A DNA stretch of 64,000 bases from Verpa conica (taxonomy: Eukaryota; Ascomycota; Pezizomycetes; Pezizales; Morchellaceae): positions 2,108,001 to 2,172,000 of the forward strand of contig JAUFSD010000002.1 in NCBI GenBank assembly GCA_033030425.1, in the 5' to 3' direction. The notes beneath the pieces are model-generated. The model was not told the origin of the DNA. It searched no databases and was given only the letters and a program-made list of their open reading frames with translations. Both the position numbers and the translations under genes were made by a program. How positions within the stretch are numbered: the first letter of the stretch is position 1; each line of letters begins with the position of its first letter. This document shows positions 1-64,000 of the stretch, one piece after another.

Positions 1-770
1 GAACTCAGGTACGAAGAGCTAGAAGATATTCCCAGGTAGTGAGAACTAGTATTTCCCGGCCGGAAACTTGCCGTCCTTATAGAATTGCAGAGCCTATCAG
101 TAGTATTTGTAGAGCAACATGCCCCACTAGGCGCTTGATAGGCTGTAGATGTTGTCTGGAATTCTTTGCGGTTGTTTACCCATCGATCGTTGACCCCAGG
201 TCTGTTCCCGTTCAAAGCCCAATCTGAGGGCGGGTTGTTGCGGGGTTGATAGCCATTACTCCTATTTTCTAAACCCATTCTCGCCAACGCATTTTCCATT
301 TCTTTATTCTTTTGTTCAAGTAGTGCGCATTTAGCCTCCAGAGCTTCTAGATAGCCCCGCGGCACTGCCTTCTGGGAAATGCGGTCTGTGGTTTTGCATT
401 CAGTGCGATTCTGCATACAAGGCGAGCATCCCCCCGGTAGTCCATCACATCGAATCTTGCGAACCTATGCAATGACAATGATCAGCAGCGGCAACTTCCG
501 AGATATGATCCCATCGCCGAATCGTGAAGCTAGAACCTAAACAAAGAAGTAAATGCCACCCACCTTGCAGCGGTCACAAGCTTGACCGGTTCTAGTAGAG
601 GTTGCCAGTCGCTTCTTGACTGTCCTTGTAAACTCATCGGCTGCGTAAAACTCGTTGCCAGATGATCCGGCAGCGGCAGCAGCAGTAGTGGTCGAGGTGG
701 AAGACGAAGCGGATGACTGACGCTTGGGCGGCATATTCCTTTTGTGCGTGGTTGTAGTGGTGATGGGCAC
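1..770 (-). CDS. Zn2Cys6 (Zn cluster) transcription factor, 3' part outside window
   Basis: DNA-binding regulator of the fungal Gal4-type class, expected in the nucleus. Exon 1 runs 770-564 and exon 2 runs 464 to beyond the left edge. The 99-nt intron (563-465) starts GTGGGT, ends TAG and is phase 0. It splits the zinc cluster after the second Cys: exon 1 ends ACDRCK and exon 2 begins VRKIRCDGLPGGCSPC, then NRTECK, giving all six cysteines. A linker with the motif PRGYLEALE and a short leucine-rich coiled coil follow. The N-terminus is Ser/Thr/Ala-rich low complexity. The start at 770 is the first ATG; a second ATG twelve codons later (MPPKR) is equally possible. The remaining exon 2 sequence is polar and Asn-rich. 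The target genes cannot be told from this fragment. Confidence 0.88.
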
Positions 771-2150
771 TAGCTCGCAGGAATGAGTCTTTTGTGGTGG
801 TGTATACTCAGCTAGATACCCACTAGAGATGCACGCAAGTTTTTTTCTTTATACAGATGCCGATGGGGGGGGGGGGCGATAAAGAAACTGAGGAATGGAA
901 TCGATCCCACTATTTGTAATTTGTATGGGCGGTTCCTTTCGAGATATCTTATTTATATATGTATATATATACGGGCGGCTCCCTATTTCCGTTGGATATG
1001 TTTAATAGTGGTGAGCAAACCTGAACTAGTGGGAGATGCTGAGGAAGATGAGAGGGTGAAGACGGAAAAACAAGGGCTATTTTCTCTGGGCGGGGGGGGG
1101 GGGGTCGGGATTCTATCGATCTATGACCCAGAGGCACCTAATAGCATCTCTGGGGAGCACGGCCGTGGGGGGGGGAGGGGTGTGAAATGCGAAAGACGTG
1201 TGGGGGAGGGGAGAGCTACGTTAGGGCGACAGAAGAGCCGCTTCCAGGAGTGTGAGAGTGTGAGGGATGAGAGACGCAGACGAGACCCGACCGCGCGACA
1301 GAGAAGGGTGACGCGGCGGACAGAGCACAAAAGAGATGGTGCGGTTGAACGAGCGGACGGCTGACACAGAACGGTGACGCTGGAGCCGGGCAGCAAGAGG
1401 TGTGAAGCTGGGTAGTGGTAGTGGTAGTAAGTAGTGAGTAGTGGGTAGTGGATAGTGGATAGTGGATAGTGAGTGAGCGGTAGTAATAGAGTGAGTGAGT
1501 GAGTGAGTGAGTGAGTGTAGACTAGTGAGTAGCAGGCTATAGTGAGTGACGGTGAAACGAGAGACAGGAACCCGACTACCAGCAGTAACAGAACAAGACA
1601 GAACTCAATGGCGTCCCCCAGATTCAATGTCTAGAAGATAGCAAAAATTGTCGCTGCTGGGAATATATTCTCCCTCTCCCTCGTTCACGGGCACTACTAT
1701 GCGTAGGGCACTGCTGAAGTCGGGAAGGCGAGCTGCAGGCAGGCAGAGGCGAAGACGGCGTTTTCCGGACAGAACAGAAGAAAGAAGGAGTCGCTGCTGC
1801 CAGTCAGCAGCCCCCTACTCTACAAGCCTTGTTGTTGGCGACGAAATTGCGAGACGGTTGGCCAAGACGAACATGGACAGGCGGCTGGGCGCGATACTCT
1901 GCTTGGAGACACCCACACAGGAACCCCCAGCGACAGACACCCGCAGCAGTAGGTCTGAGGTCTCGTCACTCCCGCGCTCTGGGACCAAACGCTTCCTCGC
2001 TTTCGGCAGTCCGCAGCACAAAATCATGTCGGCTCCTGCAATCCATTACCTTAGCCTGTTCCCGGGAGGTGGTTTGACGTGTGTTTCTCATCCATCGTCA
2101 ATAATTCAAGTAGGTGGTGGGCCTACATCATGTATGCCTGCCCACTAAAA
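771..2150. promoter_or_regulatory. Long G-run and microsatellite-rich leader/promoter region of the Zn2Cys6 gene
   Basis: There is no convincing gene here. On the + strand the block holds G-homopolymer runs at about 865-876, 1092-1104 and 1167-1175, and a GTAG/GAGT microsatellite from about 1411 to 1517. On the strand of the divergently placed Zn2Cys6 gene this reads as a pyrimidine-rich promoter or 5' leader. The open frames seen here (for example 1121-1627 on the minus strand) consist of simple repeats. Confidence 0.5.
1411..1517. repeat. GTAG/GAGT microsatellite
   Basis: The tract degrades from GGTAGTGGTAGT-type units through GGATAGT units into about seven pure GAGT units near 1490-1517. 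It is a simple sequence repeat upstream of the Zn2Cys6 gene. Confidence 0.85.
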
Positions 2151-5100
2151 ACCTGTTCTTGCTATTAGTACTGCATGTCCATATCTCCTCAAACCCAATG
2201 CGGCTGTGTCGTTTCTTTTTCTCTCCCTCGAAATGCACGTTGCGTTTAAAGGGACCCTAAGCTGGGTCGTTTTTAAGGCTTGTGCCCGTGGAATCTCCTC
2301 AGAGTAAGACCAGTAAATACCCATCCAATAATTAGCACCCTGCAGGAAGGCGTATCGGCTGCACGTATCTCCTCGAGAGTACTCTATGATAGTCCTTACC
2401 AAATACGCATTACCTACCTACATGCGTCTGACCTTAAAGAACCTGAAAACAGGGGTGGCCAGTGGACCAACCAGCTCGTCGGTGTGCAAGGCCAGAAATC
2501 GCTACCAGCAAAAAGTCATGTTCAGGTTATTTTTGCCCTGGACTCTACACCGCCCCACGCTCACTTGGAAGCCTATCTCAACGACAGTCGCACACACTAA
2601 ACTGCCCACCCGAATGGTTCCTGGGCCAAAAATCTTGGAAATGCGACAACCCCCTTGGGGACAAGAGCCCAGACGCTAAATCAGTAGATGCGCCTGTACG
2701 ATCATGCTGAGGTCACTATGGGTTTTCCGCGGCACTGAACTTGAGCAGTGGCTTGAGCGGTCAGCGAGGCCGGCATAATCGCCGCATACATAAGTAATAT
2801 TCGAATAAATCTCAGCTTTCAGTGCGCTAGTGGAGTGTCTAAGGACTGATTTAGCGCATCTATGAGGCTTACCTCTACTCGTTGGGCTATACAGGTGTCT
2901 ATTTTGCTTTTTTTGATCCAAGGGGGACTCTTTAATACCCATCACGAAAAGTCACTCATATATACCCGCTTGGTCAAAGCGGCATAAAAAGAACGGCGTA
3001 ATTTTTCCCTCTGGACTAGCACCTTAAGTAAATCTCACATTTAATTATTACCGAGAAAATTATGGCCCACTCGGAAGCTTCGTGAATGGGCCTATGTACA
3101 AATCTGGGGTTCCCGGCGATGCTCCGGCGGCAGGACTAAGCACCCCTTTGGAATAGCAACTACATCTAGTTCATCATAACAAAATTGATAACCAAGCAAA
3201 GCCCCTTAAATTCCTGTAAGTCTACCCGCAGATCTACGTTATCGCTACCCGAACTCTAGGAAAAATGCACACCGCACCAGGCCCGGTTAAAATTAAAGAA
3301 CCCCCAAAACAGGGGTTCAAAAAATCTATGTATGGGTGCGTGTAGTTCTGTGGTATCTGTGGGTGGTTCTAATCGTGTAGTAAGTTTGAGAAGTAAATTT
3401 GGCAGTGATAACTGTTGGATGATAAACCTCAGGGAGCTGAGTACCGCCCAAATTATAGCTACGGAAATACTTTTTTTTTTTTTTTTTTTTTGCCTAGTGG
3501 GGGGAGGATTCCACAGACCACATGGTACGGCTAGATACGGTGTATTAGTTGCTTCTTTTTTGTCACCCACTCCCCCGGGTTTTGGCAATTCAATTAATCT
3601 TCAGCTTCTAATCAAAATAAGGTTATGTAAAGGGGCTCGAAGTTGAAGCGGAGATGCTCAGAGCCTCAGCCTTTCGAGGAATCAGAAGAAATGGGGACCA
3701 GGTCTCATCCAGTTGACGACATCAGACCTGTTGAGTGTGCCCGTGCACCCCACCCTGCCCGGCAGGCACACTTGCTTCCAGTTGCCTTGTCCTACAGTAG
3801 GTGGGGCAAAAGGAAGGGGGGTTGGGACCCGCAGCAGCGGGATCCCCACTTACAGCTAGAGGGTCCCTTTGAGTAGTCTTTTAAGTTATCTTGGCACCAG
3901 GTCGCCGGCGCACTGATTTGGTTCCGGTCACTCCTGGCCGTTATTGTATAACATCGGGGACCTGTTTTCAGGTTAGCGTTTCTTTATAAATTGAAATACA
4001 AAGGGGCATACCTTCAGGTTCTGTTTGATTCAGCCACGCTAATGATAGCTAAGGGGCTTTGTTCTTGAGGTTAATTCAACACACTACAAAGACTGGAACC
4101 TGGAGCCCCTTTGCAATATCTAGTATGAAGCTTTTTGGGGGCGATCTTAAGTTTGCATACTAACTGAATTAGGAAAGGTGGACGTGTAACCTGAATCTGG
4201 TGTCTTGGTTGCGTCAAGTGAGACCATGCTACTATCGTGGGCTGGAACCTTTTAGAAAAAGAGGCATATATACCGGAGCTAAATTAAGTCAGTGGCACAG
4301 GACGGGATTCTGGTGCACCAAAACGAAACGACATGACTGTGACTGGATCACGTGGACACACATCCTTTTTGTTCCTAGCTGATATATTATTAATAATGCA
4401 TTCTGATTGGTCTTTCTGGACCTCTGCTGCTGGGAAGGGAAAAAAAAATCAACAGCCTTGGCATTCCAGCCCCTTTAAATTGCCCACTTCCCCTCAACTC
4501 CGCTTTCTTCCTCAGAAAGTTGCACCCAAGCCAATTTGGCTTCCTTAATACGCCTAAGCTCACATGTGCGCTGGAAGTTGAACGAATGCTTGGGGAGAGA
4601 AAGATTCGAAAGGATTTGTCCCGCTCAAAGAACAGGCGGTTAGTTTTTTGCTTTTCGAGGCAGAAAACATTGAGCCGTTTGTCCCGTTGGTGTGATATAT
4701 TGCCCGGTTTATGCTTTATTTTTTTTAGCACAAGTGTAACATCACGTTAGATCGCTGAAGAAATCATAAATGCTGTCTCAGGAGTCACGTTCGTCCGGTG
4801 TAAAATCCCATTTAATAAAACTTGGACCACCCGTTTTCTATATGACGCGCTCGCACATCACAAACAGTCCGCGCTGTCACCTGACAAGAGAATGGACTAT
4901 GCATCTACAAGGACTCTCCCTTAGGACGGGGCAAAATTTTACGATAATCAAAGGTCCGATGTTTCGGTAGTCCCGCTATCTAAAGACAGGAGAGAAATGG
5001 GCAAGTTCTATTGGTTGGCAATAGCTTTGATGGTTCCAATCAACAGGAGTAGATGCCTATCCCCTTCAATCGATGATCACTATAACAAACACCCAACAGC

Positions 5101-6817
5101 GTCATATTCGCTGCTCCTATCACTGAAGATCCAACAATTGACTTATAGCCCCGCATAGGTGTTTAACCCACAACACTGCCTATTGATGCTTTAGAGTCAT
5201 AAAGCAAGAATGGCTTTCATCCCATACATTCCCTATTAGAGATTTTGATCTCAGTACTGAGTTATACAGGGGTGTAATTACCTAGATCTGCGCCTTAAAG
5301 CACTTAATAGGTTCGTCATAAATTTCTATCATTCGTAAGAGAAGGTATGATATAGGATTAATGATCTTCAAATTGTTTGCTCTATATTTGGACAGGTGGT
5401 GGTTGGGGTAAGCATACGATCTGCAGGATTATACCTCCCTCTTTACTCAAAAGCATACGATTCCGCACGGTAAATCTACCGCTAGTAATGCCATATCACG
5501 GCAAAAATCATCCGTGCGTTGCTTTCTAAGAGTCGGGGTAGTATCCATCCTCCGATCTTCCTCAAGAACATAATTTTGCGTCTGACCTCCACAGGGCTGT
5601 TGTTGTATGTTTGTTTCAACTATAGGAATAATTATTCCGAGTGACGTTTGCTTAAAGTTCTAAGGATAAGCCAGGCTTAAGTAAATACAATATAGGTCTA
5701 GACTGCTCCTTGAGTAAATGGATCAGGAGAAGAGGTCCAATGTTTGATATTTGTACTTTAGTAGGTGGGATTTATGTGATCGGACCCTTATTAGAACAAA
5801 CAAAGGTTCTGCAAGTTTTTTATTTTAATAAAAACTAGCTCTAGAATGTTCATAGTTCTTTTCCTGAGAGCTGAGTAATAGCCAAAGGGGCTTTCCGGTT
5901 TTATCGCTATGCAGGAAGGATACGTAGAAAGGAGAACTTTCAAGGTTGACCGAACCCGTGTGGTTGGTTTGAAGGGACGTAAGTTAATCTCCCCTTTAAC
6001 CAACCACAGATGGGTATAGCTATATATCCAGTAAGAGACCACAAACGAAGCCACTGCAGGTACCCGCAGAGCCCCAATGCTTGGGTAGAATAATACTAGT
6101 GGCACGCGTCCTAGTATCGTAGTGTGTCGGAAGGGGGTTAGAGTGCCTATCCACAAGGGTATGAAGGGAAGGTATTGGTAAGGCATTTTTCTGTGTCTTG
6201 AAAGTTCCAACTTATCCACCGTACACTTGTGCCACTTAACTGTTTCTGGTATGTAATAGTTCAACTTTACTTGGGTGATAGTTTCTGTGCAGGTACATAT
6301 GGTGGGAGCTTAAAAGAGCAGCTAATGTTGGCTTCTGGTAAGTCAGTATCCAATAGCAATGGTGAGCTCTCGAACTGGCCAAAATGACTAGATACTGACC
6401 AGGATTCTAAAGTCTGCCATTGCTATCCTTTCGGACTTTGACAGGGAGGTATGAAGGACCTGAAGACAGGGATGTGGAGTTGACATTCGCAGTGTGATAG
6501 GTCAAGACAAAGGCATTTTCGGGTTCTTTTTGCATGCCTAGAGTATCTGTGTGGCCCGATCATGCGGCAATATCTTGATAGAATCTAACTTATTATAGGA
6601 AAAAAAATGTCTCCACTTTTTGTTTCTATAAAAGTATCTGCGCGTATTACCATAGCGCAGGTAAGTGATCGCTATAGGAAAAAATAGCCCCTATATTCCT
6701 CGTATCGTAGTATGGTACAGCGAGTAAATAAACGAAACACCATTTCCTTTCCAAACTCGCCCTTTCAAGCTAGAAACAAAATTTTAGTGATAATAGACTA
6801 CTTTCCCCATAGCACAT
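2151..6817. other. Gene-poor AT-rich intergenic block
   Basis: No coding region could be supported. Open frames are short, overlap on both strands and match no family I recognise; the longest is 5791-6264 on the minus strand (157 codons). The block includes a poly-T run at 3471-3491. AAAGGGGC and its complement recur near 3158, 3199, 3630, 4001, 4050, 4108, 4470 and 5884, which may mark a decayed repeat. Decayed transposon sequence is plausible but unproven. Confidence 0.4.
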
Positions 6818-9403
6818 TCAAAATCGTTTCCTCTCTTTCCCGGCTGTAGTCTCCTTTCTCACACAACAAATCCCGTTCGCCTCACACCAAGCTTTCACCA
6901 CCTCCTCATCAATACACAGGTCCCTCAATTCATCCTTCGTATTCAGCCACAGTGTCATGTCCTCCAAGATTATGGGATCATACATCAATATTGCATGATA
7001 AAATGAAGACTCTGATTCTGTTTTCCCCGACTCGTGGACTACTTCGGAAACCCGATAATGGACAGCTTTTGCCGAGGGTTCGATACCACCTGGTTCGTCG
7101 TCGTCATCATGTGATGGCACTTTCGATGATGACTTTTTGCTTTTGGATGCTGTTTTGCGCTTGGGCGATTTGTGCCTAGGTGATTTTGATCGCCGCCTAG
7201 TATACCTCTTCCCTTTCGCTACGATCTCTGTTGATATCGCTTCCTGCAAGACCAGTGCTGTTTCCTTCTTATTCGAACCTTGTTCCGGTAATTCAGCGGT
7301 ATTTTCAACCGGCCCTGCGTTGGCTTCGGGTTGTTGTGGCGTGCTCCGTGCTGTCGCGGCCTTGTTCTTTGCCTCCCAGCACATTTCCAAACATGAAACC
7401 ATCATGTCTCGTGTCTTCATATCTTTGAATCCAAATTTAGCGACTTCTGCTTTGAGCTTTGACGTTGGGTATGACTGGAAATCAGGCATAGCAGGTGCAA
7501 GCTTAGTTTGTTCACTGGCTGTAGATCTTTTTGTCTTCGTCCTTACTGAGGTACTGGCTGTAACATTATCGGGTGACCTTTCGAGAGGTCTTAAGTTGAT
7601 TGCATTGGAGGTATCCTTCAGGCTTTCTGTCGCCTGAACCTGGCTGCTCTTGTGAAAAGCCTCTTCGACTAGTAGAGGTTCGCGTCGAGCACTATTACAA
7701 GGCTCTAAAGGGCCATTTTGGGCCACTGGTCTCCCAGTAGCGTTCGACCCCGTGGTCACATTTCTATCCCCTGGTAGCTCACGAACTGTGCTTTCTTGGT
7801 TCCACCCAGTGCTTTCCGATTCTAAACAGCCGTTATCACTGCCAGTCATGTCGACAACCTCTACAGACATCAGCTCTCCATCAAGATCCCTTGCTGCAGC
7901 ATTCCACAGCCCACCGGCTGTTTTCCGAACTTTGCCCAACTGACTTCTTCCCTGCTTTGCATCTTGGTGAGGCTGCTCTCGCATACGATTGGTAACCACA
8001 TTCACACCATCATGTCCAATGCTTATTTTATCATTTTCCGCGTTACATCCTCCCAGGATGCTACTACCTTTTCTTTCTTTTGTAAGAGATTGTAAAAAGT
8101 CTCTTCGTGCCACTGACGTGGAAGCTAAGGGAAGCACATAATCATCATTTTGATTATCATAAGTTGCCTCGTCATCACCCGTTTTCTCCAATTGCGAACA
8201 AGTTCCGAACACAAAATCCTGGTCATCAAATCTTTTCCTAGCACTTGTAGGACTCAATAGGACAATTACTTCCGGGCTCTTTTTCTTTTCTTTCTTCGCA
8301 AGGGAACTAACTTTCTGTGAAGATATTTTGGGCCCGGTGCCCTCGCTCTCGTTCATCGCGGAGTAAGCTAGTACAGGAGAGTCTACGAGGCTGCTAGCTG
8401 AACGAAACTGAGCTGTGGCTTGATCGGTTATTGTTTTCGCTTTCTTCTTTGGCTGTTTTTCTTTCAGTAGCTTGGATTGCTTTTTCTTGGCTACCGTAAC
8501 TGAACCTGGAAGACCGATCATCTATTAGGGATTACATATTAGCAAATAGTCCATCCAAATACATTGCAGATTCCTCACCTCTACGGGCCTTTTATTTCTC
8601 AGGCCTTTATTGATAGTATCCTCCTTGCCAACTGAGACTTCACGAGAGCTTTGAAGAGAGCTTTGAAGAGAGCTTGTTGAATACCTCATAGCTTCCACCA
8701 TATCACCAAAAACAGACCTTTTGGACCTCCTAACCCCACCATCTAAGGGTGATGGGCTATCCAGAGTGGGGGTTGTATCCTCGACGGGTGTCCATTGCCG
8801 CCGGATTATATGTAATGGGGGGTCAAGAGCTTGTTGTTGGTCTGGGGAACTTGGTACTAGTATATATTTCTTTGAAGACGTATCTAGTAGGGCTGAAGCG
8901 TCCTGAAATTCTTGATCACCTACAACCAATTGTCTAGAAACAGTCTCTTTCCCTGGTTGTTCCTCCTTAAAATGTTTTGGCCCTGCCTCTGTGTTCTTAA
9001 CAACTCTTGCCTTCAGCTTTCCTTCCTTCAGCGCCTTCCCTTTTTTCTCAATCTTGGGATTATCTGTAGTCTTCCGAGATGCCCGCGGTTTCTTTACCGC
9101 TGCCGTATCTGCTGTAGCTTTGGCTGCCCGCTTCTTCCTTGCTGGTGGTAGCTGCGGTAGCAAAACATCCTCCGTACCATGGGGTATATCCCAAACGGGT
9201 GTTTTATCAACTTTGCCCTTATTTGCCTCCACTGCCTTTGCTAAAGATCTTTCTGCATCGAATTGGCTCAACATTGTGCTTGGTGAAGGTAGAAGCGGTG
9301 ATGAGACAAGAGAGTCATTAGGTGGAAGTGAATTCTGTTGAAGTGGCGAAGAGAAGAGGAGATCTATGATCTGCTTCGCAGGTATTTGTATTTTCGCCGA
9401 CAT
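6818..9403 (-). CDS. SLX4: Structure-specific endonuclease scaffold subunit SLX4
   Basis: Non-catalytic scaffold of the SLX1-SLX4 endonuclease, which cleaves branched DNA during replication-fork and recombination repair in the nucleus. Two exons, 9403-8579 and 8521-6818, are joined across a 57-nt phase-0 intron (8578-8522) with GTGAGG donor, CTAAT branch site and TAG acceptor; the product is 842 aa, normal for fungal SLX4. The N-terminal two thirds is low-complexity, Lys/Ser-rich and basic. Just after the splice, KKKAKTITDQATAQFR matches a conserved fungal SLX4 motif. A SAP-like segment (around YPTSKLKAEVAKFGFK) comes near residue 600. The C-terminal conserved domain carries MLYDPIILED-like and WLNTKDEL motifs and ends GKERKRF; this is the SLX1-binding end. 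The start at 9403 is the first ATG of the open frame. Confidence 0.93.
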
Positions 9404-12400
9404 CGTGGTGATTCTATGGTTACACTTGAGTAGAAGTAATAGTGTTGATAGAGTAGACGAGAGTTAGTTATGTGAGGGCATGACGTTGGAATTACTTTTT
9501 GTTTCAAAGGTTTGGGTGGAGGTTCGAGGGGCGACGCGTGTAATTTCTCGCGTTGTCGATCTGTGTTGCTATGCCAACGTACGTGCATCACTACTAAAAT
9601 TTTGGGCCGAGTGACTTTTCATGGACATGTATATTTTCCAGAAGCTGTGCCCATCCTGGTTCTGTATTTAAAAAGACTGATTCTGGGAAATAAATAGTTA
9701 GTAATAAGATTTTTAGTAAGGTGGGATTTGGATATAAGAATAAGCTCTATATTATGTGGATAGGATATTTTTTAGTTACGGGGAAAGTGTCTACTTAGGT
9801 AAGTCTAAATTTGTAAATTAGGGGCTGGATAAAAGGAAGGGTTCTAATGATTTTGCTAATAGAAACGCTAAACAGAAACAAGGTGTGGGTTGATACTCCA
9901 TTGGGAGCCTAATATTTCAAAGGTCCAAGTCCCTGTTCCTGATTTTGCACTAAACAGGGCTCTTCCCTTAGTTAATTTTTCTTTGGAAAGCTCAAAATCT
10001 ATTTCATTTCCTGTCAAATGTTTCTTTCCTAATTTTAGAACTCTAGAGGTAGTTTATCTTCTTGAGCTTACGATTAATTATAGTTTACAAATATGCCTCA
10101 GTCTTTTTGAACTCAGAGATGGGTAAGAATTCCTCTCTTCAGATTGTTTCGCTTTTCTCATATCGCCCTAGGGAATAGAGCTACAATTGATTATTTAGAA
10201 AAAATAAAAAATAAACTTGTATAAGAAGCAGAATGAAAGACGTTGACTATAACTTTTACGAATTATATATTTGCGCTGCTCATAATCTATGTAAAAAGTC
10301 GTTTTTATTATTAAAAGAATCTCTTTAACATAATTTTCTGACAACCCCTTCTAACGAGGTTTTTCAATAGCGGTGTTGAAATGGTGGCTAGTAAATATGT
10401 GATCCCCGAGAATTGAGAACAAATATCATGCGCTAGGAGTTTTATAATGTATCGTAGGGGCCAGTCGTGTCATGTATGTGGTGGAGTTATAGGACTAGAA
10501 AACTGGGAGAAGCTGGTTTTACGCAATAACTCGAGGGTGTTAATTCATTCGGTGATTGTAGTCTTTGTAGGCGATTCCACAGTATAAATTTGGCTTGTGG
10601 ATGGGGGTCTGAGGTTGTGTATGACTTTTAAGCTTAAGTCTTAATCTTGGTCTTGGGTGTATTGACCTATCGAGGCTACATTGGTAGGGTCTGTGTAGAG
10701 TCTTATATAGCCTGAAGTAGATCACTATTAGAACTAGTAATGGACTCTCTATAGACTTGGGTAACGAATCAGTCAATGTGCTTTTTCATCAGCCAAATTT
10801 TTATATGGGTAAATTAAGCATGGGTAAAAAGCGTCGGTCCAGAATATGCTTTTTTTACCAGCGAAATTTTTGTATACCTAAGGTATAAGTAAAAGGTATT
10901 GAAATTGGTAATAAGATATGATTATTGGCGATGATCTATATAAGGTATACTTTGGCGAAATGATAGTGAAGTACTAGGTCAAGTGTAGAGCTCGATGATG
11001 ACGGATTCTTGGTTTTTATAAAGCAGAGTAATGGGTAAATGTTTTATAGGATAGGTGTATGACGGAATCTGTTAGGATACGAGCGAGATTCTATGATGTA
11101 GTTGTTGTACGGAGGTACCTAAAGGTGATGTATGTTCACAAGAGCAGTGGCAATTTTTAATAACTATATAACCAATTAAGATAACAAGAAACTATGAGAT
11201 TAATTTAAGCCTGTAGGTTTTGATTCTGATTCTGTCAAGAAAAGCTCGCTTGGTGTGGGTGTTTTTCTGTTCTATATGGTAGTATACTAGGTCTAATATT
11301 GAAACCCATATTTATTTTGTTCTTTTTTTTTTTTTTTAATTCATGTGATTTTATTCTTCTGGGTACAAAATATTCATTTTGGTCTTGTGTTGTGCTAAAA
11401 TATAGGATTTTGGCTGTGCTTGTACACAATTAGGCTACTAGGCCCCCCCTTTTTTTTTTGCGTATACCGAGTACTCCTCTGTCTAGATTTGGTGGTAGGT
11501 AAGTACTGAAATATAAGTAGAGACTATAATAGAGTCCCACCGATATAAGTTTACATATACCTTTACTCTCTTCCGTCCAGTGGGAAGTTGCACAACAGTT
11601 AAGTTCCCGTTGGCGTAACCTACAGAAGGCATGAGGCTAATGTATCTGGGGTAGTCTCAGTACCAACCTCAATGAATGAAATCAATTACCCCAGTGAGGG
11701 GTATGCGACCTGCTGTGTAATCAACTTTGGATCCAGCCTATCCATGGCGATGATCACCCCGCGCGGCGTTGACAATGAGTTTTACTTACCGATGCAGGGT
11801 AGTCCATGCGCTGAATTGCCGAACGCAGGGCGCCTGCTGTCGCAAAGCTTCAGCTGGCTCTGCAACGACATCTATAATTGCACCGCGAGGATTGATTACG
11901 TCTTACTTGCTATCTTTTGGTAATATTGGCCTGGAGTTTGAGCAATCTCTAGAGTTTGGAGTTTGAAAGCTCAGGGAGCTGGTGGGATTATTGAAGTTTT
12001 ACCCTTACCCCTTCAAAAAAAAAAGCAAGAAGGGTGATCTGGGCCGATTTAAGCATCCCGGTGGATATACATGCATAAGTCGAGGTGGCCTGCATCTTTC
12101 CGATATCCGAACCCTTTACGGAGTAAGATATCGCGCAAGGTTCATCATCAGTTCTAGATGGGAAAATAAACGTGCTGTGCTTGAAATTACGCGTGAATAT
12201 GGAGATTTATGAGTTTTATTATAGATATGTTAGCGTGGGCACTTTTCTCTACATTATTTCGGCTTCTACTCTTACTCGGGCCAGATGGGCTGCGGTGAGA
12301 GGGTACAGGGCCGCATGCATGCTTACACAATGCCGGAGCGGCCTGTCTAGCGGTGATAACCCCAGTATGCTTTCAAGTGCAGATTCCAGACTACATCCCT

Positions 12401-12629
12401 CGAGCTCTCACCTGCTCATCTCTGTCCCCCTTCTTTATTCCACGAACTTCACTTCATCATCCTCTCTGGGTTGTGTGGCCAGCTGGTAAAGTCTGTTCAT
12501 ATCCTCCTAGAAGTCCTCCAGAGTCTGTTTTGGGACTCATTCGACTCATAACAACATCACCCTCTCTACGCTTAGGTTTCGGCATTCTTCATAGAATAAC
12601 ACATATCTCGTCATCTCATCTAGCGAAAT
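9404..12629. other. AT-rich intergenic block without a supported gene
   Basis: No protein family is recognisable in any frame. Two imperfect direct copies of an approximately 40-bp sequence (GCTTTTT...CAGC.AAATTTTT) lie at about 10775-10815 and 10843-10885. A poly-T stretch occurs near 11322-11338. The last few hundred bases probably hold the promoter and 5' leader of the MFS gene that starts at 12630. Confidence 0.4.
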
Positions 12630-14697
12630 ATGGCCCGAAAACGGGTCCAGTTCTCCCCTCGGGTAGTAAGCCAAATGATCATACTCTGTGAGTAATAACG
12701 TCCTACCTTTAAGTACATAGGGGGGGCTAATTACTGCCCCGAGTCAGCCGTATGTCGTTTTGCCGAGCCTGTAGCTATGACTTCCGTCTCGCCATATCTC
12801 GTTAGTGCTCCCTAACTTGAAGATTTTATGGGTTGATAAGATGACAAATTCTCAAATCTTGGCAGTACTACATGATTGCACATTTTGGGGTCCCGCAAGC
12901 AGACATCGCTAAATATGTCGGAATTACGTTCTCGAGCTTTTCTTTCTGCCAGTTCTTTACGGGAATCTGGTGGGGAAGGGCGAGTGACAGGTTTGGTAGG
13001 AAGCCGATGCTGATACTGGGCTTAATTGGAACATTACTATCACTACTAGTTTTTGGGTTTTCGACAAGTTTAAAGGTGGCCATAGCCGCAAGATGTGTTG
13101 CCGGTTTAGTAAACGGGAATGTATAGATCCAAGAATTCAAAAAAGAACTGGCAAGAAAATCCTCTCTAACCATTCGAGATATTTAGGTGGGTATTGTACG
13201 GACTATGATTGCAGAAATGGTTCCGGAGAAAGAGGTACTTTTTTGTCCTGGGTGTGTGAGCGATCTTGTGACTAGTCGCTGACTATATAAACCATTAGCT
13301 ACAACCCCGCGCGTTTTCCTTGATGCCTCTCATAGTAAGTGTGTCTGTTTTATGGATTTTTGCGGAATTTTTCTAAGACGCATTGCTGTGATTAGTGGAC
13401 AACTGGGTCTGTGATTGGCCCTGTACTCGGTGGATTTTTGGCGGATCCTATCAGAAACCATCCAGGCTGGTTCAGTAGGGAGCCTCCTGTCTTCTTTAAG
13501 AAGTTTCCCTTTGCTCTCCCAAACATCGTGGCTGGGGCATTTTTTGTTATTGGCCTGGCAATAGGCATCCTCTTTCTAGATGTAAGAATATTTATTCATG
13601 GGTTATCTAGTTTATCTATTGATGTGCTTTTAAATTTTTTTAGGAAACGCTTGAGACGAAGAGGGAAAAAATTGATCTAGGTCGTAGGCTCGGAAACAAA
13701 ATTCTCCAGAATTTTGGGTTTAAGGCTCAGCACCATAAGGACATTGCAGATGAAACCACATCGCTGCTTCAAAGTGAGAGCTCATCAAGCTTAGATGAAG
13801 AGCTTGCAGCAGCAGCACAAAAGAAACAGGCGGCGAAAACTCAAAGTGCTCCTCCTATACGTGACGCGTTTACTTTCCAGTCTTCAGTCAACTTGTTAGT
13901 TTATTGCCTTTTGGCTCTACACTCAATTACTTTTGATCAACTACTTCCGGTACTTATGGCTTACCCACGTGAAGACCCGGAAAAGCGGCAGCTGCCTCTT
14001 AGATTTGCTGGTGGCTTCGGAATGAGCTCTTCTCAGGTTGGGTTTTTATTCTCGCTTTACGGGGGCATGGGAATGTTTTTGCAGGTTAGTTTCTCGATTA
14101 TGGAAGTTCTACTCTGAAAAAACTACTGATCCATTGTTTATCTAAGATCTTCGTATTCCCACCTATTACGAATAGGTTAGGATCTCTCCGTTGTTTAACA
14201 ATCAGCTGTTTTGCGTTCCCAATCATCTATGCACTTACACCATTTGCCGTGATTCTCCCAGAAGAGATGCAACAACCAGCGCTGTTCATATTGTTGGTAG
14301 TCAAGAGTATGGCGGGAACATTTGCGTTTCCTTGTAGCACTATACTACTTACAAACTCGTCTCCAACACTACGCCTTCTTGGCACACTGAACGGGATTGC
14401 TGTGACTTTGGCTGCTATGGGCAGAGCGGTCGGACCAGCTGTAAGTTTCATCTTCTTACTTTATTACTGTTCTTTTATTAATCAAAGATGTAGACGGGAG
14501 GTCTTGCTTTCAGCTGGGGCCAGAGTATTGGCTACCTCGTTTTCCCATGGTGGCTGCTTTCATTTATCACATTTCTCGGCGCGCTACCTGTTCTACTCCT
14601 GATTGAGGGAGAAGGTTTTGCTGGTGATAAGAAAGTATTAGCGGAGGTAGAGGTGGAAGAAGAGGTAGAGCCTAGCCAATTTCCAGCCTTAAAGTGA
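12630..14697 (+). CDS. MFS (DHA1/ZIFL-like) membrane transporter
   Basis: Major facilitator superfamily drug/proton-antiporter-like transporter. Substrate is unknown; it resembles the fungal group that includes yeast YCR023C and plant ZIF-like carriers. Nine exons: 12630-12687, 12748-12800, 12866-13120, 13187-13234, 13299-13334, 13396-13581, 13644-14084, 14147-14440 and 14494-14697. All joins keep frame and give 524 aa. The start MARKRVQF is fixed by exon 1 running in phase into VCRFAEPVAMTS, the conserved first helix. Motif A is WGRASDRFGRKP between helices 2 and 3; a second signature, MPLIWTTGSVIGPVLGG, lies in helix 5. A hydrophilic loop rich in Ser, Glu and Ala (exon 7) separates the two six-helix halves. 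The tail is acidic (EVEVEEEVE). Intron branch sites read CTAAT or CTAAC. Confidence 0.93.
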
Positions 14698-15077
14698 GAG
14701 AGCAGTTGGAGGGGGCTATTATTACGATGAAGGTTAAAAGACTGGTGTGAACTTACTGGCATATATATACTTGTATCTTATTGAGTATGGAAAATTTACT
14801 TATTTCTGTTTATGGTTCTGGTTTAAAAAAAAAACACTGCTGGTTGTTTTTAGAAGGGTTTGAGCTTGTACTAGCGGCTTAAATTACCTCTGCGATAAGC
14901 ATGAATCTGTCAAGTAAAGAAAATTTGTTGGGGTAGGCACCTATTGGTCAACGTGACCTCCTAACGACATCTCCTAACAACATACTTTCAAACGACATCT
15001 TCCCTATCAATTCACTAGTTGTCTATCTCATTGGCCCCCCTCTTCTAATTCTGGCCCTGTAAATTTACTCTGCGTAT
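14698..15077. other. Intergenic spacer between two + strand genes
   Basis: This 380-bp spacer holds the terminator region of the MFS gene and the promoter of the Cys-rich gene. A short A-run near 14825-14834 and CTCCTAACGACATCTCCTAAC-like near-repeats around 14960-14990 are visible. No further feature was seen. Confidence 0.4.
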
Positions 15078-15872
15078 ATGTCGTCATCTGAGAAGCACTG
15101 CTTCTCGCACCCCCCAGGTCCAGCAGCAAAGATTGGGTTCTTCAACTTTCTTGGGCTGTATCCAATTCTGGCAATTTTTGTAGAAAATCTCAAGCAATCT
15201 GAGGTCCTCTGTTTGATGCTTACCTGCAAGCATGTCTACTCAGTTCTCAATCGCAATAATGACTGCATCAAGAATCTACGAAGCAAAGCCATCCCGCATC
15301 CCAAGAGAGAGGAGTGCGAAAGCTGTGAGATGAAGTTGACTGCTTGTATCAAGTGTACCGAGTATTTCCACGTAAGTGTGGTATTATGCTCAAAAACAAT
15401 TCTCTTTAAATATGCTCGGGACTAATAATATTCCGAGCAACAGGTTAGGAGTGAAACATACCGTGTCTCTCAAGTATATGCCTCCTCACATCGCTCCGTA
15501 TACATTTGTGGGGGTTGCTACATCAAACTCCCAGCAACAACTATCGGTAACTGCTGTCACTGTGATAGGAGTGTAGAATACAGATTCATCTGTCATGATT
15601 GTGTTTTAGAGGAGCGACGCCAAAGGATCAGAGCACATGAACCATTTATCAAATGTAAAGATAAGTGTGAGCGTGTGGCAAGTGGAGGACGGGCTAGGTG
15701 TCAATGTGGCCAATGTGGAAAATTTATAAAAAGGGGGGAGATAGGGAAGGATGGGGGGCCGGTGCAGGTTTGCAGGTGGTGTGGGAGGATGGCAGACCGT
15801 TGTCCCGTGAACAAGGTCAAGGTCAAAGCTATTCAAGCTAAGGAGGGTCATATTAGTGGGATCGGGGCTTGA
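15078..15872 (+). CDS. Cys-rich, putative zinc-binding protein with F-box-like N-terminus
   Basis: I do not recognise a named family. Two exons, 15078-15371 and 15444-15872, are joined in phase 0 across a 72-nt intron (GTAAGT donor, CTAAT branch, CAG acceptor), giving 240 aa. Residues about 15-60 (FLGLYPILAIF...CLMLTCKHVYSVLN) resemble the hydrophobic helices of an F-box or a similar adaptor. The rest has many paired cysteines: CESC, CIKC, CGGC, CCHC, CHDC, CKDKC, CQCGQC and CRWCG, spaced like zinc ribbons. The spacing does not match RING or MYND. Substrate-recruiting or nucleic-acid-binding roles are both possible. The splice is well supported because the Cys-pair pattern continues across it and the frame runs to a single stop. 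Confidence 0.72.
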
Positions 15873-18510
15873 AAAGGCGGTTTGATAAGTGTTCTTTGGA
15901 TTGCTATCTACAATGACTAGGGAATGGTGTATTTTCATGTAGCGTATATGAGGATATAGTACTTCTAATTCTGAGATTAAAGTCATCTTAAACCCGGTAG
16001 CTCTTTAGAGTAGGAGGGGAATAAATAAACAAACGGTTTATTTTTGTGTAGGAGAAGAGTCCATGTATTTACACATGATTAGCTATTCATAGACTATCAC
16101 TCGGGCTCGCTTTGTTGTAGGTACCCTCCCTAACTGGGCACCTCGAACGTGAAGAACCTCTAGAGCGGGGTATTAAATTTTTCCTAGAGAATTACATGTA
16201 GCCAAGCGCTTACAGTCTGCCTAAAGCCTGCCTCCTACTTCCATAGGTTTCGAGCACCCCCCCGCAACCTATGTTGCTGATTTTATGTAGTATGTGTGTA
16301 TAATCTACTTTGTTATTTCTAAGGATGAGAATTTACAGATGTGGGTTATATGCGAGAATCGTCTGATGACAGTAAGTTTTCGACCGCTCCTTCAAAAAAA
16401 AAAGACAAATAAACACAGAAGTCCAGCTTGGGAGGTTTTATAACGCCTCTTGATGTATTTTAACTTAGTGTCTAGCTAGTCTGGAGCTCTGAGGTGATTA
16501 GTCTAAAGGTGGTAAATTTTGTAAAGTAGTCGCTAGTGGAAAAAGAAATCTTCTATGGAGCTATCTATAAGCTCTAGGTTTGTAGATGGTAGAAGTCAAG
16601 GGTGGCTAAAAGAGGTGGCTAATGGCAAAGAAGGTATGCTTTTTTTTTCTCTTCATACACCTAATATATAAGGTGGTGGGAGGAGCTACTTTAATGTAGT
16701 TAAGTTTTCTCCTTGATACCCTCGATACTCACTGGTCTAGAGCACTCTTCTGGATTTCTTTATTTAAATGAGTAGCTTTTCTTCCAACCAATTGATCTTC
16801 TTGAGCCTGACTTATGATAGTGGGTTTGCAAACTGATCCCCTACTGAGCTGCAAGCCGTAGCCAATCATTTATAATTGATAGTAGATCTCAATAAATAGA
16901 AAAGTACGGCGGGAGCCCACGGAGTATATAGAGTCTTCCACAGCATGTCTGTAGGTGGGCTCTCTTTTAGAGTACAGATCTAGATTTGTGCTAAATACGG
17001 GCCCTAAAATTCACTGGAACCACATATAGTTGACTACAACATCAATCAAAGCACATTTCTGCTATTCTCTCAAATAAACTGCCAGGAGGTCAGAAAACTG
17101 AAAATTTTAAAAAGTAACCTACTTACGCGTCTCTAAACAAATGTACATTAAAGAGTACCACTACTTTTGGTGTAACTGCCTTATCAATACTAAAATAGTA
17201 TATTGCCGGTTAGCGACCGTGGGGAAAACGTAATGCCCTTCATAGTCTAGGAAAGAGAAAGTCATTGAATATGAAGCATTGAATTTTTGGAACACTACAT
17301 GTAGTAGTGGAATATCCAGCGATCCAGTGAGTTGCCCAAATCACAAGTTTCTGAAGAAACGGCACTGCCGCCATTGATGTACATGGCTCTTTCGAGTGCT
17401 CTTTTTTTTCTCCTCTTAAGGGGAAAGGGAAAAGAAAAAAATTAATTTGCTACTCTATGTTATACCATATTCTCTAGCTATGTTGTATCTCAATTTTTGT
17501 CATCTGTGTTCTGAAATTAGGAGGGGAGGGTTTCAGTAAGGATAAAACGTTGGTTTCCTCACAAACTCTCCTGCACCTCAATTGTTTACACCAGGGGTTT
17601 TTCTATACTTTTATGCGATTAACTGCCCAATGTTTACGTAAGGGTACGTAGTACGTAGGAGGTTCCATGGTGACGCTAGTAGGCGAGTGCCATGCAAGTC
17701 ATTCTTCACGTTTAAATGGTATTCCCTGGATAGGAGTGGCACCGGCACGGTTTATCTGATCCGCCTCCCATGGGTAACCAAACCTGTCTTTAGTGAGACT
17801 ACATCGTGCATATAGGGTACAGCCTCTGGTAGAATTATTCTGGAAACAGGGATTATCGAGCAGGGGCTTCTAGCCAATACTATTGTCCAAACCTTCGTCA
17901 AAAACATAGAAGACGAATTATGTTGCGCGCCACATTTCCACAATAATTCTACCGGGAGCTGTATGAGCAGTTATTTTGCGTCAAGACTTGACCCATTGGA
18001 TACTCATCTCCGAAATATTGATGCACCCCATCATAGTACGTGTCAACATATAATATCACTCGCTATTATTACAGGAACTTGTGTTGGGGTACCCACCATA
18101 ATGGAACACTATGCAGGTAACTGATAGAGGGATATAGAAGGATCTAATTAAGGGAATCTATAAGCGAGATATTCCGGTATGTAGAATGAGGCTGAAAGAG
18201 CACTCCCTCGAACATCAGCCAGGTGAATCTTCCTACTCTGCATCTACCTATAAAGAGCGTTAGTTATGATACTTGGCAGTGGTGACCTAATTTGTGGCAA
18301 ATCCCCCGCATGCTTAAACACAATCCTCTACAGCTTCCGGCAACAAATATCGAGAAACGTGGAGTTCGAATTTAGAGTTTCTATTGGCTTTTCAGTATTG
18401 TGGCAAAGATTATAGTAATTGAACTGGCTGTTGGGCCCCTGCTCACTAACCCTGGTTTCTCGATCTTTCTTGCCGGCGACTGTAAGCTTATTAGAGCGAT
18501 CTTTCCTAGC

Positions 18511-18567
18511 GATTAAGATCTGGTCTAGGGGTTAAGATCTGACCTAGGGATTAAGATCTGGCCTAGG
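18511..18567. repeat. Three tandem 19-bp repeats
   Basis: Three head-to-tail copies of GATTAAGATCTGGTCTAGG-like units occur at 18511-18529, 18530-18548 and 18549-18567, differing at one to three positions. Each unit contains the palindrome AGATCT, and the last two copies also contain CCTAGG. A partial fourth unit (CCTAGC) precedes the array. Confidence 0.85.
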
Positions 18568-20224
18568 AAATAAGAATTCTCAATGGGTGGGCCTAAAGGG
18601 CTAATCACACGAGCCAGCTAGGCCTCTGCCCATCCTCAAATTTACTAGTCTTATATTTTATCAGTAGGTTGTATCTAGGAACTACATATGCCTTCTGTTA
18701 TTATTGTCTTTTTTCTAGGTTCGGGAAAACCTAGTATAGAGACCGTCATCTAGTAGAGAGTGTTAGCCTGAGAGGAGGGCTTTTCCACCGTCCAGAACAT
18801 AATAGCATTATTCTCGAGGGATTGTGTTATCCCTGTGAGCTCAACAGATTGTTTAGAGAGACGTGCACATAGGCGCAACGCACTCTTTTAGGTGGCCAAA
18901 GGGATGTGATTTCTGCATTATGGTTGTCAAACATGAATGCCCGAGGACTAGTGTTTTTTCCCTCGTACTGCTTCTGATTGGCTCTAGAGTTTCTGTTGGC
19001 TGCTGTAAACCCAGAATAACCGCAGTAAAGTGCAAAAGATGTGAGTTATTAGAGCTCATCCACTAAACCCTGTTTCAAGCATCCCCAAATAACAAATCTT
19101 ATTCAAGTTTGATGACCCCTGCCTTGGGTACCGAGGCTGTTGGCTAACCCACAGTTCGGCGTGATGCAGGGCATAAGCGCTACATGGATTTGAAACCCTG
19201 ATTGTTAACCCATACAATAGCGGAAAGAGGGGCGTTTTCACTACCACATCGGTGGGAATTACGGTTTTAAGCTGGAGGTGCTACCAAGTTGGTCAAAACG
19301 TCCCGTAACACAGCCGACTTAATCTAGCATTCTCCAGAATACCGCACCAATGCCATACCAAAAACACCCCGCTTTCCTGTACTGTACTCATATTATCTCT
19401 ACTTACGATCATGGTCAGCAAATATTATTGATAATGTATGTCCGAGTGAACCAGCATGCAGTGCATCAAGCCTAATATCCGAGATACGACTGCAAGGGTT
19501 CTCTAGCTCTAGCACATAGGATTCGCTTGGGGGAGATAGAATCTGATATAAAGTTCAAGTGCAGTTATGGGCTTACAGATTACATGGGGAGAAAAAGATA
19601 TATCTTTAGGATTTTAGTAGCCCTCGATTTTTAGAATTGGCCTGTTACATCATTAAATGAGCTTAAGTCCGCTGGGGAGGCTATCTTGTCTTAGAATAAC
19701 CCCTAGTCCCGAACTTAGAGTATGAGTGTAGCACCCTGAAGGTTTGAATCCGGCGGATAGATTCTTATGCATGAAAGCACCATATTGGTGGGGTATCAAA
19801 CATTACCTTAAGACACTTTATAGAAGTAGCTAAAAATATTGGCAAACATGCCCAACATGGAGGGACAAAGTCTCACGCAGGTGCAATCCTTCTAAGAGGA
19901 AGACTAGTGGTATATATAGTAAACTCATGGTAAAAACATCTGCAAGCCCTTGAATTTTGTGGATGGGATACCCCTCGTCTTAATGCCTCTGTTCGCGTCA
20001 ATGGCCGCCAAGGTGCAAAAGGCTCCACAAGCTAAAAAATCTGCTAGCTCAAAATTTGACACAATCGACACTCTGGATGCTTGGATGCCTAAATGCCTTA
20101 TAATAGTCAGGGAGGTTAGGTCCCCCAATCCCCCCACCCTCCCTCAAGGAATAACCCGTGATATCAGAGATAAGAACAGAACTTGGGAATTTATTATCTC
20201 TAGTTTTTGTCTTAATGCTAGTTC

Positions 20225-20276
20225 CCAGATATATAGGTTTAAATGATAAATTCATTCATTCATTCAGATATATAGG
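20225..20276. repeat. ATTC microsatellite between short direct repeats
   Basis: About four ATTC units are flanked on both sides by AGATATATAGGT. Confidence 0.65.
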
Positions 20277-21746
20277 TCGAGTGATTGATTATGATTATAA
20301 ATTCTTTATAACGTAGCAGGTTGGTCCTCATTAAGGGGGTCGTGATTCACGCCGAGAAATCTCATAGTCATAAACTCTGACATAAAGGACTGCAATTAAT
20401 GAGATCTGCGCCCACAGCCCAACAGCAGCTGGCCTTAAACTAATGTCCCATACAGCCAGTAGTTATCCAGTTTTGTGCCACCCTGCACGAGACACTTCCC
20501 GATCCCGCACTTGCCGCACCTGCCACCCATTCTTAGACCAGATGCTTAGACCGTGAGGCTATGGCTCTTCGAAAGCTGCCAACAATCATTAAAAGTAAAT
20601 ATCGAGCAGTTTGCCCTTGGATCTCCAAAGATGAGTTTTGGCCAGCACTAGACTTCTTCCTGTCCCCCTCCCCCCCCATTTTTTTTTAGCGCTTCGGGTG
20701 CTCGATGAGCATCCAAGGGAAAATTTTCAAAGTACCAGTCAGACCTCAGAGGTGGCATTGGCCCTCAGCAGGTGAATATAGGCATGCGGCACGATATCCC
20801 AACGTCCAAGAAACCACACGTGGTACAAAAATCCCATCGGGCCCAACCAGCGCAAGCAGGTAACAGGCTCCCGTCAGAAGTGAAACAGTGCGCCATACGC
20901 AGGCAAGTAATTCGGGAAAGGATGTCAAGGTGCTCGGGCTCCCGTCATGCAGCGACCATATATGTATAGTTAACGGCCGATCGCGGGTTTTACAGCGGCT
21001 ATCACGATCTACTCAGAACTCTAGATCATCAATATTCCAGTTCTCTAATGTCAAGGATATTGTTGAGATATTTGAGTATAAAAACACCTAATTTTCAACT
21101 TATGCTTATACTCGGCTCCCATAGTCTAGGGCTAACCACCAGCTCTGAGGTCGTATGATAGGTGACATGTTTGCCTTATATTGGATCTCTGCTTATTTCT
21201 ACAGTGTTTCGGTTCGGGTATGGGTAGTGATCCCGGCTGTATACACCCCCACTCCATATCCCACACCTCTAGCGTACCAGCTAACCAATAACAATGGATA
21301 ATAATCGGGGTTATTCGAGAAGTAGTAATAGAAAATGGGATGGAAATATGGAGAAAGGAGGCAGCTTCAATTATGATTTAATAAGGGGTGTTATTATAGA
21401 AAATACATTTATCAATCTGCAACCAACATAAGAGTACATTTATGCAAAAAGGATTTTCCGCTCAATAAGTGACCATATCTTCCACCAAAATATCCCATCT
21501 ACCTGGTACATGTTCAAGGCCGTGTGCTTACTGGACCAACAATAAGATGGAAGGGAAGCACGTATAGAGAGAGAAAAAATAGGATCTTCGGAAAAGTATT
21601 AATATCAACAATCAAGAGAAATGTAGAAGAATTTATGGTCTAAAATAGAACAAAATCAGTTTACTTCAAAAAATATCCACCTCCCAAAATAAATGATAAT
21701 GGAACTAGGCATCAATTCCAAGAAAGAAAAAAGCTGTAAACGAGTG

Positions 21747-23353
21747 CTAGTTATCTAGGGTTACCAAAGTATACTCTTCATGAAAGTGATTACTGGCACT
21801 AGGCCCAGAAAAGCACCAGTCATCGTCATCACTATTATACAGCCTACTTGAAGCATCGAAGTGCGGAAAGCTTGCATAGCAATTTGAATAGTCGAGTGTC
21901 TGGCAATTTTCAGAAGCAATAGACTCTCCAGGTCCAAAAGTATAACCCATCAGAGCTTCAACGGGCGCTGGGGTGGAAATTTCATATTGAAGAGGGACTG
22001 GTGGTAACTGGGCTGGCTCTCTTTCATGTTGCTCATCTTTGATAGTTGAGGATTGGGAACGAGAACGAGATTTTGCAGCCGCCCATTTTCTTGTGGATTT
22101 GCGCCTACGCCTGCTTACACCAGCCCGTAAGAACAGATCGTCCGTTGTTCGTTTCTTTGAATTCGGCGGACTCTTGCGGTATCTTGTTGTTGATTTGACA
22201 CCCCCTTCTATTGCTTCCTCAGAGAGGACCCAGATATATCCTTTGCCAGGGTCATCAGGAGGGCGGTCTTCTTTCAGAAATGCCTATAACTGGATTGTCA
22301 GAAATTAAAGACTTCACTCATGATAAAATGAGTACTCACTCCATTCATAGACAGGTTATGACGAATACTGTTCATCCATCCTCGACCCTTCACCTTCTTA
22401 AATCGCGGAATCTTTTCACGAAAGTACTCATATATCTCTGCAAGTACCATCCTACGTCTAGGCGTGCTCATGAGTGCACGGTGGATGAGCACTGCGTATG
22501 GTGCAGTCTTGTCGCAGTCGATATCGTCCCCGGGAAGTTCTGGGGTAATTAATTGCTTCCGACTCTCAACTGGACAATGCTTTTCAGGCCCTTCGAAGCT
22601 CATTCTATCCTCCTCCTCCTCCCCCTCCTCATCTTCCTCCTCCTCCTCTTCATCAATGTCTTGAGCCATAAAATCATCAATAGGATCGACTACCGTTGCC
22701 AATGGTGGCGTGAAGACTTCTAAAATGCCCATGTATTCCTCTTCTTCCTGCTTTGTTGGGGAATGAAATGGTGTAGAAAGGGGGCTCTCGGGAGAAGTGA
22801 AAATGCTGCGTTGACTAGAGGTTGATAGAAGGAAAGAATTTGGGGGGAGATAAGCAGGTGTAGGGTGGTGAATTCCGTCTCGAGGGGTTGGATGATGAAG
22901 GTTAGAAAATTCATCGTCGGCTGGCTTGATAGGATTTGGTTCGTACTCCGATACAGGCGATATTGGATGCCCATATACGGCGGTCATCTCATTGTCGTAC
23001 TGGCAATGTCGGCTAGGATGAAGTGTTTGACCTATCCGGTAATGGTATGGGACTCCTTGTAGAAATGTTTGCACTTGCCCTGAACATAGACCACTGCTAT
23101 GTGGATTCGTATGCAATGGGCATGTCTGCTCTCCAGTGAAGGTCATCTCTGGTAAGACTGATCGAGACGATGGATTCGCGCAAATTTGGCACGAGAGACT
23201 TTCTATATCTATATGATCACAATCTTCGAAACACCAATTTGTTGGGAGTGGAGCCTCGGTAGGATTGAATTGAGCCCCGTAGGTGGCCATAATAATGGTA
23301 AGATATGGGGGTTCTAACAAGGCGGTGACCACACTTTCAGAGCGCCAGATCAA
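21747..23353 (-). CDS. Divergent fork-head (winged-helix) transcription factor
   Basis: Sequence-specific nuclear regulator of the fork-head class. Exons 23353-22340 and 22283-21747 are joined across a 56-nt phase-0 intron (GTGAGT donor, TAG acceptor), giving 516 aa. A shorter start at 23290 (MATYGAQF) gives 495 aa and may be the real one. The fork-head domain is about residues 282-366. It contains APYAVLIHRAL, LAEIYEYF, GWMNSIRHNLSMNG and, after the splice, AFLKEDRPPDDPGKGYIW, so the recognition helix is intact. The usual KPPYSYA opening is reduced to KTAPYAVLI, and the wing-region lead-in is FKKVKGRGW. A long acidic Glu tract precedes the domain. A basic nuclear-localisation stretch (SRRRRKSTRK) follows it. 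Regulation and targets cannot be inferred. Confidence 0.9.
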
Positions 23354-25546
23354 AATATTCTAGAAGGCATCAAACCCCTGCCCAGGGGTGGTATTTGAGG
23401 GGAATCGAAGGCTCTTAAAAGTCAGCTGCACTCTGCGGCTTGCCAACTCAGAAAAAATTTGCCAGCTCTCGAACGGAAACGAACATCGCCGCAGATGGCT
23501 GACCTATCGTGTTGTAAGTGCTAATTACTACAATCTGAATTTCTGAATAATACCCAAAAAGAGGGTAAAAATGTGCTAGTTATGAACTGATACTTATTTA
23601 CGTGTAGAAAGGTCTTGTGGTATATCGGCGCACGTACTTAGGTGGGATGAAATGCCACTAAAAGCCTGCATATTTGAGTAAAAGATTAGGGAACGGGCAT
23701 ACGAGTTTCGGGCAGTTGCAGCACACGATGAAGCATCTAAAAAGAAAGTAATATTAGTTATGGCAATGAATTTGGGGATAATTTGTAAATTCTAGTGGCA
23801 GAAAACTTATGCGGGGAGATATAAAATCCCCCCCGATCGTTTGAAGTTTTATTATTGAAGAAATCTTACTAGCGATGAGCTGCAATAGCGTCATGCAACG
23901 AGGATCGATCTCCGCATTCCATCAATATCACAAATCCCAACTGTATTAAGGTGAAATATCACTATTATTGCAAAGAGACTGGTGTGGGGGTAAATTAGTA
24001 GGCACTTAACTAATTGAAGTACCACGTTATTCCTAGGCTCATGGGGACATGACGATCAACTGAGAAAGCCCTTGCCGTGGATCTCCATTAATCCTGTGGT
24101 GCTGTTCTAAATGCACGTGCTGTATGTTGGCATTTCCTTAGAACAAAGAACCCCACCCAGCTACGGGAATTGGCAGTATAGCTCTGCTTCCCCTATTCGT
24201 CATATTTTATAATATTCGTGGGATTGGAACCGTGCAAACGGATCCAGCCGTTCAAATTGGCATAAGCCCATGCAGGAAAGCGTTCAGCTTGGTGTCCTCA
24301 CGGGTACCTTCTTCCTCTAATCCTGTCAAGTCTGAATTGGTCCTATAGCGGCATTTCAGCCCAAGCCGGTAGTGGCAAGTCGAAGGAATCACAACTGTCC
24401 GTGCGATTCTCCAAGGCGGCAACCCTATTCGCAGTCCTAGATCGTTGAAGTTCGCGGTCTGTCGCTTATGTCTACATAGCCGCCTTCCAGCGCCCGTGCT
24501 AGCCTGCAGATCTACCTTCTTTACTAAGATCAATCCAGAGTATTCCACATTCCCAAATCCCGCCACCCAACCCGCTCCAAGATTGAAAATCTCATTATCT
24601 TAAGACGGTAAACTAAGAAACCTCCATGACGCCGAACATGGAGATAAGTAGGATGTTAACGTATCCCTGATAACTACATATACCATGGTTTTATGTAGCC
24701 TTTGTGAAAAAAATATTAGGATCTAGGCTTGAAGCTTGATAAATGACTCTATTGTCGAAATTTATGTCGTTGGCAACGAAGTAATTTCAAACCCCTTTTG
24801 CCAAGAAGGGCGTGAGCCCACCCGGTTGCAAACTAGGGGGGCAACACCTGAATTTTGAACATGCTTGTCCGAGGGTAGCCACTTAATTTTTTCTGATGTA
24901 AAGTTTATCTTTTAAACAGTCATGTATCGCTTTGTGACGCTCTCATATATGGCTTAATGTGACGACCGACTCCCCAACGGTCTTAGCGTGCGCCACTATG
25001 TATTTGCCACTCCTTCCAAATCTTGGTATGACAAACAAGCTGAAGGAACCTGAGCCATTATATGTGATAAAAGCAAGCAGTATCTTGGGTACTATCACAC
25101 AGACCTTCCAGATATATTCTTCAATATTGAATGTAAAGTTGCTAAATTAGTCTAGAGTCTGTAGAATTGGTTTGTTGTGAGGGGTGAAGGAAACCCTATA
25201 CATGCTCCAACGTAGAGCTAAGCAATATTTATACCATCCATTGATTATAATCATATTTTGATTCATATAAGTTATAAAAATGGAATATAGTATTAAGAGG
25301 CGAAAATCTTCAATAAATCTGTCTTCTAATCTCCCGATCGAGATACTCCATATTCGTAGCTCCATCAATACTATATTCTTTATATCAGTATCAACAAACA
25401 AAGAGATAAATATAGGGTCATACGCTTCAATGTTTTTATTAAAAATTGAATAGGCGCTCTTTTCCCCATCCTTCCTTTCCCCAGTGTTCGCGTAACACAT
25501 CCATAGAATACCTATGCGTCCATCGGTCAGTCAGTTTCCGAGCACG
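23354..25546. other. Intergenic block with no supported gene
   Basis: This holds the presumed promoter of the fork-head gene and AT-rich sequence. A 104-codon minus-strand frame at 24252-24566 is locally GC-richer than its surroundings but matches nothing I recognise and has no clear splice partners. It may be a relic of an older coding sequence. Confidence 0.35.
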
Positions 25547-25816
25547 TTAAACTGCGCCAAGAGCTAAATATAAATAAGAGTTAGACGAACCTATACAGAA
25601 AGTAAACTGTCCGTACCCGAACACTGCAGCGACAGCTTGAAGAAATAGATAAAGATGGAACTGCCGAGATGTACGAAGAGAAGTTAGTGCCCGCTGGAAA
25701 AGATGTGCGGGTGATCGATCATCGAGGTCTTTTTTGTAGCCAGCAAGATCAAGATCTGCTTTCTTGATGTGGTGTGGCTTTTTCTGTTGTTTTGGTCTAT
25801 TCTGTTCCTTCTGCAT
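25547..25816 (-). CDS. Small hypothetical ORF, 89 aa, weak
   Basis: I do not recognise it. It begins with a very basic, Gln/Lys-rich segment (KEQNRPKQQKKPHHIKK) and ends with a hydrophobic stretch (FHLYLFLQAVAAVFGYG) that could be one membrane helix. It starts with ATG and has no obvious introns or neighbours in an operon-like arrangement. It could be a small membrane protein, the first exon of a longer gene, or chance. Confidence 0.2.
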   Translation of the reverse strand: MQKEQNRPKQQKKPHHIKKADLDLAGYKKDLDDRSPAHLFQRALTSLRTSRQFHLYLFLQAVAAVFGYGQFTFCIGSSNSYLYLALGAV

Positions 25817-26835
25817 TGTGTGTTCGATGGTAAGGGGTGGCGAACAAGTGAGGTCTAAACAAGCAACATGTGAGAGTGTTAATGCTGACTAAACATGTTT
25901 CTCACAAATTCTCACTCGGCCACATTGTCATTTTATGGTAAGACATCTACGGATGCATATATATACCTACAAAAGTAACTAAGATGAGAAGTCAAAAGAT
26001 ATGACAATAACCTTCACCTTGGGAATTTACTCTTTCTTTTTCCCAGCCCTAGGTTAAATGCATGCATGCCCATTTTACTCTTAAGTTTTTCGTACTATGT
26101 AGTACCATCCAATAACAGACCCCACCCGGGTGATAGACAGCAGATTTCGTATAGAAGCGTTCATCCGAAAGTTAACTGCGTAGCCAATAAACAATCTTCA
26201 ATTCGGAATTATGAAGTAAGAAGGTTTCCTGCATAACATTCTCTTAGGTAGGTCTATTTATCTGCTTAACTGGAGAAATGCCTAGTTCATAGAATAGTTT
26301 CCGATCTAGAACTCTGCAATGGTCATTTCTCTTAGACTGATCTCCAGACACCTATATGAAATTTTTGTGGGTATAGTCAATACCAAGTACTTCTGCTGTG
26401 ACAACGCAATATTCAACGGGAAAGGTGTCTATTGCGTCCATCGAATACAATGCTGCCAGCAAATCGGCTTACAACCTGCAATATTCCTCACGTGTGATTC
26501 TACGTAGTTTTTCTGAGATGAATCGGGAATAGAATGCACGTTACCTGAACGGCTATAAACGCCATTCTTGCTACCTTTCCAATACTTTCAGTCGCATGTA
26601 CCTAAGGCACATACAGCACCGGTAATTCCCTCAACAACACCTGTAGTTCCATCAGGCTCTCGATATCAAGTTTTTTTTCTCATCTACAATTTTCCTCCCC
26701 GACGTAGATCACATTCAAAAGAGACTATTCTCTATCGCAGCACTGTCCATACCTACAGTTACTATCTTACTTTCCTGAAATTTCATTCTCTGCAACTACC
26801 CACGCCGAAGCAGTTACATACCTCATCAGAAGAAT
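25817..26835. other. Spacer upstream of the 26.8-kb orphan gene
   Basis: No gene was supported. The final 300 bp is pyrimidine-rich and free of stops over 93 codons in one + frame (26568-26849), consistent with a leader of the downstream gene. Confidence 0.35.
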
Positions 26836-27711
26836 ATGTGTCAATTTGATGTATCCCAGTATATTTACCCATGCAATACGTTCATCTATTACCTCACCCA
26901 GCGATGCCGACAGTCTGTTTCACGATGCAGGAAGGTCAATCTACGACAAAGACACGTTAGGAAAGAGGGGCCATGCAGATACCCGCAAGTCTGTGATTGG
27001 TGCAACTCAGTGAACGGTATGAACAGAGATTCTGTCATGAAGCTCTGGGACGAAGCGAAGTCTATGCCTAAAACTCTGCATAGAGGAATTTCGGTCTTGC
27101 CTACTCAGAGGGTACCAGTTCCAGAGGTGAGCTTCGTGGAATATGATGGAACTACATATTATGTCTCACCCACTGAGTTTCAACGCCGAGTATTGCCTGA
27201 TCTCCTGAAGAAAGCAGAAACCAAAAACATACGTAATGGCAAGGCCATGAACTACAGTGGCACTAGTGAGCCAGTAATAGTCGTAACTCCAACCTGGGAA
27301 CCAGAACCAACTACAGCGATACGTTTAAAAACTACTGTCACTCCAATAGACCAGGTAGACAAAGCACAAACTTTAGTATTATCCAGACATGCGGACGCCC
27401 CGCGAAAAAATGGTGGTACGGTAAATGACAAAGGTAAGAATCTAGGAAGAAACCATTTTTCTCAGTTCCGATATCCACTGGGCGAGAACAGGACCCCCCT
27501 ATTTAATAGACAACAATGCTGCGAATGGAGGTTCCACGAAGAGCTCGATCAACAAGGAAGGTTCGTGGCTGCTGTCAACTACCCTTTAAATGCGCAGGAA
27601 GCCCCTGAAAGAGCCTTGTTCTACCCAGGGTTTACCTATATTGATCCTCAGAGCTTTTTTTATGGTGAATATTACGGTAATCTATACCAAATGGGTCAAA
27701 CACTTTACTAA
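26836..27711 (+). CDS. Orphan fungal protein with Cys-rich N-terminus, 291 aa
   Basis: No function can be assigned. The uninterrupted frame starts MCQFDVSQYIYPC. Cysteines continue through RCRQSVSRCRK, GPCRYPQVCDWC and end near residue 60. The opening resembles a loose class of fungal hypothetical proteins that start MC-x(n)-Y-x-C and carry scattered Cys in the first 60 residues; I know of no established role for it. The middle is hydrophilic (Thr/Pro-rich). The C-terminus is aromatic (FYPGFTYIDPQSFFYGEYYG). There is no signal peptide or membrane segment. The length of the uninterrupted frame in otherwise stop-rich AT DNA is the main evidence that it is real. Neighbours give no clue. Confidence 0.6.
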   Translation: MCQFDVSQYIYPCNTFIYYLTQRCRQSVSRCRKVNLRQRHVRKEGPCRYPQVCDWCNSVNGMNRDSVMKLWDEAKSMPKTLHRGISVLPTQRVPVPEVSFVEYDGTTYYVSPTEFQRRVLPDLLKKAETKNIRNGKAMNYSGTSEPVIVVTPTWEPEPTTAIRLKTTVTPIDQVDKAQTLVLSRHADAPRKNGGTVNDKGKNLGRNHFSQFRYPLGENRTPLFNRQQCCEWRFHEELDQQGRFVAAVNYPLNAQEAPERALFYPGFTYIDPQSFFYGEYYGNLYQMGQTLY

Positions 27712-29101
27712 GCTATAATTCCGTGAAATTTGGTCATTATTGTGAAAGTCACAACAGATACATTTTGTAGTCAGTCAGTTTAGATTAGAAAATTTAGATT
27801 AGCATTGATTTGAGGCTATTCCAGATTTAGCACATAGATATAGCCTTTCTAATGCTTACTGATTCTATAGTCCCTTACGTACAGGTAAAAAGGTCTCAAA
27901 AATAAAATCTAGAAATATTTATACCCCCTATATTTATTTCTCAGCCGAAAGTAGCCCTTATACGCCACTGTTGATGGTGGGTACTGCCGACCTAGCGTTG
28001 AGCATTATGGCAATGATATTGAGATGATAATCTAATAATACCGCCATTATGTTATTTAGGACTTACAACAAAAGGGTTCTTTCGTGAGAAGTACAATCTT
28101 ACGAGGGTGAAGTTAGAACGGCCAGGGTATCGACTGGCATGAGTTTACACCTTAAAGCTACGTGTACTTCAACTAATATATCACCTTAGGCGTTCCAACC
28201 CCACCCCCATACGCTTATACATCACTCTTCCGATTTCACTTCGGGAATCAAACCGCGAGGCTTGTGCAAGCCGTTGTAGGGGTATCTTTTACCGATATTC
28301 AAGTGCATTAATTGCTAGGCCATAGACGGCGCTGCTGATACATTTAGCAATCAATCTCTCCATATGAGTTGGTGTAATATTCGCCTAGCTAAAATCACTC
28401 TCTATGAATTTTACCATTACTAGATGTTACTAGGTAGGTTTTTCATTGACACAGAGCTCCAGTGATCAATATGTTGTATAAAGAAACCATGTAGATTGAC
28501 GGAGCTATCTCTACCATGAATGTTGACGGATACGGGCCGCTGACGGCCTAGACAGAAGACCAATCCTCTGCAATGTCTTTTGGTAAAAGAGATTTACTGG
28601 GATCAATGATTACCTGCATATATGGCATACCATATGCATCTTACACCTAGTAATAATTTAGGCACCGGCTCAAAGAAATAACTAACCTACAGCACCTACA
28701 ACTATAGCCCGGCCAAGCGTATACCTTTATAAGAGCAGAGCCTGATTATTCTTACATATAGTATCCACATATATATCACCGACCACAATATATCAAAATT
28801 AAAAGTAAGTATACCGGGAACCCCGCTGCTATGATGGTGCACTTGCTTTTCTTAAACGGGAAGGAATGGGTCTAGTGAGTACCTGCGTCCACACAGAACT
28901 TATGAAATAGCGATGTAATACTGCCTTCCTGGAGAATACGATTTTAATCAGTATTCTCCTAATACACCTTATGATAAGTCTAAATTTTGATCACAAAACC
29001 TCACTCAGTCTAATAATAAAAAAACTAGCATCACGACATGATAATAAATCTCCACGCCTAACCTTCAAACAACACCCTCCCCAAATATCAGTAATCATGC
29101 A
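27712..29101. other. Intergenic block without visible genes
   Basis: AT-rich sequence between the 3' ends of two converging genes (orphan + and GPI-type protein -). No RNA gene, repeat or coding region was recognised. Confidence 0.4.
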
Positions 29102-30114
29102 CTACAAACACCCAAAACCTATGAAAATAGCTATAATAGCGGACCCAAAGACCCACACCGATGACACCACCTTTAGCGACAATGCAGCATTCTCGTCCTG
29201 AGACGTCGAGCTGGTTTGATCCAATGATTCGGCACTAGAGCTGGTCTGACTACTGCTACTCCCGGTACTAGATGATGACCCTGATCCAGAGGTGGTGGCG
29301 GTGGACCCTGATCCGGAAGTGGTGGATCCCGACCCAAAAAAGGGGTATTTGCTTGTATCGAGGTCTGGACATAGTGTCCTAGCATTCATGAGAGACTTTG
29401 AGATATCCCAACGCAGGCTCGTAGTGGTAGATGCAACTTCAAGGGCGAAAATAGACAATTGCGTTGAACAGGTGCTATCGCAAAAAACAGCGGCTGTTCT
29501 AGAATTTGGATCGGTCTCGCCGTATAAGTATATCGCTTGAGCGAAAGGGTCCGATTTAGGTAGTAGATAACAGTATGTCCCAGAATTACTACATAAACTC
29601 AATTAATACAATTCCGCAATGAGGATATACGGGGTGTAGCTTACAGATCCTTGAGACAAGTATCATAAAACCAAGTCTCGACAGTAAGTGCGGTATCATT
29701 CAAAAACATTGACAATCCCGCCTGACCTCCTTTGCTCCCGTTCCAGGCAGAATCATCAGCCGAATTCACGCTCGTGACATCTTCAGTCGTACAGTCTGCC
29801 CTAAGGTCATCCCTCCAATCGCGTAGGGCACTGATACACTCGTCCGCACACCTTTGGTCAAAGACATCCTGCTTGTAATCACCTCCAAGTCGCGAGCCCT
29901 TCAACTTGAGAAACCAGTCGGAGCAAGGCAAGGTGCGAGCCCAAGTTGCAGCGCAGGTGCTTGAAATGGGCGCGGAGGGGAGAACGATGCCGTTCCAGTA
30001 GGGATCCTTATAGCCACTTAGAACCCCGGTCGAATTAAAACTGATATCGGCGGACGCGTAGGGAAGGATAATGGCCATGAGAGTGGCAAGTTTAACAGAT
30101 GTTGTTAAAACCAT
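29102..30114 (-). CDS. Secreted, probably GPI-anchored cell-surface protein
   Basis: Exons 30114-29645 and 29588-29102 are joined by a 56-nt intron (GTAAGC donor, TAG acceptor, phase 2); the product is 318 aa. An N-terminal signal peptide (about 1-22, KLATLMAIILPYASA) is followed by a Cys-containing ectodomain with CSDWF, RCADECISALRDW and, spanning the splice, TCLKDLNSGTYCYLLP. The CLKD-x-SG-x-YC pattern recurs in ascomycete secreted proteins of unknown function, some with LysM-like annotation. Next comes a Ser/Thr/Gly-rich stalk of about 60 residues, then a C-terminal hydrophobic tail (VWVFGSAIIAIFIGFGCL) typical of a GPI-attachment signal. It lies about 1.7 kb downstream of the Crh enzyme on the same strand, consistent with a wall or surface role, but its activity is unknown. 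Confidence 0.82.
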
Positions 30115-31775
30115 CTTTATTGGAAGAGCGATAGCAAATACTACAGAAAGCAGTTATACCGGGGATTGTGCTAACGTTTGCGGTAAGAGAGTCGGAATAA
30201 ACCCTACTAGTGCTGCAGATAATCACAGGCGATAGTGATCCTAGATAGAGTGCTAGCTAGATGAAATTGTTGGTACCGAAGCCTAATGGTGGGCGTAGAA
30301 GACGAACCCTTCCCATACTTATAGATTTTTTTTGTTTATTACCCTGGGTACTTAAATGTATGCTCCCGTAATAACCTTGATTTAGAATGACCGCTTACAC
30401 AACTTATACCACTTGTTCGTGTCACAGGCCCCGCTTATTTAGGTGGGTGGATGCATATATGTACTATTAAATCTACCCTACTTGGTGTTGTAAACTACTA
30501 CGCCAATTGCAGGCTGTAAAATCAAGATAGCTTTAGGTCCTGAAATTTAGTATTTTGAAATACCAACTTATGTTTGGAACAATATCTTCTCCATTACAAC
30601 CGTCTAATGATGTAGCGATTTCAGCCTCTCAATATTGACCAAGAAAGATTATACCTCTTCAACAGTAAGTTATGACGATCTACAATAGCTACGAAGTACA
30701 CATTAAATCTCAGAGCTACAGACTGCATAAACTGCCCAGCCGACCGCAGTCAACTGTACTCGTAATCTTATGAGTATTCAGACGACGCCAAGCCCCGACT
30801 AGACGGCCTGTCGACCGCAACTCTCCAGCCAAGCCAGTCAGTCCAATTGTTGGGACTGAAGTCAGTCTCTTGGCAAATAGTAAATATGTATTGGCAACAG
30901 TATAGAGCCCCAAGTTAGAACTCCAGTAAAATTCTCTCCTATTATTATACTATTTCTCAGACTTCTCAGAGATAGAAAACAGATTTGAACATTTTCCTTC
31001 AGCTATAACTCTATAGATCTACGTTGCGGTCAGGGGCAGCACCCAGTGTTGAGTTATTCCGTTCGCCTAGTCGGGCGATAGTTCATCCAGTCCGTCTTGC
31101 AAAGTTCGTCCGAAGACTGGGCGCTGGCTGTGCTGAGTCGCAGCTCCCCAATAAAACACATGAACAAAGACAAGGCATGCCCTCACGAAACATCACTCGA
31201 TTCACCACAGCCAATAAAATTATTCACCTAATCCCAACGTTACGCAAAGTGCACTTCTCAGTTAACCAAAGTATTAACAATATTCTTGTCAATTTTTCCC
31301 CCCCCCACTTGAGGGGCGATCCGTAGGGATGGAATCCCCACAAAATACCAATAAGCAAACCGTGCAAAGATGTGCTATACATACATGTGCTGAACAGAAA
31401 ATAACCCGCTGAAAATCCCGCAACTCCAACAACGATAAAGAACCGATGGTGATAAGGGGGCACAATAACGACGTTATTGTCAGCAACTCACCAACAGATA
31501 AAAGGCAGTTACATAAAAGAATATCAAGGAAACAGTTAACTAGAGATTAAAGGGAAAAGGCTATGGTTCTTCAGGGGCAGTGTAAAAAAAGACAAGGTGA
31601 ACAGGTATCACGGCAATAATGAACAAGAGAAAATAAAGAGAGAAAAACAGACGCTGGTAGTAATGCACAAACCGCTCCTTCGCGCTACACATATTCCCAC
31701 CAAGAATAAAGACGCACAACCCAGACCCAACCCCAATAATAAAACAAGTCGTATTCCACGGACTAATAATTACAT
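30115..31775. other. Intergenic spacer between two cell-surface genes
   Basis: This is the promoter region of the GPI-type gene plus the 3' flank of the Crh gene. Slightly GC-richer stretches lie at about 30720-30860 and 31020-31160; no family was recognised in them. Nothing else was seen. Confidence 0.35.
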
Positions 31776-33292
31776 TTACAGGACAATAACACCGACAGCG
31801 GCGACAATAATCGCCAACATACTCCCTCCCAAGACCTTCTGGGTAGAAGCTGATGAGCCTTGCCCTTGGATGAAGGGAGTATCAGAGCTAGTAGAGCTAG
31901 TAGAGCTGTCATCGGTAGAAGAGGATGAAGTAGAACTTGCGGAAGCTGCAGATCCGGTAGTCGTCGTGGTATCATCGCCTCTTAATCCGTTTGCGCCAGT
32001 ACCAGCGCCAGTAAGACCGGGGACGGTCTCAACATCAGAGGCGCTTGCAGAAGCTCCACTGGAAGTCTTGGAAGCAGGGAGCTCAGCAGTCATGTTGGTG
32101 CCAGTACCCAAGAAGCTCTTAAGAACAGTTCCTTTATCAGTCATGACGACATTGCTCTCAAGACCTGCAGCATCGTTGTAGATATAAGAGACTGAGCCAG
32201 AGCCGACCTTGTTGGCGTTTGAAGGGGGATCGTAGCACTCGATCTTAACATCCTTGAAAGTGACATAGTAGTAACCATTATCCTTGATATCCTGAGAGTT
32301 CCAGTCGATTTCACCGCCAGCCCATGCGATGGTACCAGGAGCGTTGGAGGCGAGACCACCAGGCCAGAGCGAAAGTTGAACACGTGCAGGGGTCTGGGGA
32401 TAGTTGTAGGACTTGCTGGTTGCGTTATAGGTGTCAGATTTCTTGAGGATACGGCCGACTTGTCCGTCAACAGACCAAGTAATGGAGTCTGGAGTCCAGT
32501 CAATCTCATAGGTGTGGAAGTTGTTGTATGTATCCGCCTGAAGGCTGATGTTGCCGCCGTTCATGTCTATAATAGGCTCACGTCAGAAATCATTCCCATC
32601 TAGTAACAAGGTTTATGCCTAGAATTCTGGGAAAGAATAATCGAAGAGAATACTTACAGTTAGGAACCCCTTGCCAATAAAAGTTTGTTTGCGCATCATT
32701 CAAATCCACACCAATCCACTCATAATCGATCTCGTCCTTCATATCACTCAATAGAATGAACGCCGAAACCACACCCTTACCCCTACTGGTCTTCAATGTA
32801 GCCGAGATTTTCCCATACCACACGTAAACGGTACTTGCAAGAACGGTCCCAACGGTGTTTGGTGCCATTGTCAACAGAAGCTGATTGTCATAAATAGTCG
32901 GCTCTCCATCGGCGACCCAATCAGCATTCGCGGGATTTCCCAGATACTTTGTTTTGTCGGCAATCCGGTCGAGATTCGAGAAGGTACTGTCAACGTTCTT
33001 GCAGATCGGCGCTGGGACGCAGGAATCGATGGTAGCTGAGTGTTTCGGATCGCAACCTCCGAGGCAGTATGCGCCCACTCCGCATTGACCGTACTCTGTA
33101 ATATTTAGCTTATCATATAGACTTTTTGAGAGCTTATAAAAACTCGTGAAGAAATTTAAACATACGGGAGCAGCATGGCTTATTGGAAGGGCAGTTTCCA
33201 AGGCCAACACCACACTCAGCGGTAATCTGGGCGTACGCAACCGTTCCGAGAACAGCAGCTGTCACGAGAAGAGTGTTGAATAATTGAACCAT
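31776..33292 (-). CDS. CRH1: Crh-family GH16 chitin-glucan transglycosylase, GPI-anchored
   Basis: Cell-wall enzyme that transfers chitin chains onto beta-1,6/1,3-glucan at the outer face of the plasma membrane and wall. Three exons, 33292-33166, 33095-32658 and 32566-31776, give 451 aa. The upstream exon restores a signal peptide (MVQLFNTLLVTAAVLGTVAYA) and a Cys-rich chitin-binding-like module (CPSNKPCCSQYGQCGVGAYC, about 34-53). The catalytic signature is DEIDYE at about 163-168, with nucleophile Glu164, Asp166 and acid/base Glu168 all present. WTPDSITWSVDG and LSLWPGG are typical GH16 strands. A Ser/Thr/Ala-rich stalk and a hydrophobic GPI signal (LGGSMLAIIVAAVGVIVL) close the protein. 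Start choice: the first ATG preceding the signal peptide. The symbol is by family; the exact paralogue is not resolved. Confidence 0.95.
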
Positions 33293-34548
33293 TGCCGTAA
33301 AAGATTGCAATAATTACGAGAACGTCGAGTGATAATAAAAGTAAAGTCCAAAAAAAATAGAAAACGACAGAGATACAGCGAGCGAACGAATGGGCTCAAC
33401 TGAAATCAAACGAAAGTCACTGTAAATTGGTGAGGAAGGGGTTTAGAGGAGAGGTGGGAAAGAAACAAGATAGGAATGTAACTTTATGGAAGATGCAACC
33501 GAATGCAGCCACCTCGTATGAGCAAGGAAAATATGGCTGAACCACACGCTTGCCGGAAAAAGGGGTGGATGTAGGGAAGTGATATGCTTCTTCTTAGAAT
33601 GAGCGTAAGAATCGAAGTCACAGGCAGAATAGCAGGGGGTTGTTTGAGAAAAACAAGTCAATGTATTAATGCTACAGCTGCTTGTTATATTCCTCAGTTC
33701 TTTCTTTTTTTCTTTCTTTTTTGCTTTAACGGGATTTAATCTTGTGAATGAGTGAACAAGAAAATTAAAAAAAAAAAAAAAAAGAATGATTGTCGAAAAA
33801 AGCCGCTGAATGAAAGACGAAGAAGTAACGAGAGAAGAAGGAAGAGGCCGAGAAGGGGGTGGGAAGGGGTGGGTAAAAAGAGGGTGTGGGGGAGGGGGAG
33901 TGGGGAGTGGGAGTGGGAGTGGGAGTGCATTGGGATGGGGTCCACGCAGGAAGACACATGTAACTAGTTAGGTCCAACTAGCTAGAAGGAAGGGGCAAAA
34001 GTCTCTGGGAGAATGCCAAAGCGTTGCCTAGTCCAGACCAGATAGAAGCCGTTATGTGAGGAGGTCTAGGTGGAGAAGGACTCTGAAGGAGAGCTCGCCA
34101 GAGTCAATTCAGTATAGAGAAAGTAGATAGATACATGTACATGGCCTATACCCATGTATGCCTAGCCTAGCCTAACCCACTGGAAATATATCTTATTGGC
34201 CAGTTGCTCTTATGCTGTGAGGTTGCCCAATGGGAAGGCGCCCATGCGCCGCATTTCCCGACCCGGAAGAGATTGAACCACCACCACCCCCCCTCCTGTG
34301 CAACTTCTTGGAAGGCGAACAACGATCTGACATATCTTATACAGCGATTTATGCATTTCAGCAGACGTTCTTCTACTCACCCAGGTGTCTATTGGACACT
34401 CTTTCGCTACTATACCCCTATACATCTGATGGTGTTCGCTTGGAGTGCAAGTGCTATTATCACCACCCAACTAGGCCTGTTATCTTGGGATGGACACTAA
34501 GACTTGTACCCTCCTTTGTTAATCACTTGTTCTCGGTAACACGAGCCA
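33293..34548. promoter_or_regulatory. Promoter/leader region of the Crh gene with long purine tract
   Basis: There is no supported gene. From about 33752 to 33930 the + strand is almost purely purine (A-run, then GGGAGTGG-type repeats), so it is a pyrimidine tract on the Crh coding strand. Poly-T/CTTT motifs lie at about 33700-33725. Such tracts are common in promoters or 5' leaders of highly expressed fungal genes. Confidence 0.4.
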
Positions 34549-34902
34549 TCAAAACCTCCCAACTCTAACCTCATTCTTGTAAATCTCATGACCCAGCGCA
34601 CAGCCCTCAACCACAGACAAAAATGGGAACTCTGCCGGTTCTTCGAGAATAACGTTCGAGAACCCAATACCCAAGACTGTCTTAGGGTTCATTGAACCTC
34701 TACCCCACCTGGTCCCATCCGAGTTCCGGATCACCGTTTCTCCGGGTCCACACAAATTGTATCCTCTGTCCTCTGTGCCCTTGGATCTGTATCGCTTGTG
34801 GGGCATATTTAGAACAGCTTGGTAGAGGCTAAAATTGACCTGGCAATTGGCCCCAACTACGGAAGATGCACCAAAATCGGACCCTGCATTATCTGGGTCC
34901 AC
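34549..34902 (-). CDS. Unrecognised ORF or exon, weak
   Basis: The frame is open for over 115 codons and has fairly balanced amino-acid composition (GYNLCGPGETVIRNSDGTRW, then ILEEPAEFPFLSVVEGCALG). It looks more protein-like than other frames in this block, but no ATG lies at its 5' end (the first start-like codon is GTG). It may be one exon, a pseudogene fragment, or chance. I do not recognise a family. Confidence 0.22.
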   Translation of the reverse strand: MDPDNAGSDFGASSVVGANCQVNFSLYQAVLNMPHKRYRSKGTEDRGYNLCGPGETVIRNSDGTRWGRGSMNPKTVLGIGFSNVILEEPAEFPFLSVVEGCALGHEIYKNEVRVGRF

Positions 34903-37729
34903 GACTTTATCCGTATCGTCGCGGGACCCCGGACCGTCAGCGGGAAATTATGGCAGTCCCGGCGCCTCTAAATGTTGAAGGTCACAGCTCTTCCCCCAGG
35001 CCCACCGTTCAGATTTCGCTTGGCTAGTGTGACCAAATCTCATGCTTCTTATAAATATAGCAACAACGTTGCGGGATTACCAGACGACCTTCCACAAAGA
35101 CACCGAACCCCCCCGATCAATCATCAGTCTAGGTCAAAAATGGCTTCGTTTAAACTTGATAAACCATCGTCATCACACATAAATCGGCCTTTTTTACCTT
35201 TTTACACTGACTAATAAAACCCGTGTGGTCTCTCAAATTCGCGCTCAGATTTCCCACTAACCCATCATCATTACACCAGAGCCTATCCTGAAGCTGAGTT
35301 AGTTTTCTATACCTCTTTTTCTACCCCCTTTGCCGAAAGTCAAATTTCAATAGATCTATATATGGCGTGACGAGGGTCTATTCATTATAAACGAGGAAAT
35401 TGATACCTATACATCGCCGCGTGGACAACCTCCACACACACACTAGCTACCTAAACGAAAAACATCCGCTTACTCGACCTCATTTCGATAAGAAGTCTAT
35501 TTAGAGACCAGCAAAAATCTACTTACACACTCTTCCTAGTCGATAAGCCTAGATTAGAGAATATCGGATTTCCACAACAAGTCTTAGAAACCATATAAGG
35601 AAATCGGCATCCCACAAGGCTACAGAACGGAGTTCGCCTTGGTGTTTTTCCAGCTTAATCGTTTGCCTGGCACCATCGGCCTTTTCTCCTGCTGCCAAGC
35701 TCGCACCCGAGGCACCGATACCCGCCCCTAAATATTGGCTTACGACTAGCCACACTTTATACGTTCTAGCTGTATCTATTAAAAGCTTTGCTAGATCTCC
35801 GGCCGCTGGACTTTGGTTAGAGAGGCCAGAGCACTTGGTTGAAGCACAGTTGGAACGGGTACAAGTGCGGTATAAACAAGGTTGGGTGGTGGCCGGTGTC
35901 GAACCGTGATAGGAGTATAATAAGATGGAATAGCACCTCTTTAATAGTTACCTCGGTACCAAACCAAAGAGCAATAGCAAACTATAACATTACAAAAACA
36001 AAAATTACACTATCTAGAACTCTAGGATCAAAAGATTTCTATTTTTAACAGCCTACAATTGGCCGCGGTACTCGACAAATAAGATAAGCTTTCGATTAAC
36101 CAGCTGGAGAGAACTCCTACTATTTAGCGCTTTGTATTTACTAAGAAATAAATATCTTAGTTCTCCCTAAGGTGGCGGTGTGATCAAGCAAAATGCAAGC
36201 AGTGGGTGTCCTCTTTATGTTAGTTCATGTTATGTCACTCGGTTTTAATCCGTGAGATATATCATACGAAGCCTAAGCTTGCTTTGGAGAGCTGAATATG
36301 CCACAAGTTCCGTTCTCGGATACTAGTCTAAATCATGTAGATCGAATAGGTTAGCTGTGTCAGGGCTTTCGACTACCTCATTATTGGCTATATGCACTTA
36401 TACAATCATAACGTATAAATACGTAGGTAATCAATTCGTAGGGTAGTAGGTTACTAGCATAATTATTCTGAGGTATATAGCCTCGATCACTGAGGTAAGT
36501 ACTTAGTCAGAACAGCGCTCTAGAGGCTCATATATATAGTCACGCCTATGTAAATTTGAGGCTAGTGGTTTAATCTTCTGCACTCTTCCCGGATCCTGGG
36601 CTGGTGCTCACAACCAATGTTCTGGGTCTGACGTAAACTCTTATTCCCGCCAACCTCATTAGACTCTGAGTCCGAAACGTCTACGGGAACTAGCGAGGAA
36701 TTAGGACCCGGAAACGAACCAACTTCTTACCAACGTATCCCAGTCATCCTAGCTAGTCAGTCTAATAGGAGCCTCTTAAATGGAAATCATGATTATCGAT
36801 GTCAACACAACCCTCCCGGGGCTCATTGATACTAAAGCTACGGGCACCGGTATGGGCATCTGTTTGAAGAAACGATCAGAGCTTGAGTGCTATTAATGCA
36901 AATATAAAGGGCACTCTTATCTCCCCCGCCACCTTTCTAATTTGCTTCTATGTGAAGTCCCACGAAACGGCTTCATTACCTGGAAGCCTAGGTGCTCGGA
37001 GCCTGAGAATTAACCGCGTTTGTCGACTGCTGTGTTTGCTTTTCTGTGGGGATGAAGGTGGGATGTTGGATGGTGGGGTAGTATCTTATAGGCTAGTTGG
37101 TTGAACCATACACTTTCGAGTGAGCAATAACATGTTAAGTATTAGGAAGTTGCTTTTATATAATAAGAGCATGTCATGACTGGCTTAGTAGATCCTACGT
37201 GCTAGCTGTAGCTGGCGTTAAATTATACTCCCTTACAATTACTCTCCCGTTTATCTATCGCTTGCATAATATTTAGGAGATCTAACCCAGAGAATAGGCT
37301 ATCGGTATCAGCACAACGTGGTCTAGCACATGAAGCGATACTGGAAAGAGAGGGGCTCCGGTTTGATAGTCTGGGTGATGAATAGTATGTGTATCCCAAG
37401 AGAGAATATGGACCACTGACTGAATCATAGAGTATCAACCTTTATTTGTGATATTCATCCCCTGTAGTCGACGATTCACGATGTAGACACGCGACCTACG
37501 ATAATCCTTTCTCCACAGCTGGTGCGTGGGCGTCGATCACGTCGGGCTAACCCCTGAACTTGCATCGCTTCGTCCCCCAAATACGGTAACACCCACCACC
37601 TCACCCACCCTTTCTTCCGGTTCGTCAGCCATCTTTTCCTCCTCCTTTTCCTTTAAAATAACAACTATCAGAAAGAGCCCTCTTCTCTAGTTTCTTACAG
37701 TCTTTCACTAATATCAGCACAAATAAATA
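34903..37729. other. Gene-poor block upstream of PHO8
   Basis: AT-rich with only short frames on both strands. The last 200 bp before 37730 is pyrimidine-rich and likely holds the PHO8 promoter. A B-box-like GGTTCGACACC occurs on the minus strand near 35895-35908 but no tRNA fold could be drawn around it. Confidence 0.35.
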
Positions 37730-39647
37730 ATGTCGGACAACCTTAGCGAACATGGTCACAGCCCAGAGGACGCGCTGCTCGGTGGGCACCGCACGAAGAA
37801 GCATAATGAACGGTGTAAATGGCAGGGTTGGATGCAAATCGGTTTGGGCGTTTGGGCCGCTGTTGCTACCGTGGGTATGTTCTCGAGTGAAGGTGGTGGC
37901 TATAGAGGGGTACGGGCATGGCTAATAGGGTCCTAGGAATTGTCGTCATTGCGGTTATGTGGGTACATAGTGACTCTTCCACTGGGCTCGAAAAGTTCCC
38001 TCCTTCAGGGAAGCGGAATATAGTTTTCATGGTCTCTGATGGTAATTGCATTTTCTCCAAAAATCATGAGTATCTTAGTATTTTATTAACGCCTTATAGG
38101 TATGGGTCCGACATCGCTCGCTCTTACCCGCGAGTACCGACAGCTCGTCGAGGGCTTGCCATGGGATAATACCCTCACTCTTGACAAACACCTCATCGGA
38201 ACTAGCAGGACCCGTTCTACTTCAAGTTTGGTGACGGACTCTGCGGCTGGAGCAACAGCATTCTCCTGTGGAATTAAGAGTTATAATGGTGCTATTTCTG
38301 TGCTGCCCGATGGATCTCCTTGTGGGACGGTGTTGGAAGCTGCAAAGAAGGCTGGTTACATGACAGGATTAGTTGTCACCACTAGGCTCACTGAGTACGA
38401 AAACCTCTTCATACCTGCTTAAACAGAGGGTTGAGACTAATATTCATGATTGGTTTAGTGCTACACCGGCCTGCTTCTCTGCCCATGTCAATATGCGTAT
38501 GGAAGAAGATCGCATTGCAGAACAACAACTTGGCGACTACCCACTCGGTCGTGTCGTAGACCTTATGCTCGGCGGCGGCCGTTGTCACTTCCTACCCAAC
38601 AGTACTGAGGGCTCTTGCCGCAATGATGACCGAGATCTCGTCACGGAAGCTCAGAAGAGATACGGATTCTCGTATGTGTCTGACCGTGCAGGTTTTGACT
38701 CACTCGAGAAGGGTAAAAATGTCAAGCTTCCTATTCTAGGGTTGTTCGCATCAACCGATATTCCCTTCGAGATCGACCGCAAAGATGAGGAGTACCCAAG
38801 TCTTGATGAGATGACGGAGGTCGCGTTGAGAGTGCTAGAGGAGGCGACAAAGGATAGTGACAAGGGTTTCTTCCTGATGGTTGAGGGGAGCCGAATTGAC
38901 CATGCTGGCCATGGTAATGACCCAGCAGCACAAGTGCGAGAGGTATTGGCATACGACAAAGCATTCAACAGGGTTCTCAACTTTGTCGAGAACGCCAAAA
39001 ATCCTAGTGTCCTTGTCGGAACCAGTGATCACGAAACTGGTGGCTTAGCACTCGCTAGGCAACTTCATGCAACCTACCCTGAATACCTCTGGTATCCTGA
39101 TGTTCTTGCTAATGCTTCTTCATCATCCGAGTACCTCGCTGCCAAGTACGCTGCCTTCACTGGTTCTAAATCTACCGAAGACAAGTTCCTCAAGAAAACA
39201 ATCCTTGCGGAAGGCCTTGGAGTCCATGACGCATCCGAAGACGAGATCGCAGCTCTCAAGGTCTCTAAATCTGGTTCAGCATGGGTTCTTGCCGACATTA
39301 TTTCCCGACGTGCACAGGTCGGATGGAGCACTCATGGGCACTCGGGTGTCGACGTCAATATCTACGGCAGTAAAGGATCAGAGAGGTTACATGGTAACCA
39401 TGAGAACACAGATGTGGGAGGTTTTATTAGGGATTTCTTGGAGATTGACCTGGAAGCTGTGACCGAGGAGCTGAAGAAGAAGGGGGTCGATAGGGAAGTC
39501 AATATACAAGAGGTAGAAGAGGGGGTGCTAGTGAGTCAAGTGAGGGAATATCCATGGATGGGTAGAAGTCTCCATGAACTTGCGAAGGAAGGGTTCGAGA
39601 CAGCGAATATAGATTGTTATCATGGCGAATTTAAACATAAACATTAA
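37730..39647 (+). CDS. PHO8: Vacuolar repressible alkaline phosphatase
   Basis: Type II membrane zinc/magnesium phosphomonoesterase of the vacuole. Four exons, 37730-37874, 37937-38041, 38100-38394 and 38459-39647, give 577 aa. The second exon begins at the TCCTAG acceptor; the nearer TAATAG would introduce a stop, and CTAAT is the branch site. The N-terminus is cytosolic, followed by one membrane helix at about 37-58 (GLGVWAAVATVGIVVIAVMW). Catalytic landmarks: metal Asp83 (MVSDGMGPT), nucleophile Ser131 in VTDSAAGATAF, metal ligands in EGSRIDHAGHGND and TSDHETGG, and the His of STHGHSGVDV. The intron between LT and DATPACF is confirmed by phase and a CTAAT branch. Length matches the yeast and mould enzymes. 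In yeast the gene responds to phosphate starvation; no binding site was scored here. Confidence 0.95.
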
Positions 39648-40309
39648 GAGGAGTAGATGAGGTGGTGAATACTTTGTTAGTAATGGATTTGATTTCTGAG
39701 ATTGTGTTTTGTTTGACTTTTTCTTGCAATGAATGTTTGTAGTATTATTTTTGACTTGTTTTTACTTGTCTACGTGTTTTAAGGATACAATTTTATCATA
39801 TACTACCAAGCGTCTTAAATGTGCTCTTGCGAGTTATTTAGGTTGCTCGTTACTACGAGTAATGCAGAGAAGTATAAATATTGGTCACATGATTTACCTC
39901 TAGCGATTCTGTTCCCACAAAGATAAACCACGTGACCAACATACCTTTCGGCCCCGCTAGTAGACCCTATAAAACTCATTCTTATCCTGGCCCACTTCAA
40001 AGTACTGGAGGCTCACCAAGACACGTCACATTGATTGCTGCAAGGACCCGTGCAAGGACCCTGATGCAAACAGCTGACGAGGCTGAATAGGCCAAGAGTA
40101 TGCAGGAGTTAAGGTTGATTAAAATAATAATGCAGCTAATTACACAATGGTAAGTAGTAATGTCCATAGGCCCGTGCCATAACCCTAAGATAAACATGGC
40201 AACAATACAGACACATAAAACTACAAGCAAAGTTTCAACACACAAAATAGATGCTCATCAATTTTTTCCTCATCTCCTCGCATACAGCCAGGAAGATAAT
40301 GAAAAAAAA
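39648..40309. other. Spacer between PHO8 and U2 3' ends
   Basis: The 3' flanks of two converging transcription units. No further feature was recognised. Confidence 0.4.
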
Positions 40310-40585
40310 GATTCGCGTCGACTGGAGACAGTGCAATACCAGTGACACAGTGGGACCAAAGATGCGCAAGCACAGAGCCTTAGTCCCGAGTTACAAAAAT
40401 AAGTATAATCAATAAATGGTTCCATAGAACCGTTTCAGAGATTAAACTGAAAAGAACAGATACTACACTTGATCTAAGCCACTGTGAGGTTGTTAGCGAG
40501 ATATTCCGATAGAAAGTAATTCCTCTCATGGTGTTGAGGAAAGAGCAAAGGTAGGGTAGAACTTACAAAGGCAAAGAGAGCTGGT
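40310..40585 (-). ncRNA. U2: U2 spliceosomal snRNA with an internal mRNA-type intron
   Basis: U2 pairs with the pre-mRNA branch site in the spliceosome. Read on the minus strand, exon 1 (about 40585-40567) ends CTCTCTTTGCCTTT. Exon 2 begins at 40481 with TGGCTTAGATCAAG, followed by the branch-recognition element GTGTAGTA and TCTGTTC. Joining them recreates the universal GCCTTTTGGC stem-loop I. Downstream landmarks in order: GGTTCTATGGAACC (stem-loop IIb), ATTTTTG Sm site (plus strand 40394-40400), GGGACTAAGG paired with CTTTGGTCCC (III), and ACTGGTATTGCACTG with TCTCCAGT (IV), ending near 40310. Mature length is about 190 nt, usual for U2. The exact 5' and 3' ends are estimates. The gene is oriented against PHO8 and has its own TATA element. 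Confidence 0.95.
40482..40566 (-). other. 85-nt spliceosomal intron inside U2 stem-loop I
   Basis: Donor GTAAGT at 40566-40561, branch-site match GCTAAC with the probable branch A at 40493, and acceptor CACAG ending at 40482. These are the same signals as the protein-coding introns in this window. It interrupts the loop of stem I between GCCTTT and TGGC. Without removal the stem cannot form in its standard shape. Confidence 0.9.
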
Positions 40586-40612
40586 GGATTAAGAGGGTGC
40601 GGGGAGGAGGGG

Positions 40613-40620
40613 TATATATA
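40613..40620 (-). promoter_or_regulatory. TATA box of the U2 snRNA gene
   Basis: TATATATA lies about 28 nt upstream of the inferred U2 5' end, the expected spacing for a Pol II snRNA gene in fungi. Confidence 0.7.
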
Positions 40621-42130
40621 CAACCTGAACACTTGGCGCCCAGCAAAATTTGGCCGCCAGCCCTAGCCCTGCGTCTGAGTTTTTTCGCCGACCACCACTC
40701 ATAACTTGCATCGCCCAGGCTTACCCTAATGCGGGATACCGAGGATTCCTTGCTTCATGAGGACTAGTTGAACTCATAGAGCAATGCATAAGCCTCCCGC
40801 AATAACATCCTGGACAAAGCGATGGGACAATGCATTGCTTCTCTTACATACAAAACTTTCCTATACAGCCAGAGTCGTGATAGAGTGTGCTTATCCTACC
40901 GTTCCACATTTTTAGACTATGGGGAAATGGTCGTTTGAGTGCAGCATACAGCTGTGTCCAGCTATAAGGATCCAGTAAGTTCCGTTTGTTTGATAGCAAG
41001 TCAATTGTGGTAACTTCTACGTGGCAGACTAAAATCGTTTATTATAGCAACATGCGATTATTATTTGAGCTTCATTAATGTAGATATAAGAGGAGAATAG
41101 ATAGGAAATCGGACCACCGGGGGGGGGGGGGTTTAATGCCGTATGGCTTACTAACGTAGTAAATTGGGTTGAAGCTATCTGAGTAATGACGTCTTATTAA
41201 TGAAGCCTCAGTAACATTGAACTTCACTGAGCATCACTCGATCAATAATCAGTCAGGCACTCTGAAATAAGCTACTAATTTCGGCTGTCTAAGTTTACTA
41301 AGTTTACTTTAAAGGCACGGGGTATAACCGGTACGGTATTGACATTTTAGGTAACCTAGAATTGAATTAATTGTATTATAGAGTTTATTAAAATGTAATA
41401 GCTTTTCGATTTATCTCTGAAGCTTCTAATAATCCTACTGTAGTTTTATGTAATGAGTTGATGGCCCAATAAAATAAAGTTCAAATTCACGCTCTAATTA
41501 TCCCGCTAACCTCCAGCTTATGGGGAAACTAGGGGCGCGGGTGTAAGAACGATGGAACACAGTATTATTTACAATAAAGATTTTAGGGGAAGAGAAGGAA
41601 GAAATTCTTGTTTTCTGGATACTACCTATACGTTCTTTAGTACTTATATTTTGATCACTCTTTTTTCTACTTTCGTTCCGTGTTAAACCGTGTTCAGACA
41701 AAACAACCAAACAACCCCAGCAATGCAAGTGGAAATAGAAGGAAACGAAAATGCAAGTATGTAGAAGCCTCATGAACACCGTGCGTCCGCCCCGAAAAGA
41801 AATTGAACTTAAATAAAAGGAAATAAAAAGCATAGCCTGACCCAACACCTGATGCACAACACTTTTTCCTGCTATGGTAAAAATGCTCCTTCACGAAAAA
41901 AAAACTTTTGAGGGGTAAAAACGGAGGTATATGAAGTAAATAGTAAAGGAGAGGAATATTCCAACTAAACGTGACATAGGAAACAGCTTTCCTTGCCTAA
42001 CAAATACTCTGACAATTCAACATCTGAAAAGCCCATAAAGATGAATGGGGGAAAAAGCAATTAAAAACCCGAGTCCAATCCCTGGAAAAATGGTCACAAT
42101 CGCCCCCACCAACCCCCACGCCATTAACCA
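40621..42130. other. Intergenic block between U2 and the sestrin gene 3' end
   Basis: AT-rich, with a G-homopolymer run at about 41119-41131. A minus-strand frame at 41498-41857 is hydrophobic but unrecognised; it probably lies in the 3' untranslated region of the sestrin homologue. No other feature was seen. Confidence 0.35.
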
Positions 42131-45100
42131 TTATCCAATGTACTCACTGATAGCCCTAACCCCCCACAATACTTCCCCCATGAACCTAGCCTGACAGGCC
42201 AATAGCGCCAACAGACACTTCTCCTCGCTCCTCAACCCTCCCATCCCTTGGCCTGCCCCAGCCCAGTCGGCCACGCTGACCATATCTGGCTGGGCACAAA
42301 CTCTCTTCAAATACCTCCTAGAACCTTTGTCTAAGAGTACCTTGATCTCGCTGTATCGAAAATCATCTTTTTGAATTCCCAACAATCGCAGGCTGTAGAA
42401 CCATGCCGCTTCTTTGAAACTTTTTGGCTCAAAGACATACCTCGGTGGTGACGACGCTGACCGCCCTAAGGATGTGAAAGACCTTCCGGAGCGATCATGG
42501 CGGTCTGGTGGTGATACGATAAGGTCTTCAAATTCCCCGCTGTCTGTTCTATTTGGGGTATACTCGCCTCTGGAACTGGAGGAGATATCATCTGTCAGGA
42601 GTCTTCTTGGTGGCAACATTTCCACCACGGAAGTAAAATATTCCTCGTCTTCGGCATCTGCATCTTGCGCTTCTTTGAAGTATCGGTCCAATACCTCCAC
42701 AACGCCGTCAAGATAGTCCGAGATAATGCTGCTTGCGTTACGTTCCCACTCAAATTCTTCCATGGGTAAAAACTCGTACTCATAAGAGTTTGGGTCAAAG
42801 TCTTCATGCTGATGATTTAAGCTTTCCGGGTGTAAGAAGCGAGCGTAATCTTCAACGAGGACGTTCACTGGTAATTGTTCGCCGAGTAGACCCATAGTGT
42901 CAAAGAGCGAGCTTGTTGAGCTAGATGGTGAAAGTAGGTAGTCCCGAGCTGGCAATGGCCTTGCACTTGTCAAACTAGAGAAAGGGACGTAACTGTTTGG
43001 AGCTGAAAGCGAGAAGCCATTTAATCCAGCTGCTGGTGGCGGAGCATCTTCACTTGTAGCACACTCCTCGAAAGATTTTCGGCGTTTTTGGCTTTTTGTA
43101 CGGTGGTGGTGACGCTCCTTTGGGGTTCCTAGTGTTTCTTCCTTCAACAGCGGCGAAGGCACATTCATTGGTTTTGAAGGTGTCAAAACAGGGCTGGATG
43201 GGCTGCTTGGGTTCGATACAAAGGGGACACTACCAGTTGGGGTTTTCCTCCATTTTTCCGGTAGTTCTTCAATATCTTGTCCAACAGTCACTTGCGCCCG
43301 TTTCCTGCTCGATTGCCCCAATGTAGACTTCAATGAATCCTCTTCTCTTCTGACCCCACCCGAACCTTCGCTTGGAGGATCTGTGGACGAGGATTGGACG
43401 AGACTTCCAAAGGGAGCCACTGGCGTGCACTTTTCTAGCGTCTTCACAGTACCACCTAGTAGATCGGCTTCAGGCAGTATACCCCAAGCAAGAGCCATTG
43501 CCGATTTTCCATGGTAGAAACTCATGATAATAATCGCTTGGAGGACTTCTGCTGTAGTCCACTTCTGCTCCGGGTCCAACTCCTCTAATTCATCACCACG
43601 AATGAGTTCTTTGATATGGTCTGGGGTAATGGTCCAAGGGCGATGTGCAAGCAACATGTTCAGTTTTGTGATTCTTTGCAATTTAGGTGGCGTGTACTGA
43701 ATTCCTTTTAGCCATTCTTTTTCGCCCCGTATGGTCAAAAACTTTTCCGAGAGCAGTGACAAATAATATTGACATTTCTTCTCGGCCGCTGCAAGGATCC
43801 CTAAGTAGATTCTCCATTTCTGGGGTAAAGGTCCGTTTGGTGAGTCATCCGAGACAAATAGGTCAGTAGCTTCCCTGTTTACCTCTGCAAACCGTGGAAA
43901 GTGGAAAAGGATTTTGTTTAAATTGCCAACCCTGCCCGTGCGCATATAAGCGTTCACTTGTAGATTCCTAATGTCGTCACTTGGGGGCTTCGGTTTCGGT
44001 AGGAACTTTGGTATCTGTCGACGGGGATGATTACGCCGCTTAAACTTATACGATGTGTTTAAACCATTTGGCGGCGAGGGCGGGGTTTGGAAGAGTGATG
44101 ATACCATCGAAACAGTTGTTCGTCTGCCCCGCCCAAAAGACCCAACGGGAGTTCTACCACGAGAGGTGGAACGAGTACGATCTCCATTCATAGTTTTATT
44201 TGGGTCGGGTATCATTATTCCCGATGCTAAGTTTCCATTTCCGTTTGAATCTCTGGGGGGAAACATGATTCCATCCTCCTCATCCTCAGAAAGATCAAAA
44301 GGGTTGGGGGATCTTGGGTTTGGCGTAGCTGGAGTCCAAGGCCCATAGTTGAGGCCAATAGTTTCCCCCAATGGAATAAAAAACGACGGCCCTCTTACAG
44401 GAACCTCAGGTATCTGAGCCCCAGCCCTCTACCAATATACCAAATTATTTAGGATTTTTCGGAGAAGATTTTAGGAGGAGAAAGTGTTTAGATTACCTCT
44501 GCTCGTTTCAATATCTCCCTACATCCTTTTCTGACGTCCTTGAAGGGGCAGTCGAGCGAGAATCTCAATAGCCAAGTATAAAAATTTTCCAAATTGATCT
44601 TCATTTCATCCAATCCCCATACTTCGTCTGACACCTGACGCCCAGCCCAAGCTACATCTCTGCTGACACACTCGAAGTCCCCCAACCCCCTGTTCGAGAA
44701 CCTGACTGCACCATCTGTAAACGAGCTGGCTTCTGTCGGAGAAACCGCGTACTCCACCTCCGATATTGACGTCCAGCCATCCTCCTTCTCCGGGGTTAAA
44801 GGGAGGAAGTTATTTTGGTGTGTTTCTAGTATCCGGGGGGTCACAACGCTTGTTAGATCATCTACATCGAGCCCAAATACATCTTCAAAGTGCATTTTGA
44901 AACTTGAATCCCTCCGGAGGATACCTCGCGAGGTGGGTGGAGCAGGCGATACACCAGAGCCATTGCTTGATTGTCGTGCAATTGGCGGTCGATTTAAATG
45001 AGGTGATGCTGGTGTCCAAGAAGTCCGGAGATAATCCTGCCATCCAGCTGTCCAGTAATCCACCACATGTCCAAGGGTTCTGAGGGCGCTGGAGCGTATC

Positions 45101-45242
45101 GGTGGTTCTTCGTCAAAGAAGCAATTGAATAGACCGTGGCGGAAGGTGTTGGCCGTTTCTAGAACGAGAAGGTTAGTTTTGGAAAAGCTTAATTGTAGAG
45201 GGATAGTTTACCGAGCCTTGGTCCGCTCCTCTCTCCCACCAT
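42131..45242 (-). CDS. Sestrin (PA26) family protein
   Basis: Sestrins are stress-responsive proteins with two helical alkylhydroperoxidase-like lobes that feed into TORC1/GATOR signalling in animals; the fungal role is not established. Three exons, 45242-45212, 45158-44497 and 44428-42131, join in frame to 996 aa. The N-terminal 230 residues and the linkers are fungal-specific and low-complexity. The N-lobe (about 380-530) includes LPQKWRIYLGILAAAEKKCQ, then KLNMLLAHRPWTITPDHIK and IIIMSFYHGKSA. The C-lobe (about 915-996) includes RLLGIQKDDFRYSEIKVLLD and GLRSEEKCLLALLACQARFM. The redox Cys (about 450) and the Tyr two residues on are kept (CQYY), but the relay His position is Leu. It is roughly twice animal sestrin length because of disordered inserts. 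The start at 45242 is the first ATG after an in-frame stop. Confidence 0.9.
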
Positions 45243-48200
45243 TTCCAGAGTGCTTGAATTAAACTTCGGGTGTCACTCTAGACTCCGTGTATTTGCTCCT
45301 AATGGGATCCTACCTCGCCCCACGCAACCACTAGTATACGTAGATGCCGCTTGGAATTGTACCGAAGACAGCGCTGCTAAGTGTTTGGGGAAACTAGGAA
45401 TTGTGTTGGAAAAACGTGGTCGCGACAAGGAATTTGCATAAGTTGACCAAAAAGCTAGTGAGCTCGCCTCGGAGAAGCTGTAAGAGTCTAGGAAAGCTCG
45501 GATCGATTTTTTGGGGATTAAAACGTCGGAATGTTTGGTTAATGATTTCCTGTGCTTCCCGATATCTCCCTATGGGACTGCTACGGCGGATAAGGAATGG
45601 AAAACGTGGGAAGAAAACAAGTAGGTAATTTGCCAGTCCAAAGATAAGCTGTAGCTCGATCGAAAACAAGAACGCTCCCGCCAAAATGAACCGGGTAGGT
45701 AGCTGGGGGACCTCTAGCGCCGAACAGATAGATAGCTTGTCCCGCAGTAGACGATTGGTAGTAAGCCGGTACAAGCCAGCCTACCGAGTTTCCCTGCTGT
45801 AAGGGTTGCCGGACAATGACGACAAAACAAAAGAAAAGAAATAAAGAACCACAGCCAGCCTCCCCCCCGCTACCTACAAATGAACTAGACTCGAAGCAGT
45901 GGTAAATCGAGATGGGACTGGGGCTCACGAGATGGGGCAGGATGGTAGGACCGGATCAAGCTACCCACTCGGCTCTCAGTTAGGTGTGGTAATTGGCTAT
46001 GGCCAGGTATCGTGTGATATTGTCACGAACAAACAAGAACGAAGGTTGCAGAAGTAGATGTGGAAAGGGTGTTTTTTTACTTGTTGGGGCGTCCGTCAGA
46101 GTTTGGTGGAGTGGTTGTCGCCTTTTGGGACCCTGATCTGAGACGTATGGATAGCTCAAAGATGCACTAACATCACCAGCCGCAGTAGCAGGGAAGGGAA
46201 TCGGCAAAAGCAGTAGGAACACCAGCCGAATGACGATGGACTCGGACGATATCAGACACAAAGGGGCGGAAAATATTCCGCGGTGATCTCTGGCACGGTG
46301 GACGGGTGTCTTTTTTTCTGGGGAAAGTAGAATCTGGGCGGCCGTTTCCGTCCCGTCTTTCTGGCAGACAAGGGAGGGAGAACGGCAAGGTGCAAGATGC
46401 AAAGTCAAGAGCAGGCTCCTCTCTTCTGTTGTTTCTAAGGCCTATCTTTCCTATTTCTCTGTGGCACGTCCCTTGTCTAGTCCAACTATTGCGGGAGCTA
46501 ATATTACTTTATGCAGTGGTAAGGATGTGGATGCCTGACTGACAGGCAGAAGTTGATGGACAGCGGCCAAGAAGAGCTGTTCAGTCAAGACTGCGAGGAG
46601 ATTTGTTTCAATAGAAGAGGCAGTAAACGAACGAAACAGCGGGAATAATCGGAGCCAAAAAACGCGTGTTCAGGGAAGTTGAGGAAAGGGAGTAGAGACG
46701 CCCACCGCCGCACCAACCCAAGGGTCCAAGGTAGCAAGGCAAGAAAAGAGAAAAAAGAAATAAAAAAATCTGTGAGACCAAGCTTATGGGGGCTCTGGAT
46801 CTGGGATCTGCATATCGCCTTGTTGATTGGTGTTGGAGAATCCTTTCCCGTCAGGTGCTAACCGATTCTGGTCCGATCACCTGAAAATCCAGGAGCTGTG
46901 CCATCTTTCTTTACAAGCAAGGTACCCACAAGTCGATGAGGAGTTAATATCGGGCCTTCTAGGACCGAAGGCATGAGGGTGACAGGTACGTGTCTACCAG
47001 GTGATCTTGAGGGTTGAGGCTCTGTTGATAAGCTTAGAGTCCTTAAAAAACCCCTAGTTGTCAGTCTCTTGACAACCTACGATAACACCTAAACCCACTG
47101 GACATAATCCTAATTTCTTTCACGGTTAAACCACTGCCTGCAAAGCGATACAGAATTGCAGCGCTCAGAGGCACTTTAACTCACATATATGATGATGTAC
47201 GAGTACCGCACCGTACTTTGTTTTACATGGTGTTGGAATTTTGAAAAGTGGGTGGTGGGGGAAAATACTCAGGGGAGGAGCTTGGTTTCCCCGCATTTTC
47301 GACCCTTCCCTGTCCGTCATGCAATTGACATGCAGGCGCCCCCTCTGCACCAAAGTTTTAGGGTGCCTGGAGCCCTCCGACCGGCGACAGAACCCGAATA
47401 AGATGCAGATTTAGGGCGAAGAAGGTTTTGGGGACTAAAAGATTACAAGTAGGGTCTATAAGTACCGGTGAACTGCCATTTTGATATGCACGGAGAGACA
47501 AAAACGTCTTTCTCAATGCCATTAGATGAGATGCCAATGGCAATTGCATGCATCGTCAATGTACCGGCAGGATAGATAAGTACTGCAGAGGTAGGTTTTT
47601 TTCTAAAAAAGAGATCGCTGAGTAGATCGTTCGTCAGCCCTGCCGTCTACCGTGGAGTTGTATCTTTGGGCAACATCACGAACAGGGCGTTGCGTCACAA
47701 GCATATGTACCCAGCATCGCCAACGCAACATCAGGCTCTGTTTGCGTTCCTCGCAGTTCAACAGTTTTTTCCCCACAACCCTATCAAGCACTAATACTGC
47801 ACTTACAATCACACAGATTCGTGACAGGACCATTGATACATGAATTGAGTTGAATAGGTATATAAACATCCAGGTACTTGCATGGTGATACCTCCACACA
47901 TGGCACAGCATCACATAAACAAAAAAATACTAACCACATTCCTCCTCAACCTAGGACGTCAACATATCACACAACATCACGCATCTCACTATATCCTGCC
48001 ACATCGCATCGTATAACTAGAGTATCTGTAGGCAGTGCATCAGATCACATACTTGTACTTCTGCCCCGCTAGATATTAATCCATCCATCCATCCATCCAC
48101 CCAGTGGATGCATCACCCAGTTCCACGGTTTACCCCTCCACTCACACCCCGCCATCCACGATCCCACGGCGCCCACAGCGCCCAATTCCGCCTTCATACT

Positions 48201-48249
48201 CTCGGAAAAAAACCAGTTCTAAGATAGGGAAGCAGAATAATTGAAATCA
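45243..48249. other. 3-kb divergent promoter region, no supported gene
   Basis: This lies between the divergent sestrin (-) and NDUFAF3-like (+) genes. Frames up to 142 codons occur on the minus strand (45980-46408), but their composition is low-complexity or reading-frame shadow. Long 5' leaders are likely on the sestrin side. An ATCC microsatellite sits at about 48079-48099. Confidence 0.35.
48079..48099. repeat. ATCC microsatellite
   Basis: About five pure ATCC units, 150 bp upstream of the NDUFAF3-like start. Confidence 0.8.
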
Positions 48250-48708
48250 ATGCGCGTCTTGCTTCGTCCTAACACCGTATCGGTGCTACGGCACCTTTCA
48301 GTTCCACGCCGAGTCGCGTTTCATACAAGCTATAGTCTTCTCCGGAAAGGCCACGAAACATCACTCAATAGCCTCCAGCCTGCTTCTATGCCCGTACAAG
48401 AGGGAATGAACTCGGCTGAGACTTTCTCTAGCCTTGATGTGCTTGGATCGATCCCAGCGCCACAGTCAGCAGTCGAGGCAACATACGCCGATGGATTCCT
48501 CTTGAATAGCGGTATGCGAGTCAATGACGGTGTCATACTATTGAACAACGAAGCATTTGTGTGGCGGCCGGTCCTGAAGGACAGTCCCGAAGAGAGCAAG
48601 GCGAAGACGGGGGTGCTGGAGTTGACAGAAGAAGCTTGGGGCCTTTTAGATGTTGTTTACCCGAAGCCTGGTTGGTCTACACCACACCCTCTTCCCCGAG
48701 ATCACTAG
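48250..48708 (+). CDS. NDUFAF3: NDUFAF3/Mth938-like mitochondrial complex I assembly protein, C-terminally short
   Basis: NDUFAF3 acts in assembly of respiratory complex I in the mitochondrial matrix. The 152-aa frame begins with a basic, amphipathic presequence (MRVLLRPNTVSVLRHLSVPR). The conserved first half of the Mth938-like domain follows: YADGFLLNSGMRVNDGVILL, EAFVWRP, EEAWGLLDVVYPKP. The family then normally continues with a LILGTG-type segment and about 50 more residues; here the frame departs at GWSTPHPLPRDH and stops. No exon encoding the missing half could be found in the next 700 bp. A GTTGGT just after the last conserved codon could be a weak donor. So this is a truncated gene, an undetected splice, or a sequence error. 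The ATG at 48250 is chosen because the frame upstream has none. Confidence 0.75.
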   Translation: MRVLLRPNTVSVLRHLSVPRRVAFHTSYSLLRKGHETSLNSLQPASMPVQEGMNSAETFSSLDVLGSIPAPQSAVEATYADGFLLNSGMRVNDGVILLNNEAFVWRPVLKDSPEESKAKTGVLELTEEAWGLLDVVYPKPGWSTPHPLPRDH

Positions 48709-51143
48709 ATTACATTGCCTTTATTGTACTCCATTTTTGTGCTTACCACGTGTGAGCGTTTGATTTACTTTTTCAAACGTTTACTCCATTGCTCCTCAAT
48801 ACATGACCAACAACAACTTCTATCCCTATGTAGCCTAAAAGAACCTAAAACACAAACAACTAACGCCTAAGACACAGAGCTACTAATCCTCGGGACTGGA
48901 CGTAGGACGCTCCTCCTCTCGCCAAAATCTAAGGCTAGAATTAGTGAGCTGGGGATAAGGCTTGACGTCATGTCCACTCGCAGTGCAGCAGCCCAATACA
49001 ATCTCCTGGCCACTGAGCGAACAGGCGCCCAGATCGCTGCAGCGATGTTGGTGAATGGATTTGGAAAATAGGGAGCGAGGCAGGCTTCCTAATTGGTGCT
49101 GGAGGAGAAACAAAAGGACAGATTGAAATCACCATCTTGTAATGTATCATATTGGTTGGGATTCATAATCGCTACAGCATTTTCTTTTATGTAACCTTTA
49201 CCACGAGGTCGGGATGTTTCTTATCCATGGAAGACAGCCACCCGCACTTCGCGCGCTTGGCAAGAGGGGTTTTTCCCTTGAAAGGAGAATACGCTGGATG
49301 TATCACGTTATTCGAGGGGGGAATCGACAGCAGGGGTTCTAAGCTATGTAGTCAGGTATTAAGCCTTACTTTGGAACTGCTGACATAAAGATACCTCATG
49401 GGGGTCAAACAACTTATCCAATCATATCTTATTATCCGGTCGAATCCGGGAGATAGCTGCATCGGGATAGTGTTTTAGTGTAGAAGGCCAGAAAAATAAA
49501 ATGGAAAAAGAGCTGGGGGCCCTCGATGACACACAGAATACCGGGGAATTTCGGGAATACAAAGGTTGTGCAGGCATGGGATTAGCACGTAGCGGTTGAG
49601 CCAAATTATCATGTAGTATTGGGGCCCATCCAAAAAAAAAAAACCTATAACCACTGAATCCTGAGGCTTTGCGCACTGTTGCAAATCCTCGGTAGAATTA
49701 GTGTTGTAGTAATTGAAGCCATAGAAATATTATAACCTAACCTAAAATCTCCATTGTTGGGTGGGCAGATCATCACATGCTTGCGTCCTCGATGACCTAC
49801 CCAATTCCCCACCCCCAAAATGACCCGAAAGCTTCATAACCTGATCACTCTCTATATTATGTATTAAAGATTTTAGAGTCTAAGACTATATAATATACCA
49901 CGACTTTATAATATCTACTGAAATCGCGTGTTTGCCAACATTAGTTTGCATCATGAGGCTATTTTTATTACCCCAAACGGTCATTAGTATGTATTTATTT
50001 CTAGCGTTTTTCTAAAAATTCGTGAGTCGAATGTGATATCCCCATATTCAGACAAGGGCTACTTCAGCTCATCCGAACAATTATCCTACAACTTCCTGTA
50101 CGTAGCTGCAGCATGCTTCCATTCCAACTCCCCACAACTGCACAGATTGTGGGACTGCCTCTCGCCCTTCAGCTGGCAAAGTTAATACGGGGAGGCATCG
50201 GAAATCTTGGGTTTCCGTTCCGGCTCTAGTTTTGTGAAACATGGCTGTTTCTGTTGATAGAGTACGTACGTGTTGCGGGAGAAAAGACTTCTCCATGTAG
50301 GGCTTTATCCCCTTCTCTCTCAGTATAGCGAGAGGGAAGGGGTGTGTGTGGCTAGAATAACTATCTATGTATTTAAATAAAGTCCATATGCTACTTGGGT
50401 CATAATATGTTGTGTAAAACTTTGTGCATATCAATTCAGCCAAGATAGCCATACCTACCTTATCTTTTGGCTGAGCTGGCTTGTATTAAGCGCTGTAGCT
50501 GAATTCGAGGTACATACATATGTACTTTTACAGAAATTGTTTTTACGGCTGTGAGGCATGGCTTAATTAATTTATCCGGCAATGGCAGAAGATCATTTAG
50601 AGTATTGATAGATTAAAAAATTTAAGTTTCTTTATAGTATATTTTAGGGAATCATTATGGCTGTTGGTGTATAATTCGAATGATAGAGGTTCGAGGGACA
50701 CTATAGCTCTATCATAGTGAATTACAAAGTTTTGCTTTCTTTGACATCAAATTGGGGCATGGGTTCAAGACCACCAAAGTAAGATCATATTTAGGCCTTC
50801 ATACTTCATCACTCGCCTGATAGAGGCTTCCTGTTTCTGCTCTGAAACTTCTCAGTAGTATTTAATTTGCTGGGAGGAACGAGTCCTTTACTGCTAAAAA
50901 ATCGTGATTAGGGTAAGTGGCTGGGATAATTCTTAGATTATCTAGTTGACATCTCGAATTGCATATCCTAATTGAAGCGAAATTCCACGATTCCTAGAAT
51001 AAAAACCACACCTAAACCAACTACCTCCCACAGACTTCAAGATAAAGAAAAGAAAAGAAAAGAGTACATTGCTCGAAAGGAAAAGGCAAACATTACAGCC
51101 GTTCACGTTCCGATTCTTCTAGTTACTAACCCCAATTCCCTCC
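48709..51143. other. Gene-poor region between converging genes
   Basis: Apart from the weak minus-strand frame at 48883-49113 no coding region is supported. A 123-codon minus-strand frame at 50081-50452 resembles nothing known. The sequence is AT-rich, especially 49850-50000 and 50500-50720. Confidence 0.35.
48883..49113 (-). CDS. Small Cys-containing hypothetical ORF, weak
   Basis: A 76-codon frame with five Cys in the segment HRCSDLGACSLSGQEIVLGC followed by CTASGHDV and a charged end (REEERPTSSPED). It converges on the shortened NDUFAF3-like gene. It could be a terminal exon of an unrecognised gene whose earlier part lies upstream near 49150, or chance. Confidence 0.2.
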   Translation of the reverse strand: MFLLQHQLGSLPRSLFSKSIHQHRCSDLGACSLSGQEIVLGCCTASGHDVKPYPQLTNSSLRFWREEERPTSSPED

Positions 51144-52498
51144 CTAATCATCAGCCCTCTCATTAATCAATGTCTGCCTCCCCCTCCTCACCCTCTCCCC
51201 TAGGTCTAAATCTCCAGCTTTCCTATTAACCCCGGTCAAGAATTCTCCTTTGCCTCCATATTTACTACTTCTCATCCTCGCCATCTCCTCCTTCTCAAGC
51301 TCTGCCTTCTCCTTCTCTGTGAGCTCCGTCAAGCGCTTTACACGGTCTGCATTCATCTGATCCGCATTACTCTGCATTTCTGCTAGCTTTTTGGCTCGTT
51401 CTGCTGCAGGATCTGCAACGGGAGCAGTTGCGTTATTTGCATGGGCGCGCCATTCGGGTTTACGTCTGGGTTTATTATCCTCACGGGGCGGAGGGGTTGG
51501 AGAGCGACAGCGGGGCGAGAGGGATCGTGGAGGTCTATACGAACTTGCTCCGTTGCGGCGGTCATAAGACGGAGATCTGGTACGTCTACGTTCACGATCG
51601 GGAGAACGACGACGGTAGTCATGACTCTCGCGGCGAGTGGATATTGACTGAGGTGACTCTCTTGGCCTTGAAATGACACTGCGACGGGGGGGGGTTCTTG
51701 ATGGTGAGCGAGAGCGTGATGAGGAATGTCGGCGGCGATGGTAGTGTTTCCTATCATCATCTCTATCTCTCCGGCCGCTCCTCCGGGAGCTCCGATCATC
51801 ATCGCGGTGATTACTCCTTCGTGAATCCCGGTCATCATCGCGGTGGCGATGGCTTCTATGTTTTCTATCTTTATCCTTCTCACGGCTATCTCTGCTCTTC
51901 TCCTTGCTCTTGCCCCCCTCCGCGGCTTCCTTCAACTGCCTCCTCTTTCCAGGATCCTTCATGAAGGCCTCATATGCAGCCTGTTCCTGCCTCTTGATAG
52001 CCAGTAGCGGATCCTCCCTAATCTTATTTGCCGTATCCCTAACCGTATTTGCATTCTGCATAGCCATAAAAGCCTGCTCTGTCGCCTGCTTACTTAATTT
52101 TTCATTATCACTCCCCTTCAGCAGCGAATCGATCCTGCGCTTCCCGAGCAGATATGCTTCCATCTCTTCTGTAGTCCGGTCCATTCCTTGCGAGGGACCA
52201 CTATACAAGAACTCGACACGATCGAGCACCTTCTTCCCCCCGGCAGCCTCCTGTAATTGTCGGAGCTCCTGGAGCTGCCGCTCCTCCTCTCGTTCTTTGC
52301 GCCATTGATCTGTTCGCTTGCGCTCTTCGAGGGCCTTCTTTTCTTCCTGCCAGACACGCTCTTGATTCTTGAGGAGGTGGGGATGCCACGATTTTTTCAA
52401 GTTGAGATCCTAGGGGCGACGGCAATGTGTTAGCTGGGGTGTCAACAGCAGAGCACGGAAAATAGAAGAAAAAGAACAGGTTTACTTACTCCACCCAT
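51144..52498 (-). CDS. CWC25: Pre-mRNA splicing factor CWC25
   Basis: Spliceosomal step-one factor that joins the activated spliceosome and contacts the branch helix. Exon 1 is only 9 nt (52498-52490, ATGGGTGGA), followed by an 80-nt intron with GTAAGT donor and CCTAG acceptor. Exon 2 is 52409-51144, giving 424 aa. The splice yields [20 protein letters not shown], the diagnostic N-terminus of the family. A charged coiled region follows ([20 protein letters not shown]). Then comes the conserved [11 protein letters not shown] and YLLGKRRID block (about 65-100), and a long RS/RD-rich disordered section in the middle. The end contains [17 protein letters not shown] conserved residues. The N-terminal start is firm because MGG is invariant. 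It lies 388 bp downstream of GCD1 on the same strand. Confidence 0.95.
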
Positions 52499-52885
52499 GT
52501 TTGGAAATCTAGGTCGGCGGGTCCTTTTGGGTGAGGATTCTGGGGGGCGTAGCTCGTACGGAGTTCACGGTTGGCTTAATGTTATTGAAGGTGGATGTTG
52601 CTGTTATGTTGACACAGCCTGACTGGTGCTTAGTTGCGGCCAAGACTTTAAAGATCTGTCGCCACACGCCAAGCCTCTCATGGGTCATCACTCGTGGAGA
52701 GTATAGAGGGCGCTCTAATTATGCTTGAAGCACCTGTAGCTAGGGAGAAGGTATTACAATAGGAACCATTTGTTTCTGTAGAAATTGTCTACATGTATCC
52801 AAGAGAATTATAAAGACAAAAACTATAGAACCTTGAAGATAGTAATCTATAGATCATGGCTTCTTGCTAACCCCATTTCAATAGG
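52499..52885. other. Spacer between GCD1 and CWC25
   Basis: A 387-bp spacer that should contain GCD1 3' processing signals and the CWC25 promoter. No further feature was seen. Confidence 0.4.
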
Positions 52886-55627
52886 CTAGAACTTATTCCC
52901 GTTTCTTTCAACAGCAGTACAGATAGCGGTAAAAACGGCAAACCAAACTCCAAGAGTGAGAATACTAAGCCCCCAAGTCTGCACTAATCCTGGGCCTATA
53001 GTCTGTACAGCGATAGGAGTTATTTTTGACGCCGCTTCTACACTAGTGATATCTTCTGGGTTAGTGGTAGAAGAGATTTTGGTGGTTTCGTGTTTAGTGG
53101 CTGTATTTTTGTGTAAGGGTACGGCCTCACTGGTGCCCTGTCGTTTATCTGGATAGACTTGGATTGGTTTGGATGGTGTATACAGCTCTTGATCCCCTAT
53201 GAAGTCATATAGCTTATCGATTTTGCGATTCATCTCGGCGGTTTCATCATTGCCGGTAACCTGATACTGCTCATTCTCATTCCAGACTTCATCTTTTTGA
53301 TCTTTACCACACCCCTGATTTTCCTGGCCCTCTCTATTCTTGTAATTCTGCCCCACAAAGCTATCAGCCCTACTAAGCTTGTCGGTCCTGACCGTCCCAG
53401 ATATACCCTCCTGGTCTCCATCAATTCTCTGGGCTTTATTATGCTCCTCATGGTCCTCGTTATTATCGATATTGTTTTTCTTGATTTCAGCCTCCATAAT
53501 CTTCTGTGCCACGGCTTGAATTTTGTGTTTCAGTGCTGCGTGAATATTCGTCTCCACCCTGTTCCGTTCATTAAAACCCGTTTTGACCGGACTACACGGC
53601 CTATTTAATCCATTCCGTTCTTGCTTATCCTGGTCCTTATTCTGCTTGTATTGGTAAGTTCCATTTAGTCTAGGTTCAGGTGTGATAGGACCATCGTCAT
53701 CGTCACTCAATCCGGCGAAAGCAACAAAAATCTCGTTCTTAGCTTGCACTAAAGTCGTAGTTATATCAGAACCCCCCCTTCACTGTTAAATGGTATTGGG
53801 GAGATGGGGAAAGTAAAAACTCACTTTTTGATTCAACAAAAAAACCTTGCGAAACTTGACAATCCTTTAGCTTCGCATCAGCCCCAATAACTGCATTCAT
53901 CCCTACAACGCACCCATCCAAAATAGCACCCTCAGCCACTGACGCACCATCCATGAGTACACAGCCCAGAAGCCTAGCGCCCCTAGCAATGGAAACTCCA
54001 TGCCCTAAAACACAGCGTTTGACAGCGGCCTTCTCAGCGATTGTGACCTTGGACCCTATTAAACAGTCTAATCTATTGACATGCGCCCTTTGGTCAATTG
54101 AAGCGGACGGGTGAGTCTTGATCTGATTGGATGGGAAAGCAGGATTTACAAGGTAGAGCGATGCGAAGAGGTATGATTGAATTGTGTCGACACGGCGGAC
54201 AAAAGTAGTAGAGGCATTTGGTAGGTATACTACCATTGGTGGAATCTTGATATCGCCTGGTGGGGTGGTTATGGAGGATGTATCCGATTTAGGTTCCTCG
54301 TGAACTAGCTCCGGTGCTTTAAATACTACTATCCCCCTCTTCTGTTTTGCTATCACCTGTAAATCAAGTTCTGAACAAACAGGAAATATTTCTTTATTGT
54401 CTTCATGGGTCCATCTTGAGGCGTCTCGTTTTCTGGTAGTACTCATCTCCCCAATGCTTAGCTCTTGGTGAAAATCGTCGCTATTAGAGAGAATATCCAA
54501 AAGTCCCAATCGTTTGGCGAGTCTTTTGTTCTGCCAGCGAGCTTTGGACCACCATGGTAGAACATCTTCACGGATTGAATTCATTTGAGGATTCTGATCA
54601 ATGAACTTAAGGACCCAGAAGGGAAAGAAGTAGATGCCACTATCACGGCGGGTTGAACTGAGCTGGAAGTTCCGGCACTTTCTGAGAAAGGATCTACGGA
54701 GTGGAATTACTTCCTGTTCTTTAATAGGCAGACCAGGGAGGTTATATAGGAGCGTTTTGAGAGTGCCTGAATATTGGTATTCTGGATTCGATCCTACGCT
54801 TGGCTCGGGATGTGGGGCAAGAGCTAAGAAATCGGTCTCTATTAATCATTAGTGTATACTCTTAGCTATAGGTAGGAAAATAAAACGGAGCCTTAAATTC
54901 AAAAGTGGGGGGTTAAGGAGCAATATAAAACAAAAATCTCCTGAATAGTACGCCGCAGCTCAAGTTAGGAGAAGATACATACCCTGTCCTTTAACAGCAC
55001 CATCTCCTTTCGTCTCGTACCAGACGCCTAACCCCCCTCTCCTCCCATTATCTTCGCGTGCATTAGCACTAACCCTACTCCGATTACCTAAGTCACTATC
55101 GAAACCAGCATTTTCAACCATCCACATCTTCAGGACCTCTTCAGGGTCTAGGTCAGTGACAAGGTCACAAGGTAACACGATAATATCACTGGTTATCCAC
55201 CCGTGTTTATACGCCCTCCTCAGCACATCTGCAGTGCCCATATTATCATCTAGGGATGATGGTGCCTCAACTTGAACGGCAAATGGGAGTGTGTGTGAAT
55301 GGATATATGATTGGATGGCGACAAGGTGTTCAGCAAGGGTAAGTATCAAGATTGCTAGAAAAATAAGCAAACAAGATCAGCGGGAATAGTTGTACAGCAA
55401 AAAGGGGTCATAGGACTAAAAATGATGAGACAAGAGTAGTGGTGGGTTTACATACAGCTAAAGCCTGCTTTCTCGCACCACTCCAGAGGGTAGTGAATCA
55501 TCGGTTTATTCGCAATCGGAAGAAGAGCTTTAGGCAGTAGATCATCGGCACCGGTAAACGGGTAGAGAGAGGTTCCAGGCCCACAGAGGATGACGGCTTG
55601 AAAGCCAGTGGAGAGGCCAGAAATCAT
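52886..55627 (-). CDS. GCD1: eIF2B gamma subunit (GCD1) with predicted C-terminal membrane extension
   Basis: Subunit of the eIF2 guanine-nucleotide exchange factor in the cytosol. Four exons, 55627-55456, 55354-54983, 54838-53825 and 53748-52886, join in phase to 806 aa. The nucleotidyltransferase-like domain starts at MISGLSTGFQAVILCGPGTS and includes LPKALLPIANKPMIHYPLEW. SGIYFFPFWVLKFI marks its end. The left-handed beta-helix is visible as hexapeptide repeats (GARLLGCVLMDGASVAEGAI). After the usual family end (AKNEIFVAFAGLSDDDDG) the frame runs on about 265 residues: a polar Asn/Lys/Glu-rich stretch, then a hydrophobic helix at about 773-799 (LSILTLGVWFAVFTAICTAV) seven residues from the stop. 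Family members are usually under 600 aa. The extension could be real, a mis-joined neighbour, or the result of a missed intron. Confidence 0.88.
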
Positions 55628-56031
55628 TTTTTCTGATGGTGATGGTGACGGTGGTTGTGGTTGTGATTGTGATGGTGTTGGCGGTGATGATGACAGTAGT
55701 AGTGGCGAGGGGATGATTTGTGGGCTGATGGGAAGGGAAATAAAAGGAATGAAGTAAGGGTATGTAGTTGTACAAAATAAGTGTAGAACCAACAACATCC
55801 CCAAGTGACCTGCTTGTAACCGTCTTTTAATTTAGAGATGAAGGAACCAAGTGAAATTAGGCACACTAGCAATTTCTATTTACGGTGGGCTTTCTTATCA
55901 GTTCTCGGTACTGAGGAAATAATTGTATTTAACGGGGGCTCTATGTTAGGGCTGATATCAAAAACAAATAAAGCTTAAACAAAACTCCATAGTAAAACAA
56001 GTAACTGGTCCATTCCCATCTATAAATCCAA
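55628..56031. other. Spacer with GATGGT/GTGGTT microsatellite upstream of GCD1
   Basis: The 70 bp next to the GCD1 start is an imperfect GATGGTGATGGTG repeat, probably in the GCD1 5' leader. It also contains the 3' flank of PAN2. Confidence 0.45.
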
Positions 56032-59000
56032 TCAAGACCACCTCAATACACTCCGTGGCTGTGGCGTATTAGCCTCAGATCTCTGATCGCGCAAGATCGG
56101 CGGTGTGTCTGTCCTGTCATGTCCGAGCTCTGCAGGTGCTCTTGGCGGCGGCTTGAACCCCCACTTCATACCCTCTACTTGAACTCGATTCATCATCGCT
56201 TCCATGATACCGGCGTCAGTAAACTCAAGGTACTTTCGGTATAGCTTTAGTGCAGTAGAAGAATCTTCAATCGAGTCGTGTGTTTTCAGTTGAATTTCTT
56301 CGTTCAGGATGACCCAGGCTAGGAAGCGAAGTGATAGTTTCCTGTAATTTTGTTAGTATTTCCCTCTAAACCAAAATTCTCTTTAGAGATAAGTCTTACC
56401 TGAAGGTCGTTTTCAAGGCGAATAGGTCAACTGTATCCACTACTTGTTCCTTGGGGACGTGAATGTCTGCCTTTGTTTAGCACTCTCTTAGAAAATCCAA
56501 CAGAAGTTTCTGTGAATGCCCGACTTGAAAGGGGTAAACCTACTGATAATCCGAAAGTCCTTCAATAATCCATGCCCCACAAAAACGCATCCTAGGTTCA
56601 ATAACAACCATAATCTCTTGTATGCTACCTTTAGCGGCACCAATGCATGCCTTGACAAGTCTGGGTCGAGATCTCCTATATTAATTCCAGAGAACTCGGT
56701 TAAATAATCCACGACTGGCTCCTTAGTAGTAATGATATAATCGTCTAGGAATGGAACTTCCTCATCCTCCCCCTCCCCCCTAAGCACAGAAACCCTCGCG
56801 AGACCTAGTCTACTAGGCCTCACAACAGAGCGAGAGCCATCCGCCTTGACCTCGATCTCCTCGTTTTGCAAGGACACGAATTCTGCATCCAAGGCAACCA
56901 GCATCCCTGGTCTCGGACCCTCTTCTTGTGTAAGCAGTTTGTATCTTGCTTCCCTGTATACCTCTTGTTTTCTGAAAGTCAACTCTAGGTTAGCTTGTTT
57001 ATGTGGGCTATTTGTACTTTTCTTTTTTAAATAAGTATTTACCCATATGTCAAGTCGTGATAAAGTAGACTGGTATCCAGGTGCTCCCTCCAGGAATTGT
57101 TGACAACATTATTTGCAGACTTGGCCTGAAAGCATAGAACTGATGGCATTTTCCATTTTGGTGTAAAGTCCAATGCATCCTCTTTTGAGACAGGTCTGAC
57201 CATGAAGTCATTGAACATGTGCCAATTGCTCTCATCGGTACGCTCAGTTGATGAAAGTGCCACTATTATAAAGTATTGTTAGAGATTACTCGTAATCATC
57301 GTAAACAACGAAAAGAAGGTATTAAACCGTTAAGGAACGAGATTAAATGAGAATTCCGCGATTCTTCTAGTTTGATCTCCGCCACGAAACCGACAAGCTC
57401 ATATACAATCAAAGATACATTCCCGCCCCTCTCTTTCATCGCTGCTAGTTCATCGCCCTGGTATATATTCAGCTGGCTATTAGTCACTACCATCCCGATT
57501 TCGTCAGGTAGCCACCCAGGTGTCGACCAGTGATCCCTTGCATAAATCGCAGTTTTTTCATGGGCAGTTGCATTGAACATTAATATCTTAGGCATCTTTC
57601 TAATTGTTTTCCGCATGACCTGTGTCTGATACCGACGACACTTATCACACCATCCTTTTTGGTTCGTGTCTAGCTGAATACTTTGCTTTGCTGTCGCGGA
57701 GAAAGTTGTGACTGGCTTATTTGGGAGCTTATTGATCCAATCAGTAATGGTTAGCCAGGAAAGACCTACAATCACAAGAGTGTGGCTAGTACCTTTGCAA
57801 GATAGTTGAGGTCGGTGACATTGGTGTCACCTAACGGACGTGTTTCCTTTCTGCATACTACGCACTGCTGGATTTTTGTCGCTGCGACGTTAATAGCCTC
57901 TTCAAGTACAGTTGAGCCAGGCTCCCAGTTCCTCTGGTCTAATGAAACTTGGTCTAGCAAGAAACGATTCAGGCTCTGAATCATCGCCGTTAAGGACCCG
58001 TTACCCGATGAATCTTCTTCCAGTACTCCATGCCGGGCAGCTAAATTTCCACGGATGCGGCCAAAAAATAGAGCAATCCCTTATTAGCACTGTTAAGTGT
58101 AGTAGTTCAAGCACGATAGGATAATATAATAGTACACACCGGTAGATAGGGAACTGAAAGTCTTCAAGAAGTTTGTAGCTTGACAATTTTGGCCGTTTGC
58201 TTTATCCAGCATATCGAACAGGAAGCCCATTTGACAGAGCATGCAGTCTTCTTTTATACAAGCTGTGGCAGTGTGTTGCAACGCTAAGTTTCGTAGAAGC
58301 GGGGTGAACTTATACATTTGTAATAATGGATTCATGTATGAGTTTGCAATATGTGTCTCCAATCCTGAAAACCTTGTCTTATTAAAATACCTAGAGCCGC
58401 GATAAGTATGAAGCCTACACCAAAGGTGATTGACTCTGGGGGGGACTTACTCAAAATCAAAATCGTCAACACCAAATTTACTGTACTTGATTTCAACTTT
58501 TCGGAATGCCGGTGGCACCTCAAATTGTCTCCTTGCCTCATCACCAAATAGTAACTGGCCATCACCAAAGTCCCCAGAATCTCTATTTTTATTCTTAGCC
58601 TGTTGGCTCAAGAACTTTGGCGCAGGCACAGGAGTGTCTGTAGGCGTCTTTTCAATGCAATACCGTGGTATCCTCTTATGGTATGGCGCATATCCAGTCT
58701 TTGCCGAGGCTGCTAATATATCCGAGTCAATCTTTTGCGGTAGTTTATTTACCTCGAACACCATATGTGGTGGCCAAGCTGACAGGAGATCGTCGTGATA
58801 GAAAGGCATTCCAATGGTGTTTAGTGGAGTTTCTTCATTCATTATTACATTTGGTAATGATTGAGGCTCAGGCCATTCGACAGGGTTCATTAACTCAGTA
58901 AATCTCATCTTGTCCGGTGAACCCCAGAGCTGTAGGTACCCATCCGCATCCATTAAAGCTAATGCATCACCAGAAGGTGCTAATTCCATCGCCGTGATAT

Positions 59001-60203
59001 AGCTAGAGACGTTCGCATGGTAGAGCTTCATAGCTGCAGGGTTCATTATATCAATGATTTGGAATTGGCCTGCCTGCGAAGCAATGATAGCTGACGCTGA
59101 CATTTTCGGGTGCATGCGTACGAAGGCTGCCCCGGATGGGAACCCAATAGGTGGAAGGGCTCTATTCATTCGAAGATCATAGACTTTAACGAGTGTATCG
59201 AGGTGGTAAGTTCCTTGCCTAATGCCTGGTCAGAAAAGACCTATATGAGTTGCATAAAGGTTCTATGTACCTTGGTGAATAGCCGCATGTCAATAAGGTA
59301 TTCGCTTGTGTATCAATATCTGATATCGCGCTTCCGTGGGCCTGTGGGAATACTTTGACAATCTTCATAGAGTTCATATCAAGGAGCTTTATATCTCCCT
59401 TTGCTGTACCATATACAATTGACCTCGAGCTCCGCTTCATAACCTTGATATCATCTTCTGTTCCATACTATAAACTCAAACCCAGGGCTGATTACCATCT
59501 AGCTACGAAATAAAAAGAAAAAGAAAAGTCCAAGCTATCACATACCTCTCCTAAAACAGTCCCACGATCTATGTTTACCGTAAACATCGAATACTGGCCA
59601 CCTCCAATTAAAATCTCTGATGTCCCTCGGTTTGTATATGCCATTGCGGAAAGGTTCTGAAATTTATCACTCCTGTAAATCTCTCATATTTAGGTTATTC
59701 TGCTCTCTACCCCTAAAAGTCTAATATTTGCCATCTCTTGCAATCTTCAAACGAGGGGGTTTACCGACTGTATATTCCACTGTGCCAGTCCTCTTCTAAT
59801 AGCAAAATGCAAGCTTTTTGATGAAAGTGATATTACCCCACGATCGTTCACCATCACCTGTCGAACGGCATTTTCGGTCTGTAGAACCCCATTGGCATGA
59901 CCACGGTAGCTGGTATATTTTCTTAATTCTGGTCCATAATACGAAGTCACTCGCCCCTGAGAATTCGTAGATAGTCAGAGAAGAATCGTATGATGGACTA
60001 ATGAGCAGAGTTCTCACATGCTCACTCCCGAGCCATAATAGCTCCTGGTTCGTATCAAATGTTATAGCTGGTGGTGGAGGGCTATAGCCCACCACCTGCT
60101 GCGAAGCCGGCGCGGCAACGATGCGTGCTATCTGTTTCTTATTGTGAGTTTTTGATATCTCGAGTAGGGATGAAGAGCATACCTCGTGCCAATCTGATTC
60201 CAT
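56032..60203 (-). CDS. PAN2: Poly(A)-nuclease deadenylation complex catalytic subunit PAN2
   Basis: 3'-5' exonuclease that, with PAN3, trims mRNA poly(A) tails in the cytoplasm. Thirteen exons: 60203-60183, 60137-60018, 59956-59765, 59656-59546, 59467-59271, 59218-58451, 58390-58140, 58040-57793, 57727-57328, 57262-57043, 56971-56544, 56466-56400 and 56341-56032. They join in phase to 1110 aa, the normal length. The N-terminal WD40 propeller (about 1-320) includes [19 protein letters not shown] and [10 protein letters not shown] linker and a catalytically dead ubiquitin-hydrolase-like domain (about 480-820; [12 protein letters not shown]) follow. The DEDD nuclease (about 865-1045) has Asp871 and Glu873 in LDAEFV, Asp981 in GHGLLKDF and Asp1034 in HDSIEDSS. 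The first intron is only 45 nt, a multiple of three without a stop, so its removal is likely but not forced by frame. Confidence 0.95.
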
Positions 60204-61723
60204 GAAGCTGGTGCTACCGTCCCATGAGTTGATGCAGTACCTACCTTGTGTACATCCTGGAGGTGGGGAATGAGGCTCTGAACTAGTCGGGGTTAGGGTT
60301 ATTTCTCGGATAAGGTATAGCGTGACGGCTCATAAAATGCCAAGACTTAACCTTTAAATTCGAGTTTTCCACTCGTCATTTCCCTCTCACACATCTCACC
60401 TCACAGTTACGAGTGTTTCTTCAGCAGGAAATACCTTATCTGTCCTGATACAGTTTACCTTATATGTACATACCAGCGCCAATAGTATATCAGTATACGA
60501 ACTACTTTCACCTTCTCATTCGGAACCTGCAACCCACTCTACTCCAGCCGCTTGCTCCATTATGGAAAAAAAACAAGTTCTCTTCATTGAAGAAAACCAC
60601 CCCCTTCAATACTGCGTCTTGTAGTCGAAGGTGTGGCGGGGGCTGTAGAGTCGCTTCTCTATCTCATGATATGGACTCCGTTGCAAGAGCAAGTATTACC
60701 TAAAGAACCTTCATAGTTCATGCCCGTCGAACTTTGTTCAAAGCCTATATGGGTGTGACTCCATGTGTTCTACATATTATATGTAATCACCCAGTACCTG
60801 CGAAGCTTGTAGCCCTTATTGATAAAGGTAATTTTGAGGCAAGAGAACTGCATTATTAGTTTATAGCTGCGAGTGATAAAGCTGTGTATAGAAAAATCGT
60901 CTTATAAGAATTCACTTTATACTTGCAATATGTGGACTAGGCTAGACAATGATTACTTTATGTGCACCAGTACTTTGCTATAAGAATATATCTTCGTTCT
61001 GGTTCATACTATAGGGCGATTGGATCATATCTTTCTGGTACAGTAGACTTCCGCTATAAAAATACGCTCGGGACTAAGATTTCATATTCTTATAGATTGC
61101 TTATTCTTATAGCGCATGCATATAACCTACCCTAAACCGACTTTTATTTTATTTATATCAAGTGATTTTATTGTTTCTGGGTACAGAATCTGGTTTGTAG
61201 TAATAAACTATGACCTCTACCCTAAACCGACTATGTACCGTATTCTTATAGAGCGGTTACTCGGGAATGTACTGTATAGTTACATGTACTTTGATAGAAT
61301 GTATGCCTATTTAGTAGAGTAAAGTCTGAATTCACTGAAGGGGCAGGAGATATTATGTGAAACTATAATATTGGGTATCGATCAGGTGTAAAAGTACTAA
61401 CTACCAATAAAGTAAAGTCGCATACATATATATATAAATAAGTCCAAATCATTCTATATACCTCGACGGAAGTGGGATTTCTCCATGAAACCCCACTCAA
61501 ACCCTACCCTAAGGCTAAATAAATTAGAAATAACGAATGACAAAACAAACCCCTTTTAACCTGCCCCAGAATGATAACGAAAGTGATATAATTAGTCCCA
61601 AAAGGAGAAAACGACCGTTTGTCTAATCCCATCCTGATATTAAACGCCCCTTCCCAAAAACGAAGGTAAAAATAAAAACAAGAAACCTGCCCATAAAACT
61701 ATACACCCACCTCCCTAAAAACA
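60204..61723. other. PAN2 promoter and AT-rich spacer
   Basis: No gene is supported. It contains the MITE candidate at 61041-61274 and the likely 3' untranslated region of the CaaX-box gene. Confidence 0.4.
61041..61274. mobile_element. Small Tc1/mariner (pogo/Fot1)-type MITE candidate
   Basis: The left end reads CAGTAGACTTCCGCTATAAA. The right end, reverse-complemented, reads CAGTACATTCCCGAGTAACC and then GCTCTATAAGAATAC, so the two ends match imperfectly over about 35 bp with a small insertion on the right side. TA flanks both ends (61039-61040 and 61275-61276), the expected TA target duplication. The 234-bp interior encodes nothing and holds two copies of CTACCCTAAACCGACT. CAGT ends plus TA duplication are characteristic of pogo-like elements; no transposase is present. 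Confidence 0.6.
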
Positions 61724-64000
61724 CTAGCAGATGATGCAAGAAGCAGCACCTTTCTTTCGTCCCTCACTATTATTTGCCTGAGCTCTCTCCTCTTGCCTCC
61801 TTCTCCTATCCCTAACATTAATCGCTGCGCTTCTCTGCGCCCTACTCCCCCTCCTGCTTCCTCCACCACTTCTTACACTCCCTCCTCTTGTTGCACTCAT
61901 ACCCCGCCTAAGGCCGTTAGAATTTGTAGGGGTTGCACCAGCAACATAAGATTCTTGCAGAGCAATTCTTCTTCCACGGGACGGAGATCTCGCAGGGCTA
62001 GGGCGGCGTGTAGGCATTGCTCTATAGTTTGGAGAGTCACGAGGCACGGGTGGTTGTTCTGGGGAGAGCATCGAATTGTAATATTGCTGAGGCTGAGGTA
62101 CAGTTTGTGGTGGCTGCGGTGGCGGCGATGTTTGTATTGGTGGTGGGTACTGTCGGTATGGTGCCTGCATAGACTGTGGGGACTGGGGTAATGGAGCAGA
62201 GTTTTCCCGGTACACCGTAGGAATTGGCGGGACGTGTGGGAGGTTTAATGCATCTCCTGCACTGCCTCTACGACCGTGGGCCAACTGTGAAGAGGTATAA
62301 CGACGTTGATTCATAGTGTATGCGCTCTCGAGTGGTGGGCCAGTTCCGGGTAATGGACCAGTTCGTGGACCGTTGAAAACTGGTGGGGGCGCCCCAACAG
62401 CAGGGCTGACGGGTGCCGACCGTGACTGCGCGATATTCCCTGTGCTGTATGATGGATGTATAGAAAGATGTGGTGACTGCGTGTTAACAGTAGGCCTGAA
62501 AACACTTGGTCTTCTCATCATATTCCCCATAGTACTCCCAATAGTTGTTCTAGTCCTCTGTAGCGTAGACATAGACCTTGATGGTACCTCGTTTAAAATA
62601 TACGGTTCAGTCACTCGAGGAGGCCCTTGCAGGGTCATTAATAGATGATCTGGCAGTGGACGATCATCCTCATTCCTCGGTGTATACGGCGGTGGTGGCG
62701 GAACCCAGGCTGTCCCGTCCTCGTTCCGTGTTTCCTGTGGAACAGGATGTTGCGGCAACGGCCTGCCATCAGGTCCAACCACACGAAGATATCGACTCCC
62801 GGTAGCCGGCTGTGGTGTATTCCTAGCAGCCGTTGCAGCGCGGTTTAGAGTAGTTCTCGAGCGTGGCTCCCCTTGGGAGTATGGAAGATCTATAGGCTCG
62901 ATAGATTCCTCTTCTTCGTATGTACGAGGTCTCTGTGGTGGAGCTGGGCCAGGAGAGGTCCGTGGTGGCGCAGCAGATGGTAGAACGGATGGAATTCGGG
63001 GGACGGGGGGAATATAATTGTTATTACCACCACCACTGCTTTCCGGTGCACCGTGGGGACGCATGCTCTTTCTCCTATCGTTGTTCCTCTTTTGGGCGAC
63101 AGTTCTGCGTCTCACAATATCTACCTCCACCTCGATGTCGTTATGTTGCTCCTCAAGAGTTTCGACCGGTCCTTGGATGCCATCACCAATTTCAATTGTG
63201 ATTACTAACTTCTCTGCTGTTCTGGGGGTCCGTCCGAAATCATATAGTATCACCCGTCCTCCCCCAATTGCCAGAAATTCTTCCTCCCCTCCTTCACCTA
63301 ACATTCCATCTACACCTCCACCAGCTACAGCGACTAGTCTTTCTATCCCGTTGCTGCATTTGACGAACTTGATCCCAGACAGCGCATTTACCTCTCCAAT
63401 TTCCCTTCCTCCAATAAACACGTTCCTCATCTTATCACATAGCACTTGCCATTGAGGCATAACAATCGTTCCTAGTTGACCACTCACCCAATTTGGTGTT
63501 CTTCCAGAGGTACTGTTACTTCTCGATGGAGCATTAGAAGATCCATCTCCATCCTGACTCCCTTCTGCTGGCAACTCTAGCTTTCCAGGAACACCATAAA
63601 CCCACACCTTCCCACCAAAACCAGCAGCTACCATCCTTCCATCCCTAGTGGGCGCAGGTAGTGTAGTTGGTGCTACAACACCCCTTTCATCGCTAGGTCC
63701 CGTGAAATATGTATGTCCATTCCTCAAGTCATCAACTCTGACAGCCCTAAAAGTCTCGTAGACCCGATCATACGTGAATGTCCAGGTATTTTCATTATCA
63801 TCCTGGTCCTCTGGCAACAGACTTGCATGACTACTATCTCTTGAACTCCGTGGGAAAAGAACCTGGGTAGTCCATAGTTGTGCCAAACCCTCAACAGGCA
63901 AGTCTGTTGAAAAATGCTGTGCGGAAACCATGACAGTCGTTGGGGTTTTGCAGTTTAGCGTCGTACCCACTAGTATTGATCCATCTGGTGAAAAGGCTAA
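61724..64000 (-). CDS. Beta-propeller-like protein with disordered tail and CaaX box, 5' part outside window
   Basis: I do not recognise a named family. The frame is open to the right edge (64000), so the N-terminus is missing; 758 codons are visible. The first part resembles propeller blades: LAFSPDGSILVGTTLNC, RDGRMVAAGFGGKVWVYG, RLVAVAGGG and EFLAIGGGRVILYDFG. From about residue 310 onward it is a long Pro/Ser/Arg-rich disordered region with many PPxP-like motifs. It ends KKGAASCIIC, a CaaX prenylation signal preceded by basic residues, suggesting attachment to a membrane after farnesyl- or geranylgeranylation. A signalling-scaffold role at a membrane is inference. Confidence 0.8.
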   Translation of the reverse strand, partial: LAFSPDGSILVGTTLNCKTPTTVMVSAQHFSTDLPVEGLAQLWTTQVLFPRSSRDSSHASLLPEDQDDNENTWTFTYDRVYETFRAVRVDDLRNGHTYFTGPSDERGVVAPTTLPAPTRDGRMVAAGFGGKVWVYGVPGKLELPAEGSQDGDGSSNAPSRSNSTSGRTPNWVSGQLGTIVMPQWQVLCDKMRNVFIGGREIGEVNALSGIKFVKCSNGIERLVAVAGGGVDGMLGEGGEEEFLAIGGGRVILYDFGRTPRTAEKLVITIEIGDGIQGPVETLEEQHNDIEVEVDIVRRRTVAQKRNNDRRKSMRPHGAPESSGGGNNNYIPPVPRIPSVLPSAAPPRTSPGPAPPQRPRTYEEEESIEPIDLPYSQGEPRSRTTLNRAATAARNTPQPATGSRYLRVVGPDGRPLPQHPVPQETRNEDGTAWVPPPPPYTPRNEDDRPLPDHLLMTLQGPPRVTEPYILNEVPSRSMSTLQRTRTTIGSTMGNMMRRPSVFRPTVNTQSPHLSIHPSYSTGNIAQSRSAPVSPAVGAPPPVFNGPRTGPLPGTGPPLESAYTMNQRRYTSSQLAHGRRGSAGDALNLPHVPPIPTVYRENSAPLPQSPQSMQAPYRQYPPPIQTSPPPQPPQTVPQPQQYYNSMLSPEQPPVPRDSPNYRAMPTRRPSPARSPSRGRRIALQESYVAGATPTNSNGLRRGMSATRGGSVRSGGGSRRGSRAQRSAAINVRDRRRRQEERAQANNSEGRKKGAASCIIC

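Follow-up and report, generated by a model that had tools for sequence, protein, structure and literature searches.

Introns with major-spliceosome signals in U2 snRNA genes of Verpa conica: an interrupted stem-loop I and its paralogues

The minus strand of the window, the whole stretch of 64,000 nucleotides (64 kb) of Verpa conica DNA analysed here, contains a U2 snRNA gene that is interrupted in stem-loop I. The locus raises the question of whether a gene for a core part of the spliceosome itself needs splicing, how far the interruption is shared by the other U2 genes of the genome and how it may have arisen. Introns in spliceosomal RNAs are rare. Where natural evidence is cited for the gain of introns through reverse splicing into an RNA of the spliceosome itself, it comes chiefly from them. 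With two U2 intron sites, three genes that have the first, two that have the second and an intronless sister in one organism, a single species allows the gain of introns, their precise loss and the reliance of U2 on itself to be tested.

Anatomy of the interrupted U2 gene

The gene in the window (copy A) is interrupted once by a GT-AG intron (Table 1). On the minus strand GCCTTT is followed by GTAAGT...GCTAACAACCTCACAG and then by exon 2, TGGCTTAGATC; from the TATA box on, the reading is ...CCACCAGCTCTCTTTGCCTTT, GTAAGT...CTCGCTAACAACCTCACAG, TGGCTTAGATCAAGTGTAGTATCTGTTC.... The original prediction of a U2 gene split by 85 nt with the signals GTAAGT, GCTAAC and CACAG is borne out at 40566-40482, and the junctions it placed at 40567/40481 are exact. 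In the predicted spliced RNA GCCTTT is joined to TGGCTTAG, and removal of the intron results in GCC-UUUU-GGC, a match to stem-loop I of the Rfam consensus (GCcUUUUgGC), as had been claimed. The start of exon 1 is approximate, and the true 5' end may be a few nucleotides more upstream.

A search with the Rfam U2 covariance model (RF00004), which had been proposed as a check, gives a match at 40493-40307 of 133.3 bits (E 6.2e-27), a score for the unspliced genomic sequence, and no other family match in the 64 kb reaches gathering level. Of the unspliced match, the first 12 bases are intronic, model positions 14-18 are deleted and two stem I pairs are non-standard, compared with one non-standard stem I pair in an intronless paralogue (copy D) across the same model positions.

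Copy A has the features of a U2 RNA: the exact core, a stem-loop I that closes after intron removal, the U6-pairing segment and GUAGUA. The other U2 landmarks named in advance are present as well. Helices were chosen by eye from the Rfam structure and are completely paired in stems IIa (6/6), IIb (5/5), III (10/10 and 4/4) and IV (5/5 and 6/6), and the Sm site is AUUUUUG. The Rfam structure was preferred because stem IV, a known helix, was missed by RNAalifold with the four spliced sequences as input. The view of copy A as a pseudogene was rejected in the light of its helices, Sm site, promoter and 3' hairpin.

Table 1. Coordinates of the U2 gene in the window, its paralogues and other genes mentioned in the text
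Feature	Position	Strand	Remarks
Copy A, U2 snRNA gene	window 40310-40582	-	Rfam 133.3 bits (unspliced match); 1 intron
Upstream promoter element	40632..40656	-	CGGCCAAATTTTGCTGGGCGCCAAG; resembles element of U1 genes and other U2 copies
TATA box	40613..40620	-	TATATATA; starts 38 nt upstream of AGCTC; similar placement in U1, U4 and U3 genes
U2 exon 1	40567..40582	-	AGCTCTCTTTGCCTTT; 5' end and 5' half of stem-loop I; based on alignment with intronless copy D
Intron 1 of copy A (A1)	40482..40566	-	85 nt; GTAAGT ... GCTAAC (branch A 11 nt from intron end) ... CACAG; same site and signals in B and C
U2 exon 2	40310..40481	-	3' half of stem-loop I, U6-pairing region, branch-recognition GUAGUA, stems IIa and IIb, Sm site AUUUUUG, stems III and IV; based on Rfam U2
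Downstream hairpin	40258..40309	-	around CTTCCTGGCTGTATGCGAGGAGATGAGGAA; probable signal for 3'-end processing; counterpart in five U2 copies; 70-nt stretch folds at -27.1 kcal/mol
CWC25-like splicing factor gene	window 51147-52498	-	Pfam E 6.8e-26
Copy B	C16:1073473		Rfam 110.3 bits; 2 introns
Copy C	C10:1538810		Rfam 86.4 bits; 2 introns
Copy D	C13:274893-275094		Rfam 120.4 bits; no intron
Copy E	C13:266858-267082		Rfam 33.9 bits; no intron; looks decayed
U5 gene	C3:1202542-1202656		no TATA motif in upstream 100 nt
U5 gene	C13:1442549-1442658		no TATA motif in upstream 100 nt

The intron has the characteristics of the major (U2-type) class, with GT-AG ends, a 5' site complementary to U1 and a branch motif near the 3' end. 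All six U1 matches in the genome begin with ATACTTACCT, which contains the full complement of GTAAGT. The strict motif GTAAGT-N35-90-GCTAAC-N6-14-YAG has one occurrence on both strands of the 64 kb, and this is intron A1; the Markov expectation is 0.175 with a maximum of 1 in 40 runs, and the reversed control gave 0. Two looser intron motifs were not enriched in the window, one being seen 9 times (8.95 expected, 12 in the reversed control) and the other 3 times (2.08 expected, 1 in the reversed control). Motif counts in the window are thus uninformative beyond the strictest pattern, and the case is therefore built on exact placement and on comparison with the paralogues.

A CWC25-like splicing factor gene is found about 11 kb from copy A. 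Its first intron is 80 nt long, comes immediately after ATGGGTGGA and has the form GTAAGT...GCTAAC...TAG. Since the signals are the same, the U2 intron looks like an ordinary intron of this organism.

The U2 gene family and the history of its introns

The search for U2 genes covered the whole genome (45.8 Mb in 25 contigs) and rendered five matches, four of which (A, B, C and D) have an intact core and exceed the Rfam cut-off of 46 bits, while the fifth (E) is decayed in appearance and falls below it. The 22-nt U2 core AGATCAAGTGTAGTATCTGTTC was found at four genomic places with up to three mismatches (control 0) and had no match in the viral and prokaryote collections, which are non-fungal. 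The loop-I intron is present in three of the four core-intact genes (A, B and C), and two of these (B and C) have a further intron in the loop of stem IIa. Neither these sister genes nor the intronless D formed part of the original prediction. Its central proposal, that stem-loop I of a genuine U2 gene contains a spliceosomal intron, agrees with all sequence tests and with the same-site introns of different body in B and C.

Pairwise identity of the mature parts is 94% for A and B, 86% for A and C, 84% for B and C and 76% for D with each of them. An intact intronless U2 elsewhere, with copy A untranscribed, had been named beforehand as what would speak against the prediction; half of this is the case in that D exists without an intron, but D has an identity of only 76% with A. 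A hidden intronless copy of the A type was sought with the junction TTTGCCTTTTGGCTTAGATC and rejected: up to three mismatches gave five places, all with exactly three (control 3) and none at a U2 locus. Copy D, possibly a specialised U2 variant, differs in its Sm-like site of eight U, AUUUUUUUUG, and in the loop of stem IIa, which is altered to UAUAAAAG. Copy E is situated about 8 kb from D in the opposite orientation and retains the promoter motifs and the 3' hairpin.

All five U2 introns are of the GT-AG type, 67-86 nt long, with the branch motif CTAAC or CTAAT. Intron 1 has an identical position in loop I in all three genes and a length of 85, 67 and 80 nt in A, B and C, respectively. In each of the three it starts with GTAAGT, has the branch A 11 nt from the intron end and matches TGCTAACAACCTCACAG at its end with at most one mismatch. 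At this level TGCTAACAACCTCACAG occurs in the genome only in copies A, B and C; there are 12 further places at exactly two mismatches, and the reversed pattern is found at 9 places with up to two. Intron 2, at position CAGT^TTAATC in the stem IIa loop, is 68 nt in B and 86 nt in C and reads GTATGT...GAATAG or GTACGT...GCTAATAG between exon CAGT and exon TTAATC. The branch motif of the second intron in C is weaker, with two candidates: ACTAAT at 17 nt from the intron end and GCTAAT at just 3 nt. The two introns of B and C enclose a middle exon of just 36 nt, which contains the U6-pairing and the branch-recognition segments.

The ends of intron 1 appear to have been kept among the paralogues while the bodies diverged. 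This is concluded mainly from the different lengths and from a DNA search with A1 that did not retrieve the first introns of B and C, because a gapped alignment of the three copies gives 72-88% identity over 50-67 paired columns with 13-63 gap columns; some similarity of the bodies may remain.

An unrooted tree of the mature parts separates A and B from C, D and E with a bootstrap value of 77% and joins D and E with 99%; a root between A/B/C and D/E is an assumption. The simplest history would be a gain of both introns in the common ancestor of A, B and C, followed by exact loss of intron 2 from A, but the loss in A is uncertain because the branch of A and B has a bootstrap value of only 77%. 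Possible alternatives would be gene conversion, or that both introns were lost in the line of D and E.

As to how the introns were acquired, an excised intron may have been reverse-spliced into U2 near the catalytic centre and fixed via reverse transcription and recombination, an origin that can be entertained tentatively. The idea was reportedly tied to the introns of U6 and U2 by Tani, Ohshima and Takahashi. It fits that the uninterrupted site at intron 1, CCTTTTGG, has no AGGT for an origin by tandem duplication and that both insertion points in U2 belong to what we take to be the 5' domain used during splicing. However, both U6 genes of this genome are intronless, and tolerance of introns close to the cap may explain the position instead. 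The search for a donor, with A1 and B2 as queries out of the five introns, gave self-matches only, and its sensitivity was so low that A1 was not even linked to the paralogous introns.

Predicted expression, splicing and function of the U2 copies

Upstream of copies A and B, a GGCGCC element is found near -60 and the TATA box near -40, as in U1 genes; C has the variant GGCACC instead. The automatic scan for upstream and downstream motifs was blind for these three copies since their Rfam match begins inside the intron. All three retain the promoter layout of snRNA genes and the downstream hairpin. A similar hairpin follows all five U2 copies and was also found in the six genes folded among the eight U1 and U4 genes; in U2 it is probably an RNase III-type 3'-end signal, a reading that we take over by assumption from cases in yeast.

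Copy A is very probably one of four core-intact U2 genes whose precursor is transcribed from the snRNA promoter and whose intron is removed by the major spliceosome with U2 that already exists. The standard snRNA promoter would give an intron-containing precursor, the 5' end of U1 (AUACUUACCU) would pair with GUAAGU of the first intron, and GUAGUA of pre-existing U2 would pair with the branch site GCUAAC. Splicing would then join the 5' exon of about 16 nt to the remainder and close stem-loop I, for which the excision would be required. Exon 1 is short, but its length is close to that of the first exon of yeast U3, which is known to be spliced. B and C would have to be spliced a second time, in the stem IIa loop, and D could provide U2 without splicing. 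The sequence itself shows the anatomy of the gene, the signals of the introns, the exact restoration of stem-loop I, the pattern among the paralogues, the promoter and the 3' hairpin. From these we infer the transcription, splicing and function of each U2 copy, as well as any role of D, and A, B and C are most likely working U2 genes spliced by the major spliceosome. A point against this reading is the intronless D, because of which A, B and C might in principle be dispensable.

As the precursors of A, B and C would need splicing, the supply of such U2 would depend on working spliceosomes. It is rather unlikely that this amounts to feedback control, in which the U2 output of the intron-bearing genes is tied to splicing capacity and D constitutes a splicing-independent minimum. 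Three of the four core-intact genes have introns and one has none, all in an snRNA-type promoter context, which would suit such control, but neutral gain and loss would leave the same pattern, as in the U3 genes of eight genomes, where copies with and without introns occur together (PMC5832005). It is likewise doubtful that a core part of the spliceosome is supplied through a positive feedback loop; here the U2 pool would come mainly from genes that need U2 for their processing, in a family graded 2/2/1/0 in introns, and the diverged intron-free D would act as a splicing-independent starter.

The reading of A, B and C as working genes can be compared with the state of the helices. Stems I-top, IIa, IIb, III-top, IV-top and IV-base are fully paired in A, B, C and D. 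Pairs in which both sides differ from A are found in stem IIb (two in D, one in C), IV-top (one each in C and D) and III-base (one in B). The arms of the base of stem III, set by eye, pair in 10/10 positions in A and B, 9/12 in C and 10/12 in D. The Sm site AUUUUUG is kept in A, B and C, where D has the eight-U site, and the exon sequence in the loop of stem IIa is nearer to the Rfam consensus in these three copies than in D. In copy E pairing is reduced to 4/6 in stem IIa, 4/5 in IIb and 2/4 in III-top, and the branch-recognition box GUAGUA is replaced by GUGUUA; this copy looks decayed. That A, B and C are non-functional, with introns that mark decaying genes and with working U2 made by the intronless D (120.4 bits), is highly improbable: a decayed copy does exist in E (33.9 bits), but the pairs lost from its stems IIa, IIb and III show how decay appears in this genome, and A, B and C have mostly complete helices with some changes on both sides, the more consensus-like stem IIa loop, the kept Sm site and splice signals of intron 1 that are fixed in three copies.

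Comparison with other interrupted small RNA genes

An intron in the U2 snRNA gene of the basidiomycete yeast Rhodotorula hasegawae was reportedly described by Takahashi et al. in 1993; this gene is said to have one intron just downstream of the region that recognises the branch site. A U2 gene with an intron is thus of an already known kind, and the two fungi share an mRNA-type intron within the gene. In V. conica, unlike R. hasegawae, the main intron interrupts the loop of stem-loop I, a second is in the stem IIa loop of two genes and the paralogues differ in intron content. Intron 1 precedes the branch-recognition region and so does not occupy the R. hasegawae-type site; the second intron in B and C follows that region, as the R. 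hasegawae intron is said to do. The loop-I site, two introns in one U2 gene and the 2/2/1/0 mosaic among paralogues are, to our knowledge, new. Titles and abstracts among the open-licence papers listed contained no earlier report of a U2 intron in an ascomycete, which is no proof that none is in print.

Matches to other small RNAs in the genome (six U1, two U4, two U5, two U6 and two U3) all span their models from end to end and have no introns, as judged on alignments for U6, U5, U3 and one U4 and from the matches read as sequence for the remainder. The six U1 matches are below the Rfam gathering score (34.1-67.9 versus 69.5) and owe their place in the count to intact 5' ends. Weak matches to U6 (20.3 and 19.5 bits) and U4 (20.2 bits) were left out of the gene counts. 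A 5.8S search of the genome gave no match, and the rDNA may be missing from the assembly.

U6 genes of Schizosaccharomyces pombe and other fungi have an mRNA-type intron in a spliceosomal RNA that is removed by the spliceosome, according to PMC8917221, in contrast to the two intronless U6 genes found here. In 2017 U3 and U6 were described as the sole small structured RNAs in which frequent interruption was known (PMC5832005). The same paper describes fungal U3 introns as cap-proximal, located in the first stem-loop, 92 nt on average and almost all GT-AG, with rare two-intron genes, and as present in the vast majority of the Pezizomycotina analysed. To this extent the U2 introns resemble those of U3 in being cap-proximal in the first stem-loop of a structured RNA, in the copies of mixed content and in the genes with two introns. 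They differ in that U3 acts outside the spliceosome and in that both U3 matches in V. conica are uninterrupted. The uninterrupted U3 snoRNA is unusual for Pezizomycotina in the light of that paper.

The small RNA genes also differ in their flanking motifs. A TATA motif within 100 nt upstream is found in 12/12 of the U1, U3 and U4 genes together with U2 copies D and E, versus none of the four U5 and U6 genes, and GTTCG[AG] is found downstream of all four U5 and U6 genes versus 0/15 of the others. U5 may, like U6, be made by RNA polymerase III in this fungus. Both U5 genes have a conserved B-box-like GTTCGAAYC 1-4 nt past the end of the Rfam match, with T runs beyond. A clean split of U5 and U6 promoters from the rest is countered by TTGGCGC upstream of one U5 gene and GGCGCC upstream of one U6 gene. 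The two U6 genes, both intronless and on contig C17, are identical in their matched sequence and have a B-box-like GTTCG 22-23 nt downstream.
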